Shown here in pieces: positions 1 to 45,214 of a stretch of 45,214 nt of DNA (position 1 is its first letter; each line of letters begins with the position of its first letter). The stretch lies in the NCBI GenBank assembly GCA_019429365.1, contig JAHYJD010000017.1, positions 1 to 45,214 of the forward strand. The letters are read 5' to 3'. The notes under the pieces are model-generated. The model was not told where the DNA came from. It ran no database searches and saw only the letters and a list, made by a program, of their open reading frames with translations. Position numbers and translations under genes: made by a program. This DNA is from Bacteroidales bacterium. Its GTDB lineage: Bacteria; Bacteroidota; Bacteroidia; Bacteroidales; UBA7960.

Positions 1-2333
1 GGGAAGAGATCGTCAAGAATACGGCGCAGCAGGCCCCGGCGTTCGGGTTCGCGCCTTCTTTCCTGTCGCTCACGTGGACGGTCTTCTGGCGTGCCGAAGA
101 TTCGCTCCAGCAAGGTGGGTTCTGGCAGCTCTTCAAGAAACATAGGACAGTTCATGAGCTCCTGCAATTCTTCTGTAAGCGGTTCAAACTGCCCTGCAAG
201 GTAGTGCCGTGTGCGGCTGTTTTGCAATATGCTTCCATGATAATCGGACCAGATGGGCACTGCTGAGCGTGAGGCACCAAAGGGCAGGGGATAGGTGCGG
301 TTGAAAGCTGGATTTTCAAGTCCAACCCAAACACCGGTAACAAGGTTGGGGGTGTAACCCACAAACCAGCTGTCGCTGTTGCTGGTGGTGGTACCGGTTT
401 TTCCGGCCAGGTCGTATTCGTAACCAATGCGCGAACGAATGGAAGCGGCCGTGCCCATATTTACCACACTTTTTAGCATATGGTTCATCATTAAGGCCGT
501 TTCCTGGCTTATGACTGCTTCCTTTTGAATTTGACGGGGTGCTTCGTAAAGAACCTTGCCCTGGGCATCTTCCACTTTTAAAAGGTATACAGGTTCAACG
601 GGGATACCTCCGTTCAAAAAAATGCCATAAGCACTGGTCAGGTCAATCACAGACACTTCGGCCGTGCCCAGCGCCAGCGAAGGCACGGCGGGCAGCCTGC
701 CCCTGATGCCGGCAGCACGGGCCAGATTTATCACACCATCGAAGGTGGCATCTTCAATATATTTTGTCGAAACGGTATTGACCGAGCTGGTCAAAGCGCC
801 CTGCATACTGTAATAACCTTCGTAAAGACCATCATGATTGGCAGGACTCCAGTTATCGTAGGCTTCGAAAACGGGTGCTTCGTTCGATACCATTTCGCAG
901 GGATCGGTGCCATTTTCGAGGGCAGCTGCATACACAAAAGGCTTGAAGGCCGATCCAGCCTGCCGGCTCGAGCTAACCTGATCGTACTGAAAGAAACGAA
1001 TGTTGTTGCCACCAATCCAGGCCTTCACATGTCCGTTGCGTGGGTCAAGGGAAACCATCCCACCATGCACTACCTTTTGCGATGCAAAAATGGAGTCCAT
1101 TGGGCTAAGAGATACATTTTTTCCGCCCTCCCAGTCGAACACCAGGGTGTTAACAGGCTTTTCGAATGCTTCGGCAATGGCAGCTTCTCCAAGGCCCTGG
1201 TTTTTTAGCGACTGGTAACGCGGGGAGCGCTTCATTTCCTGGGTCAGTAAGGCCTTAACACGCTGAGGTGTAGCATTTCGGTAGTGGGCATCTGCAGCAT
1301 CTTGCAGGGCTTTCATCTGCCGGGCAAATGCACGCTCGGCCACTATCTGCAAGTCGTAGTCAAGGGTGGTATAAACCTTCAGACCATCGGTGTAAAGATT
1401 ATAATCGGTATTATGGTCCTGGTTGTAATCCCTGAGCCAATTTTGCAGGTCGAGCCTGAGCTTTTCGCGAAAATAGGGTGCAGGCCCATGCACATGTGAA
1501 AAAGGGCTGTAATCTATCTCAAGCGGAAGGCTTTTCAGCGAGTCGGCTGTTTGTGCTGAAAGGTGGCCGTACCTTTCCATTTGTGTAATGACCACGTTGC
1601 GGCGCTCCCGGGCGGCCTCGGGGTTGGTGCGGGGATTGAAAGTAGAGGTGGCTTTGAGCATGCCTACCAACGAAGCAGTTTCCTGGGCCGTTAGCTGGCG
1701 GGGATGTTTGCTGAAAAAGCGCTGTGAGCCGGCAGAAATACCAAACACATTTTCCCCGAAAGGGACCGTATTTAAATATAGGATAAGAATTTCGTCCTTA
1801 GAGTAAACTTTTTCGAGCCGACGTGCAATGATGCCTTCCCTGAACTTTTCGCCTACCAGCCAAATGGCGCCACGGCGCTGCCGCGGGAAAAGGTTCTTTG
1901 CCAGCTGGCGGGTAAGTGTGCTGCCACCACCGGCACTGCGCTGACCAAGTAAAATGTTTTTAACCAAAACGCGCCCCAGGCTGCGGTAATCGGTGCCACG
2001 ATGCTCGTAAAAGCGCACATCTTCGGTCGAAAGCAAGGCAGGTACTACATATGGAGAAAGTTCAGCAAGGGAAACTGCCGTTCGGTCGTAAATGAAATAT
2101 TTGCCCAGCAACTGTCCGCCACTGGCATAAACCTCGGCTGAGTTGTGGCTCTCGATGCTTTTCAGTGTTCGCAAATCGGGCAAGGGCCCAAAAAAGCCAA
2201 ACCGCACCAGCAACTGCATTAACAGGAAGACAAATATGCCAAAACCTGCGGCCGACCCAACGGCAATAATTGCAATGCGCTTATATTTTCGCAGGTCGCT
2301 TTTTTTGATTTTAAACGTTTTCTTTCTTGTCAT
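1..2333 (-). CDS. mrcA: Class A penicillin-binding protein 1A (3' end outside window)
   Basis: Bifunctional peptidoglycan glycosyltransferase/transpeptidase anchored in the inner membrane. I translated it from the ATG whose complement lies at 2331-2333; 777 codons are visible and the frame is still open at the left edge. A basic N-terminus is followed by one membrane segment at about residues 20-42. The GT51 glycosyltransferase domain follows, with the catalytic-Glu motif EDVRFYEHRG near residue 101 and the RQLAKNLFPRQ region after it. The transpeptidase domain shows SAFKP (SxxK) near residue 463, SSVN (SxN) about 60 residues later and KTGTT near residue 644. The visible end is rich in Arg and Glu and reads like the low-complexity tail common in this family, so little is probably missing. 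The DMT permease lies 95 bases upstream on the same strand. Confidence in the family is high; the symbol is by analogy. Confidence 0.95.
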   Translation of the reverse strand, partial: MTRKKTFKIKKSDLRKYKRIAIIAVGSAAGFGIFVFLLMQLLVRFGFFGPLPDLRTLKSIESHNSAEVYASGGQLLGKYFIYDRTAVSLAELSPYVVPALLSTEDVRFYEHRGTDYRSLGRVLVKNILLGQRSAGGGSTLTRQLAKNLFPRQRRGAIWLVGEKFREGIIARRLEKVYSKDEILILYLNTVPFGENVFGISAGSQRFFSKHPRQLTAQETASLVGMLKATSTFNPRTNPEAARERRNVVITQMERYGHLSAQTADSLKSLPLEIDYSPFSHVHGPAPYFREKLRLDLQNWLRDYNQDHNTDYNLYTDGLKVYTTLDYDLQIVAERAFARQMKALQDAADAHYRNATPQRVKALLTQEMKRSPRYQSLKNQGLGEAAIAEAFEKPVNTLVFDWEGGKNVSLSPMDSIFASQKVVHGGMVSLDPRNGHVKAWIGGNNIRFFQYDQVSSSRQAGSAFKPFVYAAALENGTDPCEMVSNEAPVFEAYDNWSPANHDGLYEGYYSMQGALTSSVNTVSTKYIEDATFDGVINLARAAGIRGRLPAVPSLALGTAEVSVIDLTSAYGIFLNGGIPVEPVYLLKVEDAQGKVLYEAPRQIQKEAVISQETALMMNHMLKSVVNMGTAASIRSRIGYEYDLAGKTGTTTSNSDSWFVGYTPNLVTGVWVGLENPAFNRTYPLPFGASRSAVPIWSDYHGSILQNSRTRHYLAGQFEPLTEELQELMNCPMFLEELPEPTLLERIFGTPEDRPRERQERRREPERRGLLRRILDDLF

Positions 2334-2428
2334 TTTTCCTCTTTACGGCTTATACCGAATCCTTCTTCATTAACAAATTAGCAACGAAAGGTTTTGATGC
2401 ATATTACTTTCCACGAAAAGGGCAGGGC

Positions 2429-3319
2429 CTAAATAAAAAACAAGGCCACCCCTCCAACGCTGATCAGGGCACCCACCACCTCCTGCCAGCTAACCTTTTG
2501 TTTGAAGAAAATCATCGTAAATGGAATGATCAATATGGGTGTGATGGACATTATGGTGGAGGCAATGCCGGTGGCGGTGTTTTGCACGGCAATTAGCGAT
2601 GCCGACACGCCCAAAAAAGGTCCGAATGTGGCGCCCAGCAGCATTAGCAGCATAGCTTTGCGGTGTTTCATGGCTTGGCCAACGGCCAGCCAGCGCCTGA
2701 AAAAGTGTATGATAATGGAAAATCCAACGATGCCTGCAATGACCCTGATCTGAGTGGCCGAAAATGGATCGTAATCGCCCATGCCGAATTTGCTCAGTAC
2801 CAATCCGCTGGCCTGACCTACGGCACCTCCCAGTGCAAAAAGCAATCCCTTGGCAGGTATTTTCTCTGGCTGCTTTTTGTTTTTTTGTTTGTTAAAAATG
2901 ACGAGGCTTATACCCGAAAGGGTGAGGCTCATGCCAATCACATTGAGCCACGAAAGCAGCTCACCCATGAGCAGCCAGCCGATTAATGCAGAGATGGGCG
3001 GCACCAGGGTCATTACGAGCATGGAAAGGCGCGAGCCAATTACCGTAAAAGCCTTAAACAGAAACAAATCGCCTATGACAAAACCGGCCAATCCCGACAG
3101 AAGCAACCAGAACCAGTTGTAGGCGGTGGCATCCATTGGGAAGAGCATGCCGCGGCGAATGTATGAAAAGAGGCTTAGAAGCACCAGGGCCATTACCAGC
3201 CTGATGATATTTACGGCTACACTGCCGACTTTTCGGCCAGCCGATTCAAATGCCAGGGAGGTAACCGTCCAGCAAACTGCTGTAAAAAGGGCGGCTAACT
3301 CACCAATGCGAAATTCCAT
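2429..3319 (-). CDS. EamA/DMT-family permease
   Basis: Integral membrane transporter of the drug/metabolite transporter superfamily, 296 residues, close to the usual length of about 300 for the ten-helix form. Two EamA repeats are visible: one from about residue 5 to 140 ending in ALIGWLLMGELLSW, and one from about 150 to 294 ending in IFFKQKVSWQEVVGALIS. Each repeat has five hydrophobic segments. The linker at about 145-155 is basic (NKQKNKKQPEK). The substrate cannot be told from sequence; members export amino acids, nucleotide derivatives or metabolites. The ATG at 3317-3319 is chosen because a TACCTTTG -7 box (3337-3344) lies just upstream, which would give a leader of only about 10 bases. 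Confidence 0.93.
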   Translation of the reverse strand: MEFRIGELAALFTAVCWTVTSLAFESAGRKVGSVAVNIIRLVMALVLLSLFSYIRRGMLFPMDATAYNWFWLLLSGLAGFVIGDLFLFKAFTVIGSRLSMLVMTLVPPISALIGWLLMGELLSWLNVIGMSLTLSGISLVIFNKQKNKKQPEKIPAKGLLFALGGAVGQASGLVLSKFGMGDYDPFSATQIRVIAGIVGFSIIIHFFRRWLAVGQAMKHRKAMLLMLLGATFGPFLGVSASLIAVQNTATGIASTIMSITPILIIPFTMIFFKQKVSWQEVVGALISVGGVALFFI

Positions 3320-3336
3320 ACAATGAAAATTTGGCG

Positions 3337-3344
3337 CAAAGGTA
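3337..3344 (-). promoter_or_regulatory. Bacteroidetes-type -7 box for the DMT permease gene
   Basis: On the minus strand this reads TACCTTTG, a full match to TAnnTTTG, ending 18 bases before the ATG. I see no clear TTTG -33 element; that position falls in the end of the preceding gene. Confidence 0.5.
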
Positions 3345-3360
3345 ACCGAAAAAAATTCAC

Positions 3361-4011
3361 TCAGACGTTCTTTTCACGTGTGACCCACTGCCTGATCACA
3401 TAAAGGAACTGCTTGCTGTAGTTTTCCATGAATTTGGGTCCAACGCCCTTAATCTTTTCCAGGTCTTCGTTTTCCGTAGGTTTTTTAATGCAGATACTGC
3501 GCAACACCATGTCGCTGCAAACCATAAAGGCGGGGATGTCGTTTTCTTCGGCCAGCTGGCGGCGGGTAAGCTTTAGTTTGTAGTAAAGGTCCTGATCGTC
3601 CTCTGGGATTTCAGGAACGTCTTTGTCCATCAATACATCGAGCAAAACAAATTCAGTAGGCAATTTACCTTGCAAATAGTCCTGCCCTTTGGCAGTAATT
3701 TTCAATACAGGGTAATTTTCCTCGTTCAAATTAACATTTTCTACCGCAATAAGGCCATTGTTGATCAAAATATCCAGCATGTCCGACAACTGGTCGCGGG
3801 TATAGCCAGGCAGCACCGAAAAAGTATATAACTTATTAAGGCTATGATTGATGGTGAAAGCCGACTTGTTGCCCTTGAGCACATCGATGGTTTTCTTAAC
3901 GCCTAGCGGGAAAGGCAGCTCTGTTAAACTGAAAAGCACCAGTCGGGCAATGGTTTGTTCGTATTCCGACAAAAGGCTGTTTATCAACTCACTGTTGTTA
4001 TTGTCTGTCAT
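3361..4011 (-). CDS. Orphan RQC + HRDC domain protein (RecQ C-terminal-like, no helicase)
   Basis: 216 residues from the chosen start. The first part resembles the winged-helix RQC domain of RecQ helicases: SLTELPFPLGVKKTIDVLKG, then YTRDQLSDMLDILINNGLI and ITAKGQDYLQG. The last 75 residues form an HRDC domain: LYYKLKLTRRQLAEENDIP, VCSDMVLRSI, and the helix-hairpin-like IKGVGPKFMENYSKQFL. No helicase motif (Walker A, DExH) or zinc-binding cysteine set lies upstream, since the open frame begins only 69 bases earlier at 4080. I chose ATG 4009-4011 because the protein then starts with a hydrophilic helix like its relatives; the upstream ATG at 4080 would add 23 residues without recognisable homology. 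It likely binds DNA, perhaps as an accessory to a full RecQ elsewhere. The role is inferred. Confidence 0.8.
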   Translation of the reverse strand: MTDNNNSELINSLLSEYEQTIARLVLFSLTELPFPLGVKKTIDVLKGNKSAFTINHSLNKLYTFSVLPGYTRDQLSDMLDILINNGLIAVENVNLNEENYPVLKITAKGQDYLQGKLPTEFVLLDVLMDKDVPEIPEDDQDLYYKLKLTRRQLAEENDIPAFMVCSDMVLRSICIKKPTENEDLEKIKGVGPKFMENYSKQFLYVIRQWVTREKNV

Positions 4012-4167
4012 GGCCGTTTCGTTTTTTCGAAAAAAGGAATACGGTAAAATTAAGAAATTTTTCGAAAGATACTTTGGCATATGCTTAGATTAAATGGCTC
4101 TTTAATAAAAGAATAAGGCATAAATACGTAATCTTACCTATTAAAATTTAATTAAAACCCTCATGTT

Positions 4168-4195
4168 TTTGTATCACATTTATTACTTAACTTTG
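4168..4195 (+). promoter_or_regulatory. Promoter for the His-rich lipoprotein gene
   Basis: TAACTTTG at 4188-4195 matches the -7 consensus TAnnTTTG exactly. TTTG at 4168-4171 lies 16 bases upstream, slightly closer than the usual spacing of about 19-21. The ATG is 41 bases downstream. Confidence 0.6.
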
Positions 4196-4236
4196 CCCGA
4201 ATTTAATCACAAACACCAAACCCAAAAAAAGAAACA

Positions 4237-4761
4237 ATGAAAAGATTTGCACTGGCAATGATTGCCGTATTTTTTTTCTTCGGCTGCGGCCAGCAACCTG
4301 CAACCCAGGAAGAAGTTGTAATTGAAACTTTTGAAATTGCTGAACTCATTTCCAATCCTATGGAGTATGAAGAGCAGGAAATTCGCATTGAAGGAATCAT
4401 CAGCCACATTTGCCGCCACAGTGGCGAAAAAATGCGCGTAGCCGAAATTGATGGCGAAGGCCTTAGCATCCTGGTGATGCTTGGCGATTTTGCACCTCAG
4501 TTCAATCCCGAGTTTGAAGGACAGGAAGTTATCCTGACGGGAGTTCTGAAGACCACTATTCAAAACATCGACGCCCTGAATGAAGAACATGTACACGGCG
4601 AAGACGGCGAAGACTGCGACCATGAAGGTGAAGAACACGCCCATGAAGAAGGCCACGACGATTGCGAATCAACCCAGGAAGCCATTGCCAAAATGAAGGC
4701 CGCCGGCATTGACCCCGACATTGCCGCACATATCGAAATAACCAGCTTCGAGATAAAATAA
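4237..4761 (+). CDS. His-rich lipoprotein with an OB-fold-like domain
   Basis: 174 residues. The N-terminus (MKRFALAMIAVFFFFGCG) is a lipoprotein signal with the lipobox cysteine at residue 17, so the product should be anchored to a membrane facing the periplasm or outside. Residues about 25-110 look like a small beta-barrel of the OB type (EYEEQEIRIEGIISHICRH, GLSILVMLGDFAPQF, GQEVILTGVLKTTI). ICRHSGEKM carries a Cys/His pair that could hold a metal. Residues about 112-145 form an acidic, His-rich stretch with EEHVHGEDGEDCDHEGEEH, typical of zinc, nickel or copper buffering. A strong terminator follows at 4783-4809, so it is transcribed alone, though the next gene is also a small membrane protein that may face the periplasm. 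Substrate and function are unknown; metal binding is inferred from composition. Confidence 0.8.
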   Translation: MKRFALAMIAVFFFFGCGQQPATQEEVVIETFEIAELISNPMEYEEQEIRIEGIISHICRHSGEKMRVAEIDGEGLSILVMLGDFAPQFNPEFEGQEVILTGVLKTTIQNIDALNEEHVHGEDGEDCDHEGEEHAHEEGHDDCESTQEAIAKMKAAGIDPDIAAHIEITSFEIK

Positions 4762-4782
4762 TTTCTCGAAACAAGAATCAAG

Positions 4783-4809
4783 ACCGGCCCAAGGGGCCGG
4801 TTTTTTTTT
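4783..4809 (+). terminator. Rho-independent terminator after the lipoprotein gene
   Basis: A perfect 8-bp stem (ACCGGCCC at 4783-4790 and GGGCCGGT at 4794-4801) with a three-base loop is followed by an unbroken T run to 4809. The end of the T run also serves as the -33 TTTG of the next promoter. Confidence 0.92.
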
Positions 4810-4836
4810 GCATTTGTCTTTTACTAATTAATTTTG
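4807..4836 (+). promoter_or_regulatory. Promoter for the PepSY-type membrane protein gene
   Basis: TTTG at 4807-4810, 18 bases, then TAATTTTG at 4829-4836, a full TAnnTTTG match. The ATG is at 4853. The -33 box is built from the end of the preceding terminator's T run. Confidence 0.65.
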
Positions 4837-4852
4837 TGCAAATTTTACTTTT

Positions 4853-5407
4853 ATGAATATTCGCAAGTTAAACCGTGCAGTCCATCGCGACCTGGGCTAT
4901 TTCTTTTTCGGAATGGCCATTATTTACGGTCTTTCGGGCATTGCCCTAAACCACCGCCACCATTGGAACCCCAATTATATTATTACCCAGGAAAGCTACC
5001 AACTGGAAAAACCCAGCACGGAGCTGAGCGGAAAAAACCTCTCACTGCATTTTTTAGAACAGCTGGACGAAGAAGACAACTACCGCACACAAATTGTTAC
5101 TGGCAGCAACCTGCGCATTTTTATTGAGGGCGGAAGCATTAACGTGGACTTGGTTAGCGGCAATGCCAACCTGGAGAAGATTCGCAAGCGCCCTGTGTTT
5201 CACGAGGTAAATTTCCTGCACTATAACACACCCCGAAAGCTCTGGACCTGGTTCAGCGATGCCTTTGCCGCAGGGCTTATTATTCTTGCCATCACCGGAT
5301 TGTTTGTACTCAAAGGCAAAAACGGCATTACCCGCCGCGGCGCCTGGATCACCTCCGCCGGGGTTATCATTCCCATCGTGCTGCTGTATCTGTATCTGAA
5401 CGCTTAA
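4853..5407 (+). CDS. PepSY-associated membrane protein
   Basis: 184 residues. It has an N-terminal amphipathic and basic segment (MNIRKLNRAVHRDLGYFFFG) leading into a membrane helix at about residues 15-38. A soluble loop follows at about 40-135, with a PepSY-like strand pattern (RIFIEGGSINVDLVSGNANLEK). Two further membrane helices lie at about 137-157 and 163-183. The motif HRHHWNP directly after the first helix puts three histidines at the membrane face. The overall pattern fits the PepSY_TM_like family, which is often linked to iron or other metal reduction and uptake. The stop codon (5405-5407) overlaps the stop of the convergent gene on the other strand. Substrate is unknown; the family call is fairly secure and the metal link is inferred. 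Confidence 0.85.
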   Translation: MNIRKLNRAVHRDLGYFFFGMAIIYGLSGIALNHRHHWNPNYIITQESYQLEKPSTELSGKNLSLHFLEQLDEEDNYRTQIVTGSNLRIFIEGGSINVDLVSGNANLEKIRKRPVFHEVNFLHYNTPRKLWTWFSDAFAAGLIILAITGLFVLKGKNGITRRGAWITSAGVIIPIVLLYLYLNA

Positions 5408-5988
5408 AGATTAAGGCAGCTGGCCTTCAGAAATTCCTTGGTTTTCAATATTCCTTCAATATGCCGGGCATCTAAAGGCGACATTCCAAGGTATTCTTTT
5501 CTGACGATGTTAATGCTTTCCACATCTCTGACCGCTTTTGTAGAAAATTTTTCGTAGGCGAGCAATGCGGCTGCACTGCGAAGAATATTGCCTTTTAGCC
5601 TAATGGTATGAGGCGAATATCTTGAAGGATGAATATGCAGATAATACAGCCGGTCATCAGATTGAACCAGGGTCCATAAGGAATGGTCAGATAATGTTAC
5701 CTCCCTGAATTTCTTTTCGGATTTTTTTATCCATCCAAAATATGCTTCCTTTTCATAAACGCCTATACTCTTCAACTGCTCGCTGATTTCTATTGCTATT
5801 TCTCCAGGCTTGAGCTTCCCTGTATAAAAATCAGACAAAGAAGCGCCCATTACCTTTAGTTTTTTGCAAAGCTGCTTGAAATTCTCATCGTCCAATTTTT
5901 CATAAAAAAAAATCTCCCTGCATACAAAACCCAGGTGGTGTTTCCAGCCATTGAGCCAGACGGGGGCCGGTGTGCAGGAAGATTTCAT
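5404..5988 (-). CDS. Conserved-looking protein of unknown function
   Basis: 194 residues; I do not recognise the family. There is no signal peptide and no membrane segment. The N-terminus has a compact aromatic and cysteine-containing motif (SSCTPAPVWLNGWKHHLGF). The middle carries a His-rich strand (YYLHIHPSRYSPHTIRLKGN), which looks like a conserved core, followed by helical segments (RSAAALLAYEKFS) and a C-terminal helix ending in SCLNL. The start is 18 bases after the aspartase stop, so it is probably co-transcribed with aspartase and may act with it, although nothing in the sequence shows how. Its TAA (5404-5406) lies inside the stop of the convergent PepSY gene. Coding is supported by length, tight spacing and balanced composition. 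Confidence 0.75.
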   Translation of the reverse strand: MKSSCTPAPVWLNGWKHHLGFVCREIFFYEKLDDENFKQLCKKLKVMGASLSDFYTGKLKPGEIAIEISEQLKSIGVYEKEAYFGWIKKSEKKFREVTLSDHSLWTLVQSDDRLYYLHIHPSRYSPHTIRLKGNILRSAAALLAYEKFSTKAVRDVESINIVRKEYLGMSPLDARHIEGILKTKEFLKASCLNL

Positions 5989-6006
5989 AAAACGAAATTT
6001 ACTATT

Positions 6007-7884
6007 CTATTTCTTTTTAAATTTTTGCGGCTTAATCATATTCTCCGGAAGCAGCAGTTCATCCAATTCCTCCTTGGTTAGCAGTTCTTTTTCGAGCACC
6101 AGGTCATACACCCCTTTGTTTTGTTCCAGGGCTTCTTTGGCCACAAGGGTGCAGGTTTCATAACCCAGCACGGGGTTTAGTGCCGTGACCAGCCCAATGC
6201 TGTTCATCACCATGCTGCGGCAATGCGCTTCGTTGGCGGTAATGTCCTTTACGCAGCGGTGCAAAAAGGTGGTCATGCCATTTTTCAGCATTTCAATACT
6301 CTGGAAAAGGCTTTGCACAATAATAGGTTCCATTACATTCAGCTCGAGCTGACCAGCCTCAGCCGCCAGGGTTACGGTCAGGTCGTTGCCAATTACCTTG
6401 AAAGCAATCTGGTTAACCACTTCTGGTATTACGGGGTTAACCTTGCCCGGCATAATGGAGGAGCCGGGCTGCATGGGCGGCAGGTTAATTTCGTTTAATC
6501 CGGCCCTGGGCCCCGAAGAAAGCAGGCGCAGGTCGTTAGAAATCTTCGACAGTTTTACGGCAAGGCGCTTTACGGCCGATGAGTACATGACAAAGGCCCC
6601 GGTATCCTGGGTGGCTTCCACCAGGTTGACTGCCAGTTTTACATCCATTCCGGTTATGCGCCTTAAATGGTCAATCACTTTTTCGCTGTACTCTGGCTCC
6701 GCATTTATGCCAGTTCCAATAGCCGTTCCGCCCATATTTACCTCCAGGAACAACCGGGCATTTTCATTCAGCCGGCTAATTTCCTCTTCGAGGGTGGTGG
6801 CATACGCGCCAAAGGTCTGTCCAAGGGTCATAGGCACGGCATCCTGCAGCTGGGTGCGGCCCATTTTAATGATATGTTCAAATTCCTTTTCCTTTCGGCG
6901 AAAGCCTTCAATAAGGCTTTCGAGCACCTCCACCAGCTTCTTGTTGCTGTTTATCAGGGCGATTTTAATGGCCGTGGGATAGGCATCGTTGGTCGATTGC
7001 GAAAGGTTTACGTGGTTATTGGGATGACAATACTGGTACTCGCCTTTTTCGTGCCCAAGAATTTCAAGGGCGCGGTTGGCGATCACTTCGTTGGCATTCA
7101 TGTTGGTTGATGTGCCGGCACCGCCCTGAATCATATCCACCACAAAATGCTGGTGAAACTTCCCATTCATGATTTCGTGGCAAGCCCTCACAATAGCGTT
7201 GGCAATATTGGTGGGGAGCAATTCCAGGTCGTGATTGGCGCGTGCAGAAGCCATTTTCACTATGGCCAGGGCTTCAATCAGCAAGGGGAAAAAACTCAAG
7301 GTTACCCCGCTAATATTAAAGTTTTCGATGGCCCGCATGGTCTGTATTCCATAATATACTTCGTGCGGCACCTCGCGGTCGCCCAGCAGGTCATGCTCGC
7401 TGCGGGTGCGGCCCGACTCATATTGTGCCGCTACGTTTACCAGCCGGATATTACTCTGGCGCATGCGCCTGGAAATGATTTGAGAGATACGCAGAAAAAC
7501 TTTCAAAGCCACTTGGGGGTGTGTTTCAAACATGGCCTTGAAGCGCTTGCCGCTCATGCAAAGCACGTGGGTGTTTTTCAGGGCACGGGCGTTGGTGCTG
7601 TGAGGCGCATCGGAGATCATAGTGCCCTCTCCCAGAAAGTCGAACCTTCCGAAAAAAGACAGGCGCTTTTCTTCCCCGTAAGGGGTGCGCTTAAAAAGTT
7701 CCACCTCGCCATCATGAATCAGGTATAGGAACTTTTGCCCGGGTGCATTTTCAGAAAACAGCATCTCGCCAGCTTTAAAATGCTTGCTTTCAACCTCGCT
7801 GCAAAAATGATCCAGTTCAACATCGTTCAGGTCGCGGAACAACTCCACACCTTTGAGGAAAATTTTTATCTCTTCGGGTTTCAT
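6007..7884 (-). CDS. aspA: Aspartate ammonia-lyase with N-terminal cyclic-nucleotide-binding-like domain
   Basis: 625 residues against about 470 for ordinary aspartase. Residues about 1-150 form a cNMP-binding/CRP-type beta-barrel: LFRDLNDVELDHFC, LYLIHDGEVELFKR, and FLGEGTMISDAPHSTNARA. The FLGE glutamate (E86) is kept, but the arginine that grips the cyclic phosphate in CRP falls at H95, so cNMP binding is doubtful. From R161 the aspartase/fumarase fold begins (RSEHDLLGDREVP). It continues with GGAGTSTNMNANEV (254-267), HVNLSQSTNDAYPTA, and the signature GSSIMPGKVNP (474-484), whose second serine (S476) is the expected catalytic base. The run GNDLTVTLAAEAGQLELN favours aspartase over fumarase. 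The enzyme converts L-aspartate to fumarate and ammonia in the cytoplasm. The ATG at 7884 follows a good promoter, and the unknown gene lies 18 bases downstream. Confidence 0.93.
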   Translation of the reverse strand: MKPEEIKIFLKGVELFRDLNDVELDHFCSEVESKHFKAGEMLFSENAPGQKFLYLIHDGEVELFKRTPYGEEKRLSFFGRFDFLGEGTMISDAPHSTNARALKNTHVLCMSGKRFKAMFETHPQVALKVFLRISQIISRRMRQSNIRLVNVAAQYESGRTRSEHDLLGDREVPHEVYYGIQTMRAIENFNISGVTLSFFPLLIEALAIVKMASARANHDLELLPTNIANAIVRACHEIMNGKFHQHFVVDMIQGGAGTSTNMNANEVIANRALEILGHEKGEYQYCHPNNHVNLSQSTNDAYPTAIKIALINSNKKLVEVLESLIEGFRRKEKEFEHIIKMGRTQLQDAVPMTLGQTFGAYATTLEEEISRLNENARLFLEVNMGGTAIGTGINAEPEYSEKVIDHLRRITGMDVKLAVNLVEATQDTGAFVMYSSAVKRLAVKLSKISNDLRLLSSGPRAGLNEINLPPMQPGSSIMPGKVNPVIPEVVNQIAFKVIGNDLTVTLAAEAGQLELNVMEPIIVQSLFQSIEMLKNGMTTFLHRCVKDITANEAHCRSMVMNSIGLVTALNPVLGYETCTLVAKEALEQNKGVYDLVLEKELLTKEELDELLLPENMIKPQKFKKK

Positions 7885-7938
7885 TACAGGAAGGTTTTTG
7901 TGAATATTTTGGGTTAATGATACTGCTCAATAGTCTGG

Positions 7939-7971
7939 CAAAGATACTACCTTATTATCACGGGCGCCCAA
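7939..7971 (-). promoter_or_regulatory. Promoter for the aspartase fusion gene
   Basis: On the minus strand TATCTTTG (7939-7946) matches TAnnTTTG; TTG (7969-7971) lies 22 bases upstream. The predicted leader is about 45-50 bases. Confidence 0.55.
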
Positions 7972-8083
7972 TTGCAGCCGCTTAAGTTGGGCGCCAAAAA
8001 GCTTTTGCCTTTTGTTTTGGTTTTTGCCTGCGGCAAGCGGTTTTTTTCGGAAATTTGCAGGATAAAAAATCCAATACATTATT

Positions 8084-9766
8084 ATGAGCGACGACAAGAA
8101 GATCATTTTCTCCATGGTGGGCGTGAGCAAAGTTTTTCCGCCCAACAACAAACAGGTGCTGAAGGATATTTACCTGTCCTTTTTTTATGGGGCCAAAATC
8201 GGCATCATTGGTTTAAACGGATCGGGTAAATCGACCCTGATGCGCATTATAGCAGGAGAGGAAAAATCTTTTCAGGGAGAGGTGGTCTTTTCTCCGGGTT
8301 ACTCTGTTGGGTATTTGCCGCAGGAACCCATTCTCGACAACAGCAGGACAGTTCGGGAGATTGTGGAGGAAGGCGTGCAGGAACTGGTAAATGTATTGAA
8401 GGAATATGAGGAGGTAAACCTGAAGTTTGCCGAGCCCATGACCGACGATGAGATGAACGGGTTGATCATGCGTCAGGGCGAACTTTCCGACCTGATTGAG
8501 CAACACAACGGCTGGGACCTCGACAGCCGCCTGGAGCGGGCTATGGACGCCCTGCGTTGCCCCGAACCCGACACCCCGGTGCTGAACCTGAGTGGCGGAG
8601 AGAAACGCCGTGTGGCCCTTTGTCGCTTGCTGCTTAAGGAACCCGACATTTTGCTGCTCGACGAGCCAACCAACCATCTCGATGCTGAGAGTGTAGAGTG
8701 GCTCGAATTGCACCTGAAACAATACAAAGGCACCGTAATTGCCATTACCCACGACCGCTATTTTCTCGACAATGTGGCAGGCTGGATTCTTGAACTTGAC
8801 AGGGGAGAGGGCATTCCCTGGAAAGGAAATTACAGCTCATGGCTCGAACAAAAGGCCAGGCGCCTGGAAATGGAAGAAAAATCGGAAAGCAAACGGCGCA
8901 AAACCCTTGAGCGAGAACTCGAGTGGGTGCGTATGAGTCCAAAGGGGCGCCATGCCAAAGCCAAGGCCAGGCTCAGCGCCTACGACCGCATGCTCAACGA
9001 GGATGTGAAACAAAAAGAAGAACGTCTGGAGATATTTATCCCCAACGGCCCCCGGCTGGGTAACAAAGTGATTGAAGCCCATGGCGTAAGCAAGGCCTTT
9101 GGCGACAAACTCCTTTTCGAAAACCTTGAATTCTCGCTCCCCCCAGCTGGTATTGTAGGTATTATCGGGCCTAATGGTGCCGGAAAAACCACCCTGTTTC
9201 GCATGATTATGAACCAGGTGAAGGCTGATAATGGCTCATTCAGCGTGGGCGAAACCGTGAAGATCAGCTATGTGGACCAGACCCACACAGAAATCGATCC
9301 GGAAAAGAGTGTCTGGGAAGTCATCTCTGGCGGCCACGAGCTGATAAACCTTTCGGGAAGGAGCATGAACAGCCGTGCCTATGTGGCCCGGTTCAACTTC
9401 AGCGGGGCCGACCAGGGCAAAAAGTGTGGCGTGCTGTCGGGTGGCGAACGAAACCGCCTGCACCTGGCCATGACCCTGAAAAGCGAAGCCAACGTTTTGC
9501 TGCTCGATGAGCCTACCAACGACATTGACGTTAACACCCTCAGGGCCTTGGAAGAAGGGCTGGAAAACTTTGCAGGATGCGCCGTGATTATTACCCACGA
9601 CCGTTGGTTTCTCGATCGCGTGGCAACCCATATTCTGGCATTTGAAGGCGACTCACAGGTGTATTTCTTCGAAGGAAGTTACTCAGAATACGAAGAGAAT
9701 AAAAAGAAAAGGCTGGGCGATAGCGGGCCGGGAAGAATCCGTTACCGTAAACTCAAAGTTGACTAA
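8084..9766 (+). CDS. ettA: Energy-dependent translational throttle protein EttA (ABC-F ATPase)
   Basis: 560 residues, the family length. It has two ABC ATPase domains and no membrane segment. Domain one has Walker A GLNGSGKS (43-50), signature LSGGEKRR and Walker B LLLDEPTNHLD. The charged linker and arm (EKSESKRRKTLERELEWVR, SPKGRHAKAKARL) is typical of EttA. Domain two has GPNGAGKT, LSGGERNRLHLA and LLLDEPTNDID. ABC-F proteins bind the ribosomal E site and gate translation according to ATP level. Members also include antibiotic-protection factors, but the domain order and linker fit EttA best. The stop overlaps by four bases the stop of the convergent membrane-protein gene. The gene sits divergent from aspartase with about 200 bases between the two starts. 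A weak -7-like GAAATTTG is at 8050-8057. Confidence 0.95.
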   Translation: MSDDKKIIFSMVGVSKVFPPNNKQVLKDIYLSFFYGAKIGIIGLNGSGKSTLMRIIAGEEKSFQGEVVFSPGYSVGYLPQEPILDNSRTVREIVEEGVQELVNVLKEYEEVNLKFAEPMTDDEMNGLIMRQGELSDLIEQHNGWDLDSRLERAMDALRCPEPDTPVLNLSGGEKRRVALCRLLLKEPDILLLDEPTNHLDAESVEWLELHLKQYKGTVIAITHDRYFLDNVAGWILELDRGEGIPWKGNYSSWLEQKARRLEMEEKSESKRRKTLERELEWVRMSPKGRHAKAKARLSAYDRMLNEDVKQKEERLEIFIPNGPRLGNKVIEAHGVSKAFGDKLLFENLEFSLPPAGIVGIIGPNGAGKTTLFRMIMNQVKADNGSFSVGETVKISYVDQTHTEIDPEKSVWEVISGGHELINLSGRSMNSRAYVARFNFSGADQGKKCGVLSGGERNRLHLAMTLKSEANVLLLDEPTNDIDVNTLRALEEGLENFAGCAVIITHDRWFLDRVATHILAFEGDSQVYFFEGSYSEYEENKKKRLGDSGPGRIRYRKLKVD

Positions 9767-10197
9767 GACTGTCCAGCATAGGAAGCCGGATTGTAAGGAA
9801 CACGCTGGTTGCGCCTGGTATCAGGTATAAGCAGGATGATCAGGGAAAGAATCAGGAGCACAGTGCCGGAAATGAAAAGGTAAATACCGTGAAACTGATC
9901 CCAATACCATCCTTTTGAAAACGTGAGGAAAAATTTGTCATAAATCAAATGCAGAATGGGGAACTCAATCTTCCAGATTAAGGAAGTGACAATATCCACG
10001 AAAGTGATCACGATCATGGCAAAAAAACCCACAATGTAAGCCGATAGGACCACAGCCGTTTTTGCGAAAGACACCAGCCATTGCAATGGGTTAATTTCTT
10101 TGAATAATGCCGCCTCGAAAGCAACCTTGCCAGTAAGCCAAAGGGTGAGCAACAAAATAAAGGATGCAATAAATATAAGGGCACTGACCTTCTTCAT
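9763..10197 (-). CDS. Small membrane protein of unknown function
   Basis: 144 residues with three clear hydrophobic segments: about 5-24 (LIFIASFILLLTLWLTG), about 45-75 (long, possibly two helices, AVVLSAYIVGFFAMIVITF) and about 105-125 (YLFISGTVLLILSLIILL). Between them lies an aromatic loop (FSKGWYWDQFHGI). The C-terminal tail is hydrophilic (PDTRRNQRVPYNP). I recognise no family. Its TAG (9763-9765) is interlocked with the ettA stop, so the two transcripts overlap tail to tail. The gene stands alone and upstream of it (10198-10375) I see only AT-rich sequence. Confidence 0.7.
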   Translation of the reverse strand: MKKVSALIFIASFILLLTLWLTGKVAFEAALFKEINPLQWLVSFAKTAVVLSAYIVGFFAMIVITFVDIVTSLIWKIEFPILHLIYDKFFLTFSKGWYWDQFHGIYLFISGTVLLILSLIILLIPDTRRNQRVPYNPASYAGQS

Positions 10198-10351
10198 AAA
10201 AACCTGTATACTAGGAAAAAATAAAAAATTAGATCACAGGGTGCTAAAACTGAAACCGCTAAATTAAAAAAATTGTACTTTGCAAAGGCATTTTTTTTCA
10301 AAGAGCCGGAATAATAAGAATTTAAGTTAAGCGCATTTATAAGTGAAACGC

Positions 10352-10383
10352 GGTTTTATCGCATTTTCAATTTTGTAACTTTG
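10352..10383 (+). promoter_or_regulatory. Promoter for the transketolase operon
   Basis: TAACTTTG at 10376-10383 is a perfect TAnnTTTG box. A T-rich element (GGTTTTATC, 10352-10360) lies at the expected -33 distance. The ATG follows at 10404. Confidence 0.6.
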
Positions 10384-10403
10384 TAAATTCAAAAAAATAA
10401 AAA

Positions 10404-11246
10404 ATGACAGATTTGAGGAAACTGGAATCAGTTGCTAGTCAGCTCAGAAGGGATGTTTTACGCATGGTACATGCGGTTAAATCGGGGCACCCCGGCGCAC
10501 CACTGGGCTGTGCCGAATTCCTTTCGGCCATGTATTTTTCGGTATTGAGGCATTCGCCCGACTTCGACATGGATGGAAAGGGGCAGGACCTGTTTTTCCT
10601 TTCAAACGGGCATTTATCGGCTGGCTGGTACAGCGTGCTGGCCCGCAGTGGATATTTCGAAGTGGCAGAACTGGGCACTTTCCGCAAGATTAACAGCCGT
10701 CTTCAGGGCCACCCGGCCACCGAAGAAAACCTTCCGGGCGTGAGGGTAGCCAGTGGTTCGTTGGGCCAGGGCCTTAGTGTAGCCAATGGGGCTGCACTGG
10801 CAAAAAAACTTAACCACGACCCGAACCTGGTATATTGCCTGCTGGGCGATGGGGAGCTGCAGGAGGGCCAAATATGGGAAGCCGCTATGTTTGCCGCCGG
10901 AAAAAATATTGACAACCTGATTGCCGTTGTTGATTACAACGGGCAGCAAATTGATGGGCCAGTGGATGAAGTAATGCCGCTGGGCGACCTCCATGCTAAG
11001 TGGAAATCGTTTGGGTGGCAGGTGCTCGAGATGGACGGCAACGTGCTGGAGCAGGTGCTGGAAACCATGGATCAGGCAAAGAGATTGTGCGGTCAGGGCA
11101 AACCTGTTGTCATCCTAATGAAAACCATTATGGGCAAGGGTGTGGACTTTATGGAAGGCTCGCACAAATGGCACGGCAGCCCACCCAACGATGAGCAGCT
11201 GGCAAAAGCACTTGCCCAACTTGAAGAAACACTTGGCGACTACTGA
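10404..11246 (+). CDS. Transketolase, N-terminal subunit
   Basis: 280 residues, the thiamine-diphosphate pyrophosphate-binding half of a split transketolase. Visible motifs are VKSGHPGAPLGCAEFLSAMY near residues 26-45, SNGHLSAGWYS, GSLGQGLSVANGAA, and the ThDP/Mg motif GDGELQEGQIWEA followed by VVDYNGQQIDGP. Together with the C-terminal subunit encoded at 12682 it forms the enzyme that moves two-carbon ketol units in the non-oxidative pentose phosphate pathway. Split transketolases are common in Bacteroidota and archaea, normally with the two halves adjacent. Here a vWA gene lies between them. The gene starts 21 bases after a perfect -7 box and is the first of the run. Confidence 0.95.
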   Translation: MTDLRKLESVASQLRRDVLRMVHAVKSGHPGAPLGCAEFLSAMYFSVLRHSPDFDMDGKGQDLFFLSNGHLSAGWYSVLARSGYFEVAELGTFRKINSRLQGHPATEENLPGVRVASGSLGQGLSVANGAALAKKLNHDPNLVYCLLGDGELQEGQIWEAAMFAAGKNIDNLIAVVDYNGQQIDGPVDEVMPLGDLHAKWKSFGWQVLEMDGNVLEQVLETMDQAKRLCGQGKPVVILMKTIMGKGVDFMEGSHKWHGSPPNDEQLAKALAQLEETLGDY

Positions 11247-11280
11247 TACTTTTTGAAATATTTAAACATTCTCACCGATA

Positions 11281-12654
11281 GTGAAAAAAATCCTGATCAT
11301 ATGTTTGCTGGTCTTGGGTATTCCTTTGGTTTTTTCGGGAAAGGCCAGGGCACAGCATGCATCGCCCCCCCTGACCAGGATATTGGTTTTGTATGATGCT
11401 TCGCAAAGCATGCTTGCCCGCTGGCAAAGCGACACCCGCATGAATATTGCACGCAACGTACTTACCAACCTGCTCGACAGCCTTGAAACCGTCGACAATC
11501 TGGAAGTAGCACTAAGGGTGTTCGGACACCAGAAACGCTACCCCCCGCAAGACTGCAGCGACACCAGGCTGGAAGTGCCTTTCGGACCTGATGGCATCGG
11601 TAAAATCAGACAAAGGCTGCGCAGCATTCAGCCCCGTGGCACCACACCCATTGCCGCCTCTTTGCAAAGCGCTGCCGATGACTTTCCGCCCTGCGCCAAC
11701 TGTCGCAACATTATCATTTTAATTACCGACGGTTTGGAAGAGTGTGGAGGAGATCCCTGCGCCGTGTCACAGGACCTGCAGAAAAAGGGCATTTTCCTAA
11801 AACCCTATGTAATTGGCATTGGTCGCGACTTCAGCGATGCGTTCGATTGTGTAGGCCATTATTTCGATGCCTCCACCGAGTCGGGCTTCAAGGCAAGCCT
11901 AAACGTAATCATTTCGCAGGTGCTTGGCAAAACTAGCTCGCAAATTAATCTGCTGGACATGAGCGGCAGGCCTGCCGAGACCAATGTGGCGGTTTCATTT
12001 TTCGACCAGGATACCGGAAGACCGCTCGAAAGCATTATACACACCCTAAACCACCGAGGATTGCCCGACACGGTGTTCTTTCTAAACCCTTACATTAACT
12101 ACAAAATGGTGGTCCACACCACCCCAAGGGTCGAACTTCGGAATATAAAAATCCAATCGGGCAGACACAATGTGGTTGCTGTCGACGCACCTCAGGGCAT
12201 TATGAACGTAAGAACAGCAGGCCAGGTGTCGATGAACTACCAGGCCATTGTCAGAAAAGCCGGTGAGAATGAAACCCTTAAAATACAGCAACTTGGCAAT
12301 AACGAGAAATACCTGGTAGGCAAATACGACATTGAGGTGCTTTCATTGCCAAGAGTTGTGGTCAAAGACGTTGAAATCAGGCAAAGCCATACCACCAATG
12401 TGGAAATCCCGCAGCCGGGCATTGCCGTAATTAGACTTCAGGCACCCGGATTCGCCAATATCTTGCAGGAAACCGAACAAGGACTTACACACGTTTACTC
12501 GCTGCGCGAAACTGTGGCCAATGAAACCATTTACCTGCAGCCCGGAAGCTACAGGCTGGTTTACCGCTCAAGGGTTTCGAGCAATACGGCATTTTCTTCC
12601 GAAAGACGATTCAGAATAGAACCAGGTCAAACTGTAAGGGTCGATGTTAACTGA
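11281..12654 (+). CDS. Secreted vWA-domain protein between the transketolase halves
   Basis: 457 residues from a GTG start; no ATG lies near the signal peptide, so GTG at 11281 is the natural choice. The signal peptide is KKILIICLLVLGIPLVFSG ending around ARAQ (residues 22-25), so the protein is exported. Residues about 32-215 are a von Willebrand A domain with a complete MIDAS: DASQS (D39, S41, S43), GTTPIAASL and LITDGLEECGGDPC. It is cysteine-containing (CSDTRLEV, CANCRN), suggesting disulfides. The rest, about 225-457, is beta-rich and looks like two or three small Ig- or PEGA-like modules (TNVEIPQPGIAVIRL, IYLQPGSYRLVYRS). It likely binds a divalent metal and a protein partner in the periplasm or at the surface. 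A link to transketolase is not obvious; the location is the odd feature. Confidence 0.88.
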   Translation: MKKILIICLLVLGIPLVFSGKARAQHASPPLTRILVLYDASQSMLARWQSDTRMNIARNVLTNLLDSLETVDNLEVALRVFGHQKRYPPQDCSDTRLEVPFGPDGIGKIRQRLRSIQPRGTTPIAASLQSAADDFPPCANCRNIIILITDGLEECGGDPCAVSQDLQKKGIFLKPYVIGIGRDFSDAFDCVGHYFDASTESGFKASLNVIISQVLGKTSSQINLLDMSGRPAETNVAVSFFDQDTGRPLESIIHTLNHRGLPDTVFFLNPYINYKMVVHTTPRVELRNIKIQSGRHNVVAVDAPQGIMNVRTAGQVSMNYQAIVRKAGENETLKIQQLGNNEKYLVGKYDIEVLSLPRVVVKDVEIRQSHTTNVEIPQPGIAVIRLQAPGFANILQETEQGLTHVYSLRETVANETIYLQPGSYRLVYRSRVSSNTAFSSERRFRIEPGQTVRVDVN

Positions 12655-12681
12655 TTAAAAAATAATTTTAAACCAAGTATA

Positions 12682-13638
12682 ATGAAGGAATACACTTACA
12701 CAGAAAAGAAAGATACCCGTTCAGGATTTGGAGCTGGCTTGCTGGAGGTTGGCCGCCGTAACCCCAACGTGGTGGCATTGTGTGCCGACCTTATCGGATC
12801 TCTAAAGATGAACGACTTCATTAAAGAATTTCCCGAAAGGTTCTTCCAGGTGGGCATTGCCGAAGCCAATATGATGGGCATAGCCGCCGGCCTCACCATT
12901 GGCGGAAAAATACCCTATACCGGGACTTTTGCCAACTTCAGCACTGGCAGGGTGTACGACCAGATACGCCAAAGCATTGCCTATTCTGAAAAGAACGTAA
13001 AAATTTGTGCTTCGCACGCAGGCCTGACCTTGGGGGAAGATGGGGCAACCCACCAGATACTGGAAGACGTTGGCATGATGAAAATGCTTCCTAACATGAC
13101 GGTGATCGTGCCATGCGATTACAATCAAACCAAGGCTGCCACCATTGCCATTGCCGATTACCAAGGACCGGTTTACCTGAGGTTTGGGCGTCCGGCAGTC
13201 CCCATTTTCACCCCGGCCGACGAGCCTTTTGTGATCGGTAAAGCCTTGACGCTCAACGAGGGGGCCGATGTAAGTATTTTAGCCTGTGGCCACTTGGTAT
13301 GGGAAGCCCTCGAAGCGGGCAAGGAACTTTACAAAGAAGGTATTAGCGCCGAAATTATAAATGTGCACACCATTAAACCTTTGGATAAAGAAACCATCTT
13401 AAATTCAATAAGAAAAACCGGTTGTGCCGTTACGGCAGAAGAGCATCAGGTGAATGGCGGCCTTGGCGAATCGGTTGCCCGCCTGCTGGCCGAAAACTAC
13501 CCGGCACCTTTGGAGCTGATTGGCGTAAACGATCGCTTTGGTGAAAGTGGAACCCCTGCACAACTGATGGAGAAATATGGGCTGAATGCGGCAAGTATTG
13601 TGAAAGCCGCCAGAAAAGTGTTGAACAGAAAGTCTTAG
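12682..13638 (+). CDS. Transketolase, C-terminal subunit
   Basis: 318 residues comprising the pyrimidine-binding domain and the C-terminal transketolase domain. Key motifs are VVALCADLIGSLKMNDF, FFQVGIAEANMMGIAAGL with the catalytic glutamate (E of GIAEAN), THQILEDVGMMKMLPNM, and the C-terminal domain from about residue 190 (DVSILACGHLVWEALEA, EEHQVNGGLGESVA). It completes the enzyme begun at 10404. The start at 12682 lies 27 bases after the vWA stop, and the sigma-factor gene follows after 12 bases. Sequence alone cannot exclude a 1-deoxyxylulose-5-phosphate synthase-like role, but the paired N-half at 10404 points to transketolase. Confidence 0.95.
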   Translation: MKEYTYTEKKDTRSGFGAGLLEVGRRNPNVVALCADLIGSLKMNDFIKEFPERFFQVGIAEANMMGIAAGLTIGGKIPYTGTFANFSTGRVYDQIRQSIAYSEKNVKICASHAGLTLGEDGATHQILEDVGMMKMLPNMTVIVPCDYNQTKAATIAIADYQGPVYLRFGRPAVPIFTPADEPFVIGKALTLNEGADVSILACGHLVWEALEAGKELYKEGISAEIINVHTIKPLDKETILNSIRKTGCAVTAEEHQVNGGLGESVARLLAENYPAPLELIGVNDRFGESGTPAQLMEKYGLNAASIVKAARKVLNRKS

Positions 13639-13650
13639 TAACGGTAAAGA

Positions 13651-14196
13651 ATGGTGCATTATTCTGACGAAGAATTGTTAAAGCGCTTCAGCCAGTCGGA
13701 TAATCCGGGGTATGCGTTTGATCTGATTGTCAGAAAGTACCAGGAACAGGTGTATTGGCACATACGAAGGCTGGTTATCGTTCATGAAGATGCCAGCGAC
13801 ATTGCACAGGATGTCTTTATCAAGGCCTGGAAAGCCCTGCCGGAATTCAGGGGCGATTCGGGCCTTTTCACTTGGCTTTACCGCATCGCCACCAACGAAG
13901 CCCTGTCTTTCCTTAAAAAAAAGAGAAAACGCTTTTTTTTGCCCATGGAGGATGTGGAGCAACAACTCAGCAATGCGCTCGAAACCGATGCCTGGTTCGA
14001 TGGAAATGATATTGAAAAGAAAGTTCAGAAAGCCATCCTGAGCCTGCCAGAAAAACAAAGGGTAGTGTTCAACCTGCGCTACTACGATGAAATGAAATAC
14101 GAAGAAATGTCGCGCATTCTGGATACTTCTGAAGGAGCCCTGAAGGCTTCCTACCACCATGCGGCAAAAAAAATTGAGAAAATTCTCACTTCCTGA
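13651..14196 (+). CDS. ECF-type RNA polymerase sigma factor
   Basis: 181 residues, with region 2 and region 4 only, as in extracytoplasmic-function sigma factors. Region 2 spans about residues 20-90, with FDLIVRKYQEQVYWHIRRLV, EDASDIAQDVFIKAWKAL and FTWLYRIATNEALSFLKKK. Region 4 spans about 125-178, with ILSLPEKQRVVFNLRYYDEM and the helix-turn-helix ILDTSEGALKASYHHAAKK. It begins only 12 bases after the transketolase C-subunit stop, so it is probably on the same message. The next gene encodes a likely membrane-bound partner. It may direct an envelope-stress regulon. A promoter inside the upstream gene cannot be excluded. Confidence 0.93.
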   Translation: MVHYSDEELLKRFSQSDNPGYAFDLIVRKYQEQVYWHIRRLVIVHEDASDIAQDVFIKAWKALPEFRGDSGLFTWLYRIATNEALSFLKKKRKRFFLPMEDVEQQLSNALETDAWFDGNDIEKKVQKAILSLPEKQRVVFNLRYYDEMKYEEMSRILDTSEGALKASYHHAAKKIEKILTS

Positions 14197-14233
14197 TTAA
14201 ACCATTGATATTTATTGCAATCTAAAAACCAAA

Positions 14234-14770
14234 ATGCCCAAAGGAATGACAAAAAATAAAGATGAAATAACCCGCGAATTACAAGAACTAGGCCTCAGCC
14301 GCCTTGCTTCGCAAATGAAAGAGGAGTCCGGCTTCGGAGTTCCCCAGGGGTATTTCGATGGCTTTTCCGCATCCGTAAGGCAAAAAATTGACGCCTCACG
14401 ACAGAAAGAGCCTGCTACCAAAGCCAGGTTTTTCAGCCTGCGTGCCGCTGTCAGCATGGCTGCCACCTTCCTGGTGCTCATCGGGTTGGGGGTTAGTTTT
14501 CTGCTTTTACGCGAGGGCAAAGAGGAGGGCTTGTTCAGCGATTTCGACGACCAGATTTTTGATGAATACTTTGCCCGTGCCACCGAATTCGACCGTGCCA
14601 TGTTTTACGACCTGATTCTCGACACTGAAGTGGCCGATTCAAAGTCAGCCCAGGCTGCCAGCCAGGCCGAGGAAGACTTTTTTGTTGAGTACCTGCTCGA
14701 TGCTGCACAATATTATGGCATTGAACCCACAGAACTGATCATACAAAACGGAAATGACAACAGGCACTAA
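14234..14770 (+). CDS. Single-pass membrane protein, putative anti-sigma partner
   Basis: 178 residues. The cytoplasmic N-terminal part (about 1-70) has the motif FGVPQGYFDGFSASVRQKI, a pattern I know from proteins encoded directly after ECF sigma factors in Bacteroidota. A single membrane helix follows at about 74-95 (AVSMAATFLVLIGLGVSFLL). The remainder is very acidic (FSDFDDQIFDEYF, FDRAMFYDLILDTEV) and would face the periplasm. Position after the sigma factor and topology suggest an anti-sigma factor, but no classic zinc anti-sigma motif (HxxxCxxC) is present, so the role is inferred. An alternative start is the ATG four codons in. The next gene begins 10 bases after its stop. Confidence 0.72.
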   Translation: MPKGMTKNKDEITRELQELGLSRLASQMKEESGFGVPQGYFDGFSASVRQKIDASRQKEPATKARFFSLRAAVSMAATFLVLIGLGVSFLLLREGKEEGLFSDFDDQIFDEYFARATEFDRAMFYDLILDTEVADSKSAQAASQAEEDFFVEYLLDAAQYYGIEPTELIIQNGNDNRH

Positions 14771-14780
14771 AAATATTAAA

Positions 14781-15251
14781 ATGAAACGATTATCATTGTT
14801 ACTGTTGCTTTTGTTATTTGTGCTGCCATCTTTTTTGGCGCATAACGGACAAGCCCTGGCGCAGGACTCCCGAATGGATGTAATCGAATCCAGGCGCATT
14901 GCCTTTCTTACGGAAAGAATGTCGCTGACGCCCGAAGAGGCCCGTGCATTCTGGCCCCTTTACAACGAATACAATAAAAATCGGGATGACCTTACCAACA
15001 GCCATCGCAATAAATGGCCCGATGCCAAGGTAGCCTCCATGGGCAACGACGAAGCCGGCAGGTATGCCGAAGACCTGGTGTTGCACATGGAACGCTCCGC
15101 AAACATAAAGAGGGAATACCACGAGAAACTGAAACGTATCCTCCCGGCAAAAAAAATTGCCCTGCTTTACGAAGCAGAGCGTGATTTTAACCGCATGCTT
15201 TTTCAGGAGGCCAGGCGCCGAAGCAGAGAAAGCAACGAGAGTGGACGTTAA
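14781..15251 (+). CDS. Exported Spy/CpxP-like helical protein
   Basis: 156 residues from the ATG at 14781. I prefer this over the one at 14754 because it lies after the upstream stop and begins the signal peptide directly (MKRLSLLLLLLLFVLPSFL, cleavage near ALAQ). The mature part is almost wholly helical and charged, with one LTPEEA motif ([20 protein letters not shown]) like the LTxxQ repeats of Spy, CpxP and the heavy-metal-sensor family. A basic C-terminal tail follows (RRRSRESNES). As the last gene after a sigma factor and its putative membrane partner, it may be a periplasmic chaperone or stress sensor of that module. The function is inferred from fold resemblance and position. Confidence 0.8.
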   Translation: MKRLSLLLLLLLFVLPSFLAHNGQALAQDSRMDVIESRRIAFLTERMSLTPEEARAFWPLYNEYNKNRDDLTNSHRNKWPDAKVASMGNDEAGRYAEDLVLHMERSANIKREYHEKLKRILPAKKIALLYEAERDFNRMLFQEARRRSRESNESGR

Positions 15252-15270
15252 AGGATTTTGCTTCCATTAA

Positions 15271-15295
15271 AATCCCGGTTCCCAGAGGGGGGATT
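15271..15295 (-). terminator. Weak terminator-like hairpin beyond batE
   Basis: AATCCC (15271-15276) pairs with GGGATT (15290-15295) around an inner CCC/GGG pair. Read on the minus strand it is followed by a short TTTT. It is the only candidate stop for the bat operon, but weak. Confidence 0.35.
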
Positions 15296-15313
15296 ACCCC
15301 TTATTCCCCTTTG

Positions 15314-15357
15314 CCTGCGTATAAACTAAATTTTTGGTTTGTGCGCAGGTTTTTTTT
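15314..15357 (+). terminator. Rho-independent terminator of the transketolase-sigma operon
   Basis: A 13-bp stem is formed by 15314-15326 (CCTGCGTATAAAC) and 15337-15349 (GTTTGTGCGCAGG), with two G-T wobbles if read as RNA, around a ten-base loop. It is followed by eight T. The T run overlaps the stop codon of the convergent batE gene (15356-15358). Confidence 0.85.
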
Positions 15358-16114
15358 ATATGACTTCCAGTGCATATTTCTTAACCCAGCCAACATTGCC
15401 ATTGGCAAGCCTTACTTCGTACCATTCGCCCAGTTCGCTGGTAATGCGGGCCTTGCTGCCTTCATGAATCACAAAAAGGTCGGGACTGGCTTCGCCAGGC
15501 GAACTTTTTGCCGTGGCCCTCGGCACCATTACAATAGCGTCTTTGCGCTTGTATGTATTTGAATACTGTGCACGGACTGCAGCAAGGCTAACCACCATTG
15601 CCACTGCAAATATCAGCGAAACACCAAAAGCGGTTTTTTTCATGCCCCGTGTCCGGGAAAAGAAAAAGGCACCCATGGCCGCAAGAAATCCCAGCAGTAA
15701 AAAAATAATCATCCACGACCAGCCATCCACGCTGAGTTTACTGTAAAAGTTTTTCCACCACCTTTCATAAAATATCAACGGAACAGGATTGATGCGATCG
15801 ATGGTTCGGGTGCGGGCCACTTCCAGGTTGAATAGCGAATTTTCATCAGAAGGCTTGAGCTTCAGCGCACGCTCATAATTCAGAATGGCAGCACCAAAAA
15901 GATTTTCCTTAAAATATGCATTACCCAGATTGTAATATAGCTCATGAGATTCAAGTTCTTGTTCAATAACCGACTCGTAAAGCTCAATGGCATAAGAATA
16001 TTGTCCGTTCACATAAGCCTCATTGGCCTGCCGGATAAGTTCCTCAGGAGAAGCCTTCAAAAGGAGAGGGGATAAGAAAAGCAATCCGGACAACCACCAT
16101 ACCAGTTTTTTCAT
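15356..16114 (-). CDS. batE: BatE: TPR and SH3 membrane protein
   Basis: 252 residues. The signal peptide or first helix is KKLVWWLSGLLFLSPLLL. Two to three TPR units lie at about 25-105 (IRQANEAYVNGQYSYAIELY, LYYNLGNAYFKENLFGAAIL, ALKLKPSDENSLFNL). Two membrane helices lie at about 131-150 (WMIIFLLLGFLAAMGAFFF) and 160-180. A C-terminal bacterial SH3-type domain spans about 193-252 (VMVPRATAKSSP, EGSKARITSELGEWYEVRL, GNVGWVKKYALEVI). This matches BatE of the Bacteroides aerotolerance operon. It is the last gene of the operon, starting four bases after the batD stop. It probably acts in a periplasmic membrane complex with the other Bat proteins; the molecular role of the system is not established. 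Confidence 0.9.
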   Translation of the reverse strand: MKKLVWWLSGLLFLSPLLLKASPEELIRQANEAYVNGQYSYAIELYESVIEQELESHELYYNLGNAYFKENLFGAAILNYERALKLKPSDENSLFNLEVARTRTIDRINPVPLIFYERWWKNFYSKLSVDGWSWMIIFLLLGFLAAMGAFFFSRTRGMKKTAFGVSLIFAVAMVVSLAAVRAQYSNTYKRKDAIVMVPRATAKSSPGEASPDLFVIHEGSKARITSELGEWYEVRLANGNVGWVKKYALEVI

Positions 16115-16118
16115 ATTG

Positions 16119-17966
16119 CTAAAACTTTTTGTACTTCAATTCCTTTTCGAGGGTAACAATGGTATCGAGAGCCCGTTGATAGGTTTCGTCCATACGGGTT
16201 TGAGGCGAACCCGGGGCGAACCTGGCAAACTCGCATTCATTCAGCGTTTCAAGAAACTTGCCAGCCATTTCTTCCGGTACTCCCTTTTGCCCAAAGACTT
16301 CCGAAACCTGCTCCTTGTTCAACCTGGAAACCGGTATGCTGAGTTTGTCGGAAAGGTAACCCCACAGCGCCCTGAAAATCTCATCGTAAAACTCAGCGCT
16401 ATTGCCGCTTTTAAGAAAAGCGCCCGCCTTTTTCAGGCGTTTCCGGGCCATTTTCTGCGCTTTGCGGTTGCGCAGTAAGGCGGTATTGCTCTGCAAGCGA
16501 ATATGCCTCCTCCAATAGACCAAAAAGAAGGCAAACAAGAAAACGGGCCCAATAAGCAAGAACCAGAATAGCTTGCTGCGAAAGAACAAACTGCCTTTGG
16601 GCTGAAGGTAAAAAATAGTGTTATTGATAAAACGTATGTCGGATGCAAGGTACTGCACGTCTTCCTGCCTGGCGGCTCCAGAACCTTCACCAGTGGCTGT
16701 ATCGGTACCAGTAACCGTAAGAGAATACGCCGGGCTCGAGCGCGTCACATAGCGACTGGCGGCGGGGTCAAAAAAGCTGAACTGTATGGGAGGGATCTCA
16801 AACGTGCCTCCTGTGCGCGGTATAAGCAGGTACTCATACTGCCGGCTGCCCGACACTCCGCTGGCCGAAATGCGAATATTGTCTGTGATGTTTGGATCGA
16901 AGGCTTCCAGGTTGGCAGGAAATTGGATCTCGGGCTTTTCGAGCATACGAAGGTTTCCGGAACCATTAATGGTAAGCGTCAGTGTCACAGGTTCATTCAC
17001 ATTGACTTCCAGTGGACTAAGCCCGGTGTTCAGTTCAAAGCTGCCCACCATTCCCCTGAATGAGGGCGGACGGTTTTGTGCGGGCAGCGCCCTTACGTTT
17101 ACACGCACCTGGTTAGAACGCAGGTTTCGCTCCACATTCTGAAATCCGCCAAAAGGCGAACCGCCAAAAAACTCATCGAGCAGGCTCCCGCTGCGGCGGG
17201 GCGCACTGACCCTGACCAGGGTTTGCATATCGAGTGGCTCTATGCTCAGTTCACCGGACCTTTGCGGGAAAAGCACTACCTGTCGTATGGTAGCTACATT
17301 GTAACGCTGGCCATCAATAACTTCTTCGGTAACCTGTGGCTGGCCCGATGGGGTTACATCCTCGGCCCAAAAGCCTTGGTAGGCTGGTAGTTTTTCAATG
17401 CTGTACTGCGACACCACCACCCGGGTATAAAGCTTGTATGTTAAGGTAACGGCCTGTCCCTGGTAAGGATTAGCGTTGCTTACCACCGCCCTAAGATAGA
17501 TATCGCGGTCGCTCACACCCTGCGCGGCAGGAGCTTGTTGCTGGCCTGGAGCTGGAGCTGAAGGCTGGGCGCCCCGGGCTGCCTGACCAGAAACCCTGAT
17601 GGAAAGCTCGTTGGAGCTAAAATTCCTTCCTTCAACGGTAATGGTTGCTCCAGGAATGTTAAAGGAACCTTCTCTGGTAGCTTCAAGAATATAGGTAAAG
17701 GAAAAATTTTCTGAATGGGTTACCTGTCCGTTAATGATTTGTGTGGACGAGCTTGAAGACTGGTTAGGACCCGAAAGCACACGGAACTCGCCAAAAGCGG
17801 GTCCGTTGAAACTGGCTGGCCGCTTATTGGCGGAATAGACCACCCGAAATCGCTCACCCACCGCGACCTGCGAGGGAGCTGAAGCAGTGAAGCTTGGCTC
17901 ACTGGCCAAAACGGGCAGCCACATGAACAGGCTAAAGAGCCAAATAATCAAGGTCTTCTTTTTCAT
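16119..17966 (-). CDS. batD: BatD: oxygen-tolerance-type membrane protein
   Basis: 615 residues from the ATG at 17966, which starts the signal peptide (MKKKTLIIWLFSLFMW). The upstream ATG at 17984 would add six residues and overlap batC. Most of the protein is periplasmic and beta-rich, with repeated Ig-like modules (SFTASAPSQVAVGERFRVVY, YLRAVVSNANPYQGQAVTLT, LSPLEVNVNEPVTLTLTING), the BatD/DUF11-like pattern. A Pro/Ala/Gln-rich linker lies near residue 135-150 (QPSAPAPGQQQAPA). A membrane helix sits at about 468-488 (FWFLLIGPVFLFAFFLVYW), followed by a cytoplasmic helical tail (RKAQKMARKRLKKAG) that resembles the C-terminal part of the protein at 20775. It is likely a scaffold for BatA and BatB. 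Confidence 0.92.
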   Translation of the reverse strand: MKKKTLIIWLFSLFMWLPVLASEPSFTASAPSQVAVGERFRVVYSANKRPASFNGPAFGEFRVLSGPNQSSSSSTQIINGQVTHSENFSFTYILEATREGSFNIPGATITVEGRNFSSNELSIRVSGQAARGAQPSAPAPGQQQAPAAQGVSDRDIYLRAVVSNANPYQGQAVTLTYKLYTRVVVSQYSIEKLPAYQGFWAEDVTPSGQPQVTEEVIDGQRYNVATIRQVVLFPQRSGELSIEPLDMQTLVRVSAPRRSGSLLDEFFGGSPFGGFQNVERNLRSNQVRVNVRALPAQNRPPSFRGMVGSFELNTGLSPLEVNVNEPVTLTLTINGSGNLRMLEKPEIQFPANLEAFDPNITDNIRISASGVSGSRQYEYLLIPRTGGTFEIPPIQFSFFDPAASRYVTRSSPAYSLTVTGTDTATGEGSGAARQEDVQYLASDIRFINNTIFYLQPKGSLFFRSKLFWFLLIGPVFLFAFFLVYWRRHIRLQSNTALLRNRKAQKMARKRLKKAGAFLKSGNSAEFYDEIFRALWGYLSDKLSIPVSRLNKEQVSEVFGQKGVPEEMAGKFLETLNECEFARFAPGSPQTRMDETYQRALDTIVTLEKELKYKKF

Positions 17967-17977
17967 GGGTACTGCAT

Positions 17978-18667
17978 TTACCATTCTCTTTCCTGACGAA
18001 CAGGCGCTCGCTGCGTCTGGTCACGCTTCAGGTCTTCCTGCACGTTCTGTTCCTTCTGGTTCAGCGCATCCAGAATCCTTTCGGCATCCTGGGGCGAAAT
18101 CTGATCAGGACGGGGCTGCTGCTGTGGCTGTTGCTGCTGATCCTCCGACTGATCCTGGTCCTGATTCTTATTCTTATTTTGTTCCTGTTCCTGGTCTTGA
18201 TCATCGTCTCCTTCGCCTTCCGGGTCCTGCGGGGGCTGTTCCTGCAAAAGCCGCATGGCATAGGCCAGGTTGTGACGGGTCTGTTCATCATCGGGATTTA
18301 TGCGCAATGCATTCTTGTAGGCATCTACACTTTCGGCATATTTTTGCGATTGTATATGCGTATTTCCCAGGTTGTGATATGCGAAGGCTTTTTCGCGCTC
18401 GCCGGGGGCAAACTGCGAAAGCCCCCCAAATATTTCGGCCGCCTCGTCGAAACGCCCTTGCCGATACAAGGCATTTCCCAGGTTGAACATCCCTTTAATG
18501 TTTTGCGGGTTTTCTTCGAGCGACTGCCGGTAGCGTATTTCAGCATCATTAAACTTTTCGTCCTGGTAAAGTTTGTTGCCCTGCCGCAAATTGCGTCGCT
18601 CCTGGGCTTGTACCATTACAGGCAGCACCAAAATCATGACCAGAATAACCAGCGTTAACCGTTTCAT
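17978..18667 (-). CDS. batC: BatC: TPR protein with acidic/Gln-rich tail
   Basis: 229 residues from the ATG at 18667, the start of a signal peptide (MKRLTLVILVMILVLPVMVQ, cleavage near AQE). An ATG at 18721 in the same frame would overlap batB and precede the signal. TPR units cover about 22-125 (NLRQGNKLYQDEKFNDAEI, GMFNLGNALYRQGRFDEAAE, AFAYHNLGNTHIQSQKYAES). A striking low-complexity tract follows (about 145-180) of Asp, Gln, Glu, Asn and Lys, then a conserved-looking end (LKRDQTQRAPVRQEREW). BatC is expected to pair with BatB and BatD in the periplasm. The tract varies in length between relatives and is probably a flexible linker. Confidence 0.9.
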   Translation of the reverse strand: MKRLTLVILVMILVLPVMVQAQERRNLRQGNKLYQDEKFNDAEIRYRQSLEENPQNIKGMFNLGNALYRQGRFDEAAEIFGGLSQFAPGEREKAFAYHNLGNTHIQSQKYAESVDAYKNALRINPDDEQTRHNLAYAMRLLQEQPPQDPEGEGDDDQDQEQEQNKNKNQDQDQSEDQQQQPQQQPRPDQISPQDAERILDALNQKEQNVQEDLKRDQTQRAPVRQEREW

Positions 18668-18690
18668 ATTTTTTAAAGTAATGCTAAAAA

Positions 18691-19725
18691 TCAACCAAAC
18701 AATTTGATCTTTTCCAGCCACTTGTTCTTTCTTTCAAAAATAAAAATCTCCAGCAAAAGAAACAAGAGTGCCAGTGCCACAAAATAATGATAGCGGCTCT
18801 GGTAGTCGGCAAATACCATGGTTTCAAAGGTATCCTTTTCCACCTTCCTTATTTCATCGAGGATGCTGTTGAGGCCCATATCGGCCCCTGTGCCATGCCT
18901 GAAAACCCCTCCCGTGGCTTCTGCAATGGCCCTAAGGGTGACTTCGTCGTAACGCGACACCACAGTATTTCCCTGGTTGTCGCGCAAAAAACCCGAAAGC
19001 TGGTTGTTGCGGTACACCGGTATTGGCGCTCCGGCCTGGGTACCAATACCCACAGTATGAATGGTTACACCGCTCTGGGCTGCAAGGCGGGCCTGCACCA
19101 AGGGGTCGTCAAGATGGTTTTCGCCATCGCTGATAATGATTACCACTTTGTTCTGAAGATCTTCGCCCGAAAAGGAGGCCATGGCCCGTTCAATGGCACT
19201 GCCAATGGCGGTTCCCTGAACCGATACTGAATTGGTGGTTACCGTTCGTAACATCATTTTTGCGGCAGAATGGTCGGTGGTGACAGGCACCTGGGTAATG
19301 GCATGGCCAGCAAACACCACCAGTCCGACCCTGTCATTTTCGAGCCGATCTATCAGCCTGGAAACGGCCATTTTTGCACGCTCCAACCTGTTTGGGCGTA
19401 TATCTTCGGCAAGCATGCTGCGACTCACATCCAAGGCAATGATCACATCTATCCCTTCGCGCCTGGCTTCCTGCATGCGGCTTCCCACCAACGGGTTGGC
19501 CAGGGCAAGCACCAGCATGGAAAAAGCCACCAGCAACAACATGAATTTTATCCATGGCCTGCGCACGGAGCGCCAAGGCATCAGCGAGCGTACAACATGG
19601 TCTTGCCCAAACCGCTTAAGGGCCCTTCGGCGAAAATGCCACGAAATCCAGAAAAGCACCAGCAGCAGCGGAATGAGCGCCAGAAGATAAAAATACTGTG
19701 GGTTTTCAAATCTTAATATTTCCAT
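18691..19725 (-). CDS. batB: BatB: membrane vWA-domain protein
   Basis: 344 residues. Two membrane helices lie near the N-terminus (YFYLLALIPLLLVLFWIS and FMLLLVAFSMLVLALANPL), a vWA domain at about 90-290, and a C-terminal helix (YHYFVALALLFLLLEIFIF). The MIDAS is complete: ALDVSRSM (DxSxS), VQGTAIGSAIERAM and IIISDGENHLDD. It closely resembles BatA from the next gene upstream, consistent with an old duplication. It starts 18 bases after the batA stop. It likely forms metal-dependent contacts within a Bat complex at the periplasmic face or in the membrane. Confidence 0.93.
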   Translation of the reverse strand: MEILRFENPQYFYLLALIPLLLVLFWISWHFRRRALKRFGQDHVVRSLMPWRSVRRPWIKFMLLLVAFSMLVLALANPLVGSRMQEARREGIDVIIALDVSRSMLAEDIRPNRLERAKMAVSRLIDRLENDRVGLVVFAGHAITQVPVTTDHSAAKMMLRTVTTNSVSVQGTAIGSAIERAMASFSGEDLQNKVVIIISDGENHLDDPLVQARLAAQSGVTIHTVGIGTQAGAPIPVYRNNQLSGFLRDNQGNTVVSRYDEVTLRAIAEATGGVFRHGTGADMGLNSILDEIRKVEKDTFETMVFADYQSRYHYFVALALLFLLLEIFIFERKNKWLEKIKLFG

Positions 19726-19743
19726 AAACCAGGACTCCTTTTA

Positions 19744-20733
19744 TCAGGGATTGGTTTTAAGCCAGGTGTTTCTCAAAACAAGTTCAAGCCCCAGCAATAA
19801 AAACGCCAGCAACACCAGGGGCAGGTATTCATCGGTTTTGCGCGTGTACTCGGTCACATCAATCCGGGTTCGCTCCAGCTGGTCAATCTCTTCATAAATT
19901 TCCTGGAGTTTGCTTTGGCTGTCGGCCCAGTAATAGCTGCCGCCGGTCATTTCGGCCATTTGCTGAAGCAGTTCTTCATCCACCGGTATTTCTACCTGTC
20001 GGTACTGCACACCCAGCGGGGTCTGAAAAGGGTAGGGGACACTGCCCTTGCTGCCAACCCCAATGGTATAAACCCTAATGCCATACACACTGGCAATCTC
20101 GGCTGCAGTAAGCGGGTCAATTACGCCAGCATTGTTGATACCATCTGTGAGCAGAATAACTACTTTGCTAATGGCCTGACTTTCGCGCAAGCGGTTAAGT
20201 GAAGTGGCCAGGCCATCGCCAATGGCTGTGCCATCCTCAACCATACCTGTTTTTACACCCGATGCCAGCTCCTTAAGCAGCACATGGTCTGTCGTTAAGG
20301 GACAAAGGGTAAAACTTTCGCCACTGAAAACGGTCATGCCCAGGCGGTCTGTCGGGCGCATTTCAATAAATTCGAGGGCAGTTTGCTTGGCGGCTTCCAG
20401 GCGGTTGGGTCTGAAATCCTCAGCCAGCATCGAGCCCGAAATATCCAGTGCAATCATTATGTCGATACCTTCTACGCTCACATCCTGCGAACGAGAAGAA
20501 GACTGTGGCCGGGCCAGCGCCACAATGAGAAGGGCCATTACCAGCATACGCAGCAGAAAAGGCAAATGTATCAACCGAAGCCTGAAACTTTTTCTGACTC
20601 CTTTTACAAAAGCCGAATGCGCAAATCGTATGTCGGAGCTGTAATCGCGCTGCTTCCATATATACCATGCCACAAGTAGCGGAATAACCGCCAGCAGCAG
20701 CAGAAAAGGCTTATATGCAAAAGTTATATCCAC
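19744..20733 (-). CDS. batA: BatA: membrane vWA-domain protein
   Basis: 329 residues. N-terminal helices are FLLLLAVIPLLVAWYIW and LPFLLRMLVMALLIVALARP. The vWA domain spans about 85-285 and has MIDAS elements ALDISGSM, MVEDGTAIGDGLATSL and ILLTDGINNAGVID. A C-terminal membrane helix (LPLVLLAFLLLGLELVL) completes the standard BatA topology. An RxRPxxSS-like junction (ALARPQSSSRSQ) after the second helix is typical. It precedes batB and lies 41 bases after the DUF4381-like gene, the largest gap in the operon. Confidence 0.94.
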   Translation of the reverse strand: MDITFAYKPFLLLLAVIPLLVAWYIWKQRDYSSDIRFAHSAFVKGVRKSFRLRLIHLPFLLRMLVMALLIVALARPQSSSRSQDVSVEGIDIMIALDISGSMLAEDFRPNRLEAAKQTALEFIEMRPTDRLGMTVFSGESFTLCPLTTDHVLLKELASGVKTGMVEDGTAIGDGLATSLNRLRESQAISKVVILLTDGINNAGVIDPLTAAEIASVYGIRVYTIGVGSKGSVPYPFQTPLGVQYRQVEIPVDEELLQQMAEMTGGSYYWADSQSKLQEIYEEIDQLERTRIDVTEYTRKTDEYLPLVLLAFLLLGLELVLRNTWLKTNP

Positions 20734-20774
20734 AAGATCCTCTGATTCATTTAAATACCTCTTTTTACTCTAAT

Positions 20775-21776
20775 CTATGGTTGTTCGCCGGTTTTCCCCT
20801 TGTTTCCCTCTTTTGAAGGCGGCGGGATATTGCGTTTTACAAACTCCAGCGCCAGGTCCATACATTCTTCATTCTGCTGCGCCTGGGGCTGGTAGCGGGC
20901 AAACTTCACCAGGTCGGCGAGTTCCAGAATATACCTGAGCCATTCAAGTTGTTCTTCCTCCTTCAGTTGGGCCGGCATCGCCTGAAAAATCTCAGCCGAG
21001 GTCATTTCAAGTGCAATAATTCCGAAACGTTTTTCAAGATACATTCGCAAAATGAAAGTCAATTCGCTGTGATAAAGCTTTACTTTACCATTCTGCCATA
21101 ACTTTTTATTTTTCAAACTTTCAAGGCTGGATATGGCTGCAATATGAGCAGGAATTTCGGGCTTCTCCCAAATACTTTCTGCTGCGGGTCTGGCTTTGCG
21201 CTTTTTGAAGTATCGCCAAAAAAGCCAGGCAAGCAGTGCCAACACAAAACCGGCCAGCAACCAGGGAAACACTTCGGCCAGGGTAACAGGAACCTTGAAA
21301 ATCGGTTTTATGTCATAAGGAACGGCATCTTCAGCCAGTTCAGGAGCCTGCACTTGTAACAACAGGGGTTCTGATTCGACAAGCAATGAGTCCCCATTTA
21401 TGGCCAGCAAAAATGGTGCAGGGGCAATGGCAATGAAACCAGGCTCCCAGGCAGTGATAAGCAGTTGCTGCGCCAGGGTATATTGCTGTCCATCGGCCGA
21501 AAGGGTATCAATACGACCGAAGGAAAGGACTTCAATTTGTTTTGCCAGACTATCTGAAAAGGCCGGCCAATGCACTGTACTTTGTGCCGGTGCATCCAAT
21601 TCGATAAAAAAGCCGGCCCGCTGCCCTATTTTTATGGAGTCGGGCTCCAGCCTGACCCTGACTTGCGGAGAACTGGCTGAAACGAATCCTGCCTGCACGA
21701 AAGCAAATACCAGAACAAGCTTGAAAGCCCTGGTCAGCAAAAGCGGATAATATTTTAACTTATTAATATTCGGCAT
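20775..21776 (-). CDS. DUF4381/BatD-like single-pass membrane protein
   Basis: 333 residues. A signal segment (AFKLVLVFAFVQAGFVSAS) is followed by a periplasmic beta-rich domain at about 35-165 (VRVRLEPDSIKIGQRAGFFI, GFIAIAPAPFLLAINGDSLL), a membrane helix at about 178-197 (LLAGFVLALLAWLFWRYF) and a cytoplasmic helical domain to the end (LYHSELTFILRMYLEKRFG, MTSAEIFQAMPAQLKEE, LVKFARYQPQAQ). The tail pattern resembles that of BatD and of DUF4381 proteins, which sit in MoxR operons of many bacteria. It lies six bases after the DUF58 gene. Probably a Bat-complex component. The C-terminal Pro/Lys-rich stretch looks disordered. Confidence 0.82.
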   Translation of the reverse strand: MPNINKLKYYPLLLTRAFKLVLVFAFVQAGFVSASSPQVRVRLEPDSIKIGQRAGFFIELDAPAQSTVHWPAFSDSLAKQIEVLSFGRIDTLSADGQQYTLAQQLLITAWEPGFIAIAPAPFLLAINGDSLLVESEPLLLQVQAPELAEDAVPYDIKPIFKVPVTLAEVFPWLLAGFVLALLAWLFWRYFKKRKARPAAESIWEKPEIPAHIAAISSLESLKNKKLWQNGKVKLYHSELTFILRMYLEKRFGIIALEMTSAEIFQAMPAQLKEEEQLEWLRYILELADLVKFARYQPQAQQNEECMDLALEFVKRNIPPPSKEGNKGKTGEQP

Positions 21777-21782
21777 GTTATC

Positions 21783-22652
21783 CTAATTACTCCTTTTTCT
21801 GAAAAGATTCATCAGCGGTGGAACATAATCGCGATTGGTAGGAATGCTCACCAAGTCGACACCTGCTTTGGTGAAAGTGGTTTTCAGAAATCTTTCCTGC
21901 TCTTGGTTCCACTGCTTCACTTTTTCCTGCACCTCTTTGCTAGAAGTGTCTATCCAGTATGTTTTTCCGGTTTCTGCGTCGCGGAATTTCATAATTCCCA
22001 TGGCCGGCAACTCCTGTTCTCGCTGATCGAAAACCCTAATGCAAACCAGGTCGTGCTTTTTACTTACAATCGACAAAGCATCTTCAAAGCCCCGATTGTT
22101 GAAGTCGGAAATCAGAAAAGCAATCGAACGTTTTTTGATGACATTGCGCAGGTATTTCAGTGCCTGTCCAATGTCGGTACCTTTGTTTTCGGGCCTGAAG
22201 TCGATGAGTTCCCTGATTATGCGCAGGATATGGCTGCTGCCTTTTTTTGGCGGGATAAACTTTTCGATGCGATCGCTGAAAAAGATAACCCCTACCTTAT
22301 CATTATTATTGATGGCCGAAAAGGCCAGCACCCCCGCAATTTCGGTGATCATTTCTTCTTTTAGCATACCAACAGCGCCAAACTCATTGGAACCGCTCAC
22401 ATCGATCAGCAGCATCACGGTAAGCTCACGTTCCTCCTCAAACACCTTCACAAAGGGATGATTAAACCGGGCCGTTACGTTCCAGTCGATGCTGCGAATG
22501 TCGTCGCCATACTGATACTCCCTCACTTCGGTAAAAGCCATGCCACGCCCCTTAAAGGCACTGTGATAATGCCCCGAAAATATCTGGTTGGAAAGACCTT
22601 TGGTTTTGATCTCGATCTTCCTGACCTTCTTTAAGAGATCGGTGGTTTCCAT
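21783..22652 (-). CDS. DUF58/vWA-like protein of the MoxR operon
   Basis: 289 residues from ATG 22652, 11 bases after the moxR stop. An in-frame ATG at 22775 lies inside moxR and would add 41 basic, low-quality residues, so I reject it. The DUF58 core is visible: SGHYHSAFKGRGMAFTEVRE, YQYGDDIRSIDWNVTARFN, then a vWA-type domain with LLIDVSGSNEFG and GTDIGQALKYLRNVIKKRS, and AFLISDFNNRGFEDAL. There is no membrane segment, so this is a cytoplasmic or membrane-associated partner of MoxR. MoxR/DUF58 pairs are thought to act in assembly or metal insertion of other complexes; the target here would be the Bat proteins. Confidence 0.93.
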   Translation of the reverse strand: METTDLLKKVRKIEIKTKGLSNQIFSGHYHSAFKGRGMAFTEVREYQYGDDIRSIDWNVTARFNHPFVKVFEEERELTVMLLIDVSGSNEFGAVGMLKEEMITEIAGVLAFSAINNNDKVGVIFFSDRIEKFIPPKKGSSHILRIIRELIDFRPENKGTDIGQALKYLRNVIKKRSIAFLISDFNNRGFEDALSIVSKKHDLVCIRVFDQREQELPAMGIMKFRDAETGKTYWIDTSSKEVQEKVKQWNQEQERFLKTTFTKAGVDLVSIPTNRDYVPPLMNLFRKRSN

Positions 22653-22663
22653 TTCAGCAAAGA

Positions 22664-23647
22664 TTAAGGAACTTCTACCGTGTTGAGAATCTCGTTGATA
22701 ATGTCTTCGGTGGTAATATTTTCTGCTTCGGCTTCGTAAGTAAGCCCTATGCGGTGGCGCAGCACATCGGCGCAAACGGCACGCACATCCTCCGGAATTA
22801 CGTAACCGCGCCGTTTAATAAAAGCAAAAGCCTTGCTGGCAAGTGCCAGGTTGATGCTTGCCCTGGGCGATCCGCCATAGCTGATCAGTGGTCCGAATTT
22901 CTGCAGTTTGAAATCGGCCGGATAGCGTGTGGCAAACACTATGTCGGTGATATAATTCTCAATTTTTTCATCAAGGTACACATCGCGCACCACGTTACGG
23001 GCTTTGGTAATGTCTGCTGGTTCGAGCACGGCATGGGTTTGCGGAAACTCCTGCAACATGTTGCGGCGCATAATAAGTTTCTCTTCCTCGCGCGAGGGGT
23101 AGCCGATCATGACCTTAAGCATAAAACGGTCCACCTGGGCTTCGGGCAGGGGATAGGTGCCCTCCTGCTCCAGGGGGTTTTCCGTAGCCAGCACCAGGAA
23201 AGGTTCATCCAGGGTAAAACTATGGTCGCCAATGGTGACCTGCCGCTCCTGCATGGCTTCGAGCAGCGCGCTCTGTACCTTGGCAGGTGCACGGTTGATC
23301 TCATCGGCAAGGATGAAATTGGCAAAAACCGGTCCCTTGCGCACCACAAACTCTTCACGCTTCTGGCTGTAAATCATAGTACCGATAAGGTCGGCAGGCA
23401 GCAAATCGGGGGTAAACTGAATGCGGCTGAAACGCGCCTTAATGGTGTTTGCCAGCGATTTTATTGCCAGGGTCTTTGCCAGCCCGGGCACGCCCTCCAG
23501 CAAGATATGACCATTGGCCAGCAGGCCAATCAGCAGGCGCTCTACCATGTATTTCTGACCTACGATCACCTTGTTCATTTCCATGGTCAGAATGTCGACA
23601 AAAGCACTCTCCTGCTGTATCCGTTCGTTCAGTTCCTTTATGTCCAT
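22664..23647 (-). CDS. moxR: MoxR-family AAA+ ATPase
   Basis: 327 residues, the MoxR/RavA-type length. Walker A is in LLEGVPGLAKTLAIKSLA (near residue 52), Walker B and the following motif in NFILADEINRAPAKVQSALLE, then MQERQVTIGDHSFTLDEPF, sensor 1 ATENPLEQEGTYPLPEAQVD and an arginine-finger stretch (RFMLKVMIGYPSREEE). The C-terminal lid (ISYGGSPRASINLALASKAF) is characteristic. As first gene of the operon it probably drives ATP-dependent assembly or activation of the vWA proteins encoded behind it. The -7-type box TATTTTTG lies upstream at 23676-23683. Confidence 0.95.
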   Translation of the reverse strand: MDIKELNERIQQESAFVDILTMEMNKVIVGQKYMVERLLIGLLANGHILLEGVPGLAKTLAIKSLANTIKARFSRIQFTPDLLPADLIGTMIYSQKREEFVVRKGPVFANFILADEINRAPAKVQSALLEAMQERQVTIGDHSFTLDEPFLVLATENPLEQEGTYPLPEAQVDRFMLKVMIGYPSREEEKLIMRRNMLQEFPQTHAVLEPADITKARNVVRDVYLDEKIENYITDIVFATRYPADFKLQKFGPLISYGGSPRASINLALASKAFAFIKRRGYVIPEDVRAVCADVLRHRIGLTYEAEAENITTEDIINEILNTVEVP

Positions 23648-23675
23648 AAATTAATCATGTTAAAAATAATGTACG

Positions 23676-23683
23676 CAAAAATA
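23676..23683 (-). promoter_or_regulatory. -7 box for the moxR-bat operon
   Basis: On the minus strand this reads TATTTTTG, matching TAnnTTTG, with the moxR ATG 29 bases downstream. No good -33 element at the normal spacing; a CAAA (minus TTTG) is at 23697-23700, only 13 bases away. Confidence 0.45.
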
Positions 23684-23691
23684 GGTAATGA

Positions 23692-23716
23692 GCGCCCAAA
23701 GCCCTACGGCGGGCGC
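23692..23716. repeat. Inverted repeat between glsA and the moxR promoter
   Basis: GCGCCC (23692-23697) and GGGCGC (23711-23716) form a 6-bp inverted repeat with a GC-rich 13-base centre, in an otherwise AT-rich gap. It could end the glsA message or bind a regulator at the bat promoter; no T run follows in the minus direction, so I do not call it a terminator. Confidence 0.4.
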
Positions 23717-23775
23717 GTTAAAAAATGTTAAGCCATTCATAAAGAAACAAAAAGCACAAATGGCTTCATTAAGTC

Positions 23776-24690
23776 CTAGAAAACAGACATTTCGGTATAA
23801 GAGGTAAATCTTTTTAGGGCTTCAATTCCGGCCACGGAATTGCCGTATTCATTTATGGCCGGCGACCACACGCAGATGCTCAGGTTTTTAGGAAAAACAG
23901 CCACAATGCCGCCGCCCACACCACTTTTTCCAGGCAACCCCACCTTATAGGCAAAATCGCCCGACTCATTGTATAATCCGGCCATCAGCATAAGGGCATT
24001 AAGGCGCTTGGCCTGGCTGAGGCTTAACAGGGCTTCGCCCGAATAAGGCACTACTCCATGATTGGCCAAAAAAAGAAAGGAGCGCGAGAGGCTCTCGGCA
24101 CACATCTCAATGGCGCACTGCATAAAGTAAAAATCGAGTACTTCCTCAACAGGGTTTTTAATGTTTTTGAAACCATACATTAAATGAGCCAGGGCCGCAT
24201 TGCGGTGCCCGGTTTCCTTTTCTGAGCGGGCAACCTCCTCATTAGAATTAATGGTATCGTCGTTGCTGATGTTGCGGACAAAATCAAGAAACTCGCGCCA
24301 GGGATACCGGTAATTGGAAAGGATAATATCTGCTACTACCAGGGCACCGGCATTGATAAAGGGGTTGCGCGGAATACCATGCTCGTATTCGATCTGCACC
24401 AGTGAGTTAAAAGCCGTGCCCGAAGGTTCCTTACCCAGTCGCTCCCATATGGCCTCGCCTACGGCCTCATAGGCCAGGGTGAACGAAAAAACCTTAGAGA
24501 TACTCTGTATTGAAAAAGGAATATTGACCTGCCCAACGCCATATTTCTCACCCTTTATATGATGCACGCTAATGCCCAGGTTGTTCCGGTCCACGCTCGA
24601 TAGTGCCGGAATGTAGTCTGCCACTTTACCCTGGGCAGTCAACGGTTGCACTTCCCGGTAAATCCTGTCAATGATTTCCTGATAATCCAT
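23776..24690 (-). CDS. glsA: Glutaminase A
   Basis: 304 residues, the standard length for bacterial class B glutaminase. It hydrolyses L-glutamine to glutamate and ammonia in the cytoplasm and has a beta-lactamase-like fold. The catalytic SxxK is in FSIQSISKVFSF (S63, K66). Other family motifs are DYIPALSSVD (25-34), HGIPRNPFINAGALVV, and the C-terminal GLPGKSGVGGGIVAVFP, where the conserved SGVGGG sits. It stands alone, with a -7 box upstream and the moxR promoter downstream. Bacterial relatives contribute to acid resistance or nitrogen turnover. Confidence 0.97.
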   Translation of the reverse strand: MDYQEIIDRIYREVQPLTAQGKVADYIPALSSVDRNNLGISVHHIKGEKYGVGQVNIPFSIQSISKVFSFTLAYEAVGEAIWERLGKEPSGTAFNSLVQIEYEHGIPRNPFINAGALVVADIILSNYRYPWREFLDFVRNISNDDTINSNEEVARSEKETGHRNAALAHLMYGFKNIKNPVEEVLDFYFMQCAIEMCAESLSRSFLFLANHGVVPYSGEALLSLSQAKRLNALMLMAGLYNESGDFAYKVGLPGKSGVGGGIVAVFPKNLSICVWSPAINEYGNSVAGIEALKRFTSYTEMSVF

Positions 24691-24715
24691 AAAATTGCCC
24701 TGTTTATAATAAATG

Positions 24716-24723
24716 CAAAGATA
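24716..24723 (-). promoter_or_regulatory. -7 box for glsA
   Basis: Minus strand TATCTTTG, a full TAnnTTTG match, 25 bases before the ATG. No clear -33 element. Confidence 0.45.
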
Positions 24724-24856
24724 GTACTTGTAGCATCAGAATAATATTTAATAAAAATAGGGGCAGCCCTAAGTGAAAATCTTTAAAACCCAACTACCTG
24801 TTTTAGAATGTATTAGCCTTTTAAATAAAAATTAATTGAAAAAAAGCACAAAAAAA

Positions 24857-24889
24857 TTTGGATGGTATTGAAAAACTTCCTTACATTTG
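24857..24889 (+). promoter_or_regulatory. Promoter for the ABC transporter-GntR operon
   Basis: TTTG (24857-24860), 21-base spacer, TACATTTG (24882-24889): both elements match the Bacteroidetes consensus at the expected spacing. The predicted start falls around 24894-24897, inside the inverted repeat at 24892-24913. Confidence 0.75.
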
Positions 24890-24891
24890 TG

Positions 24892-24913
24892 GTGTATTAG
24901 TTAAGTGGTACAC
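24892..24913. promoter_or_regulatory. Putative GntR/YtrA-type operator
   Basis: GTGTA (24892-24896) and TACAC (24909-24913) form an inverted repeat with 12 bases between. The half-site and spacing resemble the AGTGTA/TACACT operator described for the YtrA subfamily. It covers the predicted transcription start of the operon that encodes a YtrA-like regulator, so autorepression is likely. Confidence 0.6.
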
Positions 24914-24928
24914 TAAAACAATAAAAAC

Positions 24929-25771
24929 ATGATAACCATTGAAAACATAGTTTTTTCCTACAACCACAAGAAGCCATTGTTCGAAGGTCTGAATCTGAGA
25001 CTGGAACAGGGCAACATTTATGGTTTGCTTGGCAAGAACGGGGCAGGGAAGACCACCTTGCTAAAAATCATAGCTGGCCTGGTTTTTCCGCAATCAGGAA
25101 GTTGCAGGGTAAATGGGTTCGAATCGAAAGACCGTATTCCTGAAGCCCTGGAAGACATTTACATCCTGCCGGAAGAATTCGAACTGCCTTCCATCAGCAT
25201 TCTTCAGTATGCCGCTCTGAACGCGCCGTTTTATTCGCGGTTCGATCACGATAAATTGAACAGGCTTATCGAAGAGTTTCAGTTGGATGGGAGTAAGAAG
25301 CTCAACCAATTGTCATACGGACAGAAGAAAAAGTTCCTGCTCGCATTTGGCTTGAGCACCAATGCCCGGCTGATGCTGATGGACGAGCCCACTAATGGCC
25401 TTGACATTCCTTCAAAGAGCCAGTTTCGCAAGGTTATTGCAGCCTCCATGGAAGAAGATCAGATCATTATTATTTCCACGCACCAGGTGCGCGATTTACA
25501 GAGTCTGATCGACCCTGTGATTATTATGGATGAAGGCAAGATCATTTTCAACCAGACCAATGAAAGCATTATGCAGCACCTGGTATTTGAGCCACAGCAT
25601 CGTTTGCAAGAAGGGGAGAAGCCTCTGTATGCAGAAGAGGTGTTTGGCGGTGTAGCAGCCGTTTTTGCCAATAAGGCCGGCCGCGATACCCGCATCGACC
25701 TTGAGTTGCTTTTCAATGCCGTGGTAAACAAAACCCAGGTTATTAACGAAGAATTTGCAAATCCCTCTTAA
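24929..25771 (+). CDS. ABC transporter ATP-binding protein
   Basis: 280 residues: one ABC ATPase domain followed by a variable C-terminal region of about 60 residues. Walker A is GKNGAGKT (35-42), signature LSYGQKKKFLLAFGL, Walker B RLMLMDEPTNGLD and the His switch IIISTHQVRDLQSL. The A/L-type signature LSYGQKKK differs from LSGGQ, as is common in transporters linked to GntR/YtrA regulators. It pairs with the permease encoded two bases downstream. Bacterial relatives (Ytr-like) respond to cell-wall-active compounds; the substrate here is unknown. Confidence 0.93.
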   Translation: MITIENIVFSYNHKKPLFEGLNLRLEQGNIYGLLGKNGAGKTTLLKIIAGLVFPQSGSCRVNGFESKDRIPEALEDIYILPEEFELPSISILQYAALNAPFYSRFDHDKLNRLIEEFQLDGSKKLNQLSYGQKKKFLLAFGLSTNARLMLMDEPTNGLDIPSKSQFRKVIAASMEEDQIIIISTHQVRDLQSLIDPVIIMDEGKIIFNQTNESIMQHLVFEPQHRLQEGEKPLYAEEVFGGVAAVFANKAGRDTRIDLELLFNAVVNKTQVINEEFANPS

Positions 25772-25773
25772 CC

Positions 25774-26544
25774 ATGAAAGCAAAGAATAACACCTTTAGT
25801 TTAACCAGACTTTTCTTTCTTGGAAAACGTCAGGTCCTTGGCAACCTCAGCGGTTTTCTTATCGCTTTTGGCGCTTTTGCCGGCACCTTGCTGGTTATCT
25901 CGCTGCTTGCGGGCTATTCTGATCCTGGCAGGCTCAGCCGCATTGCCCCGCTCTTTTATGTAGCACTCTTTATCGGGGGTTATGTATTCACCAGCAATAT
26001 TTTTGCCGAGCTGCACAGCCCCCAGCGCAGCATCCCATTCCTTACCCTGCCGGTTTCCAAGCTTGAAAGGCTGCTTAATGCCTGGCTGCTTACTGCCATT
26101 TTATTTCCTGTATTGGCCCTGTTGAGTTATGCATTGGTTGTGTTTCTGGCACATCTCATTTTGGGTGTTCCACTCACTGCAACCGCATTTTCAATGGTTT
26201 GGTCAAAAAGCGCCTTTAATGTGGTGATGATTTATGTTATTACCCAATCGATCTTCCTTTTTGGTGCCATTTATTTCCGCAAACATAACTTTATCAGAAC
26301 ACTGCTGAGCCTCTTTGTTTTGCAAATTGTCATTTCCATTTTTCTTACCATCATAGTGTATCTGTTGTTTGGCAAAACTCATTTTAGTGAGGAAGTATTT
26401 GTTCAGCAAACCAATTTGTCGCCCGCAATGGAGCAGTTCTTTACTAAAACCCTGGTAGATATTGCCAAATTCAGCTTCAATTATCTTTTGGTTCCATTTT
26501 TCCTTATGCTAACATGGTTTGGCATAAAAGAAAGGCAGGTGTAA
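25774..26544 (+). CDS. ABC transporter permease
   Basis: 256 residues with six hydrophobic segments, at about 25-45 (FLIAFGAFAGTLLVISLL), 58-75 (LFYVALFIGGYVFT), 107-130 (LLTAILFPVLALLSYALVVF), 150-168, 180-200 (LLSLFVLQIVISIFLTIIVY) and 235-252 (LLVPFFLMLTWFG). No catalytic motif is expected. A segment (RSIPFLTLPVSKLERLLNAW) between helices two and three is a common coupling feature of ABC-2-type permeases in Bacteroidota. It lies two bases after the ATPase gene and two bases before the regulator. Confidence 0.88.
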   Translation: MKAKNNTFSLTRLFFLGKRQVLGNLSGFLIAFGAFAGTLLVISLLAGYSDPGRLSRIAPLFYVALFIGGYVFTSNIFAELHSPQRSIPFLTLPVSKLERLLNAWLLTAILFPVLALLSYALVVFLAHLILGVPLTATAFSMVWSKSAFNVVMIYVITQSIFLFGAIYFRKHNFIRTLLSLFVLQIVISIFLTIIVYLLFGKTHFSEEVFVQQTNLSPAMEQFFTKTLVDIAKFSFNYLLVPFFLMLTWFGIKERQV

Positions 26545-26546
26545 CT

Positions 26547-26918
26547 ATGGAATTCAACGAAAACCAAGCGATATACATGCAGATTGCAGATTACTTCTGC
26601 GAGAACATTCTGCAAAAGAAATGGCTGGAAGGGGAGAAGATCCCTTCCATTCGGGAAATCGCCGTCCAGGTGGAAGTCAACCCCAACACGGCCATGCGCA
26701 CCTTCAGTTACCTACAGGACAAGGGCATCATTTACAACAAACGCGGCATTGGTTATTTCGTGGCCGACAATGGTTTTGAAAAGACCCTGGAACTGAAAAA
26801 AGAGCAGTTTGTTGAGGGAGAACTGCCGCAAATGTTTCGCACCCTCGATTTGCTCCGCATGGATTTTAAGGACCTTGAGAAACTTTACCAAAAGTACAGA
26901 CAAAAAAGCCACAATTAA
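26547..26918 (+). CDS. GntR-family regulator, YtrA type
   Basis: 123 residues from ATG 26547, which lies just past the permease stop (26542-26544); an in-frame ATG at 26514 lies inside the permease gene. A winged helix-turn-helix fills the first 70 residues: YMQIADYFCENILQKKW, GEKIPSIREIAVQVEVNPN, TAMRTFSYLQDKGIIYNKRG. The short C-terminal part (about 45 residues) is the YtrA-type dimer helix pair, not a large effector domain. It is the last transport-related gene of the run, and the inverted repeat at 24892-24913 is its likely target. A repressor role is inferred from operator position. Confidence 0.93.
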   Translation: MEFNENQAIYMQIADYFCENILQKKWLEGEKIPSIREIAVQVEVNPNTAMRTFSYLQDKGIIYNKRGIGYFVADNGFEKTLELKKEQFVEGELPQMFRTLDLLRMDFKDLEKLYQKYRQKSHN

Positions 26919-26957
26919 AACCACGGTTAATTCTGACAACCCAAAAATCGAATAGAA

Positions 26958-27701
26958 ATGAAGACAACAAACAAAATACTTCTGGCTACCCTGATTGCTT
27001 TCCTTGCCGTTACGACCGTTCTGATTGTAATTGTAAGACTCAACATCAGTTTCAGACCCTTAACTGAGGGAAGCATGAATGTGGTTAGCGAAATTCGCCA
27101 AATATCAGATTTCAATGCCATTGAAGCCTCTGGCCCGGTCAAGGTAGAACTGGTGCAGGGTGATGAAATCGGCCTTACTATTGAAGCCGACGATAACCTG
27201 ATTGAGCTGATCGTAACCGAAGTAAATGACAAAGTGCTGACCATCCGCATGAGGGAAAGAGTGGTGAAATATCAGGCGCTGGATATTAAAGTGGCCTTTG
27301 TAACACTCGAAGCTTTAAGGGTTTCGGCAGGTGCCAGCGTTTTTTCACTCAACACCATTGTGGGGCTTGCCCTGAAACATATTGTCAGCTCAGGGGCCAC
27401 CAGCGAACTCAATCTCGACTTGGAAGAACTCACCCTTGAAGTCAGCTCGGGTGCCAGGGCCAAACTTTCCGGCAAAGTACGCGAGCTTTTTATTGAAAGC
27501 AGCAGTGGTTCAGAAGTAATGGCCAGCGAACTGCAGGCCGAGAATGCCAGCATAAAAACCTCCTCGGGCTCAGTTAACCACGTGTTTGTCAACAACGAAA
27601 TGTCCATCGACGCCAGCAGCGGAGCGGTAGTGAGTTACGGCGGAAGTCCCACCATTAAGGGAATGAAAACTTCTTCGGGCGGATCGGTTGGCACCCTCTA
27701 A
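26958..27701 (+). CDS. DUF2807 (head GIN domain) protein
   Basis: 247 residues. The N-terminal signal or anchor is LLATLIAFLAVTTVLIVIVR. A beta-helix-like domain built of short repeats covers about 45-245: DFNAIEASGPVKVELVQGDE, then recurring SSGA/SSGS units (HIVSSGATSELNLDLEELT, ESSSGSEVMASELQAEN, IKTSSGSVNHVFVNNEMS, IDASSGAVVSYGGSP, MKTSSGGSVGTL). Such proteins are frequent in Bacteroidota, exposed in the periplasm or outside; function is not established. It follows the regulator by 39 bases and is closed by a strong terminator, so it is probably expressed with the transporter. Confidence 0.9.
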   Translation: MKTTNKILLATLIAFLAVTTVLIVIVRLNISFRPLTEGSMNVVSEIRQISDFNAIEASGPVKVELVQGDEIGLTIEADDNLIELIVTEVNDKVLTIRMRERVVKYQALDIKVAFVTLEALRVSAGASVFSLNTIVGLALKHIVSSGATSELNLDLEELTLEVSSGARAKLSGKVRELFIESSSGSEVMASELQAENASIKTSSGSVNHVFVNNEMSIDASSGAVVSYGGSPTIKGMKTSSGGSVGTL

Positions 27702-27723
27702 AAATTGACTCCTCAAAATACTG

Positions 27724-27762
27724 AAGCGCAACTGTTTACATAGGCAGTTGCGCTTATTTTTT
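27724..27762 (+). terminator. Rho-independent terminator of the ABC-GntR-DUF2807 operon
   Basis: A perfect 11-bp stem (AAGCGCAACTG at 27724-27734 and CAGTTGCGCTT at 27745-27755) with a ten-base loop, then A and six T. Confidence 0.93.
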
Positions 27763-27838
27763 AAAACAATAATTTAATTTCAGGCGTTCGCTTATACCTT
27801 TTGCTTACCTTTACGCGCTCAAAATTTCCTTTAAGAAC

Positions 27839-28927
27839 ATGAGCATGGAAAAAAGAATTTACACGGTAATAAAAGGAACCGGAAGCTATATCCCTGAAAA
27901 GGTTATTAAGAACGACCATTTTTTGCAGCACCGTTTCTACGACAAATCAGGTGAGCCCATTGAAAAGCCCAATGAGGAGATCATTGCCAAGTTTATGGAG
28001 ATCACCGAAATTGAGGAGCGCCGCTATGTGGAGGATCAGCATAACACCTCTGATCTTGGCTATTTTTCGGCACTCAAAGCCATTGAAAGCGCAGGCATCG
28101 ATCCCGAAGAACTGGATTATATCATAGTAGCCCATAATTTTGGCGATGTGTATGCCGGCGATCACAAAACAGATATGTTACCCAGCCTTGCCGCACGTAT
28201 CAAGCACAAACTGGGCATAAAAAACCCCGATACCGTTGCCTACGATTTGCCTTTTGGGTGCCCCGGCTGGTTGCAGGGAGTGATTCAAGCCGACTATTTC
28301 ATTAAGTCTGGCGACGCCAAAAGGGCACTTGTTATTGGCGCTGAAACCCTTTCGCGCGTTATCGATCCGCACGACATCGATGGTATGATATATTCCGACG
28401 GGGCAGGAGCCGTTATCCTTGAGGGAGTTGAAAGTGAAAAACCCATTGGAATTCTTTCTCACAAAACCCGCAGCGATACCCTTGAGCATTATAACTTGCT
28501 CTGGATGGAGAAATCGTTCAATCCGCATTATCCAAAAGATGATATCTTCCTTAAAATGAATGGCCGCAGGGTTTATGAATACGCCATAAGCACGGTGCCA
28601 CCGTTTGTAAAGGCTTGTATTGAGAAAGCCGGAGCAGAAATAAAAGATATTCGTAAGGTGCTGATCCACCAGGCCAACGGCAAGATGGATCATGTAATTA
28701 TGCAAAAAATCCTCCGCCTGTATGGCATACGCGAGACTCCCGAGTTTCTTATGCCCATGACCATTTCCAGGCTTGGCAATAACTCTGTAGCAACCCTGCC
28801 CGTGCTGCTCGATCTTATCCTGGCCAAAAAGCTCGATAACCATCGCCTCGGCAGTGGGGACCTCTACGTACTGGCCTCTGTGGGAGCAGGAATGAACATA
28901 AACGCCATTGTTTACCGTACTCCTTGA
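27839..28927 (+). CDS. 3-oxoacyl-ACP synthase III (KAS III)-family protein
   Basis: 362 residues, somewhat longer than housekeeping FabH (about 320-330). The thiolase-fold catalytic triad is complete: Cys in LPFGCPGWLQG (C141), His in LIHQANGKMD (H277) and Asn in LGNNSVATLP (N314). The HQANG and GNxS motifs are family hallmarks. The N-terminal tail (IYTVIKGTGSYIPEKVIKN) and a long insertion (about 200-240) distinguish it from FabH. It condenses acyl-CoA or acyl-ACP with malonyl-ACP, either to prime fatty acids or for a specialised lipid. Codon 1 or codon 3 (ATG AGC ATG) could be the start. A TAnnTTTA-like box lies about 30 bases upstream. No fatty-acid gene is adjacent, so the product is unclear. 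Confidence 0.9.
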   Translation: MSMEKRIYTVIKGTGSYIPEKVIKNDHFLQHRFYDKSGEPIEKPNEEIIAKFMEITEIEERRYVEDQHNTSDLGYFSALKAIESAGIDPEELDYIIVAHNFGDVYAGDHKTDMLPSLAARIKHKLGIKNPDTVAYDLPFGCPGWLQGVIQADYFIKSGDAKRALVIGAETLSRVIDPHDIDGMIYSDGAGAVILEGVESEKPIGILSHKTRSDTLEHYNLLWMEKSFNPHYPKDDIFLKMNGRRVYEYAISTVPPFVKACIEKAGAEIKDIRKVLIHQANGKMDHVIMQKILRLYGIRETPEFLMPMTISRLGNNSVATLPVLLDLILAKKLDNHRLGSGDLYVLASVGAGMNINAIVYRTP

Positions 28928-28957
28928 TTGGATCGTTGAAATTGCCGGATTTATTTC

Positions 28958-28988
28958 TTTCAAAAAAGAAAATGAATGGCTAAGTTTG
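28958..28988 (+). promoter_or_regulatory. Promoter for the FkbM methyltransferase gene
   Basis: TAAGTTTG (28981-28988) is a full TAnnTTTG match; TTTC (28958-28961), one mismatch from TTTG, lies 19 bases upstream. It supports the start at 29048 over the one at 29006, which would give a leader of only about 10 bases. Confidence 0.6.
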
Positions 28989-29047
28989 CATCCTCATTTT
29001 AGCGGATGCCACCAATTGATGCATCCGGGGAGCAGAAAGGTAAGTTA

Positions 29048-29770
29048 ATGGAATTAAAAACACTGGTTAGGAAAGGTTTATCACACCTGCATATTGATTT
29101 GACACGCAATATGCAATACGACCGTCTTACCTGGCGCATCATGGAACTTACCATTGAACCCGACTCCAACTGTATTGACATTGGATGCCACAAGGGCGAA
29201 GTGCTTAGCCGTATGGTTAAACTCGCACCCCAAGGCTACCACTACGCCTTCGAGCCTATTCCTGCTTATTTTGACCGCCTGAAAGAGCGCTTTAACGGCA
29301 GGGTTAGCGTATTGCCATTTGCACTCTCGGAAAACCCGGGAAAAGCTGGTTTTCAGTATGTAAAAAACGCCCCAGCATACAGTGGCCTGAAAGCAAGGAA
29401 ATACAACGTAAAAAATCCGGAAATCGAAGAGATTGAAGTGGAAATCATGCGGCTCGACGACATAATTCCGGAAACACTTGCAATACATTTCATTAAGATC
29501 GATGTAGAAGGAGGGGAGTTCGACGTGTTGAAAGGGGCCAGGAGAATCATTAAAAACCATAAGCCGGTTATTGTTTTTGAAAGCGGCCTGGGCGCTAGTG
29601 AATATTATGGTGTAGAACCCGAAGAATTGTTTTCATTTCTGCACAAAGAAATGCAGTGCAAGGTTTCTCTGTTAAAAAATTTTATTGAAAAAAAACCTGC
29701 ACTGACCAGGCAAGAATTTCTGGATGTTTATCAAAGCGCAAAAGAATATTATTTCGTTGCTCACGCGTAA
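29048..29770 (+). CDS. FkbM-family methyltransferase
   Basis: 240 residues from ATG 29048, preceded by an AAGG-like purine stretch; a longer frame starts at 29006. The SAM-binding Rossmann fold shows motif I NCIDIGCHKGEVLSRMV, then HYAFEPIPAYFDRLKERF, a VSVLPFALSENPGKAGF stretch and the acidic VEIMRLDDIIP/IKIDVEGGEFDVLKGA, the FkbM hallmark IDVEG. Members usually O-methylate sugars, fatty acids or secondary metabolites. The substrate is unknown; the KAS III-family gene lies just upstream but has its own promoter region. A strong bidirectional terminator lies about 115 bases downstream. Confidence 0.92.
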   Translation: MELKTLVRKGLSHLHIDLTRNMQYDRLTWRIMELTIEPDSNCIDIGCHKGEVLSRMVKLAPQGYHYAFEPIPAYFDRLKERFNGRVSVLPFALSENPGKAGFQYVKNAPAYSGLKARKYNVKNPEIEEIEVEIMRLDDIIPETLAIHFIKIDVEGGEFDVLKGARRIIKNHKPVIVFESGLGASEYYGVEPEELFSFLHKEMQCKVSLLKNFIEKKPALTRQEFLDVYQSAKEYYFVAHA

Positions 29771-29886
29771 TTCCATTCTGTCCCTGCAATTCAGCCCACA
29801 TTTACAGATGACCAAAAAGCAGCCAAGACCTTGCTTTTTTTCAGCGTGATATTTGTCCTATAATTAATATTATGTTAAATAGAAAA

Positions 29887-29929
29887 TATAAAAAGCAGGG
29901 AGTCGTAAACTGACTCCCTGCTTTTTATA
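29887..29929. terminator. Bidirectional rho-independent terminator
   Basis: 18-bp perfect stem (29887-29904 pairs with 29912-29929) around a 7-base loop. It carries five A on one arm and five T on the other, so it works in both directions, between FkbM (plus) and the TPR gene (minus). Confidence 0.93.
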
Positions 29930-29967
29930 TTCCCTGTTATGGAGGGTTATATTTTATTATACCTGCC

Positions 29968-31194
29968 CTATTCTTCGATAGGTGCAAATTTTTGGTGATA
30001 AATATCCTGCATTACTTCCAGTTTTTCAGGTTGGTTGGTTCTGGCGTACAACTGCATGAGCGATACTACAACGACTTCGAGATTGGTTTCATCGTCACCA
30101 AGCATCTCCATGGCAGTCTCCAGGTACGGTTGCGCTTGCAGCCATTTTTCCTGGAAGCGCTTTTCATCCTGCTCATACTGCCTGAAAGCAGCAGATGTTG
30201 GATTGGCCCTGAGTTTGGCGTCAGCTTCTTCAAAGATTCTGATCCCCTCGTTAAAGTAAAGTACACCGAGGTTATAAATAGCATCAAAATAATCGGGATC
30301 GAGTTCAATAGATTTTTTGTATGATTTTTCGGCTTCCATGAATGCGAACTGCCTGTCTTCCAGTGTGTAGGTAGTATCCTGTGCCATGCGGTCGTAATTG
30401 GCAGCAAAGGCGAAATAAAGGTTCGGGTTCTCCGGATCCTTTTCAATGGCCAGGTTCAGAATTTCGCGGGCCTCGTCAACCTGCCCGGTAAAGATGTAAA
30501 TGTTGGCTTCCGAAAAAATCAGGTTCAGGTCATCGGGATAGCGCTGACGTCCGCTTTTGATCATGGAAGTGGCAGCCACTGTGTCCCCTTTAGCCATCAA
30601 TATATTAGTCATGGAAGAAAACATATAAGGCTGGTCGTATTCCATTTCAATCAACTTGAGATACATTTCTTCAGCCGGTGCAAATTCACGCGCCATTTCA
30701 GCAGCCAAAGCAGCGTTGTACAGCGTGGTGGTATCGATAGAACCAAATGATTCGGCAAGGCCGTATGACCTGCGGAAAGCCCTGCTTGCGTTGCTGTAAT
30801 CGCCTGTATTGAACGATTCTACGGCAGCGTTGAAGGTCAACTCAGACATCACCAGCAAGGTTTGCTGAATTTCAATGACGTTAGCGTTGTCGGTATCTTT
30901 TTCTTGCGCAGTTTCCAGCGCCTGGTAAGCCACCTCCAGTGGGTTGTTGTGAAGAGCCTTCACTTCAGGATCCTGGCTAACAAAGATTTCGATATACACT
31001 TTTGCACGGGTAATGTGTGTGCTGGCATCGTTCAATGCCGATGGATCCTGCATGGCAGCATCGATCATTTCCTTCGCATTTGCAATATTACCCCTGTTGA
31101 GCTGGGTATTGGCACGGCGAACGTCACGGGTTTGCGCCTGTGCAAAAGTGGCTGCAAATAAGCAAAATATTACAATAAAAATTGTCCGTTTCAT
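29968..31194 (-). CDS. Exported tetratricopeptide-repeat protein
   Basis: 408 residues from ATG 31194, the start of a signal peptide (MKRTIFIVIFCLFAATFAQ, cleavage near AQA); an ATG three codons upstream only adds MIP. The mature part is almost wholly TPR: VRRANTQLNRGNIANAKEM, FNAAVESFNTGDYSNASRAF, YNAALAAEMAREFAPAEEMY, GQVDEAREILNLAIEKDPENP, AEKSYKKSIELDPDYFDAIYN and LGVLYFNEGIRIFEEADAKL. The TPRs suggest a protein-binding scaffold in the periplasm. The partner is unknown. It has its own -7 box and follows gyrA on the same strand. Confidence 0.88.
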   Translation of the reverse strand: MKRTIFIVIFCLFAATFAQAQTRDVRRANTQLNRGNIANAKEMIDAAMQDPSALNDASTHITRAKVYIEIFVSQDPEVKALHNNPLEVAYQALETAQEKDTDNANVIEIQQTLLVMSELTFNAAVESFNTGDYSNASRAFRRSYGLAESFGSIDTTTLYNAALAAEMAREFAPAEEMYLKLIEMEYDQPYMFSSMTNILMAKGDTVAATSMIKSGRQRYPDDLNLIFSEANIYIFTGQVDEAREILNLAIEKDPENPNLYFAFAANYDRMAQDTTYTLEDRQFAFMEAEKSYKKSIELDPDYFDAIYNLGVLYFNEGIRIFEEADAKLRANPTSAAFRQYEQDEKRFQEKWLQAQPYLETAMEMLGDDETNLEVVVVSLMQLYARTNQPEKLEVMQDIYHQKFAPIEE

Positions 31195-31241
31195 TGGAAT
31201 CATTTTTTGGTTTTTGTTTGGGTGAACTTATTAATTATTTA

Positions 31242-31249
31242 CAAATGTA
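31242..31249 (-). promoter_or_regulatory. -7 box for the TPR gene
   Basis: Minus strand TACATTTG, a full TAnnTTTG match, about 47 bases before the ATG. No clear -33 element. Confidence 0.45.
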
Positions 31250-31285
31250 ACATTATTTTAAAATGTAATAATGTACGCAGGAATT

Positions 31286-33802
31286 TTACTCCTGGTGCTC
31301 AGTCTGGTCGGATACTGTGTCATCTGGCAATTCTTCGCCATTTTCAAGGTCGTCACCGTTAAATGCAGACTCGAGCACTTTGGTAACTGCAGCAATCTCG
31401 TCGTCGTTTTTCAGCGTGATAAGCCTTACGCCCTGTGTGGCTCGTCCCATATCGCGAAGCGTTCCTACCGAAAGTCTGATGGTGATTCCTGACTTGTTAA
31501 TGATCATAAGATCATCGGCTTCAGTAACATTGACCATCGAGATCATGGCGCCTGTCTTTTCGGTAATATTCAACGACTTCACTCCTTTTCCTCCGCGGTT
31601 GGTTATGCGGTACTCGTCCACCGGCGAGCGTTTACCATAGCCTTTTTCTGAAACTACGAGAATGCTGCTCTGCGTGTCCTCTACACATACCATGCCAATA
31701 ACTTCATCATGCGGACTGGCAAGGGTAATTCCCTTTACCCCTGCGGCATTCCGGCCCATTGGCCTCACGAGTTCCTCGTTGAATCGAATGGCTTTCCCAC
31801 TTTTCAATCCAATAAGCACCTGGTTTTTGCCGTTGGTAAGACTGGTTCCGATCAGTTCGTCTCCTTCGCGAATGTTTATGGCAATAATTCCATTGGCCCT
31901 GGGACGGCTGTATGCCTCCACACTGGTCTTTTTAATGATACCCTTCTTGGTACAAAGAATAATATAGTTATTCTCAATGTACTCCTGATCGGTCAGGTCC
32001 TTAATGTTAACTACAGCCTTAATTTTATCATCGGACGGAATATTGATCAGGTTTTGGATGGCTCTTCCTTTACTGGATTTGGCGCCTTCCGGAATCTCAA
32101 ACACGCGCATCCAGAAGCACTTGCCTTGTTCGGTGAAGAACAACAGGTAGTTGTGGTTGGTAGCGGTAAAGAGTTGTTCCACAAAGTCTTCCCCTCGGGT
32201 GGAGGAGCCTTTGCTGCCGCGCCCTCCCCTGCTCTGGGTCCTGAATTCGGTAAGAGCGGTCCTTTTTATATAGCCTAAATGCGAAATGGTGATTACCACG
32301 CTTTCGTCGGCAATGGTGTCTTCAATGCGGAAATCGTTGGCAGTATATTCAATTTCGGTGCGGGCTTTGTCGCCGAATTTATCCTTCACCTCCAGGAGTT
32401 CATTCTTGATGATTTCCATGCGGAGGGTAATATCAGCCAATACCGATTTATAATAGTCAATCTTTTTCAGGATCTCCTCATACTCTTCCTTGATTTTGCT
32501 GCGTTCGAGGCCGGTAAGGCGTTGCAGGCGCATATCGAGAATGGCACGGGCCTGAATTTCAGAGAGGTTGAACTTCTCCATCAGGCCATTCCGTGCTTCC
32601 TCGGGAGTAAGCGAGGACCTTATCAGTGAGATCACCTCGTCGAGGTTGTCGAGGGCAATTAGCAGTCCTTCAAGAATATGGGCACGTTTTTCTGCCTCGC
32701 GCAGTTCGTATTGAGTCCGGCGCGTTACCACGTCGTGGCGATGCTCTACATAATGGTAAATAAGGTCCTTTAGGTTAAGCACCTCCGGGCGGCCATGGAC
32801 CAACGCAATATTGTTAACATTGAAAGCCGTTTGCAGGGCAGTATGCTGGTATAGCAGATTGAGCACCACGTTCGGAATGGCGTCCTTGCGCAACTCGTAT
32901 ACAATGCGCAGGCCTTTACGGTCAGATTCGTCGCGAATATCGGTAATGCCATCAATTTTTTTGTCATTTACCAGGTCGGCTGTTTTTTTGATCATCTCGG
33001 CCTTGTTTACCTGATAAGGAATGGAAGTAACAATAATTGCTTCCTTTCCATGATCATAGGCTTCAAAGGTGGCTTCACCGCGCACCACTACCCTGCCGCG
33101 ACCGGTCATGAAGGCTTCCCTCACTCCTTCGTAACCATAGATAAGTCCTCCGGTTGGGAAATCAGGTCCTTTGATGAACTTCATGAGTTCTTCAATGGTA
33201 ATTTCGTTGTTGTCGATATAGGCAATTATGCCATCGACCACCTCCGAAAGGTTGTGGGGTGGCATATTGGTGGCCATACCCACGGCAATACCCGAGGAGC
33301 CGTTTATCAGCAGGTTGGGTATCCTGGAAGGCAACACGGTGGGTTCCTGGAGGGTATCGTCAAAGTTATTCTGAAACTCCACGGTTTCCTTGTCTATGTC
33401 CGTCAGAAGTTCTTCGGCAATTTTCCTCAGGCGAGCTTCGGTATAACGCATGGCTGCCGGGCTGTCGCCGTCGATGCTGCCAAAGTTACCCTGCCCGTCC
33501 ACCAGCGGATAACGCAGCGACCATTCCTGGGCCATACGCACCATGGCGTCGTAAACAGAGGAATCGCCATGGGGGTGATACTTACCCAGCACCTCCCCTA
33601 CTATCCTGGCCGATTTTTTGTACGGACGATTGCTCAGCGTACCCAATTCATTCATTCCAAACAGCACGCGGCGGTGAACGGGTTTCAAACCATCGCGCAC
33701 ATCCGGCAGGGCTCTCGAAACAATTACAGACATGGCATAATCTATATATGCCGTCTTCATTTGTTCCTCGATATCTACTTTGATGATCTTTTCGCCAGAC
33801 AT
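31286..33802 (-). CDS. gyrA: DNA gyrase subunit A
   Basis: 838 residues. The DNA breakage-reunion domain carries the active tyrosine in [10 protein letters not shown] (Y120) and the quinolone-resistance region [15 protein letters not shown]. The residues matching E. coli S83 and D87 are S81 and D85, the sensitive-type combination. A coiled-coil and tower region follow, then the beta-pinwheel C-terminal domain with blade motifs ([18 protein letters not shown] carries the GyrA-box QxRGGRG as SRGGRG, then [17 protein letters not shown] and [12 protein letters not shown]). Gyrase introduces negative supercoils with GyrB, which is not in the window. The acidic C-terminal tail ([17 protein letters not shown]) is typical of the family. 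It starts at 33802, divergent from clpC with 210 bases between the starts. Confidence 0.97.
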
Positions 33803-33955
33803 ATTGATTATTAGTGTTTTACAAAAATTATTTCATGAAGATTATAAGCTACGAAATTACGCTTTTTAATGCACTTTTCCTTGCTTAAACCATAATAAAA
33901 TCAGTATTTTTCTAACAATTCCAGTTAATTATTGTTAATAAATCCGGAAGGTAAT

Positions 33956-33987
33956 TTCTGAATTGATTAATATTGTAGTTAATTTTG
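33956..33987 (+). promoter_or_regulatory. Promoter for clpC
   Basis: TAATTTTG at 33980-33987 matches TAnnTTTG; TTCTG (33956-33960) is a rough -33 at a 19-base spacing. The clpC ATG is at 34013. I see no CIRCE or CtsR-like repeat here. Confidence 0.5.
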
Positions 33988-34012
33988 ATTGGATAAAAAT
34001 AATTTACACTGA

Positions 34013-36577
34013 ATGGAAGCAAAATTTTCACCAAGAGTTAAAGATGTGATCACCTACAGCCGCGAAGAGGCTCTTCGCAATGGCAATGATTATATAGGGA
34101 TCGAGCATCTTCTTCTCGGAATTATCCGGGAAGGCGAAGGCTTGGCGGTTAAAATATTATCTCACCTTGGTATTGATTTGTTAAAACTGAAAACCATTAT
34201 TGAGAATACTATTAAAGGTTCGTCCTCGCGTGGGCGCAGCCTCGATAATATTCCACTGGTTAAGCAAGCCGAAAGGGTTTTAAAGATAACCTACCTTGAA
34301 GCAAAACTTTTCAACAGCGAGATGATTGGGACTGAGCACCTGCTGCTGAGTATCCTGAAAGATACTGACAACCTTGCCACCAAGACCCTGAATCAGCAGG
34401 GTGTGGATTACGAACTGATTAAGGAAGAAATAAATAACTGGCGTGGCGGCAACCCCGAAGGCGACACCCGTCACGACATCCGCGGAGATCTTTCTGCCGG
34501 AGGCGATGAAGACGATGCCGGCGAAAGCAGCTTTGGCAGTTCCTTTAAAAAAGTTTCAGATAAGTCGAAAACCCCTGTTTTAGATAACTTTGGGCGAGAC
34601 CTGACCCGCGCTGCCGAGGAAAACCGCCTCGACCCCGTGGTGGGCCGTGAAAAAGAACTGGAGCGCATTGCCCAGATCCTCTCACGCCGCAAAAAGAACA
34701 ATCCCATATTGATTGGTGAACCCGGCGTTGGCAAATCGGCCATTGCCGAAGGATTGGCTTTGCGCATTGTGCAGCGTAAGGTTTCCAGGGCGCTTTTCAA
34801 CAAAAGGCTGGTAACCCTCGACATTGCTTCACTGGTGGCAGGCACCAAATACCGCGGACAATTCGAAGAACGCATGAAAGCCTTGCTCAACGAGCTGGAG
34901 AAGAATCCTGATGTGATTCTTTTTATCGACGAGCTGCACACCATCGTGGGTGCTGGCGGGGCTTCGGGCTCGCTCGACGCGAGTAATATGTTCAAGCCTG
35001 CCCTGGCACGGGGTGAGCTGCAGTGCATTGGCGCCACAACCCTGGATGAATACCGCCAGCATATTGAAAAGGACGGCGCCCTTGAACGCAGATTCCAGAA
35101 AATCCTGATCGATCCCACTTCTGCGGAGGAGACCATTGAAATTCTGAATAACATTAAGCAAAAATACGAAGACCACCACCTGGTTTCCTATTCCGACGAG
35201 GCCATAAAGGCTTGCGTGCATCTGACCGACCGGTATGTGAGTGACCGTTGCCTTCCCGATAAGGCCATTGATGCCTTGGATGAAGCTGGTTCCCGAGTGC
35301 ACATCACCAATATAAAGGTGCCCGAAAATATTATTGAAATTGAGGGTCGCATCGACGAGGTTCGTGATGAAAAAACACGCGCTATTAAAAGTCAGAAATA
35401 CGAATTGGCGGCCAAACTGCGTGACCAGGAGCGTGAACTTGGAGAAAAGCTTGAGCAGGAGAAACGCCGCTGGGAAGAAGAATCGCAGCTGCATCGCGAA
35501 GTTGTTACCGAGCAAAATGTTTCTGAGGTTGTTTCGATGATGACCGGGGTGCCGGTTCAGCGCATTGCCCTCAACGAAAGTGAGCGCCTGATCAGCATGG
35601 AGAAAGACCTTGGAAGAACCGTGATCGGGCAGGATGAAGCCATCATAAAAGTGGTGCGAAGCATTCGAAGAAACCGTGCCGGACTCAAAGACCCCAGCAA
35701 GCCCATTGGCTCCTTCATTTTCCTGGGTCCGACGGGTGTGGGGAAAACCCACCTTGCCAAAGTGCTTTCAAAGCATTTGTTCGACTCGGATGATGCCCTG
35801 GTGCGCATCGACATGAGCGAGTACATGGAGAAATTTGCTGTGAGCCGCCTCATTGGCGCCCCTCCCGGATATGTTGGCTACGAAGAAGGCGGACAGCTGA
35901 CCGAAAAGATCCGCCGCAAGCCTTACTCTGTGGTATTGCTTGATGAGATTGAGAAAGCTCACCCGGATGTGTTTCACCTGCTGCTGCAGGTGCTCGACGA
36001 TGGACAACTTACCGACAGTCTTGGTCGCCGTATCGACTTCAAGAATACCATTATCATCATGACCTCGAATATTGGGTCACGCCAATTGAAGGACTTCGGT
36101 ATGGGCGTTGGTTTCAGTACCTCGGCCAAACAAGCCGCTTCGGGAGAATATGCCCAGAGTGTCATTGAAAACGCCCTTAAAAAGGCTTTTGCGCCTGAGT
36201 TCCTTAATCGTGTGGACGATGTGGTGATATTCGATTCGCTGAAGAAAGAGCATATTTTCAAAATTATCGACATCGAACTGGCCAAGCTTTACAAGCGGAT
36301 AAACGACCTTGGTTACAAAGTGGAACTTTCGCTTGAAGCCAAAGAATTTATTGCCGAAAAGGGATGGGATGCTGCCTTTGGAGCGCGTCCGCTTAAACGT
36401 GCCATTCAGAAATATCTGGAAGACCCGCTGGCCGAAGAGATAATAAAAGCCCGGGTGAAGGAAGGCGAAATCATTTTCATTGATTTCGACAAAGACAGCC
36501 AGGAAATTCACATTGGTCCACGTAAGCTGGAGTCCGAAAAAAAGAAACCAGCAGATCCTGAAAAGAAGGAGGATTAA
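34013..36577 (+). CDS. clpC: ATP-dependent Clp protease ATP-binding subunit ClpC
   Basis: 854 residues, a class I Clp/Hsp100 AAA+ unfoldase. The N-terminal double Clp repeat (SPRVKDVITYSREEALRNG, YIGIEHLLLGIIREGEG, then GTEHLLLSILKDTDNLAT) is followed by an acidic linker at about 160-185, absent from many ClpC. AAA1 has Walker A GEPGVGKSA and Walker B VILFIDELHTIVGAG; the middle region includes an UVR-like motif (IKSQKYELAAKLRDQERELG), diagnostic of ClpC against ClpB. AAA2 has GPTGVGKTH, LLDEIEKAHPDVFHLLLQ and DGQLTDSLGRRIDF. The tail is Lys-rich. It feeds unfolded proteins to ClpP, which is not in the window. A terminator follows directly. Confidence 0.96.
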   Translation: MEAKFSPRVKDVITYSREEALRNGNDYIGIEHLLLGIIREGEGLAVKILSHLGIDLLKLKTIIENTIKGSSSRGRSLDNIPLVKQAERVLKITYLEAKLFNSEMIGTEHLLLSILKDTDNLATKTLNQQGVDYELIKEEINNWRGGNPEGDTRHDIRGDLSAGGDEDDAGESSFGSSFKKVSDKSKTPVLDNFGRDLTRAAEENRLDPVVGREKELERIAQILSRRKKNNPILIGEPGVGKSAIAEGLALRIVQRKVSRALFNKRLVTLDIASLVAGTKYRGQFEERMKALLNELEKNPDVILFIDELHTIVGAGGASGSLDASNMFKPALARGELQCIGATTLDEYRQHIEKDGALERRFQKILIDPTSAEETIEILNNIKQKYEDHHLVSYSDEAIKACVHLTDRYVSDRCLPDKAIDALDEAGSRVHITNIKVPENIIEIEGRIDEVRDEKTRAIKSQKYELAAKLRDQERELGEKLEQEKRRWEEESQLHREVVTEQNVSEVVSMMTGVPVQRIALNESERLISMEKDLGRTVIGQDEAIIKVVRSIRRNRAGLKDPSKPIGSFIFLGPTGVGKTHLAKVLSKHLFDSDDALVRIDMSEYMEKFAVSRLIGAPPGYVGYEEGGQLTEKIRRKPYSVVLLDEIEKAHPDVFHLLLQVLDDGQLTDSLGRRIDFKNTIIIMTSNIGSRQLKDFGMGVGFSTSAKQAASGEYAQSVIENALKKAFAPEFLNRVDDVVIFDSLKKEHIFKIIDIELAKLYKRINDLGYKVELSLEAKEFIAEKGWDAAFGARPLKRAIQKYLEDPLAEEIIKARVKEGEIIFIDFDKDSQEIHIGPRKLESEKKKPADPEKKED

Positions 36578-36593
36578 CAGACCTTAATGTATT

Positions 36594-36628
36594 AAAAAAA
36601 AGGGATCCGATCGGGATCCCTTTTTTTT
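36594..36628. terminator. Bidirectional rho-independent terminator
   Basis: GGGATCC (36602-36608) pairs with GGATCCC (36614-36620) around GATCG, flanked by A8 and T8. It can end clpC (plus) and the acyl-CoA dehydrogenase run (minus), whose stop lies 15 bases away. Confidence 0.92.
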
Positions 36629-36642
36629 GCTTCAGTGGGTTA

Positions 36643-38424
36643 TCAGAACTTATATTCGTTATCCTCAATCAGTTTTGCTGCAATGCGACGGCGTGCTTCC
36701 TTCACATTGACACCAGCAACGGTTGTAAGGTTGTTAACGGCTGCAGCCAAACGGTTGGCATCGCCTTGTTCAGGCAAGGAAAAAACGCAATCTAAAGCAA
36801 AACCGCGAATTTTCTGAGCTGCATCATATACAAAAACATCCAGGATATCTTTGTAAAGTGCAGCTTGTTCCCCTTTCATGCTTTCCACTTTTTGCACCCT
36901 GAGGGCAAGCGACTCGGCAATGTAAAGTTCGCTGATCGCATCGGCAATGTTCATCATGATTTCCTGCTCGCGCACCAACTTTTTGGCAAACTGTGTAGAT
37001 ACAGCATGAATGCAAAGCAGGGCAACCTTTTTATAATTTTTCAGGTAGCGCTGTTTCTCCTGGTAATAATCTTCGCCATCCACTTTGCCATCGGTAATGC
37101 TGTCCAGGTTGTTATACAATTCAGCTGCAGGCCCGAAGAGGTCGAAATCGCCCTTCAAGGCACGCTTCATGGCGGTATCGCCCACAAGCAGGCGGTTGAT
37201 CTCGTTGGTGCCTTCAAAAATTCGGTTGATGCGTGAGTCACGATAGCCGCGTTCCACGTTCATTTCAGCAGAATAACCCATGCCACCATGAATCTGAACG
37301 GCTTCATCGGCCACGAAGTCGAGCATTTCTGAACCATATACCTTAAGGATGGCATCTTCAACGGCATAATGGCTGATGGCTTCGATGGTGGCGCGACCAT
37401 AATCGGGCTCCGTGGTTTTCAGCACTTCCAAAAGATCATCTATATCCTTGCTCACGCGGTAAATTGCCGCTTCATGTGCATAAAGGCGGATGACCATTTC
37501 GGCCAGTTTATGCTGAATGGCACCAAAGCTGGAAATGAGCACACAAAACTGCTTGCGTTCGTTGGCATATTTCACCGAGTCGGTTATGGCCTTTTTTGCC
37601 GCGCCAATCACATTTGCACCAAGCTTCATACGGCCCATGTGCAGAATATTCAGGGCAATGCGGAAACCTTCGCCGCGGGCACCCAGCATATTTTCTGCAG
37701 GAACCATTACATCATTATAATAAATCTGGGCCGTGGAAGAGCCTTTGATTCCCATTTTGTGCTCATCGGGTCCGATAACCACGCCGGGCATATTGCTCTC
37801 CACCACAAAAGCACTGAGGATGCGGTCGTTCTCCACTTTGGCAAAAACCACCTGGGTGTCGCAGAAACCCGCATTGGTGATCCACATTTTCTGACCATTC
37901 AGAATGTAATGCTTTCCGTCTTCGGCAGGAATGGCTTTCGAATTGCCAGAGTTGGCATCGCTTCCGGCACCTGGCTCGGTAAGGCAGTAGGCTCCCAGCA
38001 ACTCACCCGAGGCCAACTGAGGAATATAGCGCTGACGCTGCTCTTCGTTGCCATAATACATGATGGGCAAGGTGCCAATGCCACAATGCGCCATAAATGC
38101 CACAGAAAATGAATAGGCAGCACCTATGGTTTCTGCAGCGAGCATCTGGGTTACGAACGACTGGCCAAAACCGCCGTATTCTTCCGGAATGGAAATACCC
38201 ATCAGGCCCAATTCTCCTGCCTTTTTCAGTATTTCCTTCATCAATTCGCGGTCGCCCTTGTCGAGTTTGTCAAGGTGCGGATATACTTCAGCTTCAATAA
38301 AATCTTTACACGTCTGGGCAATCATTAACTGTTCCTCGTTGTATTCCTCGGGAACGAAAATATCATTGGCATCCACTTCCTTTACCAGGAATTCGCCGCT
38401 CTTCAGGTTTTTTGGTTTGTCCAT
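36643..38424 (-). CDS. Acyl-CoA dehydrogenase, long form
   Basis: 593 residues, about 200 more than short/medium-chain enzymes and similar to the VLCAD-like class with an extra C-terminal helical domain. N-terminal helical region, then the flavin-binding motif YCLTEPGAGSDANSGNSKAI, KMWITNAGFCDTQVVFAKV and the catalytic-base region RIFEGTNEINRLLV (the Glu of FEGTNEI). The motif VQIHGGMGYSAEMNVER is the ACAD signature. It oxidises acyl-CoA to enoyl-CoA and passes electrons to ETF. The last gene in a seven-gene run that includes etfA, etfB and two Fe-S proteins, it supplies the electrons that the other products carry to quinone. Confidence 0.96.
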   Translation of the reverse strand: MDKPKNLKSGEFLVKEVDANDIFVPEEYNEEQLMIAQTCKDFIEAEVYPHLDKLDKGDRELMKEILKKAGELGLMGISIPEEYGGFGQSFVTQMLAAETIGAAYSFSVAFMAHCGIGTLPIMYYGNEEQRQRYIPQLASGELLGAYCLTEPGAGSDANSGNSKAIPAEDGKHYILNGQKMWITNAGFCDTQVVFAKVENDRILSAFVVESNMPGVVIGPDEHKMGIKGSSTAQIYYNDVMVPAENMLGARGEGFRIALNILHMGRMKLGANVIGAAKKAITDSVKYANERKQFCVLISSFGAIQHKLAEMVIRLYAHEAAIYRVSKDIDDLLEVLKTTEPDYGRATIEAISHYAVEDAILKVYGSEMLDFVADEAVQIHGGMGYSAEMNVERGYRDSRINRIFEGTNEINRLLVGDTAMKRALKGDFDLFGPAAELYNNLDSITDGKVDGEDYYQEKQRYLKNYKKVALLCIHAVSTQFAKKLVREQEIMMNIADAISELYIAESLALRVQKVESMKGEQAALYKDILDVFVYDAAQKIRGFALDCVFSLPEQGDANRLAAAVNNLTTVAGVNVKEARRRIAAKLIEDNEYKF

Positions 38425-38449
38425 TTTTTGAGTTTGGTTTTATTGATGG

Positions 38450-39244
38450 TTAAATACCCAATGCCTGGGCAATGAGTTCGGAAATATCGTAATTTTTGAT
38501 CTCTTCTTCGCGGTTTTTGTATTTCAGGCCATCGGTCATCATGGTCATGCAAAACGGGCAGGATGTAGCAATGACTTTTGCGTCGGTTTTCAGGGCATCT
38601 TCAATGCGCTCGATAAAAACTTCCTTATCGCCTTTTTCAGCTTCTTTAAACATTTGCCCCCCACCGGCCCCGCAGCAAAGCGCAAAGCTTTTGTTGCGGT
38701 GCATTTCCACCATTTTCCCCGAAAGGGCATTAAGCACCCTGCGTGGCGATTCGTAGATATCGTTGGCCCGGCCCAGGTAACATGGATCGTGGTAAGTGAT
38801 GGTTACATTTGTAAACACCTGGGGGTCGATCTGCAGCTTTCCCTCTGAAATCAGGCCATCCAGAAAATCGACATAGCTGATCACTTCGTAAACTCCGCCA
38901 AGATCGGGATATTCGTTTTTAAAAATGTTATAGCAATGCGGGCAAATGGTAATGATCTTTTGCACTTCGTAAGCCTTGAAAATCTCTATATTCTGCAGGG
39001 CCTGCATTTGATAGAGCATTTCATTGCCTGCCCGCCGGGCGGGGTCGCCTGTACACGACTCTTCCTTGCCAAGCACTGCATAGTTCACATCGAGGTAAGA
39101 AAGGATCTTTGCAAAGGCAGCTGCCACTTTTTTGTAACGGTCGTCATAAGCCCCGGCGCAGCCCACCCAGAAAAGATATTCGGGCTTTTCGCCCCTGGCA
39201 AAAAGATCGGCCATTACGGGTACTTCAATTTTAATGGTCTCCAT
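38450..39244 (-). CDS. CCG-domain Fe-S protein (heterodisulfide reductase B-like), ETF:quinone oxidoreductase part
   Basis: 264 residues with two cysteine-rich CCG domains as in HdrB, GlpC and GlcF. Domain one has YLFWVGCAGAYDDRYKK and EESCTGDPARRAG, then ICPHCYNIFKNEYPDLGG. Domain two has YHDPCYLGRANDIYESP, FALCCGAGGGQMFKE and ATSCPFCMTMMTDGLK. These ligate a [4Fe-4S] or non-cubane cluster. There is no membrane segment. It starts 16 bases after the stop of the membrane Fe-S gene, and together the two match the parts of the one-chain membrane oxidoreductase (EMO) described for ETF-to-menaquinone transfer. The role is inferred from that domain match and the operon. Confidence 0.85.
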   Translation of the reverse strand: METIKIEVPVMADLFARGEKPEYLFWVGCAGAYDDRYKKVAAAFAKILSYLDVNYAVLGKEESCTGDPARRAGNEMLYQMQALQNIEIFKAYEVQKIITICPHCYNIFKNEYPDLGGVYEVISYVDFLDGLISEGKLQIDPQVFTNVTITYHDPCYLGRANDIYESPRRVLNALSGKMVEMHRNKSFALCCGAGGGQMFKEAEKGDKEVFIERIEDALKTDAKVIATSCPFCMTMMTDGLKYKNREEEIKNYDISELIAQALGI

Positions 39245-39260
39245 TATTGTTTATTTTGGC

Positions 39261-40580
39261 TTATGATTTTTTTATTTCCAGGTCTTTGGCCCAGAGCATA
39301 CGGTCTTCGGCCGAATATTGCCAGGGCGCACCATTGTTTTCGATGTTGTTGAACACGGCCTTTAATTCACCGGGAGCGGAGCCTTCTTCCATCACCAGGT
39401 AGCGGCGCATATCCACAATCAATGTGGGGTGGTTGATGTTGATGGGGCATTCCATGGCGCAGGCATTGCAGGTAGTGCATGCCCAGAGCTCTTCCTCACT
39501 GATAAAATCGCGCAAGAGCGATTTATTGTCCGAGAAATCCTTGCCAGATTTGAGCAGGCCCTTGCCTTTTTCGCGCATGCGGGCGCGCAGGTCCATTACA
39601 ATTTTGCGTGGTGAAAGCTTTTTGCCGGTAATGGCCGCCGGGCATACCGAGGTGCAGCGCCCGCATTCGGTGCAGGCCAGCGAGTCCAGGTAGTTTTTCC
39701 AGGTCACATCGTCGGCATCAAGCACGCCAAAGCGTTCGGGAGCCGCCTCGCCTTCCACGGGTGCAAAGGCAGTGGCGGGGTCCATCATCAGCTTCACCTC
39801 GCGGGTGATGCTGTCCATGTTTGGAAGTTTTCCCAGCGGGTCGAGCCTCGAAAGGAATACATTGGGCACCGACATAAACACGTGGAAGTGTTTGCTGTAT
39901 GGCAAAAGGTTGGCAAAGAAAAAAATAAGCAGGATATGCGCCCACCAATGAATTTCGTGATGCACATGCAGGGCTGCCGGACTTAATCCCGAAACGAGCC
40001 CCGTGAGGTGCTGACTAACGGGGAAAATACCGTGAATGGTTTCGTTAATGGCCGTTTGGTGTGCCACATAGCTGGTGTTAAGCCCGAGTAAGGTAAGCAT
40101 AAGCAATAAAATGATGCTTAGCGCTATTTTGGCATCCACATGCGACACATGCTTCATTTCAATGCCTTCAAATCGCTTTACATGAATAAACAGCCTGCGG
40201 CCAATGAACACCAGTATGGCAATGGCCACGATCAGGGCAAAGATGTCGCCGCTGGCCATCACCACATCATAAAAGCCGCCCATCACCTTCAGGGAGCGCT
40301 CGATGCCAAAAAGGCCGTCAATTACCATTTCTATGCTTCCGATCAGGATCACCAGGAAGCCCCAGAACACCAGGGCGTGCATGATTCCGGTAAAGGGTTT
40401 TCTGAACATTTTCGACTGCCCCAGGGCCACTTTCAGCGTAAGCGAAATGCGCTTTCCGAAATCCCTTACGGGGAAAGCAGGTTTAGTTAGCTGGAACAGT
40501 TTCACATACCTCCAGGTAGTATAGCCAAATACCCCAAAAGTAAGTAGCAAGGCTGCTGCAAAAATTATCTGGCTGGTCAT
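39261..40580 (-). CDS. Membrane 4Fe-4S oxidoreductase, ETF:quinone oxidoreductase part
   Basis: 439 residues. About five membrane helices at residues 5-25, 67-90, 108-130, 152-170 and 212-228 form a NarI-like domain. Membrane or face histidines are placed to bind heme b: GIMHALVFWGFL, AHQTAIN, HVHHEIHWWAHILL. The soluble part has two 4Fe-4S motifs: CTECGRCTSVCP (C303, C306, C309, C313) and CTTCNACAMECP (C368, C371, C374, C378). This domain order (b-type membrane domain, ferredoxin domain, then CCG domain in the next gene) fits an electron-transferring flavoprotein:menaquinone oxidoreductase. It follows etfA by 88 bases that contain a strong hairpin. Confidence 0.86.
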   Translation of the reverse strand: MTSQIIFAAALLLTFGVFGYTTWRYVKLFQLTKPAFPVRDFGKRISLTLKVALGQSKMFRKPFTGIMHALVFWGFLVILIGSIEMVIDGLFGIERSLKVMGGFYDVVMASGDIFALIVAIAILVFIGRRLFIHVKRFEGIEMKHVSHVDAKIALSIILLLMLTLLGLNTSYVAHQTAINETIHGIFPVSQHLTGLVSGLSPAALHVHHEIHWWAHILLIFFFANLLPYSKHFHVFMSVPNVFLSRLDPLGKLPNMDSITREVKLMMDPATAFAPVEGEAAPERFGVLDADDVTWKNYLDSLACTECGRCTSVCPAAITGKKLSPRKIVMDLRARMREKGKGLLKSGKDFSDNKSLLRDFISEEELWACTTCNACAMECPININHPTLIVDMRRYLVMEEGSAPGELKAVFNNIENNGAPWQYSAEDRMLWAKDLEIKKS

Positions 40581-40627
40581 AAATTTTGGTTTGTTTGGTG
40601 GTTCGTTTTAAGAAAGGCCAGAAACAC

Positions 40628-40661
40628 CTTGCCCCTGCCGGCGGTTAACGGCAGGGGCAAG
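40628..40661. repeat. Strong hairpin between etfA and the membrane Fe-S gene
   Basis: A perfect 13-bp inverted repeat (CTTGCCCCTGCCG at 40628-40640 and its complement at 40649-40661) with an 8-base loop. Read on the minus strand it is followed by a mixed sequence without a T run, so it is not a clean terminator. It may stabilise the etfA end of the message or reduce read-through to the downstream genes. Confidence 0.6.
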
Positions 40662-40668
40662 CAGGTTG

Positions 40669-41640
40669 TTATTTGGTTTTTATTTCCTTTACAGCTTCCA
40701 CAAGTTTTGGCAGCACTTTCATGGCATCGCCCACAATACCGTACTGGGCCGCCTCGAAGATGGGAGCCGATTTGTCGGAGTTGATGGCCACGATATATTT
40801 TGACGAACTGACCCCTGCCAGGTGCTGGGTAGCACCCGAAATGCCAATGGCAAAATACAGGTTGGGTGCAATGATTTTGCCGGTTTGCCCTGTATGCTCT
40901 TCGTGGGGGCGCCATCCCTCATCGGAAACCGGGCGTGAACAGGCGGTGGCTGCATTAAGCAGTTCTGCAAGCTCCAGTATGGGCTGCCAGTTGTCGGCCG
41001 ACTTCATGCCACGCCCGCCCGAAATAACGATCTCGGCATCAGTAAGCAAAATCTTCCCTTCGTGCTTCTGAACGTCCTTCACCACGGTTTTTACCTCAGC
41101 ACCGTCGAGTTCAACGGAGAAGTTCTCAATTACTGGCTCCACAGCATTTTCGGCCAGATCAAAAGAGTTTTGCATCAGGGTGATGATCTTAACTTCTGTG
41201 TTGAGCAAAAGGTGTGCAAAGGCATTGCCCGAGAACACTTTTTTGCTTACCACGAAAGGCTCGGTGGTGAGCGGCAGTTTGTTAACGCCCGATCCCAAGG
41301 CCGCCTTCAGTTTGACAGAAAGCCTCGGGGCGATGGATTTTCCGGCGTTGTTGCTGGCCATAACAATAACTTTGGCGCCTTCCTTTTGGGCTACCCGGGC
41401 AATAAGGCTGGTGTAGGCTTTGCTGTCGAGGTGCCTGAGCAACTCATGATCTGTTGTAACAACCTTTTGAACGCCGTATTTTCCCAGCTTTTTCAATTCG
41501 CTTTCTTCCACTTTTCCAATGGAAACCGCTACCAGGCTGGTGCCCAGCATTTCGGCAACCTTGGCACCGTATGAAGCCAGTTCAAAAGTTAGTTTTTTGA
41601 ATTTGCCGTCCCAGTTCTCGGCATAAATGATTACTGACAT
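40669..41640 (-). CDS. etfA: Electron transfer flavoprotein subunit alpha
   Basis: 323 residues. N-terminal domain of the adenine-nucleotide-hydrolase-like fold (VIIYAENWDGKFKKLTFELA, LVAVSIGKV), then the C-terminal FAD-binding domain: VISGGRGMKSADNWQPI, the family signature GISGATQHLAGVSSSKYIVA, and INSDKSAPIFEAAQYGIVGD. It pairs with EtfB from the gene upstream. The pair accepts electrons from the acyl-CoA dehydrogenase encoded at the end of the run and passes them to the membrane Fe-S proteins. It starts 33 bases after the etfB stop. Confidence 0.96.
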   Translation of the reverse strand: MSVIIYAENWDGKFKKLTFELASYGAKVAEMLGTSLVAVSIGKVEESELKKLGKYGVQKVVTTDHELLRHLDSKAYTSLIARVAQKEGAKVIVMASNNAGKSIAPRLSVKLKAALGSGVNKLPLTTEPFVVSKKVFSGNAFAHLLLNTEVKIITLMQNSFDLAENAVEPVIENFSVELDGAEVKTVVKDVQKHEGKILLTDAEIVISGGRGMKSADNWQPILELAELLNAATACSRPVSDEGWRPHEEHTGQTGKIIAPNLYFAIGISGATQHLAGVSSSKYIVAINSDKSAPIFEAAQYGIVGDAMKVLPKLVEAVKEIKTK

Positions 41641-41673
41641 ATGTGTTTAGTTTATTCGGTTCGAAAAAATAAT

Positions 41674-42423
41674 TTAAATGACCTTGGCTTCGTTCTGAAG
41701 CATTTCAATGAGCTGAGCTGCATTTTCGGGATCAATAAATTTGCAGGCGGCACGGGGCTGCGGTGGCTCGTAGGCAACAAATGAGCTGAGCGCTTCTGCA
41801 GCAGGTGCTTCCAGCACAGTGATGGGTTTGGAGCGCGCCATCATAATGCCCCTCATGGCGGCAATGCGTGGTTCTTTGGCAATGCCTTTCTGAACAATAC
41901 CCACAAATGGCGAAGGAACCACAACAACTTCTTTTCCTCCATCTATTTCACGGGTGATCACAGCTTGTCCGCCTTCGACCTTCAGGTTCGATATGGCCGA
42001 AACGGAAGGCAGGTCGAGAAACTCGGCCAGCATGCTGCCCACGTTGGAGCCGTTGTAATCGCTCGACTCGATACCGCAAAGGATTATGTCGAACTGCCCG
42101 GCTTTGACCACTTCGGCCAGTGCGGCAGCTACCTGGTAAGCATCGGCAGGCTCAACATTCACGCGAAAGGCATTGTCGGCACCAATGGCCAAAGCTTTGC
42201 GAATGGTAGGTTCGGAAGAAACCGGCCCCACATGGGCCACGCTCACTTGTTTCACACCGGTTGAAGCATCGTCTTTCAACTCAAGGGCGCGGGTAAGCGA
42301 AAGCTCGTCCCAGGGGTTGATCACCCATTGTATGCCAGCGGTATCGAGCCGGGTGTTGTTGTCGGTAAACTTTACCTTGGTAGTGGTGTCGGGAACATTA
42401 CTGATACAAACTAAAACATTCAT
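41674..42423 (-). CDS. etfB: Electron transfer flavoprotein subunit beta
   Basis: 249 residues, the normal length. Visible features are the N-terminal strand LVCISNVPDTTTKVKFTD, the segment WVINPWDELSLTRALEL typical of EtfB, the nucleotide-binding DIILCGIESSDYNGSNVG and the C-terminal MRGIMMARSKPITVLEA. It forms a heterodimer with EtfA. The sequence does not show whether the ETF is of the bifurcating type; the cluster has no partner such as a CarC- or Bcd-type bifurcating complex, and the membrane Fe-S genes argue for simple transfer to quinone. It starts 33 bases after the fabI stop. Confidence 0.96.
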   Translation of the reverse strand: MNVLVCISNVPDTTTKVKFTDNNTRLDTAGIQWVINPWDELSLTRALELKDDASTGVKQVSVAHVGPVSSEPTIRKALAIGADNAFRVNVEPADAYQVAAALAEVVKAGQFDIILCGIESSDYNGSNVGSMLAEFLDLPSVSAISNLKVEGGQAVITREIDGGKEVVVVPSPFVGIVQKGIAKEPRIAAMRGIMMARSKPITVLEAPAAEALSSFVAYEPPQPRAACKFIDPENAAQLIEMLQNEAKVI

Positions 42424-42456
42424 TGTAAAGACATTAATTGGTTTTCAGATTAATAT

Positions 42457-43332
42457 TTATTTCTTCTTCAGTCCAAGAATTTTTTCTTTCTGTTCAAGGT
42501 CGTCGAAGCATTCGCCCTGGCAGGTAAAGCAACTCTGAATGAGGGTGTCGCTGATACCCATGGTAGAATAGCCCCCATCGTGGAAGAGGTTCTGCATGGT
42601 AACCTTGCGGGTAAGGTCAGAGAACATCACAACGCAGTAGTCGGCGCATTCGTCGGAACTTGCATTGCCAAGGGGCGACATGCAATTTGCATAAGCATAA
42701 AAGCTTTTGAAGCCACCTACGCCGGTGCCGGCTGTAGTGACGGTGGGCGACTGGGAAATGGTGTTGACACGCACCTTGCATTTCTTGCCATAGTGGTAAC
42801 CGAAGCTGCGGGCAATGGACTCCAGCATGGCCTTGGCCTGCGCCATATCGCTGTATGAAGAATAGGTACGCTGGGCAGCAATGTAACTCAGGGCAACCAC
42901 ACTGCCCCATTCATTCATAGCATCCATCTGGTAAGCCACCTGCAGCACCTTGTGCAGCGAAATGGCCGACACATCCAGGGTTTTGTTCATGTAATTGTAG
43001 TCGAGGTTAGCGTAGTGCAGGCCTTTGCGCACATTGGGCGACATGCCCACCGAGTGCAGCACAAAGTCTATTTTCCCGCCAAGGATTTTCATGCTCTCCT
43101 GGAAAAGATTTTCCAGGTCATCTACCTGGGTGATATCGGCCGGAATCACCTCGGCATTCAGCTTTTCGCCCAGTTTGAAGATTTCGCCCATGCGCAGGGC
43201 AATGGGTGCATTGGTCAGCACGATCTTAGCCCCGTTTTCGTGGGCTTTCTCGGCCACTTTCCAGGCTATGGAGTTCTCGTCGAGTGCTCCGAATATGATT
43301 CCTCTCTTTCCTTTCAGCAATTGTATTGACAT
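42457..43332 (-). CDS. fabI: Enoyl-ACP reductase FabI with Cys-rich C-terminal tail
   Basis: 291 residues. NAD-binding start GIIFGALDENSIAWKVAEKA (11-30), active-site set Y150, Y160, K167 at the same 10- and 7-residue spacing as in E. coli FabI (SYIAAQ, SSYSDMAQAK), and the substrate loop NTISQSPTVTTAG. It reduces enoyl-ACP in the final step of fatty-acid elongation, in the cytoplasm. From residue 262 the chain continues beyond the usual end with DTLIQSCFTCQGEC, giving C268-x2-C271-x3-C275, then a Lys-rich tail. Placement between recN and etfB is striking, as it puts a biosynthetic reductase beside a fatty-acid oxidation route. It starts 12 bases after the recN stop. Confidence 0.95.
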   Translation of the reverse strand: MSIQLLKGKRGIIFGALDENSIAWKVAEKAHENGAKIVLTNAPIALRMGEIFKLGEKLNAEVIPADITQVDDLENLFQESMKILGGKIDFVLHSVGMSPNVRKGLHYANLDYNYMNKTLDVSAISLHKVLQVAYQMDAMNEWGSVVALSYIAAQRTYSSYSDMAQAKAMLESIARSFGYHYGKKCKVRVNTISQSPTVTTAGTGVGGFKSFYAYANCMSPLGNASSDECADYCVVMFSDLTRKVTMQNLFHDGGYSTMGISDTLIQSCFTCQGECFDDLEQKEKILGLKKK

Positions 43333-43344
43333 GATAGTTTGATT

Positions 43345-45012
43345 TTAGTTTTTCTGTGTGTTAAAAATGAGTTCGCGGGCCGTGGCAAGCATAACCTCTG
43401 TGGGTTTCTCGCCGCCCAGCATTTTGGCTACTTCCAGTATGCGGTCGCCGTTATGGATGTTTTTAATGGCAGTTCGGGCCTTGCCTTGCTCAATGGTTTT
43501 GTAAACGAGCAAATGGGATCGGCCGCGCGAAGCGATCTGCGGAAGGTGTGTGATGGCAATGACTTGCATGTTTCGGGCAATGGTTTCGAGGATGTTGGCC
43601 ACCCGGGTGGCCGTTTCGCCCGAGATGCCCGAATCAATCTCGTCAAAAATTATGGTGGGCAGCAGGTTGCGCTGCGATATCATCGATTTGATGCTGAGCA
43701 TGAGCCTCGACAGCTCTCCACCCGATGCCACCCTGGCAATTTCGCTGGGTGTGCCGCCGGGATTGGCGCTGAACAGGAAGTTCAGGAGGTCGCTGCCGTT
43801 GGCATTCATTCCTTCGAGCGGCTGGCTGGCTATCTTAAAGGTTGCCCCGGGCATGCCCAACTGCCTGAGCAAACCGGTAACTTCTTTTTCCATTTCGGGA
43901 ATGACCTGCCGGCGGCGTTTAGAAATCTTTTCGGCCTGGATAAAAAGATCCTGCCTCTTTGAGTCAAGTTCCTTGCGCAATTGGTTGATCTCCTCCTCGA
44001 GCGAGTCGATGGCAAGGATCTTTTGCTGGTAATCGTCGCGTGTGCTTTCGAGCTCCTCCATGCTGGAGGCGTTGTGCTTAAGCAAAAGCTTGTTGAGCAA
44101 ATCGATGCGCTGCTGCAGCTCTGTAGCACGCGCCGGGTCGTGGATCACTTCTTCTGCTTCACGTTCCAGGTCGGCGTTGAGGTCTTTGATTTCGATCATT
44201 ACCGATTCCAGGCGCACCATCAGTTGGCGGAATTTCTCGTTGTAGCCCGCCAGCGGGCGCAGCAACTGCAGGCCTTCATTGAGGCCCTTCAGCACGTTGA
44301 TGTCGGCATTGGAAAGGATAAAAGAAGCCTTTTCAAGGTTGAGTTTGATTTCTTCGGCATGGCGCAGAATCTCCAGTTCGCCTTCTATTTGCCGGTACTC
44401 TGCAGGGTTTATGCGTGCCTTGTCGAGCTCCTCGAATTGAAAGCGGAAATAGTCGAGCTCTGTGCGGGAGCGTTTTTCCTGTTCCTCAAGGCTTTCAATG
44501 TTTTTGCCAAGTTTTTGCCATTCGCGGAAAGCAAGCCTGAAGACACTCATATCTTCCAGGATGCCGGCAAAACTGTCGACCACATCGAACTGAAAGGACG
44601 ACTCGCCAATAAGCAGGGTTTGGTGCTGGGAGTGTATGTCGATAAGCCTTTCGGCCACCTCTTTCATAACGGCAAGGTTTACCGGGGTGTCGTTGATAAA
44701 AGCCCTCGACTTTCCCTGGGGGTTGATCTCCCTGCGGAAAATGGTGAGCTGGTCGTAATCTAGCTGATATTTTTCGAATAAGTCGCGCAGGTCTAAATTT
44801 TCCAAATCGAAGGTGCCTTCCACAATGCATTTGCGGTCTTTGTGCATGAGCACCTGGGTATCGGCCCGCTGTCCCAGGATCAGGGCCATGGCCCCCAGAA
44901 GTATAGATTTTCCTGCGCCGGTTTCACCCGTGATGACGGTAAGCCCCTGGGTGAGCGAAATGTCGAGTTTCTCGATCAGGGCATAGTTTTCAACCAGCAG
45001 GTGTTTCAGCAT
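43345..45012 (-). CDS. recN: DNA repair protein RecN
   Basis: 555 residues, the family length. SMC-like: N-terminal ATPase half with Walker A ITGETGAGKSILLGAM (near residue 30), then REINPQGKSRAFINDTPVN and LIDIHSQHQTLL. A long coiled-coil region covers about 160-380, followed by the C-terminal half with signature ARVASGGELSRLMLSIK, Walker B PTIIFDEIDSGISGETA and the His loop VIAITHLPQIASRG. It acts in double-strand break repair by holding DNA ends. It is preceded by a -7-type promoter that lies in an inverted repeat. The next gene (fabI) is 12 bases downstream, so both may share the message. Confidence 0.96.
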   Translation of the reverse strand: MLKHLLVENYALIEKLDISLTQGLTVITGETGAGKSILLGAMALILGQRADTQVLMHKDRKCIVEGTFDLENLDLRDLFEKYQLDYDQLTIFRREINPQGKSRAFINDTPVNLAVMKEVAERLIDIHSQHQTLLIGESSFQFDVVDSFAGILEDMSVFRLAFREWQKLGKNIESLEEQEKRSRTELDYFRFQFEELDKARINPAEYRQIEGELEILRHAEEIKLNLEKASFILSNADINVLKGLNEGLQLLRPLAGYNEKFRQLMVRLESVMIEIKDLNADLEREAEEVIHDPARATELQQRIDLLNKLLLKHNASSMEELESTRDDYQQKILAIDSLEEEINQLRKELDSKRQDLFIQAEKISKRRRQVIPEMEKEVTGLLRQLGMPGATFKIASQPLEGMNANGSDLLNFLFSANPGGTPSEIARVASGGELSRLMLSIKSMISQRNLLPTIIFDEIDSGISGETATRVANILETIARNMQVIAITHLPQIASRGRSHLLVYKTIEQGKARTAIKNIHNGDRILEVAKMLGGEKPTEVMLATARELIFNTQKN

Positions 45013-45034
45013 ATAGGCAACAAAATTGACGGGC

Positions 45035-45069
45035 CAAAGTTAACAAACTTTGACAAAAGAAAAAGCAAA
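45035..45069 (-). promoter_or_regulatory. Promoter for recN with an overlapping inverted repeat
   Basis: On the minus strand TAACTTTG (45035-45042) matches TAnnTTTG; TTTG (45066-45069) lies 23 bases upstream. The -7 box is one arm of a perfect 7-bp inverted repeat CAAAGTT-AACA-AACTTTG (45035-45052). Confidence 0.55.
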
Positions 45070-45083
45070 TTTTAATCGGCCGT

Positions 45084-45214
45084 TTAACGGGTCCTGGCTT
45101 CTGCGCCCTGGGTCATGCGCCGGTACTTGGAGCTGTTGGCAGGGTCAATCTCGGTAAGGATTTGAATGGCTTTGTTGCGGTCCATGGGGTTGGCCTCGGT
45201 AAAAAGGTTTACCA
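45084..45214 (-). CDS. DUF4835-family protein, C-terminal end (5' part outside window)
   Basis: The last 42 codons of a gene read on the minus strand, ending in TAA at 45084-45086. The translated tail includes NPMDRNKAIQILTEIDPANS, then SKYRRMTQGAEART. This resembles the C-terminus of DUF4835 proteins, exported Bacteroidota proteins normally encoded next to recN. Only the end is visible, so length, signal peptide and start cannot be checked. It lies 71 bases upstream of recN on the same strand. Confidence 0.7.
   Translation of the reverse strand, partial: VNLFTEANPMDRNKAIQILTEIDPANSSKYRRMTQGAEARTR

What the first reader, a model, noticed from the sequence alone, without database searches (positions are those of the whole stretch)
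13639..15357. ECF sigma factor, membrane partner and Spy-like protein attached to the transketolase operon
The sigma-factor ORF starts 12 bases after transketolase and is followed by a VPxGYF single-pass protein with an acidic periplasmic part and an exported LTxEEA helical protein, then one terminator. This looks like a compact envelope-stress module whose expression is coupled to central carbon metabolism. The partner lacks the classic zinc anti-sigma motif, so it may represent a poorly described anti-sigma type.
Basis: partly seen in the sequence, partly recalled or inferred. Interest (0 to 1): 0.55.

Follow-up and report, generated by a model that had tools for sequence, protein, structure and literature searches.

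The report
Zinc-free anti-sigma stress switch in Bacteroidota
Next to a transketolase gene sits a three-gene envelope-stress switch (a sigma factor, a membrane inhibitor that has lost the usual zinc domain, and a Spy-like periplasmic protein) that appears to switch itself on from its own promoters and is found across most of a major bacterial class.

Summary
In detail: ECF sigma (13651-14196), VPxGYF single-pass protein (14234-14770) and Spy-like protein (14793-15251), 12 bases after transketolase, closed by a terminator. The triad is not local: the partner's profile hits 97 of 105 sampled genomes of the class, and sigma>partner>Spy holds in 50 of 50 class loci that I fetched. The partner is best explained as an anti-sigma factor that lost its zinc domain: in sister classes the same locus encodes a partner with a zf-HC2 domain followed by the same VP..YF helix, which aligns to the end of RsiW's domain; AlphaFold gives exactly this segment high confidence next to sigma. 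In some families it is repeated up to seven times. A sigmaE-like promoter (TTAAACCTTT, 18-nt spacing, GTCTAA) sits between sigma and partner and, in the window's family, inside the transketolase frame (13 of 14 loci; 0.14 expected). The motif also precedes Spy/ZraP, outer-membrane, efflux and peptidase genes. The envelope-stress and odd-anti-sigma readings hold; coupling to carbon metabolism does not. A sigma/anti-sigma/spy operon (cirYZ-spy) was reported in Phocaeicola vulgatus in 2026; homology could not be tested. Nothing here was tested at the bench.

The parts
13373..13401 (+). Predicted ECF promoter P1 (TTAAAC, 18 nt, TCTTA) inside the TktC reading frame, about 250 nt upstream of sigma
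   Evidence: 1 mismatch to pattern; same place in 13 of 14 own-family loci, 0.14 expected from synonymous recoding; PWM 23.3 bits
13651..14196 (+). ECF sigma factor, 181 aa
   Evidence: homologue L017 modelled and aligned to SigW 5wuq, Z 18.6
14197..14225 (+). Predicted ECF promoter P2 (TTAAAC 14197-14202, 18 nt, TCTAA 14221-14225), starts right after the sigma stop codon, ends 8 nt before the partner's ATG
   Evidence: pattern present in 106 of 139 distinct loci
14234..14770 (+). VPxGYF protein, 178 aa, predicted zinc-free membrane anti-sigma factor
14333..14392 (+). Codons of residues 34-53 (around VPQGYF and the following helix), predicted sigma-binding segment, equivalent of helix 4 of zinc anti-sigma domains
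   Evidence: (homologue)
14444..14509 (+). Predicted transmembrane segment, residues 71-92
   Evidence: sequence by eye; helix in the homologue's model
14793..15251 (+). Exported all-helical Spy/CpxP/CnrX-like protein, 152 aa (14754 is an alternative start)
15313..15350 (+). Intrinsic terminator-like hairpin closing the operon
12682..13638 (+). Transketolase C half (TktC); neighbour that carries P1 in its coding sequence

Best explanation
A sigma/anti-sigma/chaperone switch for envelope stress. At rest the membrane protein holds the ECF sigma factor through a short cytoplasmic segment (PF-VP-x-GYF plus an amphipathic helix) just before its single membrane helix; this is the surviving helix 4 of a zinc anti-sigma domain whose other helices were lost, probably in the ancestor of the class. 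A periplasmic signal, sensed by the acidic tail, perhaps with the Spy-like protein, frees sigma. Sigma then reads TTAAACCTTT-N14-GTCTAA-like promoters: P1 (in this family inside the transketolase gene) raises sigma, P2 raises anti-sigma and Spy (negative feedback plus chaperone), and a scattered regulon supplies Spy/ZraP-type proteins, outer-membrane barrels, efflux parts and secreted peptidases. Shown by computation: gene order, shared ancestry with zinc anti-sigma proteins, the conserved promoter motif and its enrichment, signal-peptide-like genes downstream of it. Predicted: docking on sigma. Inferred only: that this sigma reads the motif, the time of the zinc loss, the signal, the release step, the role of Spy.
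For: Triad order: sigma before partner in 21 of 21 readable own-family loci and Spy after it in 22 of 22; 50 of 50 class loci fetched; 48 of 48 order stretches, 42 distinct loci. Partner profile in 97 of 105 own-class genomes of the sample and 142 of 198 own-order genomes. Sister-class partners at the same locus hit zf-HC2 over cut-off in 4 of 4 scanned; 25 of 29 further-searched loci are sig>partner>Spy triads and 17 of the 25 keep HxxxCxxC. Profile comparison zinc-type versus VPxGYF: probability 97.8, E 1e-12, over VP..YF to the membrane helix. Zinc-type profile hits RsiW (5wuq) at 4.7e-6 along nearly its whole chain, VPenYFsnLlpri on RsiW's APADFTANVMAKL. AlphaFold of a natural sigma-partner read-through (L017): pLDDT 91/97/90 over the VPEGYF segment against 53-71 in the rest of the cytoplasmic part, with single bridge residues at 116 and 225. 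Promoter P2 in 106 of 139 loci; a site of 12 bits or more upstream of sigma in 74 of 136 versus 1 of 136 on the reverse strand. Motif: 83 exact sites at 18-nt spacing versus 8 at 19 nt in the same 39 genomes; 33 of 55 sites read precede a signal-peptide-like ORF versus 0 of 8. Outside evidence: deleting cirZ in P. vulgatus raises cirY, spy and two neighbours (PMC13114119).
Against: No binding or expression data. No PAE values or coordinates were available, and a fused, tethered chain favours contacts; only one fusion was folded, with no negative control. The own genome has 14 Sigma70_r2 matches, so another ECF could read the motif. The tool's reversed-pattern control is less favourable: 36 sites against 83 at 18 nt, and 51 against 8 at 19 nt, so base-order effects are large; only one other spacing was tested. 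The signal-peptide call was my own crude rule, and the off-spacing control has only 8 sites. Loci are related, so counts are not independent events. 33 of 139 loci lack P2 by my pattern (f22 and f24 loci among them); 62 of 136 lack a site of 12 bits upstream of sigma. Sister-class partners may differ in function.
Confidence: 0.82

Rival explanations
1. Metal-sensing CnrYXH-type system: the Spy-like protein is a CnrX-like metal sensor that controls a CnrY-like anti-sigma.
For: Same three parts; CnrX entries are among the best rows (Z 6.0-7.2), with ZraP 6.4, CpxP 6.1, NccX 5.9; orthologues hit Metal_resist in 8 of 56.
Against: In 56 orthologues no column outside the start region holds His, Cys or Met in more than 18 (His). 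The top VIA row is another protein (3g6i, 7.3), and Z under 13 may be only a common helical arrangement. Gene order differs (recalled: cnrYXH). The partner's ancestry points to class I zinc domains.
Confidence: 0.07
2. Metabolic coupling: the module is mainly a passenger of the tkt operon, so sigma level reports central carbon flux.
For: 12-base gap, no terminator listed between; tktC upstream in 14 of 19 readable own-family loci and in families f20, f21, f29.
Against: Absent within the stretch read in f18, f19, f22, f23, f24, f27; sigma-type promoters P1 and P2. P1 lying inside tktC would explain why the linkage is kept without any metabolic logic.
Confidence: 0.1
3. The partner is not an inhibitor but a membrane tether or activator of sigma.
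For: Only one short segment is kept; helix 1 is not placed with confidence; no inhibitor assay exists for this family.
Against: Related loci have a canonical zinc anti-sigma domain at the same place; the modelled sigma best matches sigmas bound by RsiW, NepR and CnrY, though a chain of SigG1 (7qh5, Z 15.6) follows closely and this may be AlphaFold's default shape; cirZ deletion raises sigma output in a look-alike operon.
Confidence: 0.06
4. The 18-nt-spaced motif is read mainly by another ECF of the cell, and the triad is one target among many.
For: 14 Sigma70_r2 matches in the genome; a genome without a detected partner also has sites (G021: no match, 2 sites).
Against: The motif is placed at the triad itself in 106 of 139 loci and upstream of sigma in 11 of 25 sister-class triads (0 on the reverse strand), as expected of autoregulation.
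Confidence: 0.15

Closest known systems
CirY/CirZ-Spy operon of Phocaeicola vulgatus (PMC13114119, 2026)
   Same: ECF sigma, anti-sigma and co-transcribed spy in that order; anti-sigma deletion raises sigma and spy; the paper notes a second spy gene downstream of another sigma/anti-sigma pair
   Different: No sequence was at hand, so homology was not tested; what I read (section 28 in full, abstract and found passages) gives no VPxGYF motif, no zinc loss, no sigma-specific promoter sequence, and distribution only across P. vulgatus strains
RsiW and other class I (zinc) anti-sigma factors
   Same: Helix-4 segment aligns to the VP..YF helix; single-pass membrane protein beside an ECF sigma
   Different: Window protein has no Cys, no HxxxCxxC, no zf-HC2; only the helix-4 part is left, repeated in some families
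CnrY/CnrX/CnrH (class II anti-sigma plus periplasmic sensor)
   Same: Short zinc-free cytoplasmic anti-sigma part; periplasmic helical third protein of similar general fold
   Different: Ancestry of the anti-sigma points elsewhere; no metal ligands conserved in the third protein
Dma/Reo dual-membrane anti-sigma factors with ECF21 (PMC13088901, passages read)
   Same: Bacteroidota anti-sigma factors for ECF sigmas
   Different: Those carry a long tether and a C-terminal beta-barrel; the window protein is 178 aa with no room for a barrel
Spy / CpxP / ZraP (LTXXQ, Metal_resist families)
   Same: All-helical exported protein; LTXXQ hits in 19 of 56 and Metal_resist in 8 of 56 orthologues at E<=0.01
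   Different: The window's own protein has no hit; encoded with a sigma/anti-sigma pair, whereas E. coli spy is under two-component systems (stated in PMC13114119)

Membership tests
ECF sigma factor | sigma-70 regions 2 and 4 without further sigma domains | tested here: met
   Sigma70_r2 61.3 bits and Sigma70_r4_2 52.5 bits, both over cut-off, 181 aa, no other sigma domain hit
Class I (zinc) anti-sigma factor | HxxxCxxC / zf-HC2 domain | tested here: not met
   no Cys in the protein; 0 of 22 own-family-centred members hit any Pfam family at E<=0.01
Class I (zinc) anti-sigma factor | helix-4 segment before the membrane helix | tested here: met
   profile match to zinc-type partners and through them to RsiW; this speaks for ancestry, not membership
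[quoted passage not shown]
   one helix placed with high confidence, the first helix at 53-66 pLDDT; no CnrY hit by profile
Spy/CpxP/ZraP/CnrX-like periplasmic protein | hooked all-helical fold and LTXXQ motifs | tested here: inconclusive
   pLDDT 94.5; CnrX/ZraP/CpxP/NccX among the best rows but Z only 5.9-7.2; LTXXQ in 19 of 56 orthologues, window protein none
Autoregulated ECF system | ECF-type promoter at its own operon | tested here: met
   by sequence; that this sigma uses it was not testable here
Dma/Reo anti-sigma factors | C-terminal outer-membrane beta-barrel | tested here: not met
   178 aa; only 86 residues follow the membrane segment

The most novel reading that the evidence does not exclude
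A zinc anti-sigma domain was stripped in the ancestor of the class to one sigma-binding segment of about 20 residues, and in several families this segment was copied in tandem up to seven times, making a multivalent membrane anti-sigma that can hold several sigma molecules or set the threshold of release by its repeat number. In some lineages its positive-feedback promoter is written inside the transketolase gene, which locks the two genes together.
Probability: 0.3. Interest if true: 0.78.

Novelty: new variant of a known kind. Interest (0 to 1): 0.62.

Why it matters
A survey (PMC7406223, passages read) found class I anti-sigma domains beside only 6% of Bacteroidetes ECFs and left open what controls the rest. 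A class-wide zinc-free anti-sigma with no Pfam or NCBIfam match in the members scanned answers this for one core ECF and gives an exact promoter motif to map its regulon in laboratory Flavobacterium or Bacteroides strains. A repeat-built sigma-binding region and a promoter kept inside a metabolic gene would be new design features.

Tried and rejected
One search used a spacer one base too long by my miscount; it gave 10 sites (one mismatch allowed) and the exact form was then used as the off-spacing control. The pattern with one mismatch in the own genome alone (21 sites, reversed-pattern control 16) was too weak to claim enrichment; the exact pattern in 39 genomes was used instead. The reversed-pattern control gave 36 against 83 real sites at 18 nt and 51 against 8 at 19 nt. 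Alignments A2 and A4 for the fold misplaced partner-only rows and were dropped for A5. Foldseek alone gave no match under E 0.001 for the Spy-like protein. PDB profile searches with the VPxGYF family and with the Spy family found nothing credible. Rfam: no match in the window at gathering scores. Mapping to P. vulgatus cirYZ by neighbours did not settle which of two paralogous triads it is, if either. A Riemerella sigma factor paper (PMC6557517, found passages) could not be tied to this family. That the motif, the zinc loss and the repeats are not in print rests on searches in the open-licence library only; the main ECF classification paper (10.1093/nar/gkaa1229) was not held.

Full report
WHAT IS THERE. 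Searches confirm the three ORFs and the 12-base gap after TktC. Sigma is a plain ECF factor. The partner (178 aa, no Cys) and the Spy-like protein have no Pfam or NCBIfam match over cut-off. A strong hairpin with a T run ends the operon at 15313-15350. The window lies in a 3.57-Mb genome in 224 contigs; the nearest named record found is a Bacteroidales MAG, UBA4814, partner 84% identical.

HOW WIDE IT IS. The partner as a single sequence is found in 22 of 39 genomes searched, own genome included, one copy each. In those 22 loci Spy follows the partner in 22, and sigma precedes it in 21 of 21 that can be read (L016 starts at the contig edge). A profile of 22 partners (A1) hits 112 of 392 phylum genomes; counted from the table, which is sorted by kinship, this is 97 of 105 in the own class (own genome, 5 of the order, 91 of the class; 8 without a match). 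I fetched 60 of these hit loci, chosen by me to span families: all 50 of the own class read sigma>partner>Spy on one strand; of 10 outside it 6 do, 3 have sigma and partner only (one with 1.2 kb between), 1 is a lone hit in an unrelated-looking protein. The tool's own 30 short loci, partly the same genomes, are also triads in 30 of 30. In the own order a second profile (A7) hits 142 of 198 genomes; 48 of 48 stretches examined, 42 distinct loci, are triads (a 49th stretch was an empty 200-base piece). Three genomes hold two triads (G557, G603, G604).

TRANSKETOLASE. TktC lies upstream in 14 of 19 readable own-family loci (three more end at the contig edge) and in 18 of 50 class loci within 1.1 kb: f20 4 of 6, f21 11 of 14, f29 3 of 3; f28 has it 3.9-4.9 kb away in 2 of 2; the other families not at all in the stretch read. 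So linkage is recurrent over several families but not part of the module.

WHAT THE PARTNER IS. In families f48 and f32 outside the class, the protein between the related sigma and Spy carries a zinc anti-sigma domain: zf-HC2 over cut-off in 4 of 4, an anti-sigma NCBIfam model at 3.5e-11 for L111 (below that model's cut-off). The same proteins then show VPxxYFxxL and the membrane helix. A profile of these four finds 153 of 392 phylum genomes, many of them other anti-sigma-like proteins and some VPxGYF proteins. Of its 30 loci one (L243) is a VPxGYF locus; 25 of the other 29 are sig>partner>Spy triads; 17 of the 25 have HxxxCxxC and 16 match my YF..LLP.V pattern. Profile-profile comparison joins zinc-type and VPxGYF proteins at 97.8% probability, E 1e-12, from before VP..YF to past the membrane helix (97.5% for A7). 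The zinc-type profile matches RsiW over residues 5-73 of 80 (E 4.7e-6), with VPenYFsnLlpri on APADFTANVMAKL. That helix 4 of such domains binds sigma2 is from PMC7406223 (passages read). So the VPxGYF segment is the helix-4 part of a class I anti-sigma domain that lost helices 1-3. Two f38 proteins have only about 30 cytoplasmic residues, little more than this segment (L110, L113).

REPEATS. In f20 and f21 the P..YF motif occurs 3-7 and 2-5 times in one protein; elsewhere in the class 1-2, and 0 by this pattern in 3 of 4 f22 proteins. Each copy sits in a unit of a few tens of residues. This was not modelled.

STRUCTURE. In some loci sigma and partner lie in one frame with one stop between. The natural read-through of L017 (own family) was folded with 58 rows, 23 of them fused. 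Mean pLDDT per 10 residues: sigma 91-98 with one block of 81; end of sigma, leader and first partner helix (181-220) 53-69; residues 221-250 with VPEGYF 91/97/90; 251-260 71; membrane helix 91-94; tail 35-68. DSSP marks single bridge residues 116 (sigma linker) and 225 (Phe before VPEGYF), which I read as a pair. The sigma part aligns along its length with SigW-RsiW (5wuq, Z 18.6, rmsd 2.6, 158 residues), RpoE-NepR (5uxx, 16.5), CnrH-CnrY (4cxf, 16.2) and SigG1 (7qh5, 15.6); RNA-polymerase-bound ECF chains come lower, several with rmsd over 20. No PAE or coordinates were at hand. The window's Spy-like protein folds at 94.5 pLDDT, all helix; VIA rows include CnrX (Z up to 7.2, rmsd 4.6, 98 aligned), ZraP 6.4, CpxP 6.1, NccX 5.9, but the top row is 3g6i (7.3) and unrelated bundles stand at similar Z. 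No conserved metal ligands.

PROMOTERS. Between sigma and partner most class loci share TTAAAC-(C/T)TTT and, after exactly 18 nt, TCTAA or a variant; the -35 often overlaps the sigma stop. The spacing equals that of E. coli sigmaE promoters (recalled). The pattern is present in 106 of 139 loci distinct by sigma sequence. Exact TTAAACY-N16-RTCTAA occurs 83 times in 39 genomes, against 8 with one more base (summed by me; own family 54 against 4). The tool's reversed-pattern counts are 36 and 51 in the same two searches, so the enrichment over that control is only 2.3-fold. A second site lies in TktC at the codons for HTIKPLD (window 13373-13401). In own-family linked loci it is found in 13 of 14; random synonymous recoding with each gene's own codon use gives 0.14 expected, and none of 200000 draws reached 13 (the loci are related, two pairs closely). 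In other linked loci it is 4 of 27, one locus counted twice. Scanned with a matrix from the 106 sites, 74 of 136 loci score 12 bits or more in the 500 bases before sigma, against 1 of 136 on the reverse strand (L025 and L030, which have the tktC site, were missed because the scanned stretch did not reach it). In 7 of 8 f23 loci the site starts 29-160 nt before sigma. In sister-class triads it is 11 of 25 against 0.

REGULON. I read 55 distinct exact sites of the 83: the own genome's, the tool's 30 loci and 20 more that I picked from the own family. 45 have an ATG ORF of 80 aa or more starting 3-120 nt downstream, 9 of them partners, 33 signal-peptide-like by my crude rule; the off-spacing control gives 2 of 8 and 0 of 8 (Fisher p 0.0024 and 0.0002). 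Nine proteins chosen by me, by Pfam: two CarboxypepD_reg/TonB-plug barrels, two Metal_resist/LTXXQ proteins (Spy/ZraP type), HlyD_D23 efflux, OEP, peptidases M28 and M14, amidohydrolase.

KNOWN WORK. P. vulgatus cirY, cirZ and spy are induced 143-, 132- and 155-fold in colitis, and cirZ deletion raises cirY, spy and two neighbours (PMC13114119, section 28 read in full). It is the nearest tested system. Dma/Reo factors have a different architecture (passages). The B. thetaiotaomicron network paper and the F. psychrophilum promoter paper, passages only, show no such motif in what I saw.

VERDICT. A class-wide, self-regulated envelope-stress switch, with zinc-type relatives elsewhere in the phylum, whose anti-sigma factor keeps only the helix-4 segment: a new variant of a known kind. 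Function is predicted, not shown.

Noticed in passing
window 11281-12654: A VWA-domain gene is inserted between the N and C halves of transketolase, also in the close relative L009; in L022 and L029 a VWA homologue lies directly upstream of sigma instead of TktC.
   Followed up: partly
L278-L283 (G557, G603, G604): Three Bacteroidales genomes hold two triads; in G557 and G604 one has P2 and the other has overlapping sigma and partner genes without P2, in G603 neither shows P2.
   Followed up: partly
L110, L113: Minimal partners of about 106-111 aa whose cytoplasmic part is little more than one VPEGYF helix.
   Followed up: no
L142 (G000:C199:3538 and 4362): Two exact promoter motifs about 0.8 kb apart on opposite strands near an outer-membrane beta-barrel-like gene; a similar pair lies in G002:C84 (L189).
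   Followed up: no
window 15356-22775, minus strand: Adjacent genes look like a Bat aerotolerance operon (TPR, VWA and DUF58-like proteins; names recalled from the translations).
   Followed up: no
L010: Record titled Sphingomonadales MAG carries the full triad and looks like a mislabelled Bacteroidota contig.
   Followed up: no
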